A DNA stretch of 64,000 nt. It comes from Rivularia sp. MS3. Its GTDB lineage: Bacteria > Cyanobacteriota > Cyanobacteriia > Cyanobacteriales > Nostocaceae. A model generated the notes under the pieces. That model was not told the DNA's origin, did no database searches, and saw only the letters and a list, made by a program, of their open reading frames with translations. Below are positions 1 through 64,000 of the stretch, in pieces. Positions within the stretch are counted from its first letter, which is position 1, and each line of letters starts with the position of its first letter. A program made the translations under genes and the position numbers. The stretch lies in NCBI GenBank assembly GCA_019192545.1, contig JAHCMI010000002.1:62001-126000 (forward strand), read 5' to 3'.

Positions 1-2267
1 TGCTCTAAAGCTTTCATAGCTGCTAATGGTTTATCGAGAATCGCATTCAAACCTGCTAGAGCGCGACGTGCTTCTTTATCTTGGGGATTTTGTTCCAACA
101 CTGTGGAATAAATTTGTTCTGCGGATTCAAATCGTCTTTGCTCGAAGCGAATTCCTCCTAAAGCAGCCAAAGCGTCTATATCGTCTGGTTCCTGTTTGAG
201 AATATTTTCATAAGCTTTACTAGCCATCTCTAAATCCCCAACTGCTTTAGCTAACAAAGCTACTCTCTGTTGTGAGTTAGCATTATCTGGAGCGCTAGCA
301 ATCAATTGTTTCATTCGCAAACGGGCTTCACGGGGATTCCGTTGTGCTATTGACTCCAGTAAGCGCTGCTGCAATCTAATACTAGTAGGGTCAACTTCTA
401 CTAAGTAATTATACAGAGACTCCCGATTGGGATCGGTGGGTAACTGTGTTACCAAGCTATATAATTCGGGTGGTGTATTGGTAGCTTTTTGAGTTGCTAA
501 CCAATTATCTAAAACAGATTCTGCTTCGTTTTTAGAAATGCGTTTGGCTTGATAGGCGACGCTGGTACGTCCTAACTGAGCGGTAATATCTTGAGGATTG
601 CGTTTGAGAACTTGCTCGTAAACTACTAAGGCTTCGTCAAAACGTTTTTGCTGAACTCTTACCCCTACCAATCCCCGCAAAGCACCATCAATTATATCGT
701 TTTTGGGATTGTTATTAAGGACGGCAAAGTAGCGTTCGGCACTGGCTTCTAAGTTTCCTTCCCGTCTTTCGATTTCTGCTGCCAGCAACTGTGTAGCCAT
801 ATCACTGGCACCTTGAGATGTTGCCGTATAATTGGCTAAAGCTTGTCTGGCTTGGATTGTATTTTCGAGCTGCAAAAACATTTGAGCTACCCGAAAATTC
901 AAAAACGGCGCGTTAACTCCTGTTTGCAAAATATTTTGATATGCACTTAGAAGTTGAGGAGAGGGAGCATCTATATCAGCTAATGCTAAAGCTAACTCTT
1001 GTAATTGTGCTGAGTCAGTAGGTAAGTTTTGTAAGGTTGTCGCCAACCGCTGACTCAAATCGCTTTTGGAAATCATTCCGAGTTTGTATTCTAAAGCGAT
1101 TTGCCGTGCGATCAAACTTTTATCGTTTGGTAAAGTGGCAGCCAAACGTCTATATATTTGTAATGCTGTTTCCTCTCCCTGGGGTAAACCAGTAAAGACG
1201 TTGGCAATTTCTCGCAGCAAACTGCTAGAAGGATTAGGATTGTTCGCAAGAGCTTGACGGTAGAGGTTGGCTACTTTTTGCGTCAAGGAAGCATTGTCTG
1301 TATTTTTGCGAATTTCATTCAGCGCTCTAGCTAAAGGTAAAATCGCGTCTTTTCTATTTTCTAAAGGTTCTAATACGCTTAAAGCTTCGGTTTCTTGTTT
1401 GTTGGCAATATATGCTTGTGAAAGTTCTGCACGAGCATTAATAGATAATTGGTCTAAATTATCAGAGCGCTGTAGCTGTCTTTGTAGAATTGCGATGGCT
1501 TCTTGAGGATTCCCAGTTTTACGTAATGTAAGAGCGTAAGCAACAGCTGCATAATCTGTTATTTGTTTTCCAGTTGCTTGATAACGATTGAATAGTTCTT
1601 TGGCTTTTCGATAATCGCCGCTATAACTATAGGTTTGAGCCGCTCCAATTATTGCTTCTGGGGTGGGATTGTTCGCTAAAACTATTTGAAAGTCGGCGAT
1701 AGATTTACTAAATTGACCTTGGTAGGAATAAAGTAAAGCGCGATAATAACGACTTTGTAAATCATCGGGATTTAATTCAAGCAAAGTGTTAAGAGCCTTT
1801 ATACCGGGTTGATTCCATTCGGGACGGTAAGTACCCATCATCCCCACAATTCTCAAGGCTGCTTGATTCCTAGGATCTTGAGTTAATACTTCTTGATAAG
1901 CTTGAAATGCCTGTTCAATGTTTCCGGCGCGATTATAAGCAATAGCTAAACCCAGCTTGGCTTGTAAAGATTGTGGATTACTTATTAAAGCCTGTTTAAA
2001 GGCTTTAATAGCATCATCAACCCATCCTTTTTTAAGCAGACTGTAACCCCGTTTGGTTGCTCCATATGACTGTGCTTGTACTGGTTTTATGTTATTTAAA
2101 GTTGCCAGCACAATCGGACAAGTAAAAACGAATAAGTGGAAAGGCAATAAAGTAAGACCAATTATTGTTTTACTTGCCGTTTTTCGCTGCCTCTGCCACA
2201 AATTCGCTTTATAGAACAAACTTAAATACCAGTTAAATTTTGATTTGCGATTCAATTTTTGATTCAT
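1..2267 (-). CDS. TPR-repeat exported protein, 3' end outside window
   Basis: This reading frame runs off the left edge, so at least 755 codons are visible and the C-terminus is missing. The N-terminus has about 35 basic residues, a hydrophobic stretch (about residues 35-60) and an AQS-type cleavage region, so it is probably exported. The rest is a continuous run of 34-residue TPR units rich in A, L, Q and Y (for example AFKQALISNPQSLQAKLGLA). The start ATG at 2267 overlaps the stop of the upstream barrel gene as ATGA, so the two genes are translationally coupled. Long periplasmic TPR proteins of this type are scaffolds in exopolysaccharide export (BcsC, AlgK and PgaA relatives). That role is inferred from architecture and neighbours; the missing C-terminus could change it. 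Confidence 0.85.
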   Translation of the reverse strand, partial: MNQKLNRKSKFNWYLSLFYKANLWQRQRKTASKTIIGLTLLPFHLFVFTCPIVLATLNNIKPVQAQSYGATKRGYSLLKKGWVDDAIKAFKQALISNPQSLQAKLGLAIAYNRAGNIEQAFQAYQEVLTQDPRNQAALRIVGMMGTYRPEWNQPGIKALNTLLELNPDDLQSRYYRALLYSYQGQFSKSIADFQIVLANNPTPEAIIGAAQTYSYSGDYRKAKELFNRYQATGKQITDYAAVAYALTLRKTGNPQEAIAILQRQLQRSDNLDQLSINARAELSQAYIANKQETEALSVLEPLENRKDAILPLARALNEIRKNTDNASLTQKVANLYRQALANNPNPSSSLLREIANVFTGLPQGEETALQIYRRLAATLPNDKSLIARQIALEYKLGMISKSDLSQRLATTLQNLPTDSAQLQELALALADIDAPSPQLLSAYQNILQTGVNAPFLNFRVAQMFLQLENTIQARQALANYTATSQGASDMATQLLAAEIERREGNLEASAERYFAVLNNNPKNDIIDGALRGLVGVRVQQKRFDEALVVYEQVLKRNPQDITAQLGRTSVAYQAKRISKNEAESVLDNWLATQKATNTPPELYSLVTQLPTDPNRESLYNYLVEVDPTSIRLQQRLLESIAQRNPREARLRMKQLIASAPDNANSQQRVALLAKAVGDLEMASKAYENILKQEPDDIDALAALGGIRFEQRRFESAEQIYSTVLEQNPQDKEARRALAGLNAILDKPLAAMKALE

Positions 2268-4216
2268 CTACCAAATCTCCCCCTTGGAGTTACATCAAAG
2301 TCTGATTTAACTCTCACACCAAGAACTGTTTCGTTAAAATCGTCTCTTCCCTGAACGGAAAAACCCAATCTTAAATTGGGAAGAAACTGAAAATCGTAAT
2401 AAAGCTCTAATACATCTAATTGCTTTCCTTCACGCTCATCTTCGTTTGATAAAGCGCGTCCGTAAGCTAATCCCAATCTGTCGTCAGGGGTAAATAAATC
2501 TAAGAAACTAGCACCAAAAACATAGGTATCCGCGCCTTCTCCTAAATCTCTATTTTCATAACGCCCGTAACGTCCAAATAAACCTAACTTCATTTCAGGA
2601 ATAAATACTTCAGCGTTTATACCGTATGCTTCTTCGCGATCGTCTTCTAAAACTCCAAACTCACCATTGCCGCGATCGATTTGAAAAATTTGAGGAAAAG
2701 AATCGCGGTTTCCAGCATCTCTGGCAGTACTGTAAGTACCGCGAATAATCGCATTGCCGTAACGAACTCCAATTTCACCAGCAAATGCATCCAGACTAAA
2801 TTCGCTTAAAGCATCAGAGGATGAAAACACGGCAGCTTTAGCGTCTATATTATCAGTAACGCTCCAATTAACTAATAGTCCAGGCTTTGAACCTATTCCT
2901 GTCGATGCTAAGGCTGGATTGGTTTGAAATACTGGATTAAAAAATTGGCTGGCCCCATCTTTAGCAAAACTGTTGCGGTCAAAATAAGAAGTTAAATCTA
3001 ACTGACCAACTGCAAAGCGTAAATTAGGCAATCCCGTTAAAGATGTTGCTAAATACAATTCGTTGATATTCAAACCTTCTCGTCGGGAATCATCAAACGA
3101 GCTACCCTCACTAGTCAAATCTAAAGTTCCACCAAACAACACTTGAGGAGTAAGCGGATAAACTCCGGTAAGTCTACCTCTTGCAGAAGTATCGTCTCCT
3201 TGAGTTACATAAACACCTTCCACCCTTAAAGATGGCTCTCTTAAAGCCGCACTAGTTGTTAAAGGGTTTAATTCATTATCATTTTGCGGAACTAACGGTG
3301 CCTGGGATCTTTTTGCAGGTGCTGGCGCTGAATACTGTTGTGGAGTCAGAGGAGTAGACGGACGCATTCCTCCTTGAGAGTTAAGCAGCGTATTAAAAGT
3401 AGGTGTTGAGGTTGCAGAAACTGACGGTTGCTTCATGCGGTAAGCATCAAGCATTTGTTCAAATGTTGGTGCATTATTAGTAGCAACAGATTCAGGGTAT
3501 ATTCTAGAGTTTCTAGTTCTAGAATTTAGTAATTGATTAAATGTCGGTGCATTATTCGCATTGAATTTCTGCTGTGGACTTGTTCCCGGAAGTGGTGGTA
3601 AAGGAGCCACAGCGGTTTGGGAATTAAAGTTAGGGGAAGTAAATTCTAAACTACTGCCCGGTGGTGCTGGTAATGGAACAGCTTGAGCGCTTCTTAACCT
3701 ACCTTCGTAAATCCCTGTTTGGGGACCACCTATAGCTTTTTCTTCCCTATTTATTGCTACAGATTGCTCAATGTAACTTTTAGTTTTACCACTTATCTGT
3801 TCCTGAATAAAATTATTCTCTAACTGCTTTATATTATCTAGGGGTAAATACTGCTCTACTTTTTGGCTAGGCAAAGTAGCACCAACATTAGAAACGTTGG
3901 GTGGTGGTGGAACTGCTTGCAATCGAAGTTTTGTTCTTCCTTTAGGTATGGAAGATTCCGGTACTCTCAACAATTTTTGCGAATGAGAAGTCTTGTTAAT
4001 TTGTGGCTGGAGATGCGTTGTTTGAGCTTGGGAACTATTGCTTACACCAAAAGTACCTAAGATTGATATCGAAGCAGCGCACAACAGCTTACAAGGTTTA
4101 TATTTGTGGAATTCTTTTATCAAAATATGTTTTTCACCCTTTAGTATTTTAGATTTCATTACCCCAATTAATGTATAAGTAAATATTTGCGTCGTATAAT
4201 GTCGCCACTTTAACAA
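2264..4216 (-). CDS. Outer-membrane beta-barrel protein with Pro/Gln-rich N-terminal half
   Basis: The longest frame has 650 codons, but a better start is the ATG at 4159 (residue 20), preceded by a weak GGGGT and followed directly by a signal peptide ending SNSSQAQ. The mature N-terminal half is low-complexity, rich in P, Q, N and S, and contains three short repeats of the form APTFNQLLNSR, APTFEQMLDAY and TPTFNTLLNSQ. The C-terminal ~300 residues alternate polar and hydrophobic residues with many G, Y and F positions (FGASFLDLF, GLAYGRAL, ELYYDFQFLPNLRLGFSVQG), as in outer-membrane barrels. It overlaps the TPR gene by 4 bases. A barrel plus TPR pair resembles a split BcsC-type or AlgE/AlgK-type polysaccharide exporter; this is inference. 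A general porin is the alternative. Confidence 0.75.
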   Translation of the reverse strand: MLKWRHYTTQIFTYTLIGVMKSKILKGEKHILIKEFHKYKPCKLLCAASISILGTFGVSNSSQAQTTHLQPQINKTSHSQKLLRVPESSIPKGRTKLRLQAVPPPPNVSNVGATLPSQKVEQYLPLDNIKQLENNFIQEQISGKTKSYIEQSVAINREEKAIGGPQTGIYEGRLRSAQAVPLPAPPGSSLEFTSPNFNSQTAVAPLPPLPGTSPQQKFNANNAPTFNQLLNSRTRNSRIYPESVATNNAPTFEQMLDAYRMKQPSVSATSTPTFNTLLNSQGGMRPSTPLTPQQYSAPAPAKRSQAPLVPQNDNELNPLTTSAALREPSLRVEGVYVTQGDDTSARGRLTGVYPLTPQVLFGGTLDLTSEGSSFDDSRREGLNINELYLATSLTGLPNLRFAVGQLDLTSYFDRNSFAKDGASQFFNPVFQTNPALASTGIGSKPGLLVNWSVTDNIDAKAAVFSSSDALSEFSLDAFAGEIGVRYGNAIIRGTYSTARDAGNRDSFPQIFQIDRGNGEFGVLEDDREEAYGINAEVFIPEMKLGLFGRYGRYENRDLGEGADTYVFGASFLDLFTPDDRLGLAYGRALSNEDEREGKQLDVLELYYDFQFLPNLRLGFSVQGRDDFNETVLGVRVKSDFDVTPRGRFGR

Positions 4217-4374
4217 AAAAAATTCATATCATCGACGGGATAATACGTACTTTGTAAAGCTAGTAAAATTACAATAAGAGTTGGTAAAGTTACTCAATTC
4301 GGGCATAATTTTGGGCAAAATGAATAAAAATGCGGAAATTACAGATTTAATCTGCTTTTATTAACACCAATTTT

Positions 4375-5148
4375 ATGAAACAGCAACATTTAAGATTTTT
4401 AACTCGCCTCTTCACTAAAAAACCTTTAGCAATACAGGCTGTAATCGCCTCTAGCATTGTTTTATTAACCGGTTCTGGCTGTTCAAATAAATCGCAGAAT
4501 AATGTACAGCTAGAAATACAGGGCATACAGAGAGAAGATGGCAAAGGATTATACAAGGTCGTCGGCAGTACAAATCTACCTGAATCTAGCCGTATTGCGA
4601 TTACAGCAGTTCGCTATTTGCGCCCAACTACGAATACAAACGCAGAACAGATAATTGATGATGATAATGGAAATGTAAACCGTTCAATTTTGGCTCGCCA
4701 AATTGTAGAAGTCAAACAGGGAAAATGGGAAGCAGACTTAAATCTTTGGCAAGTAGCTTCTAACGGTAATTTTCGAGAAGTATGGCAGTTAAATAAAGAT
4801 TATAAAAATTTGCTGCCTGAAAATGAAGTCACTTTTATTGCGACTTTTAATCCTGTAGCTCAATTACCATCTTCAGGCAACCAAAGTTTTTCACAAAAGC
4901 TGGAAGGAAAATCCCTTCGATTTACCAATGAAGGTGAAAAATACGTACAAGCAAGTCAGTATCGCTCTATAGGCTTACCCATAGGTAAAACAGCAGCACC
5001 TCGCCCAGAACCTGAAGATTTTAACGATGGCTGGGGAACTAGATATCAACTCAAAGCACAATCAGAAGATTCGACGGTAACTTTACCTCCACTAGCCAAA
5101 TCTCATCAAACTAACACTCCTATTTCAAGTTCGGAGTTTTTAAGGTAG
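4375..5148 (+). CDS. Predicted lipoprotein, function unknown
   Basis: The 257-residue product starts with a basic n-region, a hydrophobic core and a lipobox LTGSGC with the lipidated Cys at residue 36, so it is a membrane-anchored periplasmic lipoprotein. The next ~110 residues (NNVQLEIQGIQREDGKG, then SSRIAITAVRYL) look like a beta-sandwich, and the C-terminus is Ser/Pro-rich and probably disordered. No family was recognised. It is divergent from the barrel gene with a 158-bp shared upstream region, which suggests co-regulation. A strong intrinsic terminator follows 22 bases after the stop. Confidence 0.8.
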   Translation: MKQQHLRFLTRLFTKKPLAIQAVIASSIVLLTGSGCSNKSQNNVQLEIQGIQREDGKGLYKVVGSTNLPESSRIAITAVRYLRPTTNTNAEQIIDDDNGNVNRSILARQIVEVKQGKWEADLNLWQVASNGNFREVWQLNKDYKNLLPENEVTFIATFNPVAQLPSSGNQSFSQKLEGKSLRFTNEGEKYVQASQYRSIGLPIGKTAAPRPEPEDFNDGWGTRYQLKAQSEDSTVTLPPLAKSHQTNTPISSSEFLR

Positions 5149-5170
5149 TTAGCCTAGCACAAACTTAGAA

Positions 5171-5196
5171 AGCCCGCTTTGCGCGGGCTATTTTTT
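5171..5196 (+). terminator. Intrinsic terminator of the lipoprotein gene
   Basis: A perfect 7-bp GC-rich stem AGCCCGC/GCGGGCT with a 5-nt loop is followed by A and six T residues, 22 bases after the lipoprotein stop codon. Confidence 0.92.
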
Positions 5197-5725
5197 ATAG
5201 GTTAAAGGTGTTAAAATCCTTCACAACAAATAAAACTAACCCATTTTTTTGGCTTTGGCTGAAAACTTTACTGTATAAGGGTTTCAAAATGTGTTAGTTA
5301 AGAGCCTCGATGAGGGGCAAAACTTCCGAACTTACGCAATCGTCACAAAACTGTGGTTGGTGCCGTACAGCGATCGCCTTATCCCGTCTCTGAATAATTA
5401 GTCAGTTTACAAACACTCTACAAGTAAGATATGACAGTTGCGGTCATTCCTATACTTATCAAAAAAATTGAAAAAAGCAGTAATTCATGAATTACTGCTA
5501 CGAAAACATATTGTTTGATTTTGAGCTTAAGATACTTTTAATCAATTAATTGCTACAAAAAAGTATCTAAATTACAGCATGTTTAAATCATGCAGAGCGT
5601 GCAGCTTCTTTTGATGGCAATAATATTTCCCCATCCAGTTGCCTTCATCACAGGGAGACTTTGTCAAATTAAACTGCACTTAACTTATCAAAGCACTATA
5701 TTTAGCAATTGAATTCGTTAACTTT
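5197..5725. other. Intergenic region between convergent genes
   Basis: No reading frame is convincing here. It holds one HIP1 octamer near 5371, a small GCCTC/GAGGGGC hairpin near 5303-5318, and a 24-bp palindrome described separately. The rest is AT-rich sequence with no recognised element. Confidence 0.6.
5471..5499 (-). terminator. Palindrome with T-tract, likely minus-strand terminator
   Basis: A perfect 24-bp palindrome centred between 5487 and 5488 (half-site AGCAGTAATTCA) is flanked on the left by six A residues. Read on the minus strand this is a 10-bp stem with a 4-nt loop followed by TTTTTT. It lies about 227 bases downstream of the minus-strand gene ending at 5726, so it can terminate that transcript. 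The perfect symmetry also allows a protein-binding operator. Confidence 0.6.
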
Positions 5726-6607
5726 TTAACCCAATTTAACTTGTTGAGGTTTGTAAGTATCGTAATTAATACTAATTCTTTCCTCTTGACTACTAACAGT
5801 ATTGATAGGCTCATGAGTTGATGCTATATTGTTCTGCATCGCTTGCATTTGTAGCATCATATCTCTAAGTTGTGCTTGTAATTGTTCAAATTCAGCGGGC
5901 TTTATGCTGGTTTGATTTTTTTGAGATATGCTAGCAATTTCCTTTTTGATATTATGATTTGATTGAGCATATCCAAGAAAGTTTTGAGCAGAAGCGAAGG
6001 CAGATGCTGCATTTGCTGAAGTTGTATCTTGAATTTTGACTTGAGGCTGCTGTTGTGAAACTTGTTCTACTGGTTGTTCATATGTTTGAGATACAGTTTT
6101 ATCTGTCAATTGTTGAGACAAGTTTCTAGGCTTTAAAGTAGGATAACCTTTGCTTGCTGTCGAGGATACTTGTTCTTCTAAGAAATTATTTAATCCAGAC
6201 ACTTGCAGTCGAGTTTCTGAAAGTTTAAATTCTTTAAGTAATTCTTCTTTCTGCTGTAATTGCTGTTCGAGTTGGAATATTTGTCCTTCAATCTCTGTTG
6301 ATTTTCGAGAAGATTTACGCCATCCACTAATAGCAATAGTTGAAATTCCAGCCCCTAAACTGAGTCCAGTAGCGACTACTACGTAAGGCAAAGCAACATC
6401 TCTAAGTTTACCGAAAAACAGTGTTTCTTCCTGAAAGTTGATATTAATTTGTTTATCGCCGATTAAAGCCAGCGGTACTGTCATAGCCGAAAAAACAGCC
6501 GCAGAAGCTAAAACTGGAGGTAAAATAAATTTGGTTAAAGCTGATAGAGACATATTTAAAATTTCAGTTATTGAATCAAAAACGGTAGATGGATTAACTT
6601 GCTGCAT
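5726..6607 (-). CDS. Two-helix membrane protein with coiled coil, unknown function
   Basis: The 293-residue product has two predicted membrane helices, about residues 27-50 and 71-94, then a basic stretch (WRKSSRKS). A short coiled coil at about 103-135 (QIFQLEQQLQQKEELLKEFK) and a long Gln/Ser-rich tail follow. A second coiled segment near residues 240-262 (QLQAQLRDMMLQMQAMQNN) precedes the end. No enzymatic motif is visible and the family was not recognised. It may form oligomers through the coils at the inner membrane. The next gene, on the other strand, is the cellulase, across a 449-bp divergent region. Confidence 0.75.
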   Translation of the reverse strand: MQQVNPSTVFDSITEILNMSLSALTKFILPPVLASAAVFSAMTVPLALIGDKQININFQEETLFFGKLRDVALPYVVVATGLSLGAGISTIAISGWRKSSRKSTEIEGQIFQLEQQLQQKEELLKEFKLSETRLQVSGLNNFLEEQVSSTASKGYPTLKPRNLSQQLTDKTVSQTYEQPVEQVSQQQPQVKIQDTTSANAASAFASAQNFLGYAQSNHNIKKEIASISQKNQTSIKPAEFEQLQAQLRDMMLQMQAMQNNIASTHEPINTVSSQEERISINYDTYKPQQVKLG

Positions 6608-7056
6608 TTATTTGTTTTGCCAGAAAGCGACTAAAGCAGCAATGGATTTCTGACTTTCTTAATTTCTAATTTATTCGTTAAATACCTAGGTCACAAGGCT
6701 TTAAAGATAAAGAAATTGATACTTTTAATAAATTTTTTATAAACCATACATTTAGGGTTTGCGATCCAAAAGAAAATTTAGTCTTATCAAGCTTATATTC
6801 GAGTCCATTGTCAAGCCAATACTATTTATTTTTTCTTATACTTAAGTATAATTTTTATTTGGCAAATATCTATCTAAAGTGTTAGCTTATTTGTTTTATT
6901 AATCACTTTTTTGGATTGATTTTTCTAAAATTTTTGCTTTGATAAAATAGGAACTTTTGTTGTTGTTTATGCCATCATTATGTTAAACAATATCTACGTA
7001 ATATCATTGGTTCTCAAAGCAATACAGCATTTAAATTAAAACAGGTATCAGTAATT
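6608..7056. other. Divergent promoter region, AT-rich
   Basis: These 449 bases separate the membrane protein gene (minus) from the cellulase gene (plus). They are strongly AT-rich and must hold both promoters. No reading frame or clear inverted repeat was found, and no convincing ribosome binding site precedes the cellulase ATG. Confidence 0.55.
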
Positions 7057-8754
7057 ATGCGTAATTATATTTTTTTATTTTTAGAACGTATCTTTCAAAA
7101 ATTGCGAACCACCTTTCTCAAAGTGTTTTATTCTCAATATTTTCATCAAAAGGAAAAAAACTTAAAAAAAAATAAGTTTCAAAAAATAAAACCTTACAAG
7201 AAAATACTGATATTTATCATCAGCTTGTTATTTTGCTTAAATAGCAATTTTACTAACATACTTTCTGGGCAAGCCAGTCTGGCTAAAGCAGTAACGACTA
7301 TGAAGTTACCACTTTCAACTCGTGGAGCAAAAATTGTTGATGCGAAAGGAAATAGGGTATTGCTCCAAGGTGTCAACTGGTTTGGTATGGAAACAGAAAC
7401 CCATGCTCCCCACGGTTTATGGAAGCGAGATTATAAAGAAATGCTCGCACAAATCAAGACGTTAGGCTACAACATGATTCGTCTGCCGTATTCCGTTGAA
7501 ACATTACGCTTATCTGAAATTAGTGGCGTTGATTTCACTATTGGTAGCAATCGAGAACTTGAAGGTAAAACTCCTATAGAAATAATGGACGCAGTTGTTG
7601 AGGAAGCACAACGTCAGGGATTATTGATTTTGTTGGACTCCCATCGTCTCAACAACAAGCGAATTCCCGAATTATGGTACGGCGATGGTTATTCTGAAGC
7701 CGATTGGATAAATACCTGGTTGCAGCTAGCTCAAAGATATAAAAACCAAACTAACGTAATCGGTGCAGATTTAAAAAATGAGCCTCATGGTAAAGCAAGT
7801 TGGGGTACCAATGATTTGGCTACAGATTGGAGGTTAGCCGCAGAACGTGCAGGCAATGCTATTAGCAAGATAAATCCTAATTGGTTAATTGTTGTTGAAG
7901 GAGTAGAAAGCAATGTTCCGGGACAAAAATTAGCTCACCACTGGCAAGGAGGCAATTTAGAAGGTGTATTACGCTATCCGGTACGTTTATCGCAGCGAAA
8001 TAAACTGGTTTATTCACCTCACGAATACGGACCTGGGGTATATGACATGCCCTATTTCTCTGACGAGAAATTTCCTCAAAATCTCCTTCATCGCTGGCAA
8101 ATAGGCTTTCACTATATTTCCAGTCAAAATCGCGCTCCTATTCTTATCGGAGAATTTGGTGGGCGTTTAGTCGATAACGAAAAAGAAGCTATTTGGTTTA
8201 GTAAGTTGATTAAATATATCAAGAAGAAAAAATTAAGTTTCGCCGTTTGGAGTTGGAATCCCAATAGTGAAGATACAGGAGGTATTCTCTTAGATGACTG
8301 GAAAAGCGTTGATATACCCAAACAACAATTAATTTCTCAACTATTTCGGGTTAAATTACCTCAGATGCCTGCGGCAAGAGCTACGCAAGCACAAAAACCC
8401 CAGACGCAAATTCAAAATACTAATCCTGTCATGGCAACCGCAACAGGATTACAGCTTACCACAAAAATTTATTCCGATTGGCAAACGGGTTTTTGTACCA
8501 GTTTGAAAATAATCAATAATACCAATCAATCAGTTCAAAACTGGCAGCTTAAATTCAATATGAATCAAGCTAAGATCAAAAATTCCTGGAATGCTAATTT
8601 CAAAGAAGTCAAAGGAACATATACCGTAACTCCTTTGGATTGGGGGAAAACTATACAGCCCCAAAAAGTACGAGATGTCGGTTTTTGTGCCCGGAAACTC
8701 GGCTCTGATTATTCCCCTCAACAAGTTAAATTACAAGTTTTGGCAACAAATTAA
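7057..8754 (+). CDS. Membrane-anchored GH5 endoglucanase with C-terminal CBM2
   Basis: The 565-residue protein is a glycoside hydrolase family 5 enzyme, which cleaves beta-1,4-glucans by a retaining mechanism. The acid/base Glu is E242 in KNEPHG and the nucleophile is E366 in LIGEFGG; GVNWFGMET (105-113) and the HEYGPGVYD block (322-330) are also typical. A hydrophobic segment at about 50-66 follows a very basic 49-residue N-terminus, so it is either a long signal or an inner-membrane anchor. After a Gln/Pro/Thr linker (~435-462), residues 464-563 match a cellulose-binding module of family 2, with bracketing Cys480 and Cys544 and aromatic W476, W496, W511 and W529. Cellulases often sit with cellulose synthesis genes, where they trim or release nascent chains. 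The barrel/TPR pair 3 kb away fits that setting but is not proof. Confidence 0.93.
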   Translation: MRNYIFLFLERIFQKLRTTFLKVFYSQYFHQKEKNLKKNKFQKIKPYKKILIFIISLLFCLNSNFTNILSGQASLAKAVTTMKLPLSTRGAKIVDAKGNRVLLQGVNWFGMETETHAPHGLWKRDYKEMLAQIKTLGYNMIRLPYSVETLRLSEISGVDFTIGSNRELEGKTPIEIMDAVVEEAQRQGLLILLDSHRLNNKRIPELWYGDGYSEADWINTWLQLAQRYKNQTNVIGADLKNEPHGKASWGTNDLATDWRLAAERAGNAISKINPNWLIVVEGVESNVPGQKLAHHWQGGNLEGVLRYPVRLSQRNKLVYSPHEYGPGVYDMPYFSDEKFPQNLLHRWQIGFHYISSQNRAPILIGEFGGRLVDNEKEAIWFSKLIKYIKKKKLSFAVWSWNPNSEDTGGILLDDWKSVDIPKQQLISQLFRVKLPQMPAARATQAQKPQTQIQNTNPVMATATGLQLTTKIYSDWQTGFCTSLKIINNTNQSVQNWQLKFNMNQAKIKNSWNANFKEVKGTYTVTPLDWGKTIQPQKVRDVGFCARKLGSDYSPQQVKLQVLATN

Positions 8755-8761
8755 ACAAAAA

Positions 8762-8786
8762 AAATCCCAGGTTGTCTGGGATTTTT
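8762..8786. terminator. Bidirectional terminator between cellulase gene and rpoC2
   Basis: A 9-bp stem AAATCCCAG/CTGGGATTT with loop GTTGT is flanked by A residues on the left and T residues on the right, so it can stop transcription from both strands. It lies 8 bases after the cellulase stop and about 47 bases beyond the rpoC2 stop. Confidence 0.88.
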
Positions 8787-8832
8787 AGTTAATCTTATTT
8801 CAATCAAAATACCGATCTAGATGAATCAAGTT

Positions 8833-11800
8833 TTATTGATCGTCTGATGAGAAGTCGGTATCCGGTGAGAAACTGGTATCAAGTCCAAATTCTTTTAAGT
8901 CTTCCAAGACACTATCGTTGCTGGCTTGATTTAAATCGTTATCATCTTGGACTGGATTTAAATCTTTGATAGCTTCGCTGTCGGCAGTTACTGGTAAGCT
9001 GCCGCCCATCAGTTCATTAGTATCATCTAATATTGACGGTGAAGTATTTCTGTTTCCAAAATCCGGATTCATTGTTGGAGAATCCAAGTTATAACTACGG
9101 GCTGTACGATCATCTAAAACCATATCTAAGGGGTCATCAACTTCATCCAAGACGCTGTTGCTCATGTCGCCAGCATAGTCATCAACTATACCCATCTCTT
9201 CATAAGCATTGAATCCAGTTCCCGCAGGAATTAATCGTCCAATAATCACGTTTTCTTTCAAACCACGCAACCAGTCGGACTTTCCTTCGATTGCAGCTTC
9301 GGTAAGAACGCGAGTTGTTTCTTGGAAGGATGCAGCGGAGATAAAGCTATCTGTATTCAATGATGCTTTAGTTATCCCTAATAATACTGGTGTATACTGA
9401 GCCTTTGCACCGCCAGTAATGGACATCGCTTCATTTACCTGTTCGATTTGACGCAGTTCCACTAGTTCCCCAGGTAGCATTGTTGTATCGCCGCCGTCAT
9501 CGACTCGGACTTTCGAGGTCATCTGACGTACAATTACTTCAATATGCTTGTCGGCAATGTCAATCCCTTGGGATTGGTATACTGACTGTACTTCATTTAC
9601 CAAGAAGCTCTGTACTTTTTGCAAAGCGTGGCTGGCACAAGCATAAACCCCTTCATCAGAACCTTGGTTAAAGAATACTTCCAATATTTCATGAGGGTTG
9701 GATGGCCCATCTGTAAGCGGTTGTCCGGTTTCTACGGTTTGCCCTTCAGAAACTACCATATTTTGTCCCGGACCGAGAGAATAATCGGTGACTACACCTC
9801 CCGCTTCCAGAATCTTGATGGCGATCGCCTCGTCACCATCACCATAAACCGGTTTAACTTCACCGCTTCTACGAGCTAAGATACAGCCTTCTTTGGGTTT
9901 ACGAGCTTCAAGTAGTTCTTCAATTCGAGGTAAACCTTGAATAATGTCCCCGGTTTTGGCGCGTTCAAATACCAACAGTACTAAATTGTCACCCCGCTGT
10001 ACCAAGTCAGTATCATCTACTTGCAGTATGGCACCAGGACTGACTCGGTAGGGGCGACCCATCCGCAGGGTAACATAGTGAGAAGATTGGACAGCCGGTA
10101 CTATACTTCCCTGCTCTTGTGTATTTCCTGCGTCACTCGTGCCACTACCGGAACCGACATCAACTACTTGTCCGGAAAGTTCTGCTAATACTCCAGGAGC
10201 AATTTCTGCACCTTCTACTAACAAGTCGCCAACTTTACAGGTGGGAGCTTGATTAACATTAATAGTAAAGGTATCGCCGGTTCTTAATATCAAGCAACGA
10301 CGAGGTGCATCGGTTCCCACTTTCACCCCTTGAATTGTACCTCCTTCTTTACACAAGATTTGGGTACGGGCTACTACAGCGCCAGGTTCTATGGTTTGTC
10401 CGTCAACTACTTCCAGATTGGTACTGGTACTTCCCTGAGTCGCATCGGCAGCAATATCGCGACGAATCACCAAAGATTCCAAAATCACCAACTGCAAGCG
10501 TTGAATTTCTGGGTCGTTTTCATCGGTGACTAATTCGATATCTGCCGCAAGGGGAGAAGTTGTATGTTCATCACCTTCTTGCTCAATTTCTAACACTAAC
10601 TGGGTTCGCAGCAGTTCTACACCTTCTACAGATTTGATGCGCTCTGAATCTTTATAAGATATTTTTTGTACTGCTTTTAATTGGATGGAACGCCCATTTT
10701 CATCAGTACCGGAAGTCGTAGATGGTACTTCTGGGTCGGTTGGTATGGGGAATTCAACTACGGGGCGACTTAATACTGCTGGGCCTTCTGGTGTCTCCAC
10801 ATATTCGATATAGCGTAGCTCTGTAAAGGTTGTACCCAAAAATTCTTCACCGGCTTGCACAAAAGTACCGTCTTTACTCATTACTGCTTCTGGATCGTCA
10901 ACCATCAGCAGTTCGCCCGGTTTAACTACGACTTCTCGTAAAATATCGTTTTTCTGAGTTACCTCGACAACACCGCTATTTTGACAGAAAATGTCTTTAA
11001 CAACTTCATCACCAGCATTGACAAATTGACCATCTTCGACGATTAACAAGGAAATATCTTTATTAACTTCGTGGGTTTCTTCGGGTATCCATAGTAAGGT
11101 ACCTCCCTGCACGACTTCATAACCTTGTTTGGCTTTGCCTTTCTTCTGCACTTCAACCCCGGAGAATTTCAGCAATCCCCCAGTATTAGTACGATAGCGA
11201 TCGTCGATCAATTCTGCTACAACTTGAGAGTTTTGTACTTTTGTGCCGGGAGTTGCTCTCAAATTAAAAACTTGATTGTTTGCAGTAGTAATTAAATAGT
11301 TATTCCGACCTTGAGAACTTTGGACGGTAACAGCAGCTCTATCTAAAACAATCGAAGCTGTCATTATTTCGATTTCCCGAGTACTTTTACCGGGAGTTGC
11401 TTCTGGCAAACGCACGCCACCGCCATGTTGAGAAGTCAACTTGGTTTCGGCAATTACGCCGTTACTTTGAATTTTGTCGCCGTTTTCAACTACTAATTCG
11501 GCTCCAGGAGGTAAATTATATACTTCTCCCGACAAAATCCAAATCAAACCGCCTCTTACTGCTGTTGTAGTAGTATTACCTTGACGGTCAGTTTTCTGTT
11601 CTGCAACGACATCGGCAAACCGGACTTGTCCGGCAATGTCAGAAGCTACGTCTTTTACAGCCTTTTCAGTATTAATTCTTGTAGTTCTAGCGCCCAAGGC
11701 AACTTCCGCTAATAATTGACCCTGCCTAATCTTAGAGCCATTATTTACATATAAAGTTGAACCTTTAGTTACGCCGATTTCCATCCCAGATGACTTAGGA

Positions 11801-12987
11801 CTGCCGCTCGGCTCTAAAGTTAAGGTACCATTCGTTTCAACAAATAAAGCATCTTCACCGTGACGAGTACGGTAAGGTCTGGTACGGAATTTACCTTTAA
11901 AGCGAACCGTGCCATCGGCTTTAGCTCTTACCTGTTGCGCTACTTCGCCGGTAAATACACCCCCGGTGTGGAAGGTACGCATGGTTAATTGAGTACCCGG
12001 TTCCCCAATACTTTGAGCGGCAATAATACCTACAGCTTCTCCTAAATCTACCATTTTCGCATGTGCCAAACTCCAGCCATAGCAATGCTGGCAGACACTG
12101 CGTGCGGCTTCACAAGTTAGAGGAGAGCGGACGTTTACTTTTGTAATACCGGAAGCTTCAATTTCGTCTGCAAGTTCTTCAGTAATCGGGGTATTGCGAA
12201 CTGCTAGTACTTCACCAGTTTTAGGATGCACTACATCTTCATTAACTGCTCTTCCTAAAAGACGACTGGAAAGAGGAATTAAAGTTTTATTTCCTTCCAT
12301 CATCGCCACAACGGGGATACCGCGAGAAGTACCGCAGTCTGTTTCGCGGATAATCACATCTTGGGATACATCTACCAAACGTCTGGTAAGATAACCACTA
12401 TCGGCAGTTCGCAGTGCTGTATCCACCAATCCTTTACGGGCACCGTAAGAAGAGATGATGTATTCAGTTACCGTCAAGCCTTCGCGGAAATTGGTTTTAA
12501 TTGGTAAGTCAATAATTTCCCCTTGGGGATCTGCCATTAATCCCCGCATTCCCACGAGCTGACGCACCTGGGAAATATTACCCCTAGCACCGGAAAATGC
12601 CATCATATATACCGAATTAAGGGGATTATTGCTTTTAAAGTGACTTACCACCTCATCTTTAAGAGCTTCAGAAGTACCGTTCCAAGTATCAATTACCTTC
12701 TGAAAACGTTCTACCTCTGTAATTTCCCCACGCTGATACCTTTTCTCAGTCGCCTGAATTTCTTCCTCAGCAGCATCTAGCAAAGAACGTTTCGACGGTG
12801 GAACCATTAAGTCATCAACGCTAATGGAAACACCAGCCTTGGTAGCATAACGGAAACCCAAATCTTTTAACTTATCTGCCATAACAGCAGTTCGAGCCGT
12901 ACCGTAATGAGTGAAACCCCACGCAATCAACTTTCTGAGTTGTTTCTTATCAACCACGCGGTTGCGGAAAATCATTTTTTCGTTCAT
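8833..12987 (-). CDS. rpoC2: RNA polymerase subunit beta' (C-terminal part)
   Basis: This 1384-residue protein is the C-terminal half of the split beta' subunit of cyanobacterial RNA polymerase. Visible landmarks are the Zn ligands C218, C292, C299 and C302, the trigger-loop base [21 protein letters not shown] (323-343), and a very long insertion (about 345-980, the cyanobacterial SI3 type). The conserved C-terminal core ([18 protein letters not shown], then [11 protein letters not shown]) follows, with an acidic tail. The order rpoB-rpoC1-rpoC2 is conserved. The start ATG abuts six perfect heptamers, so the mRNA reads CAACTAACAACTAATG with no Shine-Dalgarno sequence. The second Met (residue 5) is the only nearby alternative. 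Confidence 0.98.
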
Positions 12988-13028
12988 TAGTTGTTAGTTG
13001 TTAGTTGTTAGTTGTTAGTTGTTAGTTG
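12987..13028 (-). repeat. STRR array, six perfect heptamers at the rpoC2 start
   Basis: Six exact copies of TTAGTTG (plus strand), reading CAACTAA on the coding strand, end at the rpoC2 ATG. Degenerate copies continue to about 13064. This matches the short tandemly repeated repetitive sequences known from heterocystous cyanobacteria. Confidence 0.95.
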
Positions 13029-13074
13029 TTAGTAATTGGTAATTGTTAGTTATTAGAAGTTAGTAGTTGGTGAA

Positions 13075-13112
13075 GCAGTGCGGTCTTGGGGGTCTCCCCC
13101 ATGAGCGACTGC
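13075..13112. repeat. Imperfect hairpin repeat in the rpoC1-rpoC2 gap
   Basis: An imperfect inverted repeat with arms GCAGT and ACTGC outside and GGGGG/CCCCC inside around TCT is more GC-rich than its surroundings. It looks like a dispersed palindromic element inserted between two STRR arrays. Confidence 0.6.
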
Positions 13113-13150
13113 TGAACCCGAAGGGTGATTGGTAAATAATATTTTTGAGC

Positions 13151-13192
13151 ATTACCCATTACCCATTACCGATTACCTATTACCTATTACCT
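13151..13192 (-). repeat. STRR array, six ATTACCY heptamers at the rpoC1 stop
   Basis: Six heptamers ATTACCC, ATTACCC, ATTACCG and three ATTACCT run directly into the rpoC1 stop codon at 13193-13191. Together with the other two elements, repeats make up most of the rpoC1-rpoC2 gap. Confidence 0.9.
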
Positions 13193-15068
13193 AACTTGCT
13201 AAAGCTTCTTGAATTGCCATGTTGTAAATTACGCGACCCGGCGTTGTATATATATATTGAGATAGTAAATTACCCGCTTCGTCTTCTCTAACGCGACGGA
13301 ATTTGTAGCGTAAGGTGCGGGTACCATCTTCGTTATCTGTCACTTCTACAGGCTTTTTATCATCTGCATCTTGTTCTACTTCGCCATCGTAGCGGACGTA
13401 AATGTAAGCGTGTAAATCAACTTGTTCTTGTTCGTAAGCCATTACTACATCATTCAAAGATGCATAATATCCCCCAGCACCCTTACTTGCTCCGGGATTT
13501 TCTGCTGTTAAATAATACGCTCCCAGTACCATGTCTTGGCTGGGTGTAATAATCGGCTTCCCAGTAGCAGGTGAAAGTATATTGTTAGAAGCGAGCATCA
13601 ACAATCTTGCTTCCGATTGCGATTCCAAAGATAAAGGTACGTGAACCGCCATTTGGTCGCCGTCAAAGTCGGCGTTAAATGCCGGACATACCAAAGGATG
13701 CAGTTGAATTGCTCGTCCTTCTACCAAAATTGGCTCAAATGCTTGAATACCCAAACGGTGTAAAGTTGGGGCACGGTTGAGCATAACTGGGTGTCCTTCA
13801 ATCACTTCTTCAAGAACATCCCAAACTTGGGGATCGGAACGAGCGATTAATTTCTTCGCCGCTTTGATGTTATTCACCATGCCGCCTCTAATTAAGCGAT
13901 TGATTACGAAAGGCTGGAATAATTCGATTGCCATTTCCCGAGGCAAACCGCACTGGTGAATATTTAGTTTCGGACCAACTACAATTACGCTTCTTCCGGA
14001 ATAGTCTACCCGTTTACCCAACAAGTTCTGACGGAAACGTCCTTGTTTACCTTCAATAATGTCGGACAAAGATTTCAGCGGACGATTGTTTGCACCAACT
14101 ACAGTACGCCCCCGACGACCATTATCAATAAGAGCGTCTACTGCTTCTTGCAGCATTCGTTTTTCATTACGAACAATAATTTCTGGTGCAAGAATTTCCT
14201 GCAATCTTGCCAAACGGTTGTTCCGGTTGATTACCCGTCGATACAAATCGTTTAAATCGCTAGTTGCAAAACGACCACCGTCAAGCTGTACCATCGGACG
14301 TAAGTCTGGAGGAATCACCGGAATCACCGTCATCACCATCCATTCCGGCTTTGAGCCAGTTGCGATAAAGTTATCTATCACCCGCAAACGCTTAATCAGC
14401 TTGGCTCTTTTTTGACCTTTGGCGTTAGTAATTTCCTCACGTAATTTTTCAGCCTCTGGCTCTAAAACTATATCCGCTAACAATCGCAGCAATGCTTCGG
14501 CACCAATACCAACTTCTACACCTTCTAAAGTGGAATCTTCGCTGTAAATTTGATCTTCAATTTCCAGCCATTGGTCTTCTGTGAGTAATTGCTTATAGCT
14601 TAAGGATTCTGCATTCCCTGGAGCTAAAACTACATAAGAATTAAAGTAAACTATTTGTTCTACATCCCGTAAAGGCATATCCAGCAAAATGGAAATATAA
14701 CTGGGAATACCTTTGAGATACCAAACATGAGCTACCGGAGCAGCCAGTTTGATATAGCCCATACGGTGACGGCGCACCCTTGATTCGGTGACTTCTACAC
14801 CGCAGCGCTCGCAAACAATACCTCTATGACGTACTCTTTTATATTTACCGCAATGACACTCCCAATCTTTAGCCGGGCCAAAAATTCTTTCGCAAAACAG
14901 CCCATCCATTTCTGGCTTCAAAGTCCGGTAGTTAATTGTTTCGGGCTTGGTTACTTCTCCAACTACCTGAGAATTAGGTAAAGTCCTTTCTCCCCACTGA
15001 CGAATCCGTTCGGGTGAAGCCAAGCCAATTTTTACGTAATCAAACTGATTATTTTGAGAATTTCTCAT
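13191..15068 (-). CDS. rpoC1: RNA polymerase subunit gamma (beta' N-terminal part)
   Basis: The 625-residue protein is the N-terminal part of beta', called gamma in cyanobacteria. It has the N-terminal zinc ribbon C71, C73, C86 and C89 ([13 protein letters not shown]) and the catalytic Mg-binding motif NADFDGD at 465-471, with D467, D469 and D471. [14 protein letters not shown] and the [20 protein letters not shown] region are also typical. It lies between rpoB and rpoC2 on the minus strand, with STRR arrays on both sides. The array on the 5' side ends about 15-20 bases before the ATG. Confidence 0.98.
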
Positions 15069-15082
15069 TTTTAGAGGTAAAA

Positions 15083-15148
15083 AGTCAAAGGTTATAGGTT
15101 ATAGGTCAAAGGTTATAGGTCAAAGGTTAAAGGTTAGAGGTCAAAGGT
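15083..15148. repeat. STRR array upstream of rpoC1
   Basis: Heptamer-type repeats AGGTCAA and AGGTTAT alternate for about 65 bases. A second array at 15214-15247 is the inverse of this one, so the two can pair across about 65 bases that include a HIP1 octamer. Confidence 0.88.
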
Positions 15149-15213
15149 ATTAGTTGAGGAATCACAATTTTTGCGATCGCTATTACCTATTACTTGCTAT
15201 TTACTACCTCTTA

Positions 15214-15247
15214 TTACCTTTGACCTTCGACCTTCAACCTTTGACCT
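15214..15247. repeat. Inverted STRR array at the rpoB stop
   Basis: About five copies of the TTGACCT/TCGACCT type run into the rpoB stop codon at 15250-15248. They are the reverse complement of the array at 15083-15148. Confidence 0.88.
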
Positions 15248-18200
15248 TTACTGTTCTTCTTCTATCGACTCGCGTGTCAATGATTCGTAAGTCGGACGGG
15301 GTGGTGTACGACGAGAGTTTTGGTCTGCCATCAGGTCAACTTCTACATCCAAGGAACTACCGTCGTTTTGAGTTTCTACTTTGTGAACGGCGATATCTAA
15401 TCCCAAAGATTGTAATTCTCGCATCAATACTTTGAATGATTCTGGCGTTCCCGGACGAGGAATTGCTTTTCCTTTCACAATGGCATTAAGAGCTTCGTTA
15501 CGTCCTTGCATATCGTCGGATTTAACGGTGAGTAATTCCTGCAAGGTATAAGCTGCACCGAATGCTTCGAGTGCCCATACTTCCATTTCTCCGAAACGCT
15601 GACCGCCTTGCTGTGCTTTTCCACCCAATGGCTGTTGTGTAACCAAGGAGTAGGGGCCTGTAGAACGAGCGTGGATTTTATCGTCTACTAGGTGTACTAA
15701 TTTGAGCATGTAAGCTACACCAATAGTCACTGCTCGATCAAAAGGTTCGCCGGTTCGACCGTCATAAACTTGGATTTTTCCAGGATTATCGGGATTATAT
15801 ACCCAGTTTTTACCGGTTTCGTCTCTGCCTTCTTGCAGCTTGCCGTGAACGATTTGTCGGGATGATTCTTCACCGTACATTTCATCAAAAGGCGTAATCT
15901 TAAATCTGACTCCCAAGGTATGACCAGCCCAACCGAGCAAGCACTCGAATACCTGTCCTACGTTCATGCGACTAGGTACGCCCAAGGGATTAAGTACGAT
16001 ATCCACTGGGGAACCATCTGGCAAGTAAGGCATGTCTTCTACAGGTAATATTTTGGAAATAATCCCTTTATTACCGTGTCTTCCTGCCATTTTGTCGCCG
16101 ACTTGGATTTTCCGCTTTTGAGCTACATAAACTCGCACCACCATATTGGCTCCTGGTGGTAGTTCGTCACCTTGCTCGCGGGTAAATATCCGCACATCTA
16201 CAACTCTTCCTTTCTCGCCGTTGGGTACTCGCAATGAGTTATCCCTAACGTCTCTGGCTTTTTCACCAAATATTGCTCGTAATAATTTCTCTTCCGGTGG
16301 CTGGTCGGATTCACCTTTAGGTGTAACTTTACCTACCAAGATATCTCCAGCTTCTACCCAAGCACCAACGCGAATAATTCCTTGCTCGTCTAAGTTCCGC
16401 AGCGCGTCTTCACCAACGTTGGGAATTTCTCTGGTGATTTCTTCTGGCCCAAGCTTGGTTTGTCTTGCCTCAATTTCATACTTCTCGATGTGAATTGAGG
16501 TGTAAACATCATCCTGTACCAAGCGCTCGCTGATTAAAATCGCATCTTCGTAGTTGTAACCTTCCCAAGGCATATAGGCTACTACAATGTTTTGTCCTAA
16601 TGCTAATTCTCCACCTTCTGTGGAAGAACCATCAGCAAGTACCTGTCCGGCAACAACTCTTTCTCCTATCCTTACCAAAGGTCTTTGGTTCAAACAGGTA
16701 TCTTGGTTTGAGCGCTGGTACTTAGAAATTATGTAGACTTCTTCGGTTTGATCTGGTGCAGGACGAACGCGAATTTCTGTAGCGTCTACAAAAGTAACGT
16801 CGCCGTCAGTACGAGATACGATTACCATCCCGGAGTCTCTGGCTGCTTGGGCTTCTAAACCAGTTCCTACCAAAGGACGTTCCGGCTTAAGCAATGGTAC
16901 TGCTTGCCGCTGCATGTTCGACCCCATCAGTGCCCGGTTAGCGTCGTCATGCTCCAAAAATGGAATCAAGCTGGTTGCTACCGAAACAATTTGTACGGGA
17001 GAAACTGCTACATAATCCACCTGTTCGGGTGTAGTAGTTGCCCAATCCTGACGGTAGCGGACTGGTACTTGGGAGCCAAGAATATAGCCATTTTCATCGA
17101 GGGGAGTGTCACCAGGAGCAACCCGCAAGTCATCTTCTTCATCAGCCGTCATGTAGAGTGCTTGCTTATCAAACATGACTTTTCCGTTTTCTACGGGACG
17201 GAAAGGTGTTTCTAAGAAACCGTATAGATTTACTTTGGCGTGGGTAGCTAAAGAACCAATTAATCCTGCGTTGGGACCTTCAGGTGTTTCAATCGGGCAT
17301 ATACGTCCGTAGTGCGAAGGGTGAATATCTCGGACTGCAAAACCTGCACGTTCCCGAGTTAAACCGCCAGGACCAAGGGCTGACAATCTCCGTTTGTGGG
17401 TCAGTTCTGCCAAAGGATTAGTTTGATCCATGAACTGAGATAGCTGTGAGGAACCAAAGAACTCTTTGATTGCTGCTACCAAAGGTTTGGGGTTTACCAA
17501 AGAAGCAGGAGTCAAGGATTCGGAGTCGGATACGGTCATACGTTCGCGGATAATCCGCTCCAAACGGTTCAAACCTACCCTTACCTGGTTTTGTAGTAAT
17601 TCACCTACACTTCTTACCCGGCGATTACCAAGGTGGTCGATGTCATCAATATTACCAATATCAAATTCTAAGTTAATCAGGTAGTCAACTGCTGCTAATA
17701 TATCTGGAGCCGTCAAAACTCTGACTGTATCTGGAATTTGTAAGCGTAATTTCTTATTGAGCTTGTAGCGTCCTACACGACCTAAATCGTAACGTTTAGC
17801 ATCGAAAAAACGCGAATCTAAAAGCTGTTGTCCGCCTAATACTGTCGGCGGTTCGCCGGGACGCAGCTTACGATACAATTCCATTAAGGCTTCTTCTTCA
17901 GAAAACTCCCCTTCTTTTTCAATGGTTTTCTGAAAGTATTCTGGGTGACGCATAGCGTCGAAAATTTCGTTATTGGTAAGCCCCAAGGCTTTTAGCAGCA
18001 CTTGAGCCGATAGCTTACGAGTCTTATCAATTCTTACCCAAACTAGATCGTTACGGTCTGTTTCAAACTTCAGCCATGCTCCCCGGTTAGGAATTAAACT
18101 AGCAGAATAAGTACGGCGGCCATTTTTATCGATTTCGGATTTGTAGTAAACTCCTGGGGATCTAACTATTTGGTTGACAATTACCCGCTCTGCACCGTTA

Positions 18201-18553
18201 ATAATAAAAGTGCCTCGTTCGGTCATCAAAGGCAAGTCACCGATAAATACTTCTTGCTCTTTAATTTCACCAGTTTCTTTATTTATCAAGCGTGTGGGTA
18301 CGTACATTTGCACCGCATAGGTGCTGTCCCGACGCTTTGATTCATCTACACCATATTTAGGCTCTTTGAGCTTGTAGTTTTGTCCTAAGAAATGTAGTTC
18401 TAATTTGCCGGTGTAATCAGTAATAGGACTAAAGGAATTAAGCTCTTCTATTAACCCTTCTTCTAAAAACCAGCGAAAGCTAGAACGTTGAATTTCAATC
18501 AAATCGGGCAACATGAAGCCCGGTTCTGTCATTGAGTCGTAATTCATGCCCAT
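15248..18553 (-). CDS. rpoB: RNA polymerase subunit beta
   Basis: The 1101-residue protein is the beta subunit of the core polymerase. It starts with the conserved [20 protein letters not shown] block and contains the [27 protein letters not shown] rifampicin-pocket region (in two parts around residue 375) and [32 protein letters not shown] near residue 821 and the C-terminal [18 protein letters not shown] block complete it. Length is normal for cyanobacteria. Two Met codons lie close together at the start (M1, M3); the second is equally possible. A 775-bp gap separates it from tatD, so it probably has its own promoter. Confidence 0.98.
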
Positions 18554-19328
18554 ATTAAAATCTATAAAGGGGTTAAAGGGATTAAAGTTGTCTTTCGTTT
18601 AGAAAATTCTCATCATGCCGCTGTCGTAGTGAAACCTGTGCATGGATTAAACGGAGGATAACAGCCTCTGAATAGCATCTGCATCAAATAATTAATCCTC
18701 CCTTGGAAAGAAAGTAATTTTGCCTGCATCGGAATTATTTGCTTGAATTTGCTAAAAGATAAGCTTGATTTACGATCTAGAAGAAACTGTTTCACTTTGC
18801 TTATTCCCCCTCCAAGGTGCGCTTTAATTAACAAGCAATGTTGTCTCTTAATGGATGCTCGTGGCTATTTCAACAGCTTTTCTAATTTCGTAGTGATGGT
18901 ATCCTGTTACTAAAAGAATTAATTTGTGCATTAATAATTAATTTTTCTCGAATTACTTCGCATCCCTTCGTCGAATTTTATTGTCCCAAGCTCAGAACTT
19001 TAAACAGTTTTCTATAAATGAAATAATTTAGCTGATTGAGTAAGCTAGTTATAACTCATGTCTGAGTCTTTTGTGTCAGTTCTCGAAGCGGTAGTTTATC
19101 GACCGTGGATATCCGCGAAGTTGGGATACGAGGCGAATCGTAAAGCAGCTTCTATTTGATAGTTTTTTGATAATTAAGCTAAATTGAACTAATAATTATA
19201 TTACGAGTGTCATTCAACTATTATGACCCAAGCAAACATAATCGGAGGACAGAATTATATCATATTTTCCCTCCTCCTAAAGGAAGATTTCCTTTTCTAG
19301 CACAAAGACATTATCAATCAAATAGTTT
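18554..19328. other. Long rpoB upstream region
   Basis: These 775 bases hold no convincing gene. They probably carry the promoter and a long leader for rpoB. A 33-codon frame on the plus strand (19058-19159) is open and has ordinary codon use but no visible homology or ribosome binding site. Confidence 0.55.
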
Positions 19329-20114
19329 TTATAGCTTTAAGCCAAATAGATCGCAGGCATTTTTAGTGGTAATTGCAGCAATTGAGTCTAAAGTTTCTCC
19401 TCGCAAATTTGCTACTTGTTCGGCTACGAAACGAACGTAGGACGGTTCGTTGCGTTTTTGCCCTCGCTTTGGAACTGGGGCTAGGAAAGGACAATCAGTT
19501 TCAATTAAAAGGCGATCGCCTCTTACCATAGTGGCTGACTCTTTGATTGCATGGGCTTTTTTGAAAGTAACGGTGCCGCTAAAGCTAACGTAAAACCCCA
19601 AATCCAAAAACCATTGGGTTTCTTCTGGCGTTCCACCCCAGCAGTGCATTACCCCTCTCAGCTTTTCTCCATACTGCTGTTTGAAATTTTCAAACACCTG
19701 CTTCATTTCTAATGCAGCATCTCTACAGTGGATAATCACCGGCAAGTCTAGCTTTGCGGCTATTTCTAGCTGCTTTTCTAACACTAAAAGCTGTTGCTCG
19801 CGATTGTCAGCTTTGTAAAAGTCCAATCCCATTTCCCCAATCGCAACAATTTTATCCCCGGAATTAGCCAGGGATTCAATTTCATATGCTGTTTGAGATG
19901 TCCATTTTTGGGCATCTAAAGGATGTAATCCCACTGCAAAGCTAATTTCAGGAAATCGATTGGCTAATGTCTGGATGCCCGCAAATTCCGATGGCTCAAC
20001 GCATGAATGCACTAGGCGCACTACACCCGCTTCCTGCCATCGAGAGCGCACCGCTTCCAAGTCGGGTTGAAATTGGTCGAAGTTAAGATGAACGTGGGTG
20101 TCAATCAGCTGCAT
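19329..20114 (-). CDS. tatD: TatD-family metal-dependent hydrolase
   Basis: The 261-residue protein has every TatD landmark: the metal ligands H7 and H9 in DTHVHL, E94 in GEMGLDFY, H129 in IIHCRD, H157 in MHCWGG and D207 in ETDCPFLAP. The family is a TIM-barrel metallohydrolase with 3'-5' DNase activity linked to DNA repair. It lies 63 bases downstream of rpsT and upstream of rpoB, the usual cyanobacterial order. Confidence 0.96.
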
Positions 20115-20177
20115 TGAGAATATCCTTTATTAAAAGTCAGCTATTTATAAAAAATATCGCTGACTTTATGAACTCAA

Positions 20178-20811
<634 letters not shown>

Positions 20812-21681
20812 TTACATTTCCTTATCCACTAAAATTTTTGTTTGTCTGGCAGTTGGAGATATTGCTTTACCGAATAACGCTTCGCTATATTTTGCTGTTG
20901 CCATTGCATTGTTTTCTTTAGTGTAAGAAAAAATAGCAGTATAACGTTTTTGATTTCCTGCTACTTTTGTAACGCGGTGCAAAGATAATTTACCCTGAAA
21001 AATCTGCAAATCTCCGGGCTGTAGTTGATTTTGTTCTACATCTTGGTAATAGCCATGTAAAACTTGATTCACTAATTCATAGTTTTCACTTGATAGTGTT
21101 CTGATATGAGGAGCATATTCAAAAATTCCTCCGGCGCTCGCAGCCTGAATCATCAAAACGACACTGAAGTCATTCTCATCGTAGTGCCAAGGATGTTGTG
21201 CGTCTTGTCGTAAAATATTTAATACTAATCCGGCTAAAGGGTCGCTATATTCATATATGGGTTCAGATGCCAAACAAGCTGCAATTAAATTCTGAAATGT
21301 TTTGGCTCGGTAAAGAGTTAAAAAAAGCGATTGTGGATGAAATTTATTTAGTGGCACAAAACCGTTTGTTCTTTCCATGAAGAATCTTGCGGGATGTTCG
21401 GGTGGTAATGTTGGGTCATCATCTGTTTTAAATATATTTGTGTTTCTGGTTGCATAATATGCTTCATTTTCCAAAGCAAAAGATTCTTGTTGAGCCAGAA
21501 AAAGCGCTTGTGGGGTTAAAAAGTTTTTGAATACGCAGCATCCTCGCGACTCTAGCTGTTGGCGACAATTCGCAATTATATCTAAAGATTTTTGTTGAGA
21601 TAGGTCTGCGATTGGATATTGTTGAAAATTTATAATTTGTTCGATTTTTAGCGGCACTTTTGTAAGTTGTTTGCTAACCAT
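20812..21681 (-). CDS. 2-oxoglutarate/Fe(II)-dependent oxygenase
   Basis: The 289-residue protein carries the 2-His-1-Asp iron triad in a double-stranded beta-helix order: H166 and D168 (HPWHYDEND), H235 (KLSLHRVTK), then R246 (NQKRYTAIFSY), which would hold 2-oxoglutarate. The ~45 residues after the start lack secretion signals, so it is cytoplasmic. LQPGDLQIFQG before the distal His is typical of small-molecule hydroxylases. The substrate is unknown. It is divergent from a carnitine/choline acyltransferase gene over 274 bases, so a hydroxylated quaternary amine or similar is a reasonable guess, but nothing in the sequence proves it. Confidence 0.88.
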   Translation of the reverse strand: MVSKQLTKVPLKIEQIINFQQYPIADLSQQKSLDIIANCRQQLESRGCCVFKNFLTPQALFLAQQESFALENEAYYATRNTNIFKTDDDPTLPPEHPARFFMERTNGFVPLNKFHPQSLFLTLYRAKTFQNLIAACLASEPIYEYSDPLAGLVLNILRQDAQHPWHYDENDFSVVLMIQAASAGGIFEYAPHIRTLSSENYELVNQVLHGYYQDVEQNQLQPGDLQIFQGKLSLHRVTKVAGNQKRYTAIFSYTKENNAMATAKYSEALFGKAISPTARQTKILVDKEM

Positions 21682-21955
21682 TACATACCTACTATTTTAA
21701 TTGAATCTATTATGTACAATACGTTCTAATCACAGCTAAAACAGGGATGAAGGTAGCAGAATGTCACAAGCTTAAACAAGTGTTATCTAGATAACTTTCT
21801 GTTGATTATTAAAGCTAACCTGGCAATCAAGTTATGCTTAAGTCATTTTTACAGTTGTCCGCATAGTTACCTGAATATTTACTCGTTTGGTGGTATCAAA
21901 TTATATGTTAAAACCACCAAATTATTAATTTATAAAAGTATTAATTAAATCATCA
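21682..21955. promoter_or_regulatory. Shared divergent promoter region, oxygenase and acyltransferase
   Basis: The two genes start back to back, 274 bases apart. The region is AT-rich and ends with repeated TTAATT-type sequence before the acyltransferase start. No specific binding site was recognised; co-regulation is inferred from the layout only. Confidence 0.5.
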
Positions 21956-23704
21956 ATGATGTACGAATTTCAAAATTCCCTACCCGAGCTACCTTTGCCA
22001 ACATTAAAACAGACTTGCAAACTATATCTTCAGATAGTTGCGCCGTTGTTAAGTCCAGAAGAACTAGAGCAAACACAAGTAGTTGTTGAAGAATTTCAGC
22101 ACAAAAGCGGTAAAAAATTGCAGCAGCAATTAGAAATAATCGATCGTGCAACTAAAACCAGTTACGTTCACGATTACCGGGAAGAAAGTTTTTCGGAATA
22201 TCGGGGAGCTTTGGTTATCAATAAAAACTTTGGAGGGGTACTCGCACCAATTACCCAACCAGAATTACCTCAAGCTAAACTTGCTGCAACTTGGATTGTC
22301 GATACTTTAAAATTTTATCTGAAAATAAAACGACGGGAATTAGAACCAGATAGAGATTCACCGCGCAACGGCAATCAGCCAATGTGTATGGTTCAGTACG
22401 ACAATTTATTTGGCTGGAATCGGATTCCTGGTGTGAAACGGGATCGAATGCGTCATATTCCCCAACAAGAAAATATTGTAGTAATTTACCGCAGTGCATT
22501 TTACTCGCTACAACCGCTTAAAGATGAAAAAATTGCATCAGTTGCCCAAATAGAACAGCAAATAAACTGGATTTTAGAAAACACTTCTGCAAACGAACCG
22601 GCTTTAGGAGCATTAACGGCGATGAAAAGGGCTGCTTGGGCTGTAGTGCGTCAAGGTACAACGGCATTGAATTCGGAAAATGCTCGTTGTTTTGATTTGT
22701 TAGATAGTGCTTTGTTTGTAGTTTGTTTGGATGAAACAGCACCAGCAAATCTAGAAGCTGCTGCCGGAAGCGTACTGCATGGAGATGGTAAAAATCGTTG
22801 GTTTGATAAGCCCCTACAATTAATTTTTACGTCAAATGGTTACTCTGGTGTAAATGTTGAGCATGTAGGAGTTGATGGTTTTGTGATTATGCGCTACCTG
22901 TATGAAGTTAATAAAGAGCGACAGCAACAAAACCGAGAATCGGCGCAAAATGTTCTAAATAAAACTTTTGAATTGGAGCCACCGAAAAAATTACAGTGGA
23001 AATTCACTCAAGAAATTTTAGCCCAGATAAAACAAGCAGAATTAGAGGTTGAGAATTTTATCTGCGAACATGAAACAAAGGTTTTAGACTACCAAGAATT
23101 TGGACGAAATTTAATCAAAAATTACCGTCTAAGTCCCGATGCTGTGATTCAATTGGCAATTCAACTTGCTTATGTGAAGTTGCGCCATCAAATTGATTGC
23201 GTGTATGAATCAGTACATACTAGAAGATTTGCCTACGGACGTACAGAAGCAATGCGTTCGGTGACTCCTGAGTCAGTGGAATTTATTCGTACTTTCACCG
23301 AAAAATTTGGGGATGAGAAAAAATATGCTGCTTTAAAGAAAGCTGTTGCCGCTCATGTTTCTCGTCAAAAAGATTGTCAGCAAGGATATGGTGTTGACCG
23401 TCATTTACAATCATTATTGAGATTAGCTCGCGCTCAAGGAATGATGCCAAAAATTTATCAAGACAAAGCTTACAAAGTTCTTGGTAATTCAATCATCTGT
23501 ACCAGTAGCTTAGCTGCGGGAATGGGTATGGAATTATTTTGTTTTGGTCAAGTGGTAGATGACGGCTACGGCATTGGCTACATTATTAAGCCGGATAGTA
23601 TTACACTCAGCGTGACTAGTAAGTATCAGCAGACACAAAAATATATCGAGTTATTGGAACAAACTTTTTCTGAGTTAGCTGAGTTGATGGTTAAATTTGG
23701 TTAA
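21956..23704 (+). CDS. Carnitine/choline O-acyltransferase family protein
   Basis: The 582-residue protein is full length for the family. It opens with LPELPLPTLKQTCKLYL, the usual family N-terminus, and has the catalytic His H303 in NVEHVGVDG. YESVHTRRFAYGRTEAMRS (417-435) matches the family signature around the carboxylate-binding Arg, and GYGVDRHLQSLL (478-488), TSSLAAG (516-522) and GQVVDDGYGIGY (531-542) complete the active-site blocks. These enzymes transfer acyl groups between CoA and carnitine or choline. They are mostly eukaryotic and rare in cyanobacteria, so the acceptor is uncertain. No targeting peptide is visible. Start could be M1 or M2. Confidence 0.93.
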   Translation: MMYEFQNSLPELPLPTLKQTCKLYLQIVAPLLSPEELEQTQVVVEEFQHKSGKKLQQQLEIIDRATKTSYVHDYREESFSEYRGALVINKNFGGVLAPITQPELPQAKLAATWIVDTLKFYLKIKRRELEPDRDSPRNGNQPMCMVQYDNLFGWNRIPGVKRDRMRHIPQQENIVVIYRSAFYSLQPLKDEKIASVAQIEQQINWILENTSANEPALGALTAMKRAAWAVVRQGTTALNSENARCFDLLDSALFVVCLDETAPANLEAAAGSVLHGDGKNRWFDKPLQLIFTSNGYSGVNVEHVGVDGFVIMRYLYEVNKERQQQNRESAQNVLNKTFELEPPKKLQWKFTQEILAQIKQAELEVENFICEHETKVLDYQEFGRNLIKNYRLSPDAVIQLAIQLAYVKLRHQIDCVYESVHTRRFAYGRTEAMRSVTPESVEFIRTFTEKFGDEKKYAALKKAVAAHVSRQKDCQQGYGVDRHLQSLLRLARAQGMMPKIYQDKAYKVLGNSIICTSSLAAGMGMELFCFGQVVDDGYGIGYIIKPDSITLSVTSKYQQTQKYIELLEQTFSELAELMVKFG

Positions 23705-23721
23705 TGGGAGATCCTCCCTAA

Positions 23722-23740
23722 CCCTCCTTGTCAAGGAGGG
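23722..23740 (+). repeat. Short palindrome after the acyltransferase gene
   Basis: CCCTCCTT/AAGGAGGG forms an 8-bp GC-rich stem with a 3-nt loop 18 bases after the stop. There is no T-tract, so it is either a weak terminator or a dispersed palindromic repeat. Confidence 0.6.
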
Positions 23741-23851
23741 GATTAAGCCGTTGTAGCAAGGGGTTTTGATTATGTAGCTGATACGTCTAGCATTTACGAG
23801 TAAAATATATGACAGTATTTCTTGTTGCTACTAGCCCACTAATTTAGATAA

Positions 23852-25540
23852 ATGCTGCTCAACAACCGCTATCGAATAATTCAAACTTTAGGAAGCGGTG
23901 GATTTGGAGAAACTTTTTTAGCTGAAGATACCCAGATACCTTCGACTCGTCGGTGTGTCATCAAACAATTAAGAATAATTCAAGATAATCCTCAAACTTA
24001 TGAAATCGTGCAGCAGAGATTTGCGCGAGAAGCGGCGATTTTAGAAGAATTAGGTGATGGTAGTTCTCAGATTCCCAGATTATATGCCTATTTTAATGAG
24101 GGACAGCAATTTTATTTAGCTCAGGAATATATTCAAGGGCAGACTTTGAGCCAGATAATCGCCAATCGTGGGCGTTTGAACGAATCGGGGGTACGGGAAA
24201 TATTAGTCGGTTTATTAAATGTACTTGAATACGTTCATAGTAAAGGTATTGTTCATCGCGATATCAAACCAGAAAATATTATAATTCGCTCCTGGGATAA
24301 TCAGCCGGTTTTAATCGATTTTGGTGCGGTGCGAGAAACAATGGCTGCACAAGTTAATGAGAGAGGAAATGTTACTAGTTCGATTGTAATTGGTACGCCG
24401 GGATTTATGGCAGTTGAACAAGCTGCGGGTAGGGCTGTTTTTGCCAGCGACTTGTATAGTTTGGGGTTAGTAGCTATTTATTTATTAACGGCGAAGTTGC
24501 CCCAAGAATTGCAAACAGATAGCTATAGTGGTGAAATTATTTGGCAGAAAAACGGTGTAAGTTCTAATTTTGCAGTTGTCTTAGATAAAGCAATTCGCTC
24601 CCATATAAGAGAACGTTTTTCTTCTGCTAGAGAAATGCTTGAGGCGCTACAACCCCAGCCAACACAGACTACAGTACAAATGATGCCAGCAACAGCACCC
24701 AAGATGGCAAAACCCAGTACCGGCGGAAATTGGTTTAAGTCGGCATTAATAGGTAGTTTGATGGGTGGATGCGTGTTATTAGCTTTTGCTTATTTCCGAG
24801 AGCAACCACGACAGCAGCCAGAAAAAATCGCTGAAACACGGCAGCCAACGGTAACACCAAGTGAAACAGCTACGGTTCCTCCTGTAAAACAAGTAGATTC
24901 TTTTTATTTTTTGGCAGATTCAGCATTTAGACAAATCAATAACGCTAACAATCAAATTAGAAGATTAACAAATGCTGGCTACAACCAAACGGGAAAATTT
25001 TGGTTGCCGGATTATCCGAATTTATCTAATAATCCATACCATCAAGTTTATATAGCAAAGTTTACCAGTCGAGCAAACTGTATTGAGTCACTAAGAAATT
25101 ACATTCGTCGCAATCAAAATGCTTATTGTGCCTTAGCAAGTGAAAATGCCAATGTATCTCCAAATTATTTTTACGGCTCTCAAATAAAAATTGCTAAGAC
25201 AGATTCTCAACTATCACCTTCTCAAGCAGTAAGAGATTACTATCAAACTATTAATAATCGCAACTATACAGTTAGTTGGAATCAACTGACTCCAAAATTT
25301 CAAAGAGAAAAATCTAATAATAGTTACTCTGAATATAGAAACTGGTGGAACAAAGTTCAAAGAGTAGAAGTTGAGCAAGCAAAGACTTTATCAAATACTT
25401 CTAATAGGGCGATTGTAGAAACGCAAATGAAATATTATCTTAAATCTGGCAGAGTTGTAGCCGATGCTCAACGCTTCAAATTAGTATGGAATTCAACGCA
25501 GAAAAATTGGAAATTCGATGACTCCACTAAGCTAAATTAA
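23852..25540 (+). CDS. Membrane Ser/Thr protein kinase with extracytoplasmic domains
   Basis: The 562-residue protein begins at the kinase domain: glycine loop GSGGFGETF (14-22), Lys38 in VIKQL, HRDIKPEN (135-142), DFG at 156-158 and GTPGFMAVEQ (181-190). A Gln/Thr-rich linker and one membrane helix (~295-313) follow. Outside the membrane, about 345-440 resembles a SPOR-type fold with two Cys, and ~450-560 (AVRDYYQTINNRNYTVSWNQL) looks NTF2-like. The layout is typical of cyanobacterial Hanks-type kinases that may sense a periplasmic signal. A paralogue follows 99 bases downstream. Ligand and targets are unknown. Confidence 0.93.
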   Translation: MLLNNRYRIIQTLGSGGFGETFLAEDTQIPSTRRCVIKQLRIIQDNPQTYEIVQQRFAREAAILEELGDGSSQIPRLYAYFNEGQQFYLAQEYIQGQTLSQIIANRGRLNESGVREILVGLLNVLEYVHSKGIVHRDIKPENIIIRSWDNQPVLIDFGAVRETMAAQVNERGNVTSSIVIGTPGFMAVEQAAGRAVFASDLYSLGLVAIYLLTAKLPQELQTDSYSGEIIWQKNGVSSNFAVVLDKAIRSHIRERFSSAREMLEALQPQPTQTTVQMMPATAPKMAKPSTGGNWFKSALIGSLMGGCVLLAFAYFREQPRQQPEKIAETRQPTVTPSETATVPPVKQVDSFYFLADSAFRQINNANNQIRRLTNAGYNQTGKFWLPDYPNLSNNPYHQVYIAKFTSRANCIESLRNYIRRNQNAYCALASENANVSPNYFYGSQIKIAKTDSQLSPSQAVRDYYQTINNRNYTVSWNQLTPKFQREKSNNSYSEYRNWWNKVQRVEVEQAKTLSNTSNRAIVETQMKYYLKSGRVVADAQRFKLVWNSTQKNWKFDDSTKLN

Positions 25541-25639
25541 AGTTTTTATAAATTTTTTATAAATATATAATTCATCATATTTAAGTAAATCTATAGAGGA
25601 TAATTTTATTTTTTCGTAGCTATAGTTTAAACAAATAAT

Positions 25640-27190
25640 ATGAAAAATATCGGGTGCGAACCCATGATGAAATCAACATTATTAAACAATCGCTATAGAG
25701 TAATTCAAGTTTTGGCTAGTGGTGGATTTGGCGAAACATTTTTAGCTGAAGATACTCAGATGCCATCAAAACGAAAATGCGTAATTAAACAGCTTAAACC
25801 ACTAGAAAATAACGACCAAATATATAAACTAGTACAAGAACGATTTCAGCGAGAAGCCGCACTTTTAGAAAAGTTAGGCGACAGTAAAAATCAAATTCCT
25901 CAACTGTATGCTTATTTTACCTACGACGACCAATTTTATTTAATTCAAGAATATATCAAAGGAGAAACTCTTGCAAAAAAGAAAAAAAAAGAGGGAATAC
26001 TAAGTGAAAACTCGGTTAAAGAAATTTTAATTAATATTTTACCCGTTTTAGAATACATTCACAGTAAACGTATCGTTCACCGAGATATTAAACCTGATAA
26101 TATTATCATCCGCTCATCCGATAGACAGCCGGTTTTAATTGATTTTGGTGCAGTCAAGGAAACAATGCAAACCGTAATAGCAGTTTCCGAAAATTCTACT
26201 AAGTCGATTGTAATTGGGACACCAGGGTTTATGCCCAGCGAACAATCAGCAGGAAGACCAGTATATTCTAGTGACTTGTATAGTTTGGGACTAACTGCGA
26301 TATACTTACTTACGGGTAAAATTCCTCAATAACTTCCAACTAATCCATCTACAGGTGAAATTATCTGGCAAGAATATGCTCCAAATATTACTTCAAACTT
26401 GGCCGCAGTTTTAGATAAAGCAATTCAGTCTCATCCACGCGATCGCTTTGCAACTGCGACAGAAATGTTACAAGCTTTGAAAACCGATGTAGGCACAATT
26501 CCTCCCACAGTTCCCTATATTCATACAGAAACGCCAAGGGTGCAACCCCCAAATATAGCTTCAACACCACAAGTACAAACTCAGCTACAGGCACCAACAA
26601 TTGTAGATAATCCAGGAATGAAAGACTGGCAAAAAGCTACCATCATAGGCAGCGTAATTGGTGTATGTATTATGGCGAGTATTTCAATTATTAACAAACA
26701 ACCACCTGAAGCTGTTCAAGCTACAACCGTTTTAACTGGTGGAAGTCAAAATAATTCTGTGTTGCAGCCTACAGCATCATCAATAACAAGAGAAGCCGCT
26801 ATTTCTGTTTTAAATAGATGGCAAGAAGCAAAACGAGAATTGTTTGCGCCTCCTTTTAATCGCAGTCTGGGAGCAGATTTAACTACTGGTGAAGCATACA
26901 GAAAAAACATTGGTGCTGATAGTTCGTTAGAGTGGTTGGCAAACAATAATTCCTATTATCGATATGGGGTACAAAAAATAGATTCCATAGAAAATTTTGC
27001 TGCGAGTAATGATAGAGCAACAATTGAGATATTGATGACTGAAGATAGAAAATTTTATCAAAATGGAAAAATAGTTAGTGGTGATAATACCTCATTTGAT
27101 ACTAGATTAGTAAGGTATTCATTGCAATTAGAAAATGGAAAACTAAAAATATCTGATTACGAAACTATCAAAGTCATCAGCAGCCGTTAG
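25640..27190 (+). pseudogene. Ser/Thr kinase with ARC6-like C-terminal domain, interrupted by an in-frame stop
   Basis: This is a paralogue of the preceding kinase. The real start is probably M9 or M10 (25664 or 25667), since MLLNNRYR-type sequence begins there. Glycine loop GGFGETF, VIKQL, HRDIKPDN, DFGAVKE and GTPGFMPSEQ are intact, but codon 231 (26330-26332) is TAA where the paralogue has Glu in KLPQEL. The frame reopens at once (PSTGEIIWQ) and continues without further damage to 27190. The downstream part holds a membrane helix and, from about codon 383, an ARC6-like IMS domain (EAAISVLNRWQEAKREL, FYQNGKIV). The truncated kinase loses its last C-lobe helices. A single clean stop suggests a recent mutation, a read-through stop or a sequencing error. 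Confidence 0.85.
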
Positions 27191-27294
27191 TCCTGTTAAT
27201 TTAGTTTAATTTGATTTGATTTAAATTCATATAATTTGAGTTGATTAATTTTGATTGCAAGCCAAACCAATAAAATTTAGAATCAATATATAAA

Positions 27295-28461
27295 ATGAGA
27301 ATAAGCGATAAAAAACGCTCGGTTAAATTATTTAGCTTGCAGTTTTGTAGTATAGTAATCGGAGTTGCGTTAATTACAACTTCAATTGGTTTAATTATAT
27401 TGAAGCAAAATTATAGTTATACCGAAAAAGTTACTAGAACGATAGATCCAGATTCTACAACAACACCATCATTTCCCATAGCCTCAGCTTTGCCAGTTCA
27501 ATTATCTCAAATATCTAAAGAAACACAGAGTTCGGAATTAGCATACAACATTATCAACTCTCCAAATTTTACTAAAAGCGATAAATTGCAGAAAATTGTT
27601 AACGAAGCTATTGATTCTATTCAAGATAAAAAATTTCCTACCAAGCCACTATCTATTACATTAATTGATGTTAAAACCAGCGAATACGCAGGATATCAGC
27701 AAAAAAAATTGAGATATCCTGCCAGCGTAGCCAAATTATTCTGGATGGTTTATCTTTATGCTCAAATCGAAACAGGTATTCTGTCAGAAGCAGAATTTCC
27801 TCGATATCTAGATTCTATGATTAAAAAATCTGACAATGAAGCTGCAAGCTATATTGTTGATAGGATGTCTCAAACTAAATACAGAAAAAGTATTAAACAA
27901 GAAGATTATAAAAGTTGGCGAACAAAACGATTGCAAGTCAATGAGTATTTTCAAGATGCAGGGTATGAAAAGATAAACGTTAGTCAGAAAACATTTCCCA
28001 TTCCAAATTTAAAGCTTTCTAAACCGCAAGGTTCTGATTTAAAACTACGAGAAAATCTTCAAAACCCAATTCGGAATCAAGTTTCAACCAAACAAGTTGC
28101 TAGGCTGCTATATGAAATTTACGATAATCAATCTGTATCGGCAACTTCTAGTCAAAAAATGACACAGTGGTTAACCATTGATTCTCACACAAGGAGCATC
28201 AAAAAAGATGATAAAAATCCCAACGAGTTTAATCCTGTAAGAGGCTTTTTGAGCGCGTCTTTACCAAATGAAGTTCGGTTTATGGGAAAAGCAGGTTGGA
28301 CTTCTGGTAGTAGAAACGATGCAGCAATTATTACAACACCGGATGGAAAAACAGCTTATATTTTAGTGATTTTTGGGGAAGACAAAGCCTATGCCTATGA
28401 TTGGCAAATATTTCCTCAGATTTCAAAATTGATTTTTAATCGTATGACAAATAAAAAATAG
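27295..28461 (+). CDS. Class A beta-lactamase-fold serine hydrolase, membrane-anchored
   Basis: The 388-residue protein has an N-terminal membrane helix (~13-36) and a beta-lactamase class A-like domain: SVAK (144-147) with nucleophile S144 and K147, SDN at 179-181, and KAGW at 332-335 in place of KTG. The fold is shared by true beta-lactamases and by proteins acting on other substrates. The altered third motif and the long anchored N-terminus argue against a classical antibiotic-degrading enzyme. It follows the interrupted kinase by 104 bases on the same strand. Substrate unknown. Confidence 0.85.
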   Translation: MRISDKKRSVKLFSLQFCSIVIGVALITTSIGLIILKQNYSYTEKVTRTIDPDSTTTPSFPIASALPVQLSQISKETQSSELAYNIINSPNFTKSDKLQKIVNEAIDSIQDKKFPTKPLSITLIDVKTSEYAGYQQKKLRYPASVAKLFWMVYLYAQIETGILSEAEFPRYLDSMIKKSDNEAASYIVDRMSQTKYRKSIKQEDYKSWRTKRLQVNEYFQDAGYEKINVSQKTFPIPNLKLSKPQGSDLKLRENLQNPIRNQVSTKQVARLLYEIYDNQSVSATSSQKMTQWLTIDSHTRSIKKDDKNPNEFNPVRGFLSASLPNEVRFMGKAGWTSGSRNDAAIITTPDGKTAYILVIFGEDKAYAYDWQIFPQISKLIFNRMTNKK

Positions 28462-28502
28462 AATATATTAAATATTTTTATTTTTAAGATATTAAAAATG
28501 TC

Positions 28503-28532
28503 GGGTGTGTTATGGCTTTAGCCTAATGCATC
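28503..28532. repeat. Dispersed hairpin repeat (GGGTGYGTTA type)
   Basis: This block (GTGTTATGG, then CTTTAGCCTAATGCATC) is a relative of the repeat at 42452-42484 (GTGCGTTATGA, then CTCTAGTCTAACGCACC). It lies just before a HAD gene fragment. Confidence 0.65.
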
Positions 28533-28563
28533 ATTTTCATGGTAATTTCTGATGCTGCGTTAA

Positions 28564-28746
28564 AACTTTTTACAAGTTATTGCTGTTGGTGATGCATCTA
28601 ATGATTTAGATTTTTTCGATTATTGCGGGTTTAAAGTCGCTGTAGGAAATGCAGAAGATGAAATAAAAGCGAAAGCTGATTGGATAGCAAGTAAAGAAGC
28701 AGGTGATGGTGTTATTGAATTTGTTTGGGAATATCTACTTGTTTGA
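28564..28746 (+). pseudogene. HAD/Cof-type phosphatase C-terminal fragment
   Basis: This 60-codon open stretch without a start codon reads VGDASNDLDFFDYCGFKVA, then VGNAEDEIKAKADWIASKE and DGVIEF. That is the C-terminal core of Cof-like HAD hydrolases: the GDxxND motif IV, AVGNA and the DGV signature. The N-terminal catalytic part (DxDGT) is absent. It ends in a normal stop at 28744-28746 before hisC. The upstream end lies near a dispersed hairpin repeat, so a deletion or insertion may have removed the rest of the gene. Confidence 0.75.
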
Positions 28747-28900
28747 AATAATCAGCATCAACAAACAGCTAAACCTACTGAGTTAATTTTTTAACCAAAC
28801 GTTACCATTCTTTTTTACTGCAATTATCATCGAAGAAATTAGCAATCCATTTGGGACTATATTCATGCATAATTTACTTAAAAGCATTTTTCATTTGAAT

Positions 28901-28937
28901 GATAACTGTTCGCTGATAACTGATAACTGATAACTGT
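28901..28937 (+). repeat. STRR array against the hisC start
   Basis: Three tandem GATAACT heptamers plus a fourth copy one unit upstream end 4 bases before the hisC ATG, leaving no room for a Shine-Dalgarno sequence. Confidence 0.88.
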
Positions 28938-28938
28938 A

Positions 28939-29991
28939 ATGACAAGCTTTTTCCGTACTGAAGTTGATGAAATGACTGGCTATATTCCTGGGGAACAGCC
29001 AAAATCGGATAGCAAAATCATCAAGCTTAACAGTAACGAAAATCCTTATCCTCCTTCCCCAAAGGTGAAAGATGTATTGCAAAACTTTGATTGGGAATGG
29101 TTAAGAAGATATCCTGATTCTTCAGCTACTGATTTTCGGAAAGCAGTTAGTGAAACCTTGGATGTCCCTAGGGATTGGATAATTGTTGGTAACGGTAGCG
29201 ATGAAGTGCTGAATTTAGTCATTCGAGCCTGTACGGATGCTAATAGGAAAGTCGTTTATCCCATGCCAACTTACGTACTTTACCGCACTTTGGTTGAAAT
29301 GCAGCCAGCCCAGACGGTAGAAATTGATTATCCCGAAGATTATAAATTACCGATAGATAAATTAGTCAAAGTTGATGGTGCTGTGACTTTTATAGCTACT
29401 CCGAATAGTCCATCGGGACATGTTGTACCATTGGAAGATTTACGGGAATTAGCATCAAGATTGTCTGGTGTTTTAGTGATTGATGAAGCCTACTGTGATT
29501 TTGCTGCTAATGATGCATTATCTGTAGTTAAAGAGTTTGATAATGTCATTTCTATTCGTACTTTATCAAAAGGATATTCGCTTGCTGGAATCAGATTGGG
29601 GTTTGGAATTGCCAATCCCAAGTTACTATCAGGTTTGTATAAAATCAAAGATAGCTACAATATTGATGCTATTGCTTGTGCAATCGGTGCTGCTGCAATG
29701 CGCGACCAAAATTATAAAAATAGATGTGCCGAAAAAGTTGGTATATCGCGAAGAAAGCTATCAACCGATTTAGAAAAATTAGGTTTTAAAGTTTGGGATT
29801 CTCAGACTAATTTTTTATTAACTCAACCACCTCAAGGAAATGCTGAGAATATATATTTAAAATTGAAAGAACAAGGTATTTTGATTAGATATTTTAAACA
29901 GGAAGGATTAGAAGATAAGTTGCGGATTGCTGTAGGTACGGATGAGGAAAATAAGATTTTAGTTACAGCTTTGAGTACGTTGATACAATAA
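28939..29991 (+). CDS. hisC: Histidinol-phosphate aminotransferase
   Basis: The 350-residue class II PLP aminotransferase has NSNENPYPPSP (31-41), IDEAY (181-185), and the PLP-binding Lys K211 in TLSKGYSLAGIRLGFGI. This matches HisC, which transaminates imidazole acetol phosphate in histidine synthesis. The end of the window carries a related fold in the partial cobalamin decarboxylase gene. HisC is favoured here by the N-terminal SNENPYPPSP and GNGSDEVL motifs. Its translation start abuts an STRR array. Confidence 0.93.
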   Translation: MTSFFRTEVDEMTGYIPGEQPKSDSKIIKLNSNENPYPPSPKVKDVLQNFDWEWLRRYPDSSATDFRKAVSETLDVPRDWIIVGNGSDEVLNLVIRACTDANRKVVYPMPTYVLYRTLVEMQPAQTVEIDYPEDYKLPIDKLVKVDGAVTFIATPNSPSGHVVPLEDLRELASRLSGVLVIDEAYCDFAANDALSVVKEFDNVISIRTLSKGYSLAGIRLGFGIANPKLLSGLYKIKDSYNIDAIACAIGAAAMRDQNYKNRCAEKVGISRRKLSTDLEKLGFKVWDSQTNFLLTQPPQGNAENIYLKLKEQGILIRYFKQEGLEDKLRIAVGTDEENKILVTALSTLIQ

Positions 29992-30183
29992 AATTTCCAT
30001 ACAATTTGAGGTGACTTTTACTTTTAGCTTATTATTATCAAAATAAAAAGTAGGATTTTATCGTTGCTTTAATCGGAAGAGGCTTGATAAGCTGAAACAC
30101 TAATAAGGTAAGCGTTTTGGCGTTTACAAAATAATCGTAACCTTCTTTACATTAGCCTCTAGATTACAAAGGGAAGTATTTTC

Positions 30184-30624
30184 GTGAACGCATCTGAGAT
30201 GGCAACAAATCTGGAATTTGCTAGCAAAATTGCTGCGGTGGTTAATTTGTTCAAATTTGAGTTTCCCGATGCAAAGTCCGATCTTAAACCTTGGAGAAGT
30301 GACGAACAAACAATGGAATTAGTCGATCCAGACTCCATTGATATTGGTTTTCACTTTCCTGGTGTGAGTAAATCTTGGCAAAGTCGCAGTATCTTGACTC
30401 AAATACGTTTTTATGAAGATCCGATTAATGGTTTACGTCGTGCAATTGGTGTAGAGGTTGCTGGGTTCGATCATCGCGGAGAACAATGGCGACTTTCTAC
30501 AGTAGATAATTGGCGTATTGTCGGTAATCTTGAACCTTCTCAAGAAAAACAAGACAAGTTAAAAGACTTTTGTCGGCAAATTTTGCAAGTTTTTAACAGC
30601 AATGCGGAAATTAAAGATAATTAG
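30184..30624 (+). CDS. Conserved cyanobacterial protein, unknown function
   Basis: The 146-residue protein starts at GTG (30184); an ATG at 30199 (M6) is an alternative. It is soluble, slightly acidic, with a probable alpha/beta fold (SIDIGFHFPGVSKSWQSRS, ILTQIRFYED, LRRAIGVEVAGFDHRGEQWR). No motif or family could be named. It lies 192 bases after hisC. Confidence 0.7.
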   Translation: MNASEMATNLEFASKIAAVVNLFKFEFPDAKSDLKPWRSDEQTMELVDPDSIDIGFHFPGVSKSWQSRSILTQIRFYEDPINGLRRAIGVEVAGFDHRGEQWRLSTVDNWRIVGNLEPSQEKQDKLKDFCRQILQVFNSNAEIKDN

Positions 30625-30709
30625 GCAATTGGGAATTGGGCATGGGAAAATAAGTTACAAGTAAAATAAATTTCTCTACTCCCTCTTCCCCTTCTACCTC
30701 CCCCTCAAA

Positions 30710-31114
30710 TCAAGGGTTGCACTTTCCATCACTACAATAAGCTGACTTATAGGTACTGTCGCGCTTGCCAAAAATTGTGTAGCGGTTGTCGCGGATTTGT
30801 TCGTAGAATCTATCTCCAGCCCATTTTAATCCTGGTAGAGCGCGATAGGCATCAACAAAAATACTACCAACTGGCAATAAACGCCCAATTTCTTCTGCTG
30901 CCGCACTACCTTGCCAGCGTTTTTGTGGTTCATCTGCATCGATTAAAATCATCCCTAATTCACAATCAGTTGACGTGATATTCCACTTTTGCAGTGCCTC
31001 TTCGTCTTGCATGGGGATATAGTTAAATATTTTACCTTTATCTAAATTTTCTAGAATCTGTACTAAGGTGACGCAAAGATTACAGTTGCCGTCGTAAATA
31101 ACTTGGTAGTTCAT
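30710..31114 (-). CDS. DCC-family thiol-disulfide oxidoreductase-like protein
   Basis: The 134-residue protein begins with the diagnostic YDGNCNLC motif (D8, C11, C14) of the DCC (DUF393) family, a thioredoxin-like group. The VEDAY-type VDAYRALPG block at the middle is also characteristic. An additional Cys pair occurs at the C-terminus (SAYCSDGKC). It is convergent with the preceding protein and divergent from dps. The partner is unknown. Confidence 0.88.
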   Translation of the reverse strand: MNYQVIYDGNCNLCVTLVQILENLDKGKIFNYIPMQDEEALQKWNITSTDCELGMILIDADEPQKRWQGSAAAEEIGRLLPVGSIFVDAYRALPGLKWAGDRFYEQIRDNRYTIFGKRDSTYKSAYCSDGKCNP

Positions 31115-31280
31115 CGGATAAAATAAATCGTTGTAAATAAATATTAAGTGCTGTTCTAATTTTAGAATGCGTAGTCAAACAAAACATCTTGCCTGCTAAC
31201 TTCTATGAGCATTTATTCCCTCTATCGGTAGAAAGTATTGCTTGTTAAAGAACTCAGTCGATAGAGAGTTATCAAATTAG

Positions 31281-31889
31281 ATGTATAACCGTAAACTAAA
31301 AATATGCCTGTCCGAAGAGAGATACATAATAATGAGCGACACAAACGGAAAACTCGCATCACGTCTTTATCCATCTCATATTGATATTCCTACTAATGTA
31401 AGAAGCCAAGTTGTAACACTTCTAAATCAAACTTTGGCAGCAACAGCAGACCTCAAAAGCCAAGTCAAGCAAGCACATTGGAATGTCAAAGGAACTGATT
31501 TCTATCAGCTTCACGAAATGTTTGACGAAATTGCGGCCGAGGTAGAAGAGTATATTGATATGGTCGCCGAGCGTGTAACCGCTTTGGCTGGATATGCTTG
31601 TGGTACAGTTCGCATGGCTGCTGCTGATTCCATATTGCCCGAATATCCTACCGACATTTTGAGCGGAATGGAACACGTAACTGCTTTAGTCGAGCGTTTT
31701 GCAGCATATGCTAAGCACCTCAGAGAAGCTATTGACAAAACTGATGAATTAAACGACCAAGATACCAACGACCTTTACGTTGAAATTTCTCGCACCATTG
31801 ACAAGAGACTTTGGTTCTTAGAAGCTCATATTCAAGTTTCTGAAGTCAAAGCAGATGGTATGGTCAAAGAAAAAGTTAGCATTAACTAA
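31281..31889 (+). CDS. dps: Dps-family ferritin-like DNA-protecting protein
   Basis: The frame has 202 codons, but the preferred start is the ATG at 31332 (MSDTNGKLA), preceded by a purine-rich AGAGAG at 31316-31321; the product is then 185 residues. Counting from that start, the intersubunit ferroxidase ligands are H49 (KQAHWNVKG), H61, D76 and E80, in exact Dps spacing. Dps forms a 12-mer that oxidises and stores iron and protects DNA from peroxide. A strong terminator follows, so the gene is probably monocistronic. Confidence 0.96.
   Translation: MYNRKLKICLSEERYIIMSDTNGKLASRLYPSHIDIPTNVRSQVVTLLNQTLAATADLKSQVKQAHWNVKGTDFYQLHEMFDEIAAEVEEYIDMVAERVTALAGYACGTVRMAAADSILPEYPTDILSGMEHVTALVERFAAYAKHLREAIDKTDELNDQDTNDLYVEISRTIDKRLWFLEAHIQVSEVKADGMVKEKVSIN
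31316..31321 (+). promoter_or_regulatory. Ribosome binding site deciding the dps start
   Basis: AGAGAG sits 10 bases before the ATG at 31332, while the upstream in-frame ATG at 31281 has no comparable site and would add 17 unrelated residues. Confidence 0.6.
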
Positions 31890-31952
31890 TTTTCGTTAAT
31901 TGCTGATTTTTATTCATGCGTGCATTCTGAAATTATTTTGATAAATAGTAAG

Positions 31953-31979
31953 CCCGGTTTTTTGCTAAACCGGGTTTTT
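31953..31979 (+). terminator. Intrinsic terminator of dps
   Basis: CCCGGTTT/AAACCGGG (8-bp stem, 6-nt loop) is followed by TTTTT, about 64 bases after the dps stop. Confidence 0.93.
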
Positions 31980-32448
31980 CAATATATATATGAGCCGTGA
32001 GAAAGATAGGTGTCTCTATTCCCGGTTGATCTGAAAAATCGGATTTATCAAATCTCACAAACGATTTAAGAATGCTATATAGTAACTTTTTGGTAAGTAC
32101 CCCACTTTTAAGTACCTACTTTTCATTTTATAAGTACATAATCTAATATTAAATAGTAGCAGCTTAATAGATAAACTTAATTTTTTACTTAATTCTCTAA
32201 ATCCCTAAAAGCAACTAGGAGAAAAGCACAGAGTTAATAATTCATAATTGTAACTTTTACTAGTTTCCTGTTATAAGATTTTCTACAAAAAACCCTTCTA
32301 TGACGTATATAGTGCAGAGAAAGCAGTTAGAAAAGCATAAGTAAGCTTAAAGCGATATAGGATTAACTCCCCTAAAGACATATCAGCTTTATGTCTCTAC
32401 AATTTGTAATTCAAAATATAAAATTAAAAATTAAAGTAAGGTAAATCA
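31980..32448. other. Intergenic region upstream of the pirin gene
   Basis: AT-rich sequence with no open frame of interest. It must hold the pirin promoter. AGG about 8 bases before the pirin ATG serves as a weak ribosome binding site. Confidence 0.5.
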
Positions 32449-33165
32449 ATGGCTCAAGCTACTAAAACCCATCTTATTCACGACAGAAACGCTCGTGGTA
32501 GAACTCAAATGGGCTGGCTCGATAGTTTTCATAGCTTTTCTTTTGGTGGTTTTTACGATCCAAACCGTTTAGGATTTCGCTCTTTACGAGTAATAAATGA
32601 CGACAGCGTTATCGGAGGGGCTGGTTTTCCTACTCATGGGCATCGTGATATGGAAATCCTTACCTACGTTTTAGATGGAGCCTTAGAACATAAAGATAGC
32701 TTGGGAACTGGTTCGGTGATTCGTCCTGGTGAAGCACAAATTATGAGTGCTGGAACTGGTATTATGCACAGTGAGTTTAATCATTCTCAATCGCAGCCAG
32801 TCCATTTTCTGCAAATTTGGATTCTTCCAAATAAGAGAAATTTAGAACCTAGATACGAACAAAAAGCTTTCTCTATTGAAGAAAGAACCGGAAAATTACG
32901 CTTGATTGCCGCACATGATGCCAGAGATGGTGCTGTAAAAGTATATCAAGATGTGGATTTATATACTTCAATTTTGCAGCCTGGAGACAATATTAAATAT
33001 CACGCTCAACCCAATCGTCATACTTGGTTGCAAATTGTTAAAGGAGTTGTAAATCTAAACGGTGAAGAATTAAGAGCCGGTGATGGAGCGCAAATGAGCG
33101 GCGAAACACAATTAGACATAACTACGAATGTAGGAGGAGAAATCTTACTGTTTGATTTGGGTTAA
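32449..33165 (+). CDS. Pirin-family bicupin protein
   Basis: The 238-residue protein is a bicupin with the pirin metal ligands H63 and H65 (PTHGHRDMEI), H107 (GIMHSEF) and E109. MGWLDSFHSFSFGGFYDP near the start is the family signature. YhhW-like members have quercetin 2,3-dioxygenase activity in vitro; others affect transcription, so the biological role is unclear. It has its own intergenic region and terminator. Confidence 0.94.
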   Translation: MAQATKTHLIHDRNARGRTQMGWLDSFHSFSFGGFYDPNRLGFRSLRVINDDSVIGGAGFPTHGHRDMEILTYVLDGALEHKDSLGTGSVIRPGEAQIMSAGTGIMHSEFNHSQSQPVHFLQIWILPNKRNLEPRYEQKAFSIEERTGKLRLIAAHDARDGAVKVYQDVDLYTSILQPGDNIKYHAQPNRHTWLQIVKGVVNLNGEELRAGDGAQMSGETQLDITTNVGGEILLFDLG

Positions 33166-33225
33166 TTTTAATTTACGCTAAGGTCAAAATAGCGGTAATA
33201 TTAATGATTCAATTCAATTTTTACG

Positions 33226-33254
33226 GTGCGTTAACTCAGGTTAACGCACTTTTT
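33226..33254 (+). terminator. Intrinsic terminator of the pirin gene
   Basis: A perfect 10-bp stem GTGCGTTAAC/GTTAACGCAC with loop TCAG is followed by TTTTT, about 60 bases after the stop. Confidence 0.92.
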
Positions 33255-33881
33255 GTCTCTAATAATAATACCTAATATAAAAACTCAAAATAGGTTGACA
33301 TTGAAAAGCTGATTGCCACCTTTAGAATTAAAACTTTTTTGCTCTTATAATTTTTCGTGGATTCCTGTCACAGCATCCTATAAGAAAAACATACCGATTG
33401 CGTAAATCTTGTGAAGACTAAAATATCACAAACTTTGGAATAGTACAACTATCTCAAGAGAGTAAGTTGTATAATTTTTCACTATAGAAATACTCTTCAA
33501 AATTTAGACACAATAAGAATATTTTCTGTAACAATAAAAAAAGACATACATTAAAGTGTATTGTAAATTATAAGTACTATTCACCTTTGGGTAGAGTAAG
33601 CATTAAAGATTCAGGGTGTATATTGGACTAAGCTATATCAAAATATGCATAAGTATTGAGCCTAAATGTTAGTTAGGTAATTTATGCTATTAGCCTTGTG
33701 ACATTACGCATTAACATAATTTGTTTTTATTCTGAGTAAATTTCTTCCTTGGGGAAGTTTAAATCTGTAAAGTAGTAAATATTCTTTTCGTTTCAAAAAT
33801 TAAGTCAAGAATGTAACTATAAAGAATATATTTAAAGCTTTATTTACGGATTGTTTTCTTTGTATAATTCCGTAGCTAATC
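33255..33881. other. Intergenic region upstream of the RND adaptor gene
   Basis: These 627 AT-rich bases hold no credible gene. They contain the promoter of the efflux genes. No repressor site of a known type was identified. Confidence 0.5.
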
Positions 33882-35207
33882 ATGACATCTCTACCACCAG
33901 AAACTGCAATTGCAGAAGACGAAAATCAATTAGAAAAACCTCCCGAACCACCTCGTAAAAAACGATGGTGGTTTTGGTTATTGCTTGCCCTGCTTCTGTT
34001 AGGAGGTGGTGGTTTTGTGGCATATCGTATGATGTCTGGAGCAGAGCAAAAACCAGCCGGACAAAATCCTCAAGCTAGAAAAGTACCGGTAAAATTAGCC
34101 GCAGTACAATCTGGGATAATTGAAGATAGAGATGAATACATTGCCAGATTAGAATCGCGACGCTCGGTTACTCTCCAGCCTCAAACACAAGGAAGAATCA
34201 CTAAGATTTTCGTGAATTCCGGCGATAGCGTACAACCTGGCAATCCGATAATCCAGATTGATTCGAGGCAACAGCAGGCAGCAGTTAACAGCCAAGATGC
34301 AGCAGCACAAGCCGCCCGCTCTGAATTACAAAACGCGATCGCGACTTTGAAATCTTTGCAGGCTCAGAGATTATCCAATGTTGCCGATGTAAATTTGAAT
34401 CAGCAGGAATACGAAAGATATACGAGTTTGGCGGCTCAAGGAGCGGTATCGCAACAAACTAGGCAGCAGTATGTTAACAGGCTTGCGACAGCAAAAGCTA
34501 AGTTAAATGCAATTGATGCTCAAATACAAGCACAACAAGCTTCAATAGATCGAGCCGAGAAAGCATTAAAACAAGCTCAAGCAAATACCAGACAGCAACA
34601 AGTCCAGCTTCAATACTATACAGTTTCCGCTCCGATTGCTGGAAAAGTTGGCGACTTGCTAGTCAAACTTGGCGATGTGGTTAATACATCTTCGCAGCTA
34701 ACTACTATTACTCAAAATAATCCTTTACAAGTTGAAATATCAGTACCCCAAGAGCGTGCGGCAGAATTACGTAAAGGAATGCCTGTAGAGTTAGTTGATA
34801 ATCAAGGGAAAATTTTGGGCAGGAGCCAGGTGTTTTTCATCTCTCCTAATGTAAATCAAAATACTCAGTCAATACTGATTAAAGCATTGTTTGATAACCA
34901 AAATAATCAATTAAGAGCAGATGAATACGTTCGTGCAAGAGTAATTTGGCAGCGCCGCCCTGGTGTATTAATTCCAGCAACCGCAGTGGTACGTTTAGCT
35001 GGAGAAACGTTTGTATATGTTGCCAAAAAGCCGGATTCGTCATTAGAAAACCCAGATTTTATCGCTAAACAGAAGCGCGTTAAATTAGGTAATATTCGAG
35101 GTAATAATTATCAAGTTTTAGAAGGCTTAATGCAGGGAGAAAGAATTATTGTCTCGGGCATTTTGAACTTAAGAGATGGAGCGCCGATAATACCAGATTC
35201 TAAATAA
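33882..35207 (+). CDS. RND efflux periplasmic adaptor (membrane fusion protein)
   Basis: The 441-residue protein has one N-terminal membrane helix (~28-49, after KKRWW), then a lipoyl half-motif (VTLQPQTQGRITKIFVNSGDSVQPGNPI), and a long alpha-hairpin rich in Ala and Gln (~120-240). The second lipoyl half (YYTVSAPIAGKVGDLLVKLGDVV) and a beta-barrel domain follow. The family links an inner-membrane RND pump to an outer-membrane channel. The pump gene follows after 236 bases of STRR-rich sequence. No outer-membrane channel gene is adjacent. Confidence 0.94.
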   Translation: MTSLPPETAIAEDENQLEKPPEPPRKKRWWFWLLLALLLLGGGGFVAYRMMSGAEQKPAGQNPQARKVPVKLAAVQSGIIEDRDEYIARLESRRSVTLQPQTQGRITKIFVNSGDSVQPGNPIIQIDSRQQQAAVNSQDAAAQAARSELQNAIATLKSLQAQRLSNVADVNLNQQEYERYTSLAAQGAVSQQTRQQYVNRLATAKAKLNAIDAQIQAQQASIDRAEKALKQAQANTRQQQVQLQYYTVSAPIAGKVGDLLVKLGDVVNTSSQLTTITQNNPLQVEISVPQERAAELRKGMPVELVDNQGKILGRSQVFFISPNVNQNTQSILIKALFDNQNNQLRADEYVRARVIWQRRPGVLIPATAVVRLAGETFVYVAKKPDSSLENPDFIAKQKRVKLGNIRGNNYQVLEGLMQGERIIVSGILNLRDGAPIIPDSK

Positions 35208-35210
35208 AAG

Positions 35211-35245
35211 TTAGTTGTTAGTTGTTGTTTGCTAGTAGTTGGTAA
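35211..35245 (+). repeat. STRR array after the adaptor gene
   Basis: Copies of TTAGTTG and degenerate forms follow the adaptor stop codon; inverse copies (CAACTAA, CAACCAA) lie at 35326-35348 and 35392-35437. Confidence 0.8.
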
Positions 35246-35391
35246 ATAATTATGAATTTAGAATTGTCATCTTTGCAGTTACAAAAATCTAATTTATTAC
35301 TTCTAAATCCTAATTATTAATCCCTCACACTTAACAACCAACAACTTTCATTCCTTCACCGTAAGTTTTTCTCTAGAGTCAAGTATGGCTC

Positions 35392-35437
35392 ATCAACTAA
35401 TAACTATCAACTATCAACCAACAACTTTCAACTAACA
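35392..35437 (+). repeat. STRR array before the RND pump gene
   Basis: Heptamer-like units of CAACTAA, TAACTAT, CAACTAT and CAACCAA end six bases before the pump ATG at 35444. They are the inverse of the array at 35211-35245, so the intergenic RNA could form a large hairpin. Confidence 0.8.
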
Positions 35438-35443
35438 GTTTTT

Positions 35444-38400
35444 ATGTTTGCTGACTTTTTTATTAAGCGACCTGTTTTTACTAGCGTTTGCGCGATTATT
35501 ATTCTGTTGGTAGGAGCAATCAGTATTCCGACACTACCTACGGCAAGGTATCCCCAGATTAGTCCAACTCAAATTAATGTTACTGCTAACTATGTTGGTG
35601 CTAACGCCGAAGTTGTGGAAAAAACTGTGACTACAGTTTTAGAACAGCAGTTAAATGGTGTAGAAGGCTTGAAGTATATGTCTTCGAGCAGTAGTAACAG
35701 CGGTACCAGCCAGATTAGAGTTACTTTTGATGCTTCGCGAAATAAAGATATTGCTGCGGTTGACGTACAAAATCGGGTTTCTTTAGCCGAACCTCAGTTA
35801 CCGGAAGCCGTACAGAGAACGGGGGTTGTTGTTAGTAAAGAGTCGAGCAATATTCTCTTGGCAATGGGGCTTTATAGTCAAAATCAAGAATTTAATAATG
35901 TATTTTTAAGTAATTACGCTGACCTTTATATAAAAGATAATTTACAGAAAATCGATGGTGTCAGTCGAGCGCAAATTTTCGGAGAACGTCGTTATGCAAT
36001 GCGTTTGTGGCTCGATCCGAATCGTCTGGCAAGTCGCAATTTAACTGCTCAAGATGTAATCAACGCTTTGAGAGAACAAAACGTGCAGGTGGGAGCCGGA
36101 CAACTCGGACAGCAACCGACACCAGCAAATCAGATGTATCAAATTGATTTGCGCGCTTTGAGTAGGCTGCAAAAGGTTGAGGAATTTGAGGATATTATCA
36201 TCAGCGCTGGAGAAAATGGCGTATTAATCAAGTTGAAGGATGTGGGAAGGGCGGAGTTAGGAGCAGAAAATTACAATTCTTTTTTAAGATTTAAAGGAAA
36301 TGAAGGGGTAGGTATTGGTATATTTCCAACTCCTGGAAGTAATGCTTTGGAAGTTGCCGCTGCTGTAAAAGCAGAAATGGCTAATTTAGCACAGGATTTT
36401 CCTCCCGGAATGCAGTATCAAGTTGCGTTTGACACTACTGCTTTTGTGGAAGAATCGCTTTCGGAAGTTATCAAAACGCTTTTATTAGCTATTGGTTTAG
36501 TTGTTTTAGTAATCTTTATTTTTTTGCAGGATTGGCGGACAACGGTAGTTCCAGTTGTGACCATTCCTTTAGCATTAATTGGTACTTTTGGTTTTGTTAA
36601 GCTGTTTGGGTTTTCGATTAACACTTTAACTTTATTTGGTTTAACCTTAGCAACGGGGATGGTTGTTGATGATGCGATTGTTGTTGTAGAAGATATTTCT
36701 CGCTTGATTAATCAAAAGGAAATGTCGCCGAAAAAAGCTGCTTCTACTGCAATGCGCGAATTGACTGGAGCGGTAATTGCAACTTCTTTGGTGTTGATGG
36801 CGGTGTTTGTCCCCGTAGCATTCTTTCCCGGCTCTACTGGTAAAATTTACCGACAATTTGCGCTAACAATTGCTTTTGCTGTAGTAATTTCTACGTTTTT
36901 AGCCTTAACTTTAACTCCGGCTTTATCGGGATTATTGTTTAGAAGAAAAACTAGTAGTAGTGGTTTTCTCAATAAAATTTTTGATGCGGTTAACTGGTTT
37001 CTGGATTCGCTGCGGGATGGCTATGAATGGATATTAAAGCGTTTGACGCGCTTAAAATTTTTAGTATTAGTTGTATTTGCCGCATTACTGGTAACAACAG
37101 GTTGGCTTTACACTATAGTTCCTCAAGCTTTTTTACCAGAAGAAGACCAAGGTTATTTTATTACGATTATTCAAGGACCGGAAGGAGTTTCGCTTAACTA
37201 CACCAGTCAGGTGATGCAAAAGGTAGAACAGCAAATCTTAGAATTACCGGAAGTAGTAGGTACATTTGCGATTGGGGGTTTTGGTTTTAGCGGTAGCACT
37301 GCTAATAGCGGCGTAATTTTTACCACTTTGAAACCTTGGGGAGAAAGAACTGGAGAAGGGCAGTCGTCTGTAGAAATTATTGGTAGATTAATGCAAAAGT
37401 TTGGTAGCATTACCGATGCCAGAGTTTTAGCAGTTAATCCCCCATCTATTCAAGGCTTAGGCAGTTTTAGCGGCTTCCAATTCCAGTTGCAGGATAGAAG
37501 AGGAAACAGCAGCTTAGATGTAATGCTGCAAGAAATGGGAGAATTAATTGGAGCAGCAAGTCAAAGAGAAGAAATAGCAGGAGCTTTCAGTACTTTTTCG
37601 GCGAATATGCCGCAATTGTTAATTGAAGTGAATCGCAATAGAGCTAAAGCTTTGCAGGTAGATATCGACGATATTTTTAGTACTTTACAGACTTATATCG
37701 GTTCGAGATACGTCAACGATTTTAATTTGGAACAGCGGACTTATCGAGTTTACGTACAAGCAGATGCTCAATATCGTTCCAATCCTGAAGATATTAGTAA
37801 ATTGTACGTCCGCTCGCAAAACAATCAAATGATTCCCATGAGTAACTTAGTAAAAGTTACTTCAACTACCGGAGCGCAAACAATTAATCATTACAACCTG
37901 TATCGTTCGATTGAAATTAACGGACAAACTGCACCCGGTTACAGTTCAGGAGAAGCTTTAGAGGCAATGGAAGAAGTTGCACAACAAGTTTTACCGAGAA
38001 GTTTTGGTTATGAATGGGCTGGAATTTCTGCCGAAGAAAAGGAATCGGGAGGACAAGCTCCGTTAATTTTTGGTTTGGGACTTGTTTTTGTATTCTTAGT
38101 GTTAGCGGCGCAATACGAAAACTATATTGACCCTTTAATTATTATGCTTTCAGTTCCCTTAGCTATTTTGGGAGCGCTATCAGCACAGTATTTACGGGGT
38201 TTAGAAAATGACGTATTTTGTCAGGTTGGTTTGGTAATGTTGATTGGTTTGGCTTCTAAAAATGCCATCTTAATTGTAGAATTTGCCAATCAATTAAGGG
38301 AAGAAGGGCTTTCAATAAACGAAGCAGCAGTTAAAGCAGCGCAAGAACGATTGCGACCAATTTTAATGACAGCATTATCAACTTTGTTAGGTATTTTTCC

Positions 38401-38617
38401 TTTGTTGATAGCAACCGGTGCCGGTGCAGGTAGTCGTCAGTCTTTAGGTACTGCTGTATTTGGAGGAATGTTTGTAGCGACGTTTTTAAGTTTGTTTGTC
38501 GTACCTGTTTTATATATGGTAATTGTTTCTTTACGAGAGCAATTATTACCTTCTAAGAGAGAAGAAAAAGTGGAATCGATGGAAGATAGTGGTCAAATTT
38601 CAGTAACTAGGGAATAG
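35444..38617 (+). CDS. RND multidrug-type efflux pump (AcrB-like, HAE1)
   Basis: The 1057-residue inner-membrane pump begins MFADFFIKRPVFTSV, has a first helix, a large periplasmic part, then helices from about 340. TLATGMVVDDAIVVVED carries the proton-relay aspartates D409 and D410 (equivalent of AcrB D407/D408). The second half repeats the layout (QVGLVMLIGLASKNAILIVE, then GTAVFGGMFVATFLSLFVVPVLY). The HAE1 subgroup exports drugs or lipophilic molecules; the substrate here is unknown. It is preceded by STRR sequence with no Shine-Dalgarno sequence at the ATG. Confidence 0.96.
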   Translation: MFADFFIKRPVFTSVCAIIILLVGAISIPTLPTARYPQISPTQINVTANYVGANAEVVEKTVTTVLEQQLNGVEGLKYMSSSSSNSGTSQIRVTFDASRNKDIAAVDVQNRVSLAEPQLPEAVQRTGVVVSKESSNILLAMGLYSQNQEFNNVFLSNYADLYIKDNLQKIDGVSRAQIFGERRYAMRLWLDPNRLASRNLTAQDVINALREQNVQVGAGQLGQQPTPANQMYQIDLRALSRLQKVEEFEDIIISAGENGVLIKLKDVGRAELGAENYNSFLRFKGNEGVGIGIFPTPGSNALEVAAAVKAEMANLAQDFPPGMQYQVAFDTTAFVEESLSEVIKTLLLAIGLVVLVIFIFLQDWRTTVVPVVTIPLALIGTFGFVKLFGFSINTLTLFGLTLATGMVVDDAIVVVEDISRLINQKEMSPKKAASTAMRELTGAVIATSLVLMAVFVPVAFFPGSTGKIYRQFALTIAFAVVISTFLALTLTPALSGLLFRRKTSSSGFLNKIFDAVNWFLDSLRDGYEWILKRLTRLKFLVLVVFAALLVTTGWLYTIVPQAFLPEEDQGYFITIIQGPEGVSLNYTSQVMQKVEQQILELPEVVGTFAIGGFGFSGSTANSGVIFTTLKPWGERTGEGQSSVEIIGRLMQKFGSITDARVLAVNPPSIQGLGSFSGFQFQLQDRRGNSSLDVMLQEMGELIGAASQREEIAGAFSTFSANMPQLLIEVNRNRAKALQVDIDDIFSTLQTYIGSRYVNDFNLEQRTYRVYVQADAQYRSNPEDISKLYVRSQNNQMIPMSNLVKVTSTTGAQTINHYNLYRSIEINGQTAPGYSSGEALEAMEEVAQQVLPRSFGYEWAGISAEEKESGGQAPLIFGLGLVFVFLVLAAQYENYIDPLIIMLSVPLAILGALSAQYLRGLENDVFCQVGLVMLIGLASKNAILIVEFANQLREEGLSINEAAVKAAQERLRPILMTALSTLLGIFPLLIATGAGAGSRQSLGTAVFGGMFVATFLSLFVVPVLYMVIVSLREQLLPSKREEKVESMEDSGQISVTRE

Positions 38618-39003
38618 GGCATTAACTATAGGTAAAAATAGTATATTTTAGAAAACTATAGCGCTACTTATCAGCTTCAAGGTTTAATAATTATAGGTCA
38701 TGGCTTTTGTTAATATCCTAACCGGCGTTGCTTAATGGCATACCATCTCAACCATCTTCTGTAACAGTAATTAAAAAAGCATAAGACTTTTGTACGAGAA
38801 GCAGCATCCGCTCGATACCTCAATCAAACTGTTCTTTTTACAACTTAAAGTTGTTTGGATAAACGGTAATCGCTACACTATTAGGGTAGCAAGGAGATCA
38901 ATACAGATAATCAATAAATCAATGCATCTCTTATCTTCTATTTATCTAGGTTTTTGCTTGCAACAGATTAAAGAAGATTTGATAAGATTGACAGCAATTT
39001 TAT
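38618..39003. other. Intergenic region before the decayed NicO gene
   Basis: No gene is convincing. A 150-codon frame that begins at 38790 reads through the NicO pseudogene in another frame and has no family resemblance, so it is left out. No metal riboswitch was recognised. Confidence 0.5.
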
Positions 39004-39814
39004 ATGAAATTTTGTTACGAGTGTGTAAGTTCTACAAACAAGTATTTACCGCTTTCTGTTTTACTGTCAATAATGGTTTTGTGGAACATAAAACCTGCTT
39101 TTGCCTATTCCGGATATGGAAGTGCATTAGTTTAGGGGATTGTTCGCGAAAACTTGACACCAAATTTAGTAATCGCAGGATTGGGAATTGTATTTTTGTT
39201 TGCAGCGGCGCACGAAGACAGCATCTGGGCACGGAAAAATAATAGTAACAGCCTACTTAATGGGTTCTCAAGGTACGCCGAAGCAGGCAATATTATTGGA
39301 TTTAGTTACAACTACTGCTCATACCGCTAGTATCTTTGCATTAGGGCTTTTAGCGCTATCATCGCTACTCGATATATAGTCCCCGAACAACTCGATCCCG
39401 TTCTCAGTTTTTTCAGCGGTTTTACTATTTGTGTTCTAGGTTTTTGGCTATTAGCAAGCCGAATTGAGAATCAGTCCAAGCATAATCATCACCGCTCTTT
39501 AGAGAAATCTATTACTCTACGCTCTCTAATCGCTATTGGTATTGCCGGAGGAATCACACCATGTCCCATCAGCGCTTGTTTTACTGCTTAGTGCCGTCGC
39601 TTTGCATCAAGCAGTCTACGGAATGCTATCGATAAGTGCTTTTAGTTTGGGATTGGCTTCGGTAGTGGTAAGTTTAGGACTTTTAGCAATCTACGCCTAT
39701 CAATGGCTAGAACGTTTTTCTTTTATTGGCGAACTATAAAACAAACTTAGTTTTATCAGCGTAATACTAATTATTGCAACTGGTATTTTACTAAGTGCAT
39801 CTGCTGTAAATTGA
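39004..39814 (+). pseudogene. Decayed NicO-family nickel/cobalt transporter
   Basis: Pieces of one NicO/RcnA-type exporter lie in order but in different frames. The N-terminus starts at 39004 (signal-like, PAFAYSGYGSALV) and stops at TAG 39133-39135, after which GIVRENLTPNLVIAGLGIVF continues in frame. A shift leads to SGHGKIIVTAYLMGSQGTPK, then TAHTASIFALGLLAL. Another shift leads to RYIVPEQLDPVLSFFSG, and a third to PSALVLLLSAVALHQAVYG, ending SFISVILIIATGILLS and TGA at 39812-39814. At least one nonsense and three frame changes are present, and part of the conserved HxxxPGHGK loop is also altered, so the gene is dead. Coding similarity is still high, suggesting recent loss. Confidence 0.88.
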
Positions 39815-39824
39815 GGTTAAATTC

Positions 39825-40028
39825 ATGAAAAGAACTTTCTTTATTGTTTTACTAGCTATTTTCTTCACTTTCGATATTTTTTTCGCTATTTCAACAGCTG
39901 TAGCGGAGAATATTAAAAGTTCTTCTGATATAGAAATGGTACGTCCAAGCGAAAAATCAGATGTGGTTTTTACAGATATAAATCGTCAGCATAACCAAAG
40001 CGGCTCGGAATTATTAATGCATAATTAA
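39825..40028 (+). CDS. Small exported protein of unknown function
   Basis: The 67-residue product starts with a signal-like helix (FFIVLLAIFFTFDIFFAI) and then a polar stretch of about 40 residues (SEKSDVVFTDINRQHNQ). It follows the NicO pseudogene by 10 bases, so it was probably co-transcribed. It may be the truncated start of a larger periplasmic protein. No family was recognised. Confidence 0.45.
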   Translation: MKRTFFIVLLAIFFTFDIFFAISTAVAENIKSSSDIEMVRPSEKSDVVFTDINRQHNQSGSELLMHN

Positions 40029-40269
40029 TAGTCCGATGGAAGGGATAATTGTTTATTCCTAATTTCAAGTAAAGAAAATGATATTGTGTTTCTTGCCTTC
40101 TTTATTCCTAATCGTAAGTAACACACCGTTCTTAACTAGTCATCATAAAATTCAAAAAATACTATCATCGGTTTGGTAAGACAGATTTTCTCATCGGAGA
40201 CTTTAATTAATTTACCAGACCGATATTATTTATGAAAAATTAAGTAATTAAACAAAATTAATTACACAA

Positions 40270-40362
40270 TGTCCGAAGCGAGTGAAACGAAGCAATCAGC
40301 GTTCACGCCTGCGATCCATCCGTACCTAGCGGTGAACAGGTGAATACTACTCTTCGGGGACA
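40270..40362. repeat. Nested inverted repeats upstream of the S9 peptidase gene
   Basis: Outer arms TGTCCGAAG and CTTCGGGGACA (2-nt bulge) enclose inner arms GTTCAC (40301) and GTGAAC (40332). The block is more GC-rich than its surroundings and ends 39 bases before the peptidase ATG. It could be a structured 5' leader or a dispersed mobile-type repeat; GAAACGAAGCAATC resembles sequences common in cyanobacterial intergenic DNA. Confidence 0.5.
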
Positions 40363-40401
40363 ATGACGGTAAATATTTTCTGCTCACCTACTTACCAATA
40401 A

Positions 40402-42411
40402 ATGTCAGACAAAAGCTTTCCTAGCATTGAAGAATTTATTGCTTTTCCCAAACTTGTCAGTGTATCTATCAGTAACGATGGTGAAAAAATAGCCTACGTT
40501 CAACGTTTGACTAATTGGGATGACAACATTTTCCAATATCATATTTGTATCTACAAAAAAGGTAAAACTTATACTTTAACAACTGGTAAAACAGATAGTT
40601 TTTCACCGAGTTGGTCTAGCGATTGTAAAACTTTGGCCTATTTATGCAAAACAAATCGAAAAAATGACCGAAATCAAATTTATATCAAAAAAGAGAACGA
40701 TACTGCTCCGATTCAAGTTTCTCATGCACCTGATGGTGTCAGAAGTTTTAAATGGGCTAAAAATGAAAATGGTTTCTTCTTTATAGCTAGAGAACCCGAA
40801 CCCAAAAATATCAAAAAACGTCGGGAAATTTATGGTGATATAGAATATGTTGACAAAGAATCTCGCTGTCAATGCTTATTTTATATAGACTTACAAAAGG
40901 GCATAGATAAAACTACAGATTATTTCAGCCTGCCAAAAGATTTACGCGAAAAACAAGATAATGCAGATGATACAGAAAAATCAGAAAAAGATAATATCGC
41001 TACACAGTTAACTAGAAGTAAAAATCTACATATTTCTACTTTTGATATTTCGCCTTTAGGAGACAAAATTGTTTTTGCTGCGGCTCCATCTCCTCGTATT
41101 GAAGATGGACAATACAGCAAACTGTATTTATTAGATATTGAGTCTCAAGAAACTCAGAAATTAGATATTCCTCATTCCGGTATAAAAGGTAAAATCCTGT
41201 TCTCTTCCGACGGTACAAAAATTTGCTTTACTTTTGACCGGGATAATAAAATTTACAACAATCGGCTTTTAGCAATTTTCAATCTAGAAACACAAACTAT
41301 TAGTTATCCACAAATCGAAATTGACGAAAGTATATATCCTTTACAATGGCTTGAAAGTGGAATTTTTATCGAATGGTTGGATAAAACCAATAGCTGTATC
41401 GGTATAGTAAAAGAAAATGGCGATATTACTAATTTAGTCAAAGAAGATTGTTATATTAAAGCTGCATCGATTAGCCTTGACGGAAAAAACATTAGCTATA
41501 TAAAAGGCAGTTTAAAAGAATGTTTTGAAGTTTATGTAAATAATACGCGCATCACTAACTATTCTCATCTGTTAAACGATTATTTATATACAAGAAAACA
41601 AGTTATTAAATGGCTTAGTTCCGATGGTAGTCAAATCGAAGGAATTCTTTGCATACCTCCAGATTTCGATTCAACGCTTGAGTATCCGCTCTTAGTAATT
41701 GTACATGGAGGCCCGATTAATACATCACTAGCAATTCCCTTCGGAGATAATCCCATATATCCAGTTGAAAAATTTATCGAAAAAGGATTTGTAGTACTAC
41801 AGCCCAACTATAGAGGAAGTGCGGGATATGGAGAAGCCTTTCGTTCTCTTAACTACCGAGATTTGGGCACTGGCGATTATGCCGATGTCATATCCGGAGT
41901 AGATTTGTTGATATCCCAAGGATTTATCAATTCAGAAAAAATTGGCATTATGGGTTGGAGTCAAGGGGGTTATATTTCAGCTTTTTGTTCTACTTACAGC
42001 AATCGATTTAAAGCAATATCTGTTGGTGCTGGAATTAGCAATTGGATTACTTATTACGTTAGTACTGATATTCATTACTTTACTCAGCATTATCTCGGAG
42101 ATACGCCTTGGAAAGACCCAGAAATATACCGAAAAACTTCCCCCATAACCTATATCAAGTCAGCCTGCACGCCTACACTGATTCAGCACGGCGATCGCGA
42201 CCGAAGAGTACCCATATCCAATGCCTACGAACTGTATCAAGGATTGCAAGACATGGGCGTAGAAACACAATTGGTCGTATTAAAAAATATCGCTCATAGT
42301 CCCCAGAAACCAGGCGTGTATCGAGCATTAATGAAGCAAAATTTAACTTGGTTTTCTCATCATCTTTTATCCGAAGACTTTGATAATTTTAATTTATTGC
42401 ATAAGGATTGA
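40402..42411 (+). CDS. S9-family (prolyl oligopeptidase type) serine peptidase
   Basis: The 669-residue protein has an N-terminal WD/TolB-like beta-propeller (about residues 1-395) and a C-terminal alpha/beta-hydrolase domain. The catalytic triad is visible: S520 in GWSQGGY, D600 in HGDRDRRVP, and H632 in AHSPQKP. RGSAGYGEAF is also conserved. This is the acylaminoacyl-peptidase/dipeptidyl-peptidase branch that cuts small peptides. No signal peptide, so it is cytoplasmic. It stands alone between two intergenic repeats. Confidence 0.94.
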   Translation: MSDKSFPSIEEFIAFPKLVSVSISNDGEKIAYVQRLTNWDDNIFQYHICIYKKGKTYTLTTGKTDSFSPSWSSDCKTLAYLCKTNRKNDRNQIYIKKENDTAPIQVSHAPDGVRSFKWAKNENGFFFIAREPEPKNIKKRREIYGDIEYVDKESRCQCLFYIDLQKGIDKTTDYFSLPKDLREKQDNADDTEKSEKDNIATQLTRSKNLHISTFDISPLGDKIVFAAAPSPRIEDGQYSKLYLLDIESQETQKLDIPHSGIKGKILFSSDGTKICFTFDRDNKIYNNRLLAIFNLETQTISYPQIEIDESIYPLQWLESGIFIEWLDKTNSCIGIVKENGDITNLVKEDCYIKAASISLDGKNISYIKGSLKECFEVYVNNTRITNYSHLLNDYLYTRKQVIKWLSSDGSQIEGILCIPPDFDSTLEYPLLVIVHGGPINTSLAIPFGDNPIYPVEKFIEKGFVVLQPNYRGSAGYGEAFRSLNYRDLGTGDYADVISGVDLLISQGFINSEKIGIMGWSQGGYISAFCSTYSNRFKAISVGAGISNWITYYVSTDIHYFTQHYLGDTPWKDPEIYRKTSPITYIKSACTPTLIQHGDRDRRVPISNAYELYQGLQDMGVETQLVVLKNIAHSPQKPGVYRALMKQNLTWFSHHLLSEDFDNFNLLHKD

Positions 42412-42451
42412 TATAGGAATCTGGTTTGAATATTGAAAAAATTAAGTATTT

Positions 42452-42532
42452 GTAGGGTGCGTTATGACTCTAGTCTAACGCACCGAAAGCTTTATGTAAT
42501 GGTGCGTTGCGCTCCGCGACAACACACCCTAC
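42452..42532. repeat. Long hairpin repeat (GTAGGGTGCGTT type)
   Basis: Outer arms GTAGGGTG and CACCCTAC frame two inner hairpins, the first with GGTGCGTTA/TAACGCACC. It lies 41 bases after the peptidase stop. The same motif recurs in weaker form at 28503-28532, so it is a dispersed family. Confidence 0.8.
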
Positions 42533-42600
42533 GTATTGTTCAAAAATCAATTAGGATTCCTATATATGAGAAGGGGATATAAGGAGAAATAAACTACTTA

Positions 42601-42632
42601 CTGCTCGCTGCTAACTGTTCACTGTTAACCGC
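42601..42632 (+). repeat. STRR-like sequence before ccmP
   Basis: Units of the CTGCTAACTGTTCACTGTTAACC type lie about 60 bases before the ccmP start. Confidence 0.55.
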
Positions 42633-42681
42633 ATTATGGTAGTTTAAATCTAAATAATAAATATTTCTTATCCTTATGGCT

Positions 42682-42685
42682 GGAG
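42682..42685 (+). promoter_or_regulatory. Ribosome binding site that fixes the ccmP start
   Basis: GGAG lies 7 bases before a TTG at 42693 that gives the family N-terminus [12 protein letters not shown]. The nearest ATG (42676) is out of frame and terminates after eight codons. Confidence 0.75.
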
Positions 42686-42692
42686 CGAAATC

Positions 42693-43334
42693 TTGGGTGT
42701 AGAACTACGCAGTTATGTATATCTCGATAATTTGCAGCCTCAACATGCAGCATATATGGGAACGGTAGCCCAAGGTTTTTTACCACTACCAGGAGACACT
42801 TCTTTATGGATTGAGATTTCTCCGGGTATCGAAATCAATCGAATTACCGATGTAGCGCTAAAATCTGCTTCGGTACGTCCAGGGGTACAGATGGTAGAAA
42901 GGCTGTATGGTTTGCTGGAAGTGCATTCTAGCTCTCAAGGGGAAACTCGTACTGCGGGAGCGGCTATTTTAGAGGCTTTGGGAGTTAAAAGAGATGAAGG
43001 GCTTAAACCCCGCGTGGTATCGAGTCAAATTATTCGTAATGTTGATGCTTATCAAACACAACTGATCAATCGCACCCGACGAGGGCAAATGTTATTAGCA
43101 GGGCAAACTTTGTATGTATTGGAAGTTGAACCTGCTGCTTTTGCTGCATTAGCGGCAAACGAAGCCGAAAAGGCTGCGGCGATAAATATTTTGGCTGTGA
43201 ATGCTGTAGGTAGTTTTGGCAGACTTTATTTAGGGGGGCAAGAACAGGATATACTTGCAGGTGCAGATGGAGCATTAGCGGCGATTGAAAACGTATCTGG
43301 TAGGGTACGTTCTCAAGGTAAACGTCAGGAGTAA
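42693..43334 (+). CDS. ccmP: Carboxysome shell protein CcmP (tandem BMC domains)
   Basis: The 213-residue protein carries two tandem BMC-type domains (about 1-100 and 105-210). [23 protein letters not shown] and the length of 213 fit CcmP, a double-stacked shell trimer thought to pass metabolites such as RuBP and 3-phosphoglycerate through the beta-carboxysome shell. Translation starts at TTG (see RBS entry). It is followed 9 bases later by a pentapeptide-repeat gene. It is not next to the main ccm cluster, which is usual for ccmP. Confidence 0.9.
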
Positions 43335-43343
43335 ATATCGATC

Positions 43344-44120
43344 GTGGCAAATTTAGAACATTTAACTTTACTCAAGACTGGTACTTTCATGCGGGATGAG
43401 TGGAGAAAGAATAATCCTCAAACTAAATTAGATTTGAGCGCGGCCAATTTATATGGTTACAATCTTACAGGTGCAAATCTTCAAGGGGTGAATCTAAGCC
43501 ACGTAAATTTAGAAAATGCTTTATTAATACAGGCAAATTTAAGTAATGCTGATTTTAATAGTGCGAATCTAAGCAACACAAATTTGCAAGAAGCTAACTT
43601 AATCAAAGCTAACTTTAGTCTTGCTAAACTAACTGGAGCTAATTTAATCAAAGCTCATTTAAGTCTTGCCAATTTAATTGGAGTTGATTTAAGTTTGGCG
43701 AATTTACAAGATGCTTTTATGGATAAAGCAAACCTAATCGGCACTAATCTTAAGGATGCCAATCTTAAAGGTGTAGATTTAGGTGGAGCCAAGCTTAACC
43801 GCGCTAATCTTTGGAAAGCAGCTTTAGATCGTGCTAATTTAATTGGTGCCGAACTGACAAACGCTAATTTGTATGAAGTAGAAGCAACAAATGCTTATCT
43901 GTATAAAGCTAATTTAAATAAAGCTAATTTAGCTAAAGCTCACCTTGGTGGTGCATATTTAATGCAAGCTGATATGAGCGAAGCCGATTTAAGAGGTGCC
44001 GATTTAAGATGGGCTAATTTAAAAGGTGTTAACTTTGCTGGTGCAAATCTTAAATCCGTAAAACTTCAAGGTGCTAATTTGATAGGTGCTAATTTGGATA
44101 AAGCAATAGTTGATATTTAG
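43344..44120 (+). CDS. Pentapeptide-repeat protein
   Basis: The 258-residue protein starts at GTG and, after a ~30-residue N-terminus, consists of A(D/N)LxG-type pentapeptides to the end, more than 40 units (ANLQGVNLS, ADLRGADLR). These fold as right-handed quadrilateral beta-helices. It has no signal peptide or membrane helix. The gene follows ccmP with a 9-base gap and is probably in the same operon. Function is unknown; such proteins are very common in cyanobacteria. Confidence 0.92.
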   Translation: MANLEHLTLLKTGTFMRDEWRKNNPQTKLDLSAANLYGYNLTGANLQGVNLSHVNLENALLIQANLSNADFNSANLSNTNLQEANLIKANFSLAKLTGANLIKAHLSLANLIGVDLSLANLQDAFMDKANLIGTNLKDANLKGVDLGGAKLNRANLWKAALDRANLIGAELTNANLYEVEATNAYLYKANLNKANLAKAHLGGAYLMQADMSEADLRGADLRWANLKGVNFAGANLKSVKLQGANLIGANLDKAIVDI

Positions 44121-44138
44121 CAAAGAGCAAAAACTCAA

Positions 44139-44837
44139 TTAGAATTTCGACTTTTTTCGCTGTTTTATTTGTCTTAACCTCGAACGATAACGCTTTATTT
44201 TCAGCTTGTTAATTTTTTTTCGTAAAAGACGAAATCTTTTAGAGCCTGATTCCAGATTGGTAATACCACCTTTTTCCATTAGTATTTCAGCAGTTTCGGC
44301 TTGGGCGCGTCGAATTGCAACATCTAATGGCGTGGCTTTACGACTGTTTTTAATATTTACATCAGCACTACTTTTCAATAAAAGTTTAACCATTTTCACA
44401 TCTCCATTCGCAACTGCTTGATGAAGTAGCGATGTATCGTTATAAGATGTTAGAGCATTGGGATTTGCACCATGTTTTAAAAGTAATTGGATCAAACTTG
44501 TATTTCTGATCCTATATGCTCGATACAGAAGTGTCTTACCTGCAAATTGAACATTAGGGTTTGCACCGTTTTTAAGTAAAATTTCTGCACCTTCATTTGA
44601 AACACAAAATAGTAAGGGATAATTATCTGGATAATTACGGCTTTCAAAACCACCAGTATTTTTGAAACGAGCATCTGGATTGCCACCATCTTTCAGATAT
44701 TTTTGTAATATGGCAGTGCTTTCACATACTTTAGTTAATTTCGTTTGGCTATTAGTCGGCACCAGTTTAATACTACCCAGGCAGATTCCCACTATAATAA
44801 TTCTACTGACTCTACCAAAGAAGTTAAAGTCACTCAT
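44139..44837 (-). CDS. Ankyrin-repeat protein, exported or membrane-anchored
   Basis: The 232-residue protein has an N-terminal hydrophobic segment (about 11-24, RIIIVGICLGSIK), then ankyrin-type units (EILLKNGANPNVQF, LIQLLLKHGANPNAL, MVKLLLKSSADVNIKN, EILMEKGG). The last ~35 residues are very basic (KRYRSRLRQIKQRKKSKF) and could bind nucleic acid or acidic polymers. Convergent with the pentapeptide gene (18-bp gap). Function unknown. Confidence 0.85.
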   Translation of the reverse strand: MSDFNFFGRVSRIIIVGICLGSIKLVPTNSQTKLTKVCESTAILQKYLKDGGNPDARFKNTGGFESRNYPDNYPLLFCVSNEGAEILLKNGANPNVQFAGKTLLYRAYRIRNTSLIQLLLKHGANPNALTSYNDTSLLHQAVANGDVKMVKLLLKSSADVNIKNSRKATPLDVAIRRAQAETAEILMEKGGITNLESGSKRFRLLRKKINKLKIKRYRSRLRQIKQRKKSKF

Positions 44838-45656
44838 AACCTATAATTAAATTGCAGTTTTGTAAAATAATTTGTATTATTCTCAAAATATATATCGTTA
44901 ATTCAAAACAATATATTTTGCTTGCGAATATAAATTAATCCAGTATAAATAAGCTTTAATCAAACCGCAATTAATAAGGCAACATAATTTGAATTAAGTT
45001 GATTTTTAAAATATTATAATACTTGTCGTTTAGCACTAATGTTCTGTCCAACTGATTCTTTGTTTCTCTTAGACATCGCAAATTAGAGCAACCCTAAAAC
45101 ATAAAAATTTAGAGTAGGTTACGAATTAAAATTATTTTTACTAGAAAATACTTAATTTTTTTCATTAAACTTGATGCAAATACTGCTTAATTAATTAAAT
45201 CTGTAATTTTACTATCAGTAAATGTTGCATTGCATCAAATAGATATTAGCTATTACTTTTAATATATTTTATAGAAGGCTTACTGAAATTTTACTATTTT
45301 TTGTTTAAAATGCAAGTGTAATATTTCAAAAGCAAAATCTAATAAAAATATAATTTTAATTTCTTTTTTTTAGCAATTTTATTTGTATTACACTCAACCC
45401 AGAACCGCTATCATTCATAAAATAGTTATGATAGCGGTTTCACGAAATAGATTTTTTATCAAACTTAAGTGAACTAAATACTTGTCTTCATATTCAGCTA
45501 AAAATTCTGAAAAACTGAAAATAAAGATAGCCTTGAATAGCTATTAACGTTATTCAAGTCAATATTTGTTTAAATTTATTTTTGAAAATGTAATTTAGGC
45601 AGATATTTTGGGAATACTAACTTTATCAATAATTATTTACAGGGGGCAAACGGTCG
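44838..45656. other. AT-rich intergenic region
   Basis: These 819 bases hold no gene. The one notable element is the 12-bp hairpin at 45403-45439. The sequence ends with AGGGGGC about 10 bases before the TPR start, a usable ribosome binding site. Confidence 0.55.
45403..45439. other. Strong orphan hairpin
   Basis: A perfect 12-bp stem AACCGCTATCAT/ATGATAGCGGTT with a 13-nt loop lies about 220 bases upstream of the TPR gene. It lacks a T-tract on either side, so it is more likely an operator, a small RNA or a leader element than a terminator. Confidence 0.6.
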
Positions 45657-46736
45657 ATGAAAAAAAGCAAATGGAATTCTAGTTTAAAAAATACTCTTCC
45701 ATTAAATATACCTATGGAATTCCTGAAAAAGAATATGCAAGATAGCAATGTTCAACAACTCGATAAAGCTTTAGAATCACAAGTATCATTTAAAGATAAA
45801 GATGAAGAAGAATCATTTGAAGCATCTCAGTTGTTACAGCAGGGAATTCAACAGCAACAAGCGGGAGACTTCAATGCTGCAATCAAAGCTTTACAGCATT
45901 CGAGCGCGCTGTTTCAAGCCTATGGAAACTCTTCAAAGCAGGCTCAAGCGCTCTCCTGCTTAGCGCTAGTAGCTTATTGTTCTGGAGACTATAAAAGCGT
46001 TATATCTTACGCCCAGCAATGTTTATCTTTAGCTGAAGACAATCAGGAAGAACGTTTACAAATACAAGCCCTTTCACATTTGGGCAATGCTTATCGTCAT
46101 TTAAAACAACACCCTGAAGCTATTAATTATTTACAGGATTGTTTGAAAAAAGCCGAAGAAATACAAGATAGTCGCTCTCAAATAGCAGCACTTAACAATT
46201 TAGGATTAGTTTATAAAGCCTTAAATAACCTTTCTAAAGCAATAGAGTATCAAGAAAAAAGTTTAGAATTAGTGCGGGAACTTAAGGATAACTGGGGAGA
46301 AGAGCAGATATTAAAAAATTTAGGTAATGCTTGGTACGCTTTAATGAATTATCCAAAAGCTACAAAATATTATGAAGAGTGTATAATTGTATCTCGTTTG
46401 CTTAAAAATCGTCGTACTAGCATCCAAGTTTTGAAAAATCTTGGTAATGCTTATTACGCTTTAGGTGATTATAAAAAAACAATTATTTATTATGAAGAGC
46501 GCTTAGAATTAGCGCATATTACTCAAGATACACGCGCCCAAGAACAATCTTTGGGTAGCTTGGGAGTTGCTTCTGAAGCTTTAGGAGATTATGAAAGCGC
46601 AATGTCTTATTATGAAGAACGTTTGCGAATAGCTAAAGCAACTAAAGACCGTCGCAGTCAAGACCAAGCTCGTGCTAGTCTGAAAACAGCTTGCTATGCT
46701 ATTGGCGACTACGCTAGAGCAATGAAGTACGATTGA
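45657..46736 (+). CDS. TPR protein of the LGN/GPSM2-like type
   Basis: The 359-residue soluble protein has about 50 charged residues at the N-terminus, then seven or more TPR units of about 40 residues (LGNAYYALGDYKKTIIYYEERLELA). The long units are like those in signalling scaffolds. No effector domain is attached. A partner is not visible among its neighbours. Confidence 0.9.
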   Translation: MKKSKWNSSLKNTLPLNIPMEFLKKNMQDSNVQQLDKALESQVSFKDKDEEESFEASQLLQQGIQQQQAGDFNAAIKALQHSSALFQAYGNSSKQAQALSCLALVAYCSGDYKSVISYAQQCLSLAEDNQEERLQIQALSHLGNAYRHLKQHPEAINYLQDCLKKAEEIQDSRSQIAALNNLGLVYKALNNLSKAIEYQEKSLELVRELKDNWGEEQILKNLGNAWYALMNYPKATKYYEECIIVSRLLKNRRTSIQVLKNLGNAYYALGDYKKTIIYYEERLELAHITQDTRAQEQSLGSLGVASEALGDYESAMSYYEERLRIAKATKDRRSQDQARASLKTACYAIGDYARAMKYD

Positions 46737-47051
46737 TTTTCTAAGTCTTTCAAAGTTAAGAATAACTGTAACGCCGCTTATTTTATCTTAGGTTGCTGTG
46801 ACTGGAACCTGTTAGAATTTTTTGTTACAAAAAATTTTTAATAGGAACCTGTTACAGTTTGATTATTGTTGAACGTAGTAATAACCCTTAGTAGTGCGTG
46901 ACACTAAAACCTTGATTATTAGGTTAAAAATCAAATTAAGTGTCATCGCAACGGCAAGAATGCCCGAAGTTAATCTACACTGCTTTTAATTTATTTTATG
47001 ATTGATGCAAGCTCTATCTGACTTGCCGTCTGGGAAAAGCTTACAGAAATC
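46737..47051. other. Intergenic region between convergent genes
   Basis: The 315 bases between the TPR gene and the phosphoribosyltransferase gene hold only the direct repeats and A/T hairpin listed separately. No gene was seen. Confidence 0.55.
46804..46854. repeat. Direct repeats around an A/T hairpin
   Basis: GGAACCTGTTA occurs at 46804-46814 and again at 46844-46854. Between them lies an AATTTTTT/AAAAAATT hairpin (46816-46837). Terminator or regulatory element; undecided. Confidence 0.5.
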
Positions 47052-47735
47052 CTATTTTTTTACGGATTGCTGCTGTAAACATTCCAAAGCTTCTTGAGTC
47101 TCGACTTGAGGAAATTCCGCATAGAAACTACTTACACTTAAAAAAGATTTTGGCGTTGCTAAAACTATCACTTTTTCTCCCCATTTGTGTAACCAAGGAA
47201 TTAATGTTTGAGGAGCAACCGGAGTACAAAGCCAAATTTGCGCGGGTTCCAACTTTCTCAAAGCTGTTGCTGCTGCTGCTATAGTCATACCTGTTGCAAT
47301 ACCATCATCAATTAAAATAATAGTTGCTTCTCGAACATGTGCTTGAGAACAAGCAGGGCTTAGTTGTGCCTCTAAAGATTTGGCGCATTCCATTGCTAAA
47401 GCTAAACTTGCTTGACGTTTTTCTCGCGAACTAAATTTGAAGCGAAATATCCTATTATCAGACCAAATTACACTTCCTGAAGCAGTTACTGCACCGATTG
47501 CTAATTCCTGGTTTTGGGGATGACTAATTTTTTTTGCAACTTCTATGTTTAAAGGGCAATTCAGCAAACGGGCTACTGGCAAAGCAACTGGTAATCCTCC
47601 TCTAGGTAAGGCATAAACAATTGGTATCGGCTTCGATCCAGATTCAATCGCTTGTTTGTTCAACTGACTGCGGATTACTTGCGCTAACTCCTCACCAGCA
47701 GCTTCGCGGTTTTGAAAAAGTGGGTTGTATAACAT
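47052..47735 (-). CDS. Phosphoribosyltransferase-domain protein
   Basis: The 227-residue protein has the PRPP-binding signature IILIDDGIATGMT (139-151) and a YALPRGGLPVA block (41-51). This group of stand-alone PRTase-like proteins occurs next to dienelactone hydrolase or erythromycin esterase domains in some genomes, but no such partner lies here. The substrate is unknown. It is divergent from the uracil-DNA glycosylase gene by 251 bases. Confidence 0.87.
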   Translation of the reverse strand: MLYNPLFQNREAAGEELAQVIRSQLNKQAIESGSKPIPIVYALPRGGLPVALPVARLLNCPLNIEVAKKISHPQNQELAIGAVTASGSVIWSDNRIFRFKFSSREKRQASLALAMECAKSLEAQLSPACSQAHVREATIILIDDGIATGMTIAAAATALRKLEPAQIWLCTPVAPQTLIPWLHKWGEKVIVLATPKSFLSVSSFYAEFPQVETQEALECLQQQSVKK

Positions 47736-47986
47736 GATAACTCAAGCACTTTACAATGGTTGCAATTTTCGTTGAAAAACAATTGGGCTAAATGGTTATC
47801 TAGCAATAGTTAAACCTGCTCCTGCATTAAAACTCTATCTCGGGAAATGTACTTGAATCTCGCTGTCGCCTAATCTAAATAGCTGATATAATAAAGGGTT
47901 TATAGATACAAGTATTACGCAAAAAAGCGTAGCCGAACCTATCTTTTTAAAGATTATTATTTTCCCAAACGCAAGTTTAATTTCAA

Positions 47987-48664
47987 ATGAGCAGCGAAAA
48001 TCAGTTAAGTCTTTTCGAGGACTCAACTTTTAATCAAAAAGAACTTATCCCAACAGATGCCAAAGTTTCCATCCCGTCGGGCACTTATCAAACCATGACG
48101 GAGTTGGCACAACACTGCAATAATTGTCATCGTTGTCAGCTTGGAGATACTCGCCAAAATGCCGTGGTGGGAAGAGGAAATATTCAAGCATCCATCATGA
48201 TTATTGGGGAAGCACCCGGACAAAATGAAGATGAAACTGGTTTACCTTTTGTTGGACGTGCGGGGCAACTGCTTGAGAAAATTCTGGCATCCGTAAAACT
48301 CGATAGCGAGAAAGATGTCTATATAGCTAACATTAATAAATGTCGCCCTCCCGGAAATCGCAATCCGACTACTGAAGAAATCAAAGCTTGTAAACCCTAC
48401 CTTTTAGAGCAAATTCGTTTAGTTAACCCAAAAATCATTCTTTTGACAGGTGCGACAGCCCTCAAAGGTTTGCTTTCGGAAAAAAGAGGAATCACTAAAA
48501 TTCGCGGACAATGGATAGAGTGGGAAGGGCGTTTGTGTATGCCTATTTTCCATCCTGCTTATTTACTGCGTAATTCTTCCCGTGAAATCGGTGGCCCGAA
48601 ATGGTTAATGTGGCAAGATATTCAAGCTGTACGTGCAAAGTTTGATGAATTTGAACAAAATTGA
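47987..48664 (+). CDS. Family 4 uracil-DNA glycosylase (Fe-S)
   Basis: The 225-residue protein has GEAPGQNEDETG (74-85) and IFHPAYLLRN (187-196), the two active-site motifs of the UDG superfamily. Cys residues C47, C50, C119 and C135 fit the 4Fe-4S cluster of family 4. The enzyme removes uracil formed by cytosine deamination. The N-terminal ~35 residues are family-typical and disordered. It ends before a hairpin shared with map. Confidence 0.94.
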   Translation: MSSENQLSLFEDSTFNQKELIPTDAKVSIPSGTYQTMTELAQHCNNCHRCQLGDTRQNAVVGRGNIQASIMIIGEAPGQNEDETGLPFVGRAGQLLEKILASVKLDSEKDVYIANINKCRPPGNRNPTTEEIKACKPYLLEQIRLVNPKIILLTGATALKGLLSEKRGITKIRGQWIEWEGRLCMPIFHPAYLLRNSSREIGGPKWLMWQDIQAVRAKFDEFEQN

Positions 48665-48695
48665 ACAAAATTAAATTGCATTGTTAAAACAAAAT

Positions 48696-48720
48696 AGAGA
48701 CGTTGTTATACAACGTCTCT
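48696..48720. terminator. Terminator hairpin between the glycosylase gene and map
   Basis: A perfect 11-bp stem AGAGACGTTGT/ACAACGTCTCT with loop TAT lies 31 bases after the glycosylase stop. T-rich sequence (TATTTTGTTTT) follows it on the minus strand, so it also suits the convergent map gene. Confidence 0.8.
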
Positions 48721-48805
48721 AAGTTTATAAATCAATTATCAATCAATAGATTTGCAATAAAAAAGGTGGATAATCCTTATCCTAAACAAAAATTAATAAA
48801 TATTG

Positions 48806-49633
48806 TTAAATTTTTGTTCTATCAGTCAAAATCTCGTATCCGGTTTCCGTTACTAACACAGTATGCTCAAACTGTGCTGAATAAGAATTATCTACAGTTA
48901 CCGCAGTCCAACGGTCTGATAAAGTTTTACAGAATTTAGAACCAGCATTTAAAATTGGTTCTATTGCTAAAGTCATTCCCTTACGCAATTTGACATTAGG
49001 CATTTCACGAGTGCGGAAATTAAAAACGGAAGGTTCTTCATGCAGGTTTCTGCCAACACCGTGTCCCGTAAAGTCCTCAACGACACTAAAACCATTGGCT
49101 TTTACGTGGTCTTCAATTGCACCAGCAATATCCATCAAATAGTTACCAGCTTTTACCTGCTCAATTCCTTTATAAAGAGATTCTTCAGCAACACGAATCA
49201 GTTTGGCATCTTCAGGCTTGACTTCTTCAACGGCAATTGTAATGCAGGAATCACCATGAAATCCCTGATAAAAAGCACCTGTATCTACTTTTAAAACATC
49301 TCCAGAACAAATAACTTTCTTGGAACTGGGAATACCATGTACTACTTCATTATTAATGCTAGAACAAATTGAACCAGGAAAACCGTGATATCCCTTAAAA
49401 CTCGGTGTTGCTCCCATTTCTCGGATGCGTTTTTCAGCATAAGCGTCCAAGTCAGCAGTAGTCATTCCTGGCTTCACCAACTCAGAAATTTCTTTTAATA
49501 CAGTAGCGACAATTTTTGCCGATTGGCGCATAATTTCTATTTCACGCGCTGATTTGATTTCAATTCCTCTACGCTGTCTTTTGGGACGACTTTCCGAGCG
49601 TGGTTGAGAAAGCAGGTTACTTAAGATGTTCAT
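48806..49633 (-). CDS. map: Methionine aminopeptidase, type I
   Basis: The 275-residue protein has the five metal ligands D117, D128, H191, E225 and E256, in VDTGAF, HGDSC, TGHGVG, AIEPI and QFEH, plus H99 in VVHGIPS. The type Ia core lacks the large insertion of type II. The first ~25 residues ([17 protein letters not shown]) are a basic extension of the kind seen in some cyanobacterial paralogues. It removes the initiator Met from nascent proteins. It is convergent with the glycosylase gene. Confidence 0.96.
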
Positions 49634-49746
49634 AAGATAAAAATTATCGCGTGCTGCCGCTTAAATGTAAATTGATTTACTGACTTAATTGAGAACAATA
49701 CTATATCTTAAGTTAACTTATTTTGTGCCTATTGCCCTATTGGACG

Positions 49747-49795
49747 AGTTAGGAGTTAGGAGTTGTGGTAACTGTTCACTGCTCACTGTTTCTGA
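49747..49795. repeat. STRR-like sequence at the M16 peptidase stop
   Basis: Units TTAGGAG, TTAGGAG, then AACTGTTCACTGCTCACTG lead into the stop codon region of the M16 peptidase gene. Confidence 0.6.
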
Positions 49796-52638
49796 TTGGC
49801 TAATATCGGAGGACCTGCGGTTACCACTACAATTTTATCTGGATGAAGTAGTTCCCGTGCTGCTTGATTTACTTGGGCGGCAGTGACTGCTTCGATTTTT
49901 TCTGTATAAGTACGTAACTCCTCTGCGTCTAAACCTAATACATTATTTTTGATAATTCTATAAGTTAATTCATTCGGAGAAGCTAAAGAAACATTATAAT
50001 TGCCCGTCAAATTATCTTTGGCAGTTTCAACCTCCGCAGGCGTTACACCCTTTCTATGTAAATTCTCCAGTAATTGCCGCGTGCTGGCGATCGCTAGCAC
50101 GGTGTCTTCCGGGCTGGTTTGCATTTCAATCAAAAATGTTCCAGAATTCTTACCGGCTAAAAAGTTACTATAGATACCATAGGTTAAACCTAAACGGTCG
50201 CGTATTTGAGAACCAAGCCTGCTTGATAAAGTATCGCCACCCAAAATATGATTTAAAACTTTTGCTGCATAATATCTAGGATCTTGACGGTTAATTGCTT
50301 TGTTACCCATAAAAGTAATTGCCTGGGCTTTACCGGGAACTACTGGGTTAACGCGGACAATTGATTTGGGTAAATCTACTGGTGGATATTCAGCTAATGG
50401 TGTTTTACCTGAAGCTTGCCAATCTGCAAATTCTTTTTCTATAAGTTTTTTGACTCGGTCTGGTTGAAAATCACCAACTAAAGCCAATACTGTAGTATCG
50501 GGACGATAATGTTTTTTGTGAAAGTTAACTACATCCTTACGATTAATTTGCTGCAAACTTTCTTCTGAAGGAAAGCTATGAGAAGGATGTGTTTTGGGGA
50601 AAACGGCCTGTAAAAAAGTTCGTTGAGCTACTTCTTCGGGATTGTCCAAATCCTGCTTGAGGGATACTAAAGCTTGCTTGCGCGCTAATTGCAATTGCCC
50701 GCTAGGAAAGGTTGGATTTTTAATTACATCTCCTAAAGTTTGGACTAACACCGATAAATCATCTGACAAGCTATTTCCTTCAACATAAACGCCTTCGCGA
50801 TAAGTCTTAAAATCTAAACTTGCACCGCAGTCTCCTAAATCTTTAGCGATACTCATGTCATCTTTAGCTTTAGTTCCGTTCATCAAATTATCTGCAACTA
50901 AAGCTGCTAACCCTGCCTTATTCTGTGGATCGAATTCAGAACCAGCTTTGATATAACCACCTAAAGTTACCGTAGAAGTACTTTTATCTGGTAACAGTAG
51001 AATTTCTAAACCATTAGGTAACCTAACCTTTTGGGGTATTAACCTGCTTTTTGAAGCGATAGTCGAGTCGATTGGTGGTAAGTACTTAATGACATCACTA
51101 TTTCTCAGAGTACTTTTAGAAAAATTTTCGCTGCTTGATGTAGATATTTCTTTATTCTCGTTATTGTCGGTTTTTCCTTTAACTGCTGTGTTTATAGGCT
51201 TAAAAAATCCGACTGTTTGTTTTTGCTGTTTAAAATATTTTTTAGCTACCCGCTGTATATCTTCAACTGTTACCTTTTTAATCGCAGCTAAATAACCATC
51301 TGTATAAGTATAATCTCCTGTAGTAGCTTCATCGTTACCTAACTGCATTGCCAAAGAGGTAATATCGCGATTGCTTAAAATTACTGAAGCTTCTAACTGA
51401 GCTTTTGCTCGACTTAATTCTTCTGATGTGACTTTTTTATTTGCTAAAGTACTAATTTCGCGATTAACTATCAATTTGATTTGAGATAACTTAGAAGCGG
51501 AATTTGCTGTGACTAATAATTCGTACCAGCCTGCATCTTGTAAGCTGATTACACTTGCCGATACATCACTAGCTTTTCCTGAATTTACCAAAGCTTGATA
51601 AAGACGGGAATTTCTTCCCTCTGCCAAAATATAATCCATTACATCTAAAGCTGGCACATCCTGATGTTTTGCCGAAGGTAGGGGATATATTGCTTGAAAT
51701 AATGGTGCAGAACCAGGTTGCCTTAATACAATTGGTGGGGAAGCATTAGAGGTTTGGGCTGAACTACCTGAAAAATGTTTGTTGCTAACTTCAGTCTTAG
51801 AGTTAATTAAATTGGTATTTTTATTTTTTGGTATTTTTCCAAATATTTCTTTAACAGCTCCAATAGTTTTACTAGTGTTAAAATCACCAACGATTACTAA
51901 CACTGCATTATCAGGACTGTAAAAATTTTTATAATATTGTTTTACTTGCTCTAAAGTAAAATGTTCTACATCTTTCTCGGTTCCACCTACAGGTAAACCA
52001 TAAGGATGATTGGGAAAAGCAGCCTGCATCAATGTTCTATTTAAACGATACTCGGGGCTGTTTTCGTAACCTTTCAATTCAGAAATTACTACCCGCTTTT
52101 CACTATCTAAATGCTTCGCATCGATAACCGCATTTTGCATTCTATCTGCTTCTAAAGTCAGAAGTGCTTTTAATTTATTGCGTTCGGCAGTACCGTAATA
52201 CACTGTTTGATCGTGACTTGTAAAAGCATTAGAATCGCTGCCTAAAGCACTAAAAAGCTTTCCGAACTGTACGGGACGGCTTTTTGTGCCCTTGAACATC
52301 ATATGCTCTAACTGGTGAGCAATGCCGTTAACACCTACTGTCTCATTACGGGTTCCCACTTTATACCATACTTGTACGGTCACCACTGGTGCGGTATGTA
52401 CTTCCTTGGTTATAACCGTTAGCCCATTCTCTAACGTAGTTTTACGAGCATTTTCTGCGACAGTTAATATTGTTTTTTCTCTCGTCACTAATTCCTTGCG
52501 ATTGTTTACGCATTTTGAAGCAGCTAATAATCTGCTGTCACTCGATTTACTGCTAAGAAGTAGAACTAGGAACGGTACTAGTCCTAAAACTAAAGACTGA
52601 AAACGACAAATACGTAAAAACGTAAAATATACAGACAT
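49783..52638 (-). CDS. Tandem M16 zinc peptidase, exported
   Basis: The 951-residue protein has a signal-type N-terminus (~12-29) and two M16 halves in one chain. The first half has the zinc motif HQLEH (108-112, with H108, E111 and H112). The second half (~545-945) is M16-like (NGLEILLPD, AGLAALVADNLMNGTKA) but lacks HxxEH at the equivalent position. This is the classic active/inactive arrangement of pitrilysin-like peptidases, which use the second half to close the chamber. Cellular role is unknown. Confidence 0.94.
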   Translation of the reverse strand: MSVYFTFLRICRFQSLVLGLVPFLVLLLSSKSSDSRLLAASKCVNNRKELVTREKTILTVAENARKTTLENGLTVITKEVHTAPVVTVQVWYKVGTRNETVGVNGIAHQLEHMMFKGTKSRPVQFGKLFSALGSDSNAFTSHDQTVYYGTAERNKLKALLTLEADRMQNAVIDAKHLDSEKRVVISELKGYENSPEYRLNRTLMQAAFPNHPYGLPVGGTEKDVEHFTLEQVKQYYKNFYSPDNAVLVIVGDFNTSKTIGAVKEIFGKIPKNKNTNLINSKTEVSNKHFSGSSAQTSNASPPIVLRQPGSAPLFQAIYPLPSAKHQDVPALDVMDYILAEGRNSRLYQALVNSGKASDVSASVISLQDAGWYELLVTANSASKLSQIKLIVNREISTLANKKVTSEELSRAKAQLEASVILSNRDITSLAMQLGNDEATTGDYTYTDGYLAAIKKVTVEDIQRVAKKYFKQQKQTVGFFKPINTAVKGKTDNNENKEISTSSSENFSKSTLRNSDVIKYLPPIDSTIASKSRLIPQKVRLPNGLEILLLPDKSTSTVTLGGYIKAGSEFDPQNKAGLAALVADNLMNGTKAKDDMSIAKDLGDCGASLDFKTYREGVYVEGNSLSDDLSVLVQTLGDVIKNPTFPSGQLQLARKQALVSLKQDLDNPEEVAQRTFLQAVFPKTHPSHSFPSEESLQQINRKDVVNFHKKHYRPDTTVLALVGDFQPDRVKKLIEKEFADWQASGKTPLAEYPPVDLPKSIVRVNPVVPGKAQAITFMGNKAINRQDPRYYAAKVLNHILGGDTLSSRLGSQIRDRLGLTYGIYSNFLAGKNSGTFLIEMQTSPEDTVLAIASTRQLLENLHRKGVTPAEVETAKDNLTGNYNVSLASPNELTYRIIKNNVLGLDAEELRTYTEKIEAVTAAQVNQAARELLHPDKIVVVTAGPPILANQKQ

Positions 52639-52776
52639 TTATTTGCTTGATTTATCTGTAAGCTTGACTACAGATTTTTCCTATGAATATAGTCTAATCT
52701 GTCCAATGAAACTGTCGCCTCGGCAACACTACAGAGAGTGTTTATTCTACAGACAAAAGTAATTAATTTCAAGTAT

Positions 52777-53217
52777 TTATTTGATTGTTAAATTCCGAAT
52801 AAATTCTAGGGGTAAATTATCTGTATCAGCAATGAAAGCAACTTCATAAATACAACTGCCGATTTGCTGCTGAGTTGGTTCTAAGAGTACCTTCAAAGGC
52901 TGTACTACTTTTGGCTGTTTGAGGGATGCTGCGGCAAATTTTTCTTTGAGATTATTTAACCAGTTCGGCAAATCGGACGCAAGTTCGGTGATATCGAATG
53001 ATAAATGGTAATATCCCACATAATGTTCGTCAGCAAATGCATCCGCAGCAGGCTTAGGTTCGGGAATTTGAATTAGTTCGATTCTTCCCCCTAATCCTTC
53101 CATCCAACAAGCCAAAGTATAACCTGTAGTAAAGCGTTCGCATACATTAAAACCTAATTGTTCGTAGAAGGCGATCGCCTGGTGGATATCCGCAGTCCGA
53201 ATAGAAGCGTGATGCAT
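52777..53217 (-). CDS. Glyoxalase/bleomycin-resistance (VOC) superfamily protein
   Basis: The 146-residue protein has the VOC pattern MHHASIRTADIHQAIAFYEQLGF and a C-terminal VAFIADTDNLPLEFI, with likely metal ligands at the N-terminal His and the C-terminal Glu. The substrate is not predictable. It is about 95 bases downstream of the TIGR02652-type protein on the same strand. Confidence 0.88.
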   Translation of the reverse strand: MHHASIRTADIHQAIAFYEQLGFNVCERFTTGYTLACWMEGLGGRIELIQIPEPKPAADAFADEHYVGYYHLSFDITELASDLPNWLNNLKEKFAAASLKQPKVVQPLKVLLEPTQQQIGSCIYEVAFIADTDNLPLEFIRNLTIK

Positions 53218-53272
53218 TTTGTATCTTATTAATATTAAGCAATAAATATTTCTAAAGTGCTTAGAAACAGAG

Positions 53273-53303
53273 GTTAGGAGTTATAGCCAAAAAGACTCCT
53301 AAC
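53273..53303. other. Hairpin between two minus-strand genes
   Basis: A 9-bp stem GTTAGGAGT/ACTCCTAAC with a 13-nt loop lies 10 bases downstream of the 171-residue gene. There is no good T-tract, so its role as a terminator is uncertain. Confidence 0.5.
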
Positions 53304-53312
53304 ATTCCTTTC

Positions 53313-53828
53313 TTATTCAAACAATCTGAAGTAAGGGTAGCGTACCGGAACTCCAGGTTCTTTTTCCAAATCAAAATTTATCACTTCCCAACAAGAATCG
53401 TTACTGGTTTCGGGGCTGAAATCCACCGGTAAACCGTACAATCGCGCAGAAGTTACTTCTGAATTTTGTACCCCGCGCCACGGCGAGCTACGCTCCAAAT
53501 AACCGCCCATTAATTCTTGATACCGGCGAGCAATAATCACTTTAGTCGCTCGATAGCCTTGAGTATATAGCTTATCGAGTGCTTCGTGAATTTCAAACCT
53601 AATTCCGTCGGGATGAGTATGCTGACGATACCATTCATCCTTCCATCTTCGCCAATGTCGCCCGGATTGCAGATGAATTAATTCACCTGTTTTCGGATTT
53701 GCTTCAAAAGCTCCGTGACGGGGGCATAAATAAGTATCAGTTAATGTCAGTGCCGGAATAGTTTGACGACAGTGGGGGCACTGAATTTCGGGACCAAATA
53801 TCGGGTACTGCAAGCCTGGATTCATCAT
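53313..53828 (-). CDS. Cyanobacterial conserved protein with zinc-ribbon-like N-terminus
   Basis: The 171-residue protein has a CxxC/CxxH site (C17, C20, C35, H38) and the invariant-looking HLQSGRHWRRWKDEWYRQHTH segment in the middle. It matches, from memory, the TIGR02652 family found widely in cyanobacteria. Function unknown. The metal-like site suggests a nucleic-acid or protein binding role. Confidence 0.85.
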   Translation of the reverse strand: MMNPGLQYPIFGPEIQCPHCRQTIPALTLTDTYLCPRHGAFEANPKTGELIHLQSGRHWRRWKDEWYRQHTHPDGIRFEIHEALDKLYTQGYRATKVIIARRYQELMGGYLERSSPWRGVQNSEVTSARLYGLPVDFSPETSNDSCWEVINFDLEKEPGVPVRYPYFRLFE

Positions 53829-54160
53829 GAAGTGTATATAAACATCTTTATTTTTATCACCCTTTATTGTTTAATTTTACACTTACAATACAATTACTCT
53901 AAGTAGGCGAACGCGTAAGGTTTAGACACAGAGCAATTTATAAATTAGCTTTACTTAAAAAGTATCTTACTAGTAGAGCATGACTTAGATAAATCTACAG
54001 TTTTTCGTGGACATAAAAAACTGTAGATCTATCTGTTATGTCAACTGTATTAACAACCGTTAACATTTACCGAAATTACGTCATGGTATTCTGGTCGTAC
54101 TCCAAGCATTAAAAGGTTGGGGTACGAAAGCGTGTTTCTCCAATATATTTATATTCTATC
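53829..54160. other. Divergent intergenic region
   Basis: The 332 bases separate the minus-strand TIGR02652-type gene from the plus-strand gamma-carbonic-anhydrase-like gene. It holds a strong 13-bp hairpin (53993-54028). No other gene was seen. Confidence 0.55.
53993..54028. other. Strong hairpin upstream of the carbonic-anhydrase-like gene
   Basis: A perfect 13-bp stem ATCTACAGTTTTT/AAAAACTGTAGAT encloses a 10-nt loop, ending 133 bases before the next start codon. The outer bases AGAT and ATCT extend it imperfectly. Not an obvious terminator for either strand. Confidence 0.6.
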
Positions 54161-54688
54161 GTGTCTACTACTTCCTACTGGTCTTCTCCCGATATTTCAG
54201 CAGCAGCTTTTGTTGCGGCTAATGCTGTTGTCATGGGTTCGGTTAGTATTGGGGCACAAGCAAGTATTTGGTACGGCGCGGTTGTCAGAGGTGATGTAGA
54301 GCGGATTGAAATTGGTAAATACACCAATATCCAAGACGGAGCAATTCTTCACGGCGATCTGGGTAAGCCTACTGTTTTAGAAGACTATGTTACCGTTGGA
54401 CATCGAGCCGTAGTACATTCTGCATACATCGAAAGTGGCACGTTAATCGGCATTGGCGCAGTAATCCTTGATGGGGTACGTGTGGGAAGCGGCAGTATTA
54501 TTGGTGCAGGTGCAGTAGTAACTAAGAATATACCTCCCTCGTCTCTGGTTGTTGGAGTTCCGGGTAAAGTAATACGTCAAAATTCTTCTCAAGAAGCAGC
54601 AGAACTAATCGAACATGCCAAACGCTATCAAAAATTGGCTTTAGTTCATGCTGGGAAAGGTACAGATTTAGGCTTTGTTAAACAATAA
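54161..54688 (+). CDS. Gamma-carbonic-anhydrase-like left-handed beta-helix protein
   Basis: The 175-residue protein is made of hexapeptide repeats (left-handed beta-helix). It has the three zinc ligands of the gamma class, H64 (AILHGD), H81 and H86 (VGHRAVVHSA), in correct spacing. This YrdA/CaiE/PaaY-type subfamily often lacks measured carbonic anhydrase activity, so the reaction is uncertain. It has no N-terminal CcmM-like extension. PsbY follows about 220 bases downstream. Confidence 0.9.
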   Translation: MSTTSYWSSPDISAAAFVAANAVVMGSVSIGAQASIWYGAVVRGDVERIEIGKYTNIQDGAILHGDLGKPTVLEDYVTVGHRAVVHSAYIESGTLIGIGAVILDGVRVGSGSIIGAGAVVTKNIPPSSLVVGVPGKVIRQNSSQEAAELIEHAKRYQKLALVHAGKGTDLGFVKQ

Positions 54689-54909
54689 GTATGTGGTAAT
54701 TCTTAATTTATAATTTTTTTATTGCTTTATTTTCTAATTTCTGGTCTTTGACTTCAAACTCCTGCCAATAGCTGTTCGCTGCTAACTTTTAGCAGAATCT
54801 GTAAACATTCTTTACACGCAGGGGTAGAAAAATTTGCCAATTCAGCTAAAAATAAAAATGAGACCAGTTGATAAAACTTAAAATTTCACCTAAAAGAGGG
54901 GTTGTACAT

Positions 54910-55035
54910 ATGAACATTGATACTCGTATATTGATTGTTGTAGCACCTTTAGCTATTGCTGCTGGTTGGGCGTTATTTAATATCGGCGCTGCTGCATTAA
55001 GACAACTGCAAACTTTTTTAAATAAAGAAGCGTAA
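54910..55035 (+). CDS. psbY: Photosystem II protein Y
   Basis: This 41-residue frame reads [18 protein letters not shown], then [16 protein letters not shown]. It contains one membrane helix and the conserved GWAxxNIGxxAxxQ pattern of PsbY, a small subunit of photosystem II. AGAGGGG lies 8 bases before the ATG. The gene is a single cistron with a weak hairpin after it. Confidence 0.9.
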
Positions 55036-55057
55036 CTATTTCATAATTTTCGCTTTT

Positions 55058-55090
55058 AACCGGCTGTTTTCCTTCATAGAGCAGTCGGTT
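55058..55090 (+). terminator. Probable psbY terminator
   Basis: AACCGGCTG pairs with CAGTCGGTT (one G-T) around a 15-nt loop, 22 bases after the psbY stop; a weak T-rich tail follows. Confidence 0.55.
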
Positions 55091-55218
55091 TCATTCATTT
55101 AATACAGTCTGATTAATTTTTAACCTCTAGGGCGTATTTTCCCCTGTAGCCCGTCGGCGCGAACTATGAAAAGCCCGAATTTTTAGCTCTTTAAGGCATT
55201 CGAGTCGGTAAATCATGC

Positions 55219-55255
55219 TTCAACCTTCAACCTTTAACCTTTAACTTTTAACCTC
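55219..55255 (+). repeat. STRR array against the folC start
   Basis: Heptamers TTCAACC, TTCAACC, TTTAACC, TTTAACT and TTTAACC run to the base before the folC ATG, leaving no Shine-Dalgarno sequence. Confidence 0.85.
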
Positions 55256-56548
55256 ATGGAAATAGATATAGATGCTGTATTAGAACCTCGCAAACGTTTT
55301 GGGGTTCATTTAGGATTGGAGCGCATTGAAAAACTTTTGAAAAATCTTGGTAATCCACAGGATCGAGTTCGGGTAATTCATGTTGCCGGAACAAATGGCA
55401 AAGGTTCTGTTTGTGCTTATTTATCTTCGGTTTTAACTGAAGCTGGATATAAAACGGGACGCTACACTTCGCCTCATTTAGTTGATTGGACGGAGCGGAT
55501 TTGCTTGAGGGAACGGCAAATTTCTTCATCCGAACTTGCTAATTTACTCGTAGAGGTACAAAAAGCTATTGATTCTCAAGAAGAATCACCGACTCAGTTT
55601 GAGGTATTTACTGCCGCAGCTTGGTTATATTTTGCTCGGCAGGAGGTTGATGTGGCAGTGGTGGAAGTTGGATTGGGAGGACGCTTGGATGCTACTAATG
55701 TTTGCAAAAAACCTTTAGTTACTATTATTAGTTCTATCAGTCGCGACCATTTGCAACAATTAGGTTCTACAATCAGCGCGATCGCCAAAGAAAAAGCAGG
55801 TATTCTCAAGGCTGGATGCCCCGCCATTATCGGACAATTACCGGAAGAAGCTGAATTGGTAGTACGAGAATATGCAAATAAGTTGCAATGTCCGGTAATT
55901 AAGCCATCGCCAGCTAAAGAACTTAGCAGTGGTTTGGCTTTAATAGAAATACAACAGCAAAATAATGCCGAGTTGCCAATTAGCAAATCAATCAAATATT
56001 CGTTACCGCTCCAGGGAGAAGTGCAGCTAATTAATTCCGCTTTAGCTATAACTGCTTTAGAAATCATGCAGCAGCAGGGCTGGCAAATATCTCAAAACGC
56101 AATTATTCAAGGTATTGCTAAAACTAAGTGGCCCGGAAGGATGCAATGGAGTACTTGGAACGGACAAAAATTATTAGTCGATGGTGCCCATAATAAAGCC
56201 GCAGCAGAAGCATTAAGAAATTACGTTGATAGAGTAGTTGCTCGTTCAAATCAATCTCAAGTTAGGGTTACTTGGGTGATGGGGATGCTTTCCACAAAAG
56301 AACATGGGGAAGTTTTGACAACTTTATTACGACCAAATGATGAGTTGCATTTGGTACCCGTACCGGCTCGTAGCTCTGCTGACGAAAGTGAATTAGCAAA
56401 ATTGGCGCAGAATATTTGCCCGCAATTAAGTTTATGCCAAACCTATTCTGACTTGACATCAGCTTTTTCTAAGGCTTTTAGCTCAAATCCACATTTAGTG
56501 GTTTTATGTGGCTCGCTTTATTTGGTAGGACATTTTCTAAAAAAATAA
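55256..56548 (+). CDS. folC: Bifunctional folylpolyglutamate/dihydrofolate synthase
   Basis: The 430-residue protein has the FolC P-loop HVAGTNGKGSVCAYLSS (GTNGKGS at 45-51) and the LVDGAHNKAAAEAL block. It adds glutamate to folates and, in bacteria, to dihydropteroate. Length is normal. Its start codon is abutted by an STRR array. Confidence 0.96.
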   Translation: MEIDIDAVLEPRKRFGVHLGLERIEKLLKNLGNPQDRVRVIHVAGTNGKGSVCAYLSSVLTEAGYKTGRYTSPHLVDWTERICLRERQISSSELANLLVEVQKAIDSQEESPTQFEVFTAAAWLYFARQEVDVAVVEVGLGGRLDATNVCKKPLVTIISSISRDHLQQLGSTISAIAKEKAGILKAGCPAIIGQLPEEAELVVREYANKLQCPVIKPSPAKELSSGLALIEIQQQNNAELPISKSIKYSLPLQGEVQLINSALAITALEIMQQQGWQISQNAIIQGIAKTKWPGRMQWSTWNGQKLLVDGAHNKAAAEALRNYVDRVVARSNQSQVRVTWVMGMLSTKEHGEVLTTLLRPNDELHLVPVPARSSADESELAKLAQNICPQLSLCQTYSDLTSAFSKAFSSNPHLVVLCGSLYLVGHFLKK

Positions 56549-57509
56549 AAAGCTGAATTCATTAAAATTACTGATGCGAAAAAATAATATTTTATTTAAT
56601 TGGTAAAATTACCGATATTCCTATCAATTGATAACAAATTTTAAATCAATTGCTTGATAATTTTTATTTAATTTAATGACTGACAATAATTTAAAGCTTG
56701 ATTCTCCGTAAAAAGTCGGAGTAACTACTACTCTATTTACAATATATATTTTAAATCTTTATCGAATAGAAAATTCAATAGTCAAACATACTGACTCAGA
56801 TATTTGCTCGTACTTTGCACGATATTTATTAATCTAGTGTATGCACTGAGTACATTTATGATACATAATTGCTTTAATTAATCGATGTTATAACTAATTA
56901 ACTGCATCATCGAGATATTGGGATATGCCATATTTATCGCTGACAAAAGCATAATTTTCTTAACGTCTTTCTTGATAGTAAGAATAGCTTGAGTTGAGTA
57001 GAAGAGTTGCTAGGTAAGTATTTCGCAAGCTGAAGTCAAAAATGACTTTGATAATGATGTCTATTAATCATAGTGGCATCTATATAAAAATCTCTGTTAA
57101 TATTTGGCTTTGCGTTTGATAAAAAGATAATTCATAGAATTTTTCTTTATACCCTTTTAACTGCTTACTTAGTTGCAATTAGACTTAATAATTAAGCGTT
57201 TAATTAAGGTTGAGTTGATATACAATTGCCAGTCAATTACTTTTACACCCCAATCAAATCCATAAAAGGGCTGTGAAAAGCAACATGATTTATCAAAAAT
57301 TAGCTATGGCATACAGCCAGCTATTTGTTTGAACAAATTAATTTGAATAACCATAGTAAATAATCTTTATCAGCAATCGGGGTGAAAGACGCTATGCGAA
57401 ATTTATAAAACAACTTGTAAAATCAATAGCTCAATCCATTACCTAATATCAAGAGCAGTTTTTAGTCAGATTTGGATTTTAATCTTTTAGTATTCCTACG
57501 AGTAAAACA
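56549..57509. other. Long AT-rich region upstream of pilM
   Basis: These 961 bases contain no convincing gene. A short open stretch on the minus strand near 56920-56990 (about 20 codons, FVSDKYGISQYLDDAVN) was seen but could not be assigned. The pilM promoter must be here. Confidence 0.55.
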
Positions 57510-58616
57510 GTGGTGAAAGGCTTAAGCAGTCTGTTTGGGAAATCCAAAAGCGGGGTTGGCATCGAGCTTGCACCACAACGAGTGAATGTAGCTCAGTTAC
57601 GCAAGCAGCGCCAAGGTTTGAAATTGGATGTTTTAACTTCAGTGCCAGTTCCAGAGGGCATCTTTATTGATGGTCAAATTGCAGATCCGCCTACTATGGC
57701 ACAAATCATCCAAGAGGCGCTTTTGGAAAGCAAAATCAAAGCGAGTCGTGTTGTAACTGCCGTACCCGGACGCGAGTCTATTGTGCGTCTTATTCCCGTA
57801 CCGGCAGAATTAGACGATAAAGAGTTACGGGAAATGGTTCTAAATCATGAAGCAGGTTTATATTTGCCCTATCCCCGTGAAGAGGCGGATGTGGATTATC
57901 AAAAGCTGGGATACTTTGTAGATGAGGATGGCATCGAAAAAGTACAAGTGCTTTTAGTCGCTACCCGTAAAGATATTACAGATACCTACATAAGTACTTT
58001 TGAACAGGCAGGATTGCAGGTTGATGTTTTAGAGATTAGTAGTTTTTCTTTGATTCGGACAATCCGCGATCAACTACGTCAGTTTGGTCCTCAAGAAGCT
58101 GCGGTGTTAGTAAACATTGAGTACGACAGTACCGAAATTGCCATCGTTGTTAATGGAGTTCCTCAATTCTCTCGTACTGTTCCTATTGGAACAGAACAAA
58201 TGCAAGCAGCCTTATCTAGAGCCATGAATTTACCTACGTCTAGAGACATGGAACTATTAGAAGGAATGACTATACCGGCTTCAAGTATGGAGGGTGGTAA
58301 AACGGGTATGACTGAGGTAAATCCCGGTATGGCTGCGATGTTGAGAGTGTTAGGAGAACTTACCGACGAACTGCGTCGTTCGGTCGATTTCTATTTGAAT
58401 CAGGCTGAAAACTTGGAAATCGCGCAGATATTACTTGCAGGTTCGGGGGGTGGACTTATACAGCTAGATGAGTTTTTTACTCAACGCTTGAGTTTACCTA
58501 CTACTCAAATAGACCCCGTACAAGCCTTATCCCTGCAAGTAGATGATGAAGATTACCCCTTTGTACAGCGTCCTGGTTTGGGTACGGTACTTGGTTTAGG
58601 AATGCGAGGTGCTTAA
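57510..58616 (+). CDS. pilM: Type IV pilus assembly protein PilM
   Basis: The 368-residue cytoplasmic actin-like protein starts at GTG (the preceding codon is also GTG-type). It contains GVGIELAPQRVNVAQL and the GSGGGL ATP-binding loop near the C-terminus (313-318). PilM joins PilN, PilO and the inner-membrane platform of the pilus. It heads the pilM-N-O-Q block, with pilN starting 3 bases after its stop. Confidence 0.96.
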   Translation: MVKGLSSLFGKSKSGVGIELAPQRVNVAQLRKQRQGLKLDVLTSVPVPEGIFIDGQIADPPTMAQIIQEALLESKIKASRVVTAVPGRESIVRLIPVPAELDDKELREMVLNHEAGLYLPYPREEADVDYQKLGYFVDEDGIEKVQVLLVATRKDITDTYISTFEQAGLQVDVLEISSFSLIRTIRDQLRQFGPQEAAVLVNIEYDSTEIAIVVNGVPQFSRTVPIGTEQMQAALSRAMNLPTSRDMELLEGMTIPASSMEGGKTGMTEVNPGMAAMLRVLGELTDELRRSVDFYLNQAENLEIAQILLAGSGGGLIQLDEFFTQRLSLPTTQIDPVQALSLQVDDEDYPFVQRPGLGTVLGLGMRGA

Positions 58617-58618
58617 TA

Positions 58619-59383
58619 ATGTACAGCTTAGATGTCAACTTCCTTAAAGACCGTCCCGGTCATCAGGGAAACCAACCCGGTCCGAAAAAACCCGTTGTAA
58701 TACCAGTTGGAGGTATGACACCAATTTATATTGGTGCAGCTGTAGCTATAATTTTTCCAGCTTTATTAGGAGCCGGTTTGTTATACGTCAACAGCCAAAA
58801 TGCCAACATTGACGAAGAAATTGCAGAATTAGAAAGTAAAAATCAAGAGTTAGAGGCTAAATTAGGCGACATTAACCAAAAAGAACAAGAAATAGCGGCA
58901 ATTAAAACTGAAACTCAAGCATTAGTTAGTGTTTTTGACCAAATTAAACCTTGGTCGGCAATGCTGCAAGTTTTGCGCGATCGCATTCCTGTCAGAGTGA
59001 GGATTGAGAACGTCAAGCAAATTGCACCTGAAGTTGCAGCAGAAGACGGTTCAATACCAAATCCTGCCGGAGGAATAGAAATTAGCGGTTCTGCTCGCTC
59101 TTTTAATGATGTTAATGATTTCTTACTTTCCTTACAGCAATCTCCCTTTTTCAAATCATCGGAAGGAAAAATAGTTACAGCAGAGCTAGTTGATGGTGAA
59201 CTGCCTCAAGGAATTCCGGAGGAAGTGAGAATCAAACCTCCAAAAATAGTTAAATATACTATTGTTTCTCAACTTACCGATGTACCTGCTTCTGAACTAA
59301 TGCGGGAACTGGATCAAAAGGGCGCAAGAGGATTAGTAAATAGAATTCGTAGTTTGCAAGCAACGGGAGTCTTTCAAAAATGA
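58619..59383 (+). CDS. pilN: Type IV pilus assembly protein PilN
   Basis: The 254-residue protein has the PilN-type N-terminal peptide (MYSLDVNFLKDRP) that docks on PilM, a membrane helix at about 36-56 and a coiled coil (~60-100). The periplasmic domain follows. Its stop overlaps the pilO start as ATGA. Confidence 0.94.
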   Translation: MYSLDVNFLKDRPGHQGNQPGPKKPVVIPVGGMTPIYIGAAVAIIFPALLGAGLLYVNSQNANIDEEIAELESKNQELEAKLGDINQKEQEIAAIKTETQALVSVFDQIKPWSAMLQVLRDRIPVRVRIENVKQIAPEVAAEDGSIPNPAGGIEISGSARSFNDVNDFLLSLQQSPFFKSSEGKIVTAELVDGELPQGIPEEVRIKPPKIVKYTIVSQLTDVPASELMRELDQKGARGLVNRIRSLQATGVFQK

Positions 59384-60132
59384 CATTTAGCGATGAAATG
59401 AGTTTTGAAGGCTCGGAGTTTGAAGAAGAATCATCTTCAGCTTATCCGGTTATATTTGGTATAACTTTTACTCCTATTATTAGCGGTATCTTGATTGGGG
59501 TATTAGGGCTTGCAGGAGCAGGTTATATGCTCTTAAACATCGTTATGCCAGCTTGGCAAACCTTTACGGAGAAACAAGGTACCAAAGAACAACTTGAAAT
59601 AGACATTCAAAATAAAGAAACGAAGCTGCAAAGTATTGACGAATTGAACGCAAGGTTAGCAGAGTCTAAAAGACAACAATCTCAAGTATTAGCTGTATTT
59701 GCTAATGAGAAAACTCTAGATACTTTGTTGATAGATTTAAATCGCTTAATAGAGGCAGGAAACGCTCAACTGAGTAGTAATGCAGTCAAAGCAAAATTAC
59801 AAAAATTTGCTCCAGATTCTGAAGGGACACAACCAGTAGTTGATGGTTCTTTAGGCGCAGAAGTTGATGGAAAGCTCAAACGTAATAGCACCGAAGTTGT
59901 AATTGAAGGTACCTACGAACAAACTCAATCTATCATCAGAAATATAGAACGTTTGCAGCCATTATTGATTGTTAAAGATTATCAATCAGAATTGGTCTCT
60001 GAAAACGTCGAACAAGGTCAACCGCAACGAAGCGGACCAACACCAATAACTACAACATTCAAGTTAGAAGCGTTGGTTCCGATGAATCCAGAAGAAGTTG
60101 CTGCTGCTCAAAAAGAAGAAGCTCAACAATAG
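59380..60132 (+). CDS. pilO: Type IV pilus assembly protein PilO
   Basis: The 250-residue protein has an acidic N-terminus, a membrane helix at about 29-57, a coiled coil (~60-105) and a periplasmic ferredoxin-like domain. It pairs with PilN under the secretin. No pilP gene follows, as is usual in cyanobacteria. Confidence 0.92.
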   Translation: MTFSDEMSFEGSEFEEESSSAYPVIFGITFTPIISGILIGVLGLAGAGYMLLNIVMPAWQTFTEKQGTKEQLEIDIQNKETKLQSIDELNARLAESKRQQSQVLAVFANEKTLDTLLIDLNRLIEAGNAQLSSNAVKAKLQKFAPDSEGTQPVVDGSLGAEVDGKLKRNSTEVVIEGTYEQTQSIIRNIERLQPLLIVKDYQSELVSENVEQGQPQRSGPTPITTTFKLEALVPMNPEEVAAAQKEEAQQ

Positions 60133-60290
60133 TTAGGAGTTGAGAGTGAGGAGTTCAGAGTTAGAAATTAGGATTTAGGAGTTATGAATAAATAGCTAAT
60201 CAACTAATTACTAACTGCTTTTATCTCCAATAATTTGGCTCGTCAACTATCAATTATCAACTAATAACTAACAACTAATAACTAATAATT
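60133..60290 (+). repeat. STRR-rich pilO-pilQ gap
   Basis: The gap contains two arrays, TTAGGAG-type units at about 60133-60184 and CAACTAA/TAACTAA units at about 60243-60290, in opposite sense. Between them lies AT-rich unique sequence. Confidence 0.8.
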
Positions 60291-60299
60291 ATTTAAAGT

Positions 60300-60304
60300 G
60301 AGGA
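60300..60304 (+). promoter_or_regulatory. Ribosome binding site of pilQ
   Basis: GAGGA lies 7 bases before the GTG at 60312, which gives a signal peptide at the correct distance from the AMIN domain. Confidence 0.7.
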
Positions 60305-60311
60305 ATGGACT

Positions 60312-62687
60312 GTGAAACAACTTCACGGTAGTAGTTTTATCTTTGGAACCGCTGTTTCTGTATTGTTAGTATCTCAGCCGGTTTGGGCGCAAGCAACTAC
60401 GAAAATTACCGAAGTTAAACTAAACGAAGCTGACGGAAAAGTAAATCTTGTATTAAAAACTTCTGATGGCTCTCGCCCTCAAGTTTTTACTACCAAAAGA
60501 GGTAATGCTTTAGTCGCAGATATTATCAATACTCAGTTACGTTTACCGCAGGGTAACAGTTTTCGTCAGGATAATCCCACAGATGGAATTGCTTCGGTTT
60601 CCATCGGTCAACTTGATGCAAATAGCGTTCGAGTCATCATCAAAGGCACGGGTAATGCTCCTGATACCCAACCTGTGGAACGCCAACAAAACGGGTTGAC
60701 CTTTGCGGTAGTGCCTTCGATAGGAAACAGTGCTACTGCTGCTCCGTCGCCATCTCAACAAAATAACCAAATAGCCCAATCAGCCCCCGCAGTTCCCAAC
60801 CCTGAAATTAATCCTGAAGGTACCCCCGCACCTCCCGCAGGTCCCGGACAATCCATGAATCAGGCTCCCCCTTTCTTACCTAGAGCAGTAGCTCCTCCGG
60901 TAGGGGATATAGCTATTTCTAATACCGACGCTTCACCGAGCGTCATCGATTTAGGAACTCAACAGCGCGTACCTCGATTGGTATTAAGAGATGCACCAGT
61001 ACGAGAAGTCTTGTCACTTCTGGCAAGGGCTGCAAATTTAAACCTAGCTTATACAAATGGAAAAACTGGTGAAGGTGAAGAGGGTGAGAATGGTGGGGTT
61101 GATGGCCCAACTATTTCTTTAGATATTGAAAACGAACCAGTGCAAGATGTGTTTAATTACGTCTTGCGCTTGAGTGGTTTAGAAGCAAATCGCAGCGGCA
61201 GAACTATTTTTGTAGGGGCAAAATTGCCTAATTCTACCCGCGATACGGTAATGCGGAACATGCGACTGAATCAGGTAACGGTTGATGTTGCCCTTAACTT
61301 TTTGGTTGGTTTGGGTGCGGAAAGTGCAATTAGCCGCGAACGTCTCGTTACCAGCGTTAATGCCGTACCCGTGGGTGGTGGTGCTGAAGGTTCGATTACT
61401 CAAACTCAAAGTACTACAGAAGTTAGAATCGAAACTCAACGTGTTGACTACAAAGATTCCAATCCTTTACTCAGGGGGTTGCAAGTTTTAGGAGATGAGC
61501 GTACTAATTCTGTGACTTTAGTCGGAACGCCCAAGCAAGTGGAAATGGGTATGGCTCAGCTAACTCAGCTTGATGTTCGTCGTCGGCAAGTAGCAGTTAA
61601 CGTCAAAATTATCGACGTTAACCTATTAGGAACCAAGAATTTTAACAGCAGCTTTTCTTTCGGAGTTGCTGATAACTTCTTTAGCGTTGATGGTGGTACA
61701 TTAAATGCTAATACTGGTGGAATTAATCCACCTAGTAGTGGAGAATTTCAAAGCAGTAGACTTGTTCCGACTGTTACCAACGCTCCATACCCAGAAGGTG
61801 CGAACGTTGCACCTTTCTTAGATGTTCCTAAAACTGATGCTCCGTTTGGTAATGTTGATACTGCTCGCCCACCTTTTGGTACAGATTCCAATCCTTACGA
61901 GGCTGGAATTACAAGCATAACTCCAGGAACACCAGCAACAACTACATCAGAAGTTGTACCAACTGCAATCGATCCTGTAACTGGTGAGCCTACCAGATTT
62001 GGTTTTCAAACTACTACAACTCCTGGAACCCCTACAGAAATTACCTATGGGCTTCCGACATTATTCCAATATCCCAAGAAATTTCTTGCAAGTTTACAAA
62101 CTCAAGTAACTAACGGTAACGCTAAAGTTCTTACCGACCCAACTTTGATGGTACAGGAAGGGCAAGAGGCTGTAGTCAATTTGACTGCTGAAGTGTATGG
62201 AGGTATTAGAACAACAGCTACTCTAAGAGAACCAATTATTAAAAACGCCGGATTAACTCTAGCAGTAAAAGTTGACCGGATTGATGATAACGGTTTTGTT
62301 TCCTTGTCTGTTGCACCTACGGTAAGTGCCCCTAGCGGTACGGCAACAACAGGTAGTATTGATGGCGATATTACTTTACTTTCGGAAAGAAGCCTTAGAT
62401 CCGGGCAAATTAGAATGCGCGACGGTCAAACATTGGTTCTTTCGGGTATTATCCAAGAGTCAGATCGAGTTAGCGTGTCAAAGGTACCTATTTTAGGAGA
62501 TATTCCTTTACTCGGTTCGCTGTTTAGAAGAACCAATAAAACCAACCAGCGCAATGAGGTAATCGTCTTGCTGACACCTCAAGTTATGGATGATTCGCAA
62601 GGTTCTTCTTACGGATATAACTATAAACCCAGCCCCGAAGTACGCAGAATGCTGCAAAAACGCGGCTTGAAGTTGCCTCGGAGATAA
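60312..62687 (+). CDS. pilQ: Type IV pilus secretin PilQ
   Basis: The 791-residue outer-membrane secretin starts at GTG with a signal peptide (VSQPVWAQA). An AMIN domain (~30-120) follows, which binds peptidoglycan, then a Pro/Gln-rich linker, STN and secretin-N domains (about 218-430), an extra Thr/Pro-rich loop (~485-570), and the secretin core with VPILGDIPLLGSLFR near 725-739. It forms the pore through which the pilus fibre leaves the cell. With PilM, N and O it makes the alignment complex. Confidence 0.96.
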   Translation: MKQLHGSSFIFGTAVSVLLVSQPVWAQATTKITEVKLNEADGKVNLVLKTSDGSRPQVFTTKRGNALVADIINTQLRLPQGNSFRQDNPTDGIASVSIGQLDANSVRVIIKGTGNAPDTQPVERQQNGLTFAVVPSIGNSATAAPSPSQQNNQIAQSAPAVPNPEINPEGTPAPPAGPGQSMNQAPPFLPRAVAPPVGDIAISNTDASPSVIDLGTQQRVPRLVLRDAPVREVLSLLARAANLNLAYTNGKTGEGEEGENGGVDGPTISLDIENEPVQDVFNYVLRLSGLEANRSGRTIFVGAKLPNSTRDTVMRNMRLNQVTVDVALNFLVGLGAESAISRERLVTSVNAVPVGGGAEGSITQTQSTTEVRIETQRVDYKDSNPLLRGLQVLGDERTNSVTLVGTPKQVEMGMAQLTQLDVRRRQVAVNVKIIDVNLLGTKNFNSSFSFGVADNFFSVDGGTLNANTGGINPPSSGEFQSSRLVPTVTNAPYPEGANVAPFLDVPKTDAPFGNVDTARPPFGTDSNPYEAGITSITPGTPATTTSEVVPTAIDPVTGEPTRFGFQTTTTPGTPTEITYGLPTLFQYPKKFLASLQTQVTNGNAKVLTDPTLMVQEGQEAVVNLTAEVYGGIRTTATLREPIIKNAGLTLAVKVDRIDDNGFVSLSVAPTVSAPSGTATTGSIDGDITLLSERSLRSGQIRMRDGQTLVLSGIIQESDRVSVSKVPILGDIPLLGSLFRRTNKTNQRNEVIVLLTPQVMDDSQGSSYGYNYKPSPEVRRMLQKRGLKLPRR

Positions 62688-63482
62688 TTAACGAGGATTT
62701 CACAATTTAATTTATTGTTCTATTTGTTTTGTAGAGATGCGGCATTTTGCGTCTCTACATTTTCCATTTCCAGCCCATTTTTGTAAGGCTTAATACAAAT
62801 TAAATAGTTTACAAATCGGCTTTATAGTGCTATGCACAACTACGAACATAATTAGCATTTTTCTTTGAGTGCAAAATATTATATCAACCAAAAATTTCTT
62901 GTTTAATATCTACGGCAGAATATTAAATGAACTCCAAACTTTACATAACTTATAACTAAAGCTTTGGTTTTTTCATTAATTAGATAAAGAATTTAAAAGC
63001 TCTATTTTATGGTTATCAAGAGAAAACGCTAAATATTTGTCTGGATAAAAAAATCATTGTATAAAGCTTATTCACAAAGCATTTATTGTCTCTATTGGCT
63101 CTATAATCTTCTGTCTACCTATTTATACTACCTTCTTTTATCCCCCCATTACTTATTGATGTTTTTTCCACTGTTACCCTTGTGACAAGGTATTACAATT
63201 AAGTATTTTTTCTTTTTATAAGAGCGTTTTTAGTGCAAAAAATCAGCTTTGGATATGAAAAAACCTGAAAACTATATAAAATAATCGTTTCATGTATCCA
63301 CTTATGGCTACAACACCTTAGAATGATTCATTGAAAAGTCTAGCAGATGGGAGTTACAGCGGTTTTAAGCATAAATACTCAAAAAGCCAGACTTTTGTTA
63401 ATCGCATACAAAAAGGATGCAAGTAAGGATACATCAGGGGTTTCTGCACCCAAACGCACACTAAATTGATAGGGAGTTTGAC
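62688..63482. other. Intergenic region between pilQ and the HU gene
   Basis: These 795 bases contain the hairpin at 62731-62758 and otherwise AT-rich sequence with no gene. A good AGGGAG at 63471-63476 lies 6 bases before the HU ATG. Confidence 0.55.
62731..62758 (+). terminator. Hairpin after pilQ, terminator or dispersed repeat
   Basis: GTAGAGATGC pairs with TGCGTCTCTAC (one G-T) around a short loop and is followed by ATTTTCC, 44 bases after the pilQ stop. The same GTAGAGACG-type hairpin is common in cyanobacterial intergenic DNA. Confidence 0.65.
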
Positions 63483-63767
63483 ATGAATAAAGGTGAATTA
63501 GTTGATGCCGTATCTGAAAAGGCTAGCGTAACCAAAAAGCAAGCCGATGCAGTTTTGAGCGCTGCTTTAGAAACTATCATTGAAGCTGTTTCTTCCGGCG
63601 ATAAAGTTACGTTAGTAGGATTCGGTTCTTTTGAGTCTCGCGAGCGTAAAGCCCGCGAAGGACGCAACCCCAAAACCAATGAAAAAATGGAGATTCCGGC
63701 AACTAAGGTTCCTGCTTTCTCCGCAGGGAAACTCTTTAGAGAAAGAGTTGCTCCCCCAAAAGAGTAA
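63483..63767 (+). CDS. hup: HU-type DNA-binding protein
   Basis: The 94-residue basic protein has the HU core (MNKGELVDAVSEKASVTKKQ, then KVTLVGFGSFESRERKAREGRNPKT) and the IPATKVPAFSAGK arm-end block. HU bends DNA and organises the nucleoid. It has its own upstream region and a good ribosome binding site. Confidence 0.97.
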   Translation: MNKGELVDAVSEKASVTKKQADAVLSAALETIIEAVSSGDKVTLVGFGSFESRERKAREGRNPKTNEKMEIPATKVPAFSAGKLFRERVAPPKE

Positions 63768-63793
63768 GCTTTCTTAAATTACTACTTTTTACG

Positions 63794-64000
63794 ATGCGGC
63801 AACCTAGACATGGGGGAAACTTAGCTTGGGCAGCAGCAGTAGCTGGTTGTCCCCCTAAAGCTATTTTGGATTTTTCTGCCAGCATTAACCCGTTAGGGCC
63901 TCCCGATAGTACTTTAGCGGCTATCAGTTCCGAATTGGGTAATATAAGGCACTATCCAGACCCTAGTTACAGCGAACTTAAACAAGCTTTAGGTTGCTTT
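63794..64000 (+). CDS. Threonine-phosphate decarboxylase (CobD/CobC-type), 5' part
   Basis: The frame starts at ATG 63794, 26 bases after the HU stop, and runs off the window after 69 codons. MRQPRHGGNLAWAAAVAG, then ILDFSASINPLGPP and IRHYPDPSYSELKQAL match the start of the PLP-dependent threonine-phosphate decarboxylase of cobalamin synthesis. This enzyme makes the aminopropanol linker. The fold is that of HisC, but HGGN and SASINPLGPP favour the cobalamin enzyme. Confidence 0.88.
   Translation, partial: MRQPRHGGNLAWAAAVAGCPPKAILDFSASINPLGPPDSTLAAISSELGNIRHYPDPSYSELKQALGCF

Follow-up and report, generated by a model that had tools for sequence, protein, structure and literature searches.

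What does a choline/carnitine acyltransferase (CAT) do in a cyanobacterium, when most known carnitine acyltransferases are eukaryotic, and does it share a pathway with the oxygenase that is encoded back to back with it? Both genes lie in the 64,000-nucleotide stretch of Rivularia sp. MS3 DNA analysed here (the window), and both open reading frames are complete. The oxygenase gene (positions 20812–21681, minus strand) encodes a 289-residue Fe(II)/2OG enzyme of the HalD/BesD-like type (PF23169) with an intact HxD-H-R set and is a predicted hydroxylase; the CAT gene (21956–23704, plus strand) encodes a 582-residue member of PF00755 with carnitine-type acceptor residues. The start codons, taken from the ORF coordinates, are separated by a divergent intergenic region of 274 bp (21682–21955, no strand assigned), within which the promoters of both genes presumably lie. 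In the five other pairs described below this region measures 273, 254, 176, 230 and 576 bp, a class of 174–576 bp as defined by the start codons chosen.

The oxygenase scores 52.2 bits against the PF23169 (HalD) profile (cut-off 26, residues 118–261) and 26.5 bits against the WelO5 profile, under its cut-off of 27. The codons computed from the ORF for H166 (first Fe ligand, 21184–21186), D168 (21178–21180), H235 (third Fe ligand, 20977–20979) and R246 (predicted 2OG contact, 20944–20946) all lie on the minus strand, and the four residues are invariant in six aligned orthologues as well as in 11 aligned relatives that include distant ones, in agreement with the initial annotation of an HxD-H-R oxygenase divergent from a complete CAT. 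According to PMC10187165, aliphatic Fe(II)/2OG halogenases are recognized by a Gly or Ala that replaces the Asp of HxD. This position is Asp (D168) in 11/11 relatives, and as a carboxylate Fe ligand is thus present, the oxygenase is not a halogenase. Pfam finds neither a GBBH-like_N nor a TauD domain and there is no NCBIfam match, TIGR02409 included; judged by this domain content, the enzyme lies outside the gamma-butyrobetaine hydroxylase family, as had been suspected. The nearest characterized chains are free-lysine halogenases and hydroxylases, all distant (E 2.6e-5 to 0.002). The oxygenase has in common with these BesD/HalD-type enzymes a Pfam match over cut-off and, with the hydroxylases, the HxD-H-R set, but differs in its weak similarity to the characterized chains, its Fe carboxylate ligand and its acyltransferase partner. 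A model built from a two-row alignment (mean pLDDT 37.1) was not used.

The CAT matches PF00755 over profile positions 1–573 of 574 (E 1.4e-171, 572.4 bits, cut-off 22.3), and its catalytic H303 (codon 22862–22864, plus strand) is invariant, together with D307 and G308, in 8/8 full-length cyanobacterial CATs aligned, which bears out the claim that the catalytic His and the family blocks are intact. The full-length match and the catalytic His-x-x-x-Asp-Gly are shared with the four solved types of the family (CrAT, CrOT, CPT2 and ChAT), from which the CAT is roughly equidistant by score. Alignment in register with ChAT, CPT2 and CrOT places the acceptor-site residues Y417, T430, R482, F530 and V533 in the stretch 23204–23554 (plus strand). 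T430 and R482 are present in 6/6 pair CATs, as Thr and Arg are in CPT2 and CrOT, whereas ChAT has Val and Asn; by these acceptor residues the pair CATs are carnitine-type rather than choline-type. F530 and V533, which we take to be trimethylammonium contacts, are likewise kept in all six, and the presumed CoA-binding Lys-Lys of ChAT has Arg384 and Lys388 as its counterparts in the alignment. At F528, a position assumed from work on CrAT to determine preference for short acyl groups, CPT2 has Gly, and the CAT would for this reason prefer a short acyl chain. Two features count against a carnitine reading, namely the Ala in all six pair CATs at what we presume to be the CrAT T467 position, and the replacement of S518 by Asn in one pair (G413). 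The CAT thus differs from CrAT and CPT2 in this Ala and in the Phe for the CPT2 Gly, as well as in being bacterial, and from all four solved types in its coupling to an oxygenase gene. Its model, again from a two-row alignment (mean pLDDT 31.0), was not used.

The search for the gene pair in other genomes reveals a conserved unit in a small number of filamentous cyanobacteria. Close relatives of the oxygenase occur in 6 of the 217 genomes of the family, CATs of the pair type occur in the same six, and at the orthologue level neither gene is found without the other in the 217 genomes. The two genes are adjacent and divergent in 6/6, so that the concern raised in the initial annotation, that the neighbours might not be conserved, is not borne out. 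As the same 6/217 genomes hold both genes in this arrangement despite differing flanks, their neighbourhood is not a matter of chance. In one genome with a 99% identical RpoB (G537), the same site is without the pair: its flanks align to window positions 20291–20609 (91%) and 23850–24060 (86%), and the missing block (20610–23849) consists of the two genes and short flanks. The pair is therefore present or absent as a single block. Both genes are under purifying selection, with dN/dS of 0.10–0.25 in orthologue comparisons with unsaturated dS, although many dS values exceed 1 and the ratios are rough. PF00755 matches were obtained in 3 of 386 sampled genomes of the cyanobacterial phylum and in none of 14 control genomes, a plasmid search for the CAT gave no match at E 1e-5, and a contig scan, whose reach is close relatives only, gave one locus (in G540).

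Relatives of the oxygenase outside the family provide indirect support for a quaternary-amine substrate. In the two closest, from Caballeronia (39.9%) and Pseudomonas MPC6 (34.7%), the next gene is a DddP-like M24 gene; an OpuAC/ProX-like gene comes after it in Caballeronia. MttB-like genes adjoin the relatives in M382 (just 26% identical to the window oxygenase), A. scapharcae and Mesorhizobium WSM1497, a setting that recalls quaternary-amine catabolic operons with MttB-family demethylases; those operons have no annotated acyltransferase, whereas the cyanobacterial pair has no adjoining demethylase. Quaternary-amine or DddP-like genes are thus found in 5 of the 11 neighbourhoods inspected, the two closest among them, and no quaternary-amine gene in the other 6.

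Taken together, we tentatively favour, at a little less than even confidence, a two-enzyme module that hydroxylates and then acylates a carnitine-like betaine with a short acyl-CoA, reactions usually associated with the carnitine enzymes found in animals and fungi. The substrate of the HalD-like enzyme would be a small zwitterion that carries a carboxylate and a quaternary ammonium, e.g. gamma-butyrobetaine or a close analogue, and the hydroxyl would be added at an unactivated carbon; H303, by homology, would then act as general base in the transfer of a short acyl group (approximately acetyl) from CoA to the new hydroxyl. The product would be an O-acylated carnitine-like ester, which might serve as an acyl buffer, a compatible solute or an exported product; the reaction of known PF00755 members is reversible, so the CAT might also work in the opposite direction. 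The narrower proposal, that the ester is O-acetylcarnitine-like and is made by a HalD/BesD-fold hydroxylase of gamma-butyrobetaine or an analogue, independent of the eukaryotic BBOX, together with a carnitine-type acetyltransferase, is unlikely. With a betaine substrate the oxygenase would catalyse the same kind of reaction as BBOX and trimethyllysine dioxygenase, although it lacks their GBBH-like_N and TauD domains. The earlier suggestion that the pair makes and acylates a hydroxylated quaternary amine is strengthened, but not proven: the conserved pair, the carnitine-type residues and 5/11 neighbourhoods speak for it, whereas 6/11 neighbourhoods and the lysine-acting nearest oxygenases speak against it. 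Also counting against a betaine module, the cyanobacterial pair has no betaine gene beside it, 0/11 genomes have a BCCT transporter, and no gamma-butyrobetaine dioxygenase exceeds the NCBIfam cut-off in any of 11 genomes (BBOX-type scores of 41.7 bits in G000 and 294.9 bits in G540 compare with a cut-off of 414.75); no carnitine pathway was found in this search, which covered the BBOX-type step.

The lysine enzymes suggest a different substrate: a cationic free amino acid (lysine or ornithine, for instance), which would be hydroxylated in a BesD-like manner and then O-acylated by the CAT. The initial annotation had treated placement of the oxygenase in an amino-acid clade as evidence against its proposal, and this holds in part, as the nearest characterized chains do act on lysine, though at a distance (best E 2.6e-5); in addition, one relative (UR115) adjoins a lysine/arginine/ornithine-type binding protein (209 bits, cut-off 256). 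Such remote kinship, and the retention of Phe530 and Val533 in 6/6 CATs, argue the other way, and we consider an amino acid substrate unlikely. Less probable again is the scavenging of imported acylcarnitine-like compounds or betaines, in which the CAT would convert the ester to acyl-CoA and the oxygenase would open the freed or precursor betaine. The catabolic-looking gene sets around the outside relatives would fit such a role, as would the OpuAC-type proteins in 14/14 genomes searched, but the latter are common to genomes with and without the pair, a BCCT transporter is found in 0/11 genomes, and no betaine gene, demethylase or lyase lies beside the cyanobacterial pair in the stretches examined for all six.

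Carnitine-acyltransferase domains are present in fungal polyketide synthases, a biosynthetic setting for the same family that bears on two related cyanobacterial CATs (G306 and G523) located in PKS/NRPS or ACP/AMP-ligase neighbourhoods. The former adjoins a TauD-type oxygenase, and a CAT fragment in G376 adjoins one of the PhyH type, so that the pair might tailor a specialized metabolite by hydroxylation and esterification, its scaffold genes lying elsewhere. The window CAT, however, is stand-alone and keeps its carnitine-type residues. Nine site residues, Y417, T430, R482, F530 and V533 among them, are identical in 6/6 pair CATs with none of the nine kept in either cluster CAT, CoA-type residues are similarly kept in the former and lost in the latter, and 0/6 pairs adjoin such biosynthetic genes in the stretches examined; tailoring ranks below scavenging. 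We rate lowest, as improbable, that the enzymes act in reactions unrelated to each other and owe their proximity only to one ancestral linkage or to co-transfer. The rarity of the pair (6/217) would allow a single linked ancestor, but among the 217 genomes neither orthologue occurs without the other, and the linkage persists at 58–66% protein identity amid unrelated flanks.

A bacterial CAT that retains the carnitine-type site and always accompanies a non-BBOX hydroxylase in these genomes points towards a carnitine-like ester of bacterial origin, and suggests which class of substrate this unassigned branch of HalD-like oxygenases may use. If the narrower proposal of an O-acetylcarnitine-like ester is correct, the pair would be a bacterial two-gene counterpart to the end of the carnitine pathway, and the HalD-like branch beside MttB-like and DddP-like genes would constitute an unrecognized family of betaine hydroxylases. 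Judged by titles and opening abstract lines, searches of an open-licence library gave no paper on a cyanobacterial carnitine acyltransferase gene of this kind.

Candidate partners elsewhere in these genomes were also considered. In G461 and G462, an aminotransferase of class III close to the pair was rejected, as its match over the cut-off of the ArgD acetylornithine family makes it probably a housekeeping enzyme, and a methyltransferase beside the G413 pair was not counted, with weak matches (25–30%) in 5/10 other genomes. EgtD-like genes occur in 11/11 genomes, with and without the pair alike. Finally, a possible second module was considered in a TauD-TPR-ATP-grasp-like protein, which is encoded in the six pair genomes, near export genes in the stretches inspected.

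Both genes of the pair are full-length ORFs in divergent orientation, the oxygenase at 20812-21681 (minus strand, 289 aa) and the choline/carnitine acyltransferase (CAT) at 21956-23704 (plus strand, 582 aa), and each is a member of a known enzyme family. The oxygenase lies over the Pfam cut-off for HalD (52.2 bits, cut-off 26), just under that for WelO5 (26.5 bits, cut-off 27), and has no NCBIfam match. The CAT, the single PF00755 match in this 9.19 Mb genome, covers nearly the complete profile, and its sole NCBIfam match is at chance level (E 0.076). Pair orthologues give dN/dS values of 0.10-0.25, one comparison with saturated dS being left out. The coupling of such an oxygenase to a CAT, with a carnitine-type site in a bacterium whose hydroxylase is not a gamma-butyrobetaine dioxygenase (BBOX), did not turn up in the open-licence literature searched.

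PF00755 is rare, with matches in 3 of the 386 genomes of an even phylum sample, all three within the family of the window's genome, none in 14 control genomes, and 9 among the 217 genomes of a family set. In the family set ten genomes match the oxygenase. Six do so strongly, at 59-100% identity and E values no higher than 1.2e-101, and four weakly, at 26-30% identity with E between 2.8e-7 and 7.7e-4. The genomes with strong matches (G000, the window's genome, with G539, G540, G461, G462 and G413) are exactly those with a pair-type CAT, the remaining PF00755 genomes being G306, G523 and G376 (a fragment). The initial annotation had proposed a search for the pair in other genomes, and the association was borne out, the two genes being adjacent and divergent in 6/6 carriers. 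These amount to five to six independent cases, because G462 is flagged as 38% contaminated and its pair is close to that of G461 (92 and 95% identity). A profile of the six oxygenases matches two phylum-sample genomes, the window's own and, weakly, G103. Three of the eight genomes in the genus of the window's genome carry the pair; among the five that lack it, one has a completeness of just 84%.

Both flanks of the window pair are common to G539 and the kinase side only to G540; in the stretches compared, no flanking ORF of G413, G461 or G462 matches genes around the window pair. In the pair-less G537, whose RpoB is 99% identical to that of the window's genome, 601 bp separate rpsT from the kinase gene, and the flanks match window 20291-20609 (91%) and 23850-24060 (86%), so that the missing block, 20610-23849, is barely more than both pair genes. 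No remnant of either gene was found in G537 by tblastn at the site or by genome-wide searches. In G305 (RpoB 96%) rpsT likewise adjoins a kinase gene without the pair. Together, these sites indicate that the block is present or absent as a single piece. A Ser/Thr-kinase-like gene at window 25640-27190 is split between two ORFs, one of 230 aa and one of 263 aa; it is a single ORF of 513-518 aa in G537 (L098 8583-10124) and G540 (L002 14080-15636), and no ORF for it is visible in the G539 stretch.

The ACYLTRANSFERASE site was examined in HMMER alignments to choline acetyltransferase (ChAT) and the carnitine acyltransferases CPT2 and CrOT, and in an eight-row alignment of six pair CATs and the two cluster CATs of G306 and G523. 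At two positions where ChAT has Val and Asn and where CPT2 and CrOT have Thr and Arg, the window CAT has T430 and R482. Nine residues (Y417, E418, S419, T430, R482, F530, V533, R384 and K388) are identical in 6/6 pair CATs, and 0/9 are retained in the cluster CATs. CrAT has residues at this site that contact the carboxylate group, the trimethylammonium group or CoA. The fit to a carnitine site is imperfect at the position that presumably corresponds to CrAT T467, which is Ala in 6/6 pair CATs, and at S518, which is Asn in G413. F528 aligns with a Gly of CPT2 and, by analogy with work on CrAT Met564, which reportedly bears on acyl-chain length, suggests short acyl groups.

The cluster CATs are of another type, with 41-46% identity to the pair type and 67% to one another, and their carnitine-type and CoA-type residues are degenerate; these lost site residues serve as an internal contrast to the pair CATs. 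They sit in PKS/NRPS or ACP-like/AMP-ligase neighbourhoods. That of G306 (L022 122-11784) holds PKS, NRPS and an adjoining TauD-type oxygenase. That of G523 (L021 2432-13157) holds anthranilate-synthase-like, histone-deacetylase-like and AMP-ligase genes and a small ACP-like ORF with no Pfam match; no 2OG/Fe(II) oxygenase occurs among the eight ORFs scanned near its CAT. In G376 (L023 8072-9689) the CAT is a fragment of 79 residues that includes a stop codon, and an NRPS-like ORF and a PhyH-type oxygenase lie beside it. Thus a CAT or CAT fragment adjoins a 2OG/Fe(II) oxygenase in 8/9 genomes, with oxygenases of three families, which points to hydroxylation followed by acylation as a recurring theme.

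All 11 aligned oxygenase relatives share the HxD motif, the second His and the Arg without variation. As halogenases have lost the protein-carboxylate ligand found in hydroxylases, according to PMC10187165, hydroxylation is the expected activity. Among solved chains, lysine halogenases and hydroxylases come closest (E 2.6e-5 to 0.002). A plasmid search returned 92 records, every one below 60% identity and mostly of Enterobacterales type (Pantoea 70, Klebsiella 7), the top matches being Caballeronia SBC1 and SBC2 (39.9%) and Pseudomonas MPC6 (34.7%). In a 17-row tree the ten proteobacterial rows form one group (99/100), with Caballeronia, MPC6 and Rhodobacteraceae M382 outside the remaining seven (99/98). 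The branches of M382 and G103 are long, and M382 shares just 26% identity with the window oxygenase, which makes its closeness to the latter uncertain. In G103 (L011 81-2505) the distant relative comes immediately after a gene for an EgtD-type histidine methyltransferase, which scores 404 bits against TIGR03438 and so exceeds the cut-off.

Eleven neighbourhoods, selected for diversity rather than at random, were drawn from plasmid records of the oxygenase and Caballeronia-protein searches; three are loci of the Enterobacterales type that dominates the 92 records. Five of the eleven have a quaternary-amine or DddP-like gene close to the oxygenase relative, where OpuAC (Pfam) is the only label over its cut-off and the DddP-, MttB-, SoxA-, BADH-, GbcA- and ProX-like labels are NCBIfam matches all below curated cut-offs. 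These are Caballeronia SBC2 (a DddP-like M24 enzyme, then an OpuAC/ProX-like gene), Pseudomonas MPC6 (DddP-like), M382 and Alisedimentitalea scapharcae (MttB-, SoxA- and BADH-like, in near-identical loci that count as one case) and Mesorhizobium WSM1497 (MttB-like, with a GbcA-like Rieske protein). The DddP-like neighbours are tied to quaternary amines because relatives of the Caballeronia DddP-like protein in Sinorhizobium and Shinella occur together with glycine-betaine ABC genes and a member of the MttB family. Those plasmid loci (L045 5269-13469 and L046 5260-13348) carry MttB-family, DddP-like M24 and isochorismatase-family genes with the glycine-betaine ABC transporter. No quaternary-amine or DddP-like gene was found in the other six neighbourhoods (Pantoea soli, Klebsiella, UR115, Rahnella, Ensifer and Shinella WSD5-1). 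Pantoea soli and Klebsiella have a DUF2817 peptidase-like gene beside the relative, and UR115 a lysine/arginine/ornithine-type binding protein, the one neighbour scanned in an unannotated record. The HalD-like oxygenase and DUF2817 (M14-like) peptidase recur as a pair, with a LysR regulator, on Pantoea (L043 6016-7876) and Klebsiella (L053 5989-7838) plasmids.

The reading consistent with both proteins is a two-step one: the oxygenase would hydroxylate a betaine, and the CAT would then O-acylate the product with a short acyl-CoA as donor. The CAT half of this reading derives from the alignments, the oxygenase half from the relatives' neighbourhoods and the coupling from linkage. No BBOX-type gene over cut-off was found in 11 genomes searched, 7 of which have matches below it; the match in G540 is clear at 294.9 bits (TIGR02409 cut-off 414.75). 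No BCCT was found in the 11 genomes searched, and OpuAC is present in 14/14. If gamma-butyrobetaine is the substrate, uptake is one option for its source. Listeria accumulates acetylcarnitine, carnitine and gamma-butyrobetaine as solutes, as reported in PMC1224877.

The G540 gene (G540:C362, L117 7702-8913) is gamma-butyrobetaine-dioxygenase-like, with GBBH-like_N and TauD domains and TmpA as the nearest solved chain; a methyltransferase and an Asp/Asn-hydroxylase-like gene are located nearby. A TauD-TPR protein of ~750 aa, which also matches RimK-like ATP-grasp weakly (L112 7058-9328; relatives in L113, L114, L115, L116 and L119), is matched in 6/6 pair genomes versus 0/4 pair-less genomes of the genus with >90% completeness. 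G542 has TIGR02409 matches other than this protein, and the G413 copy of the gene runs past the contig end. In the window's genome the TauD-TPR gene lies near an HlyD-type gene and a putative C39-peptidase exporter.
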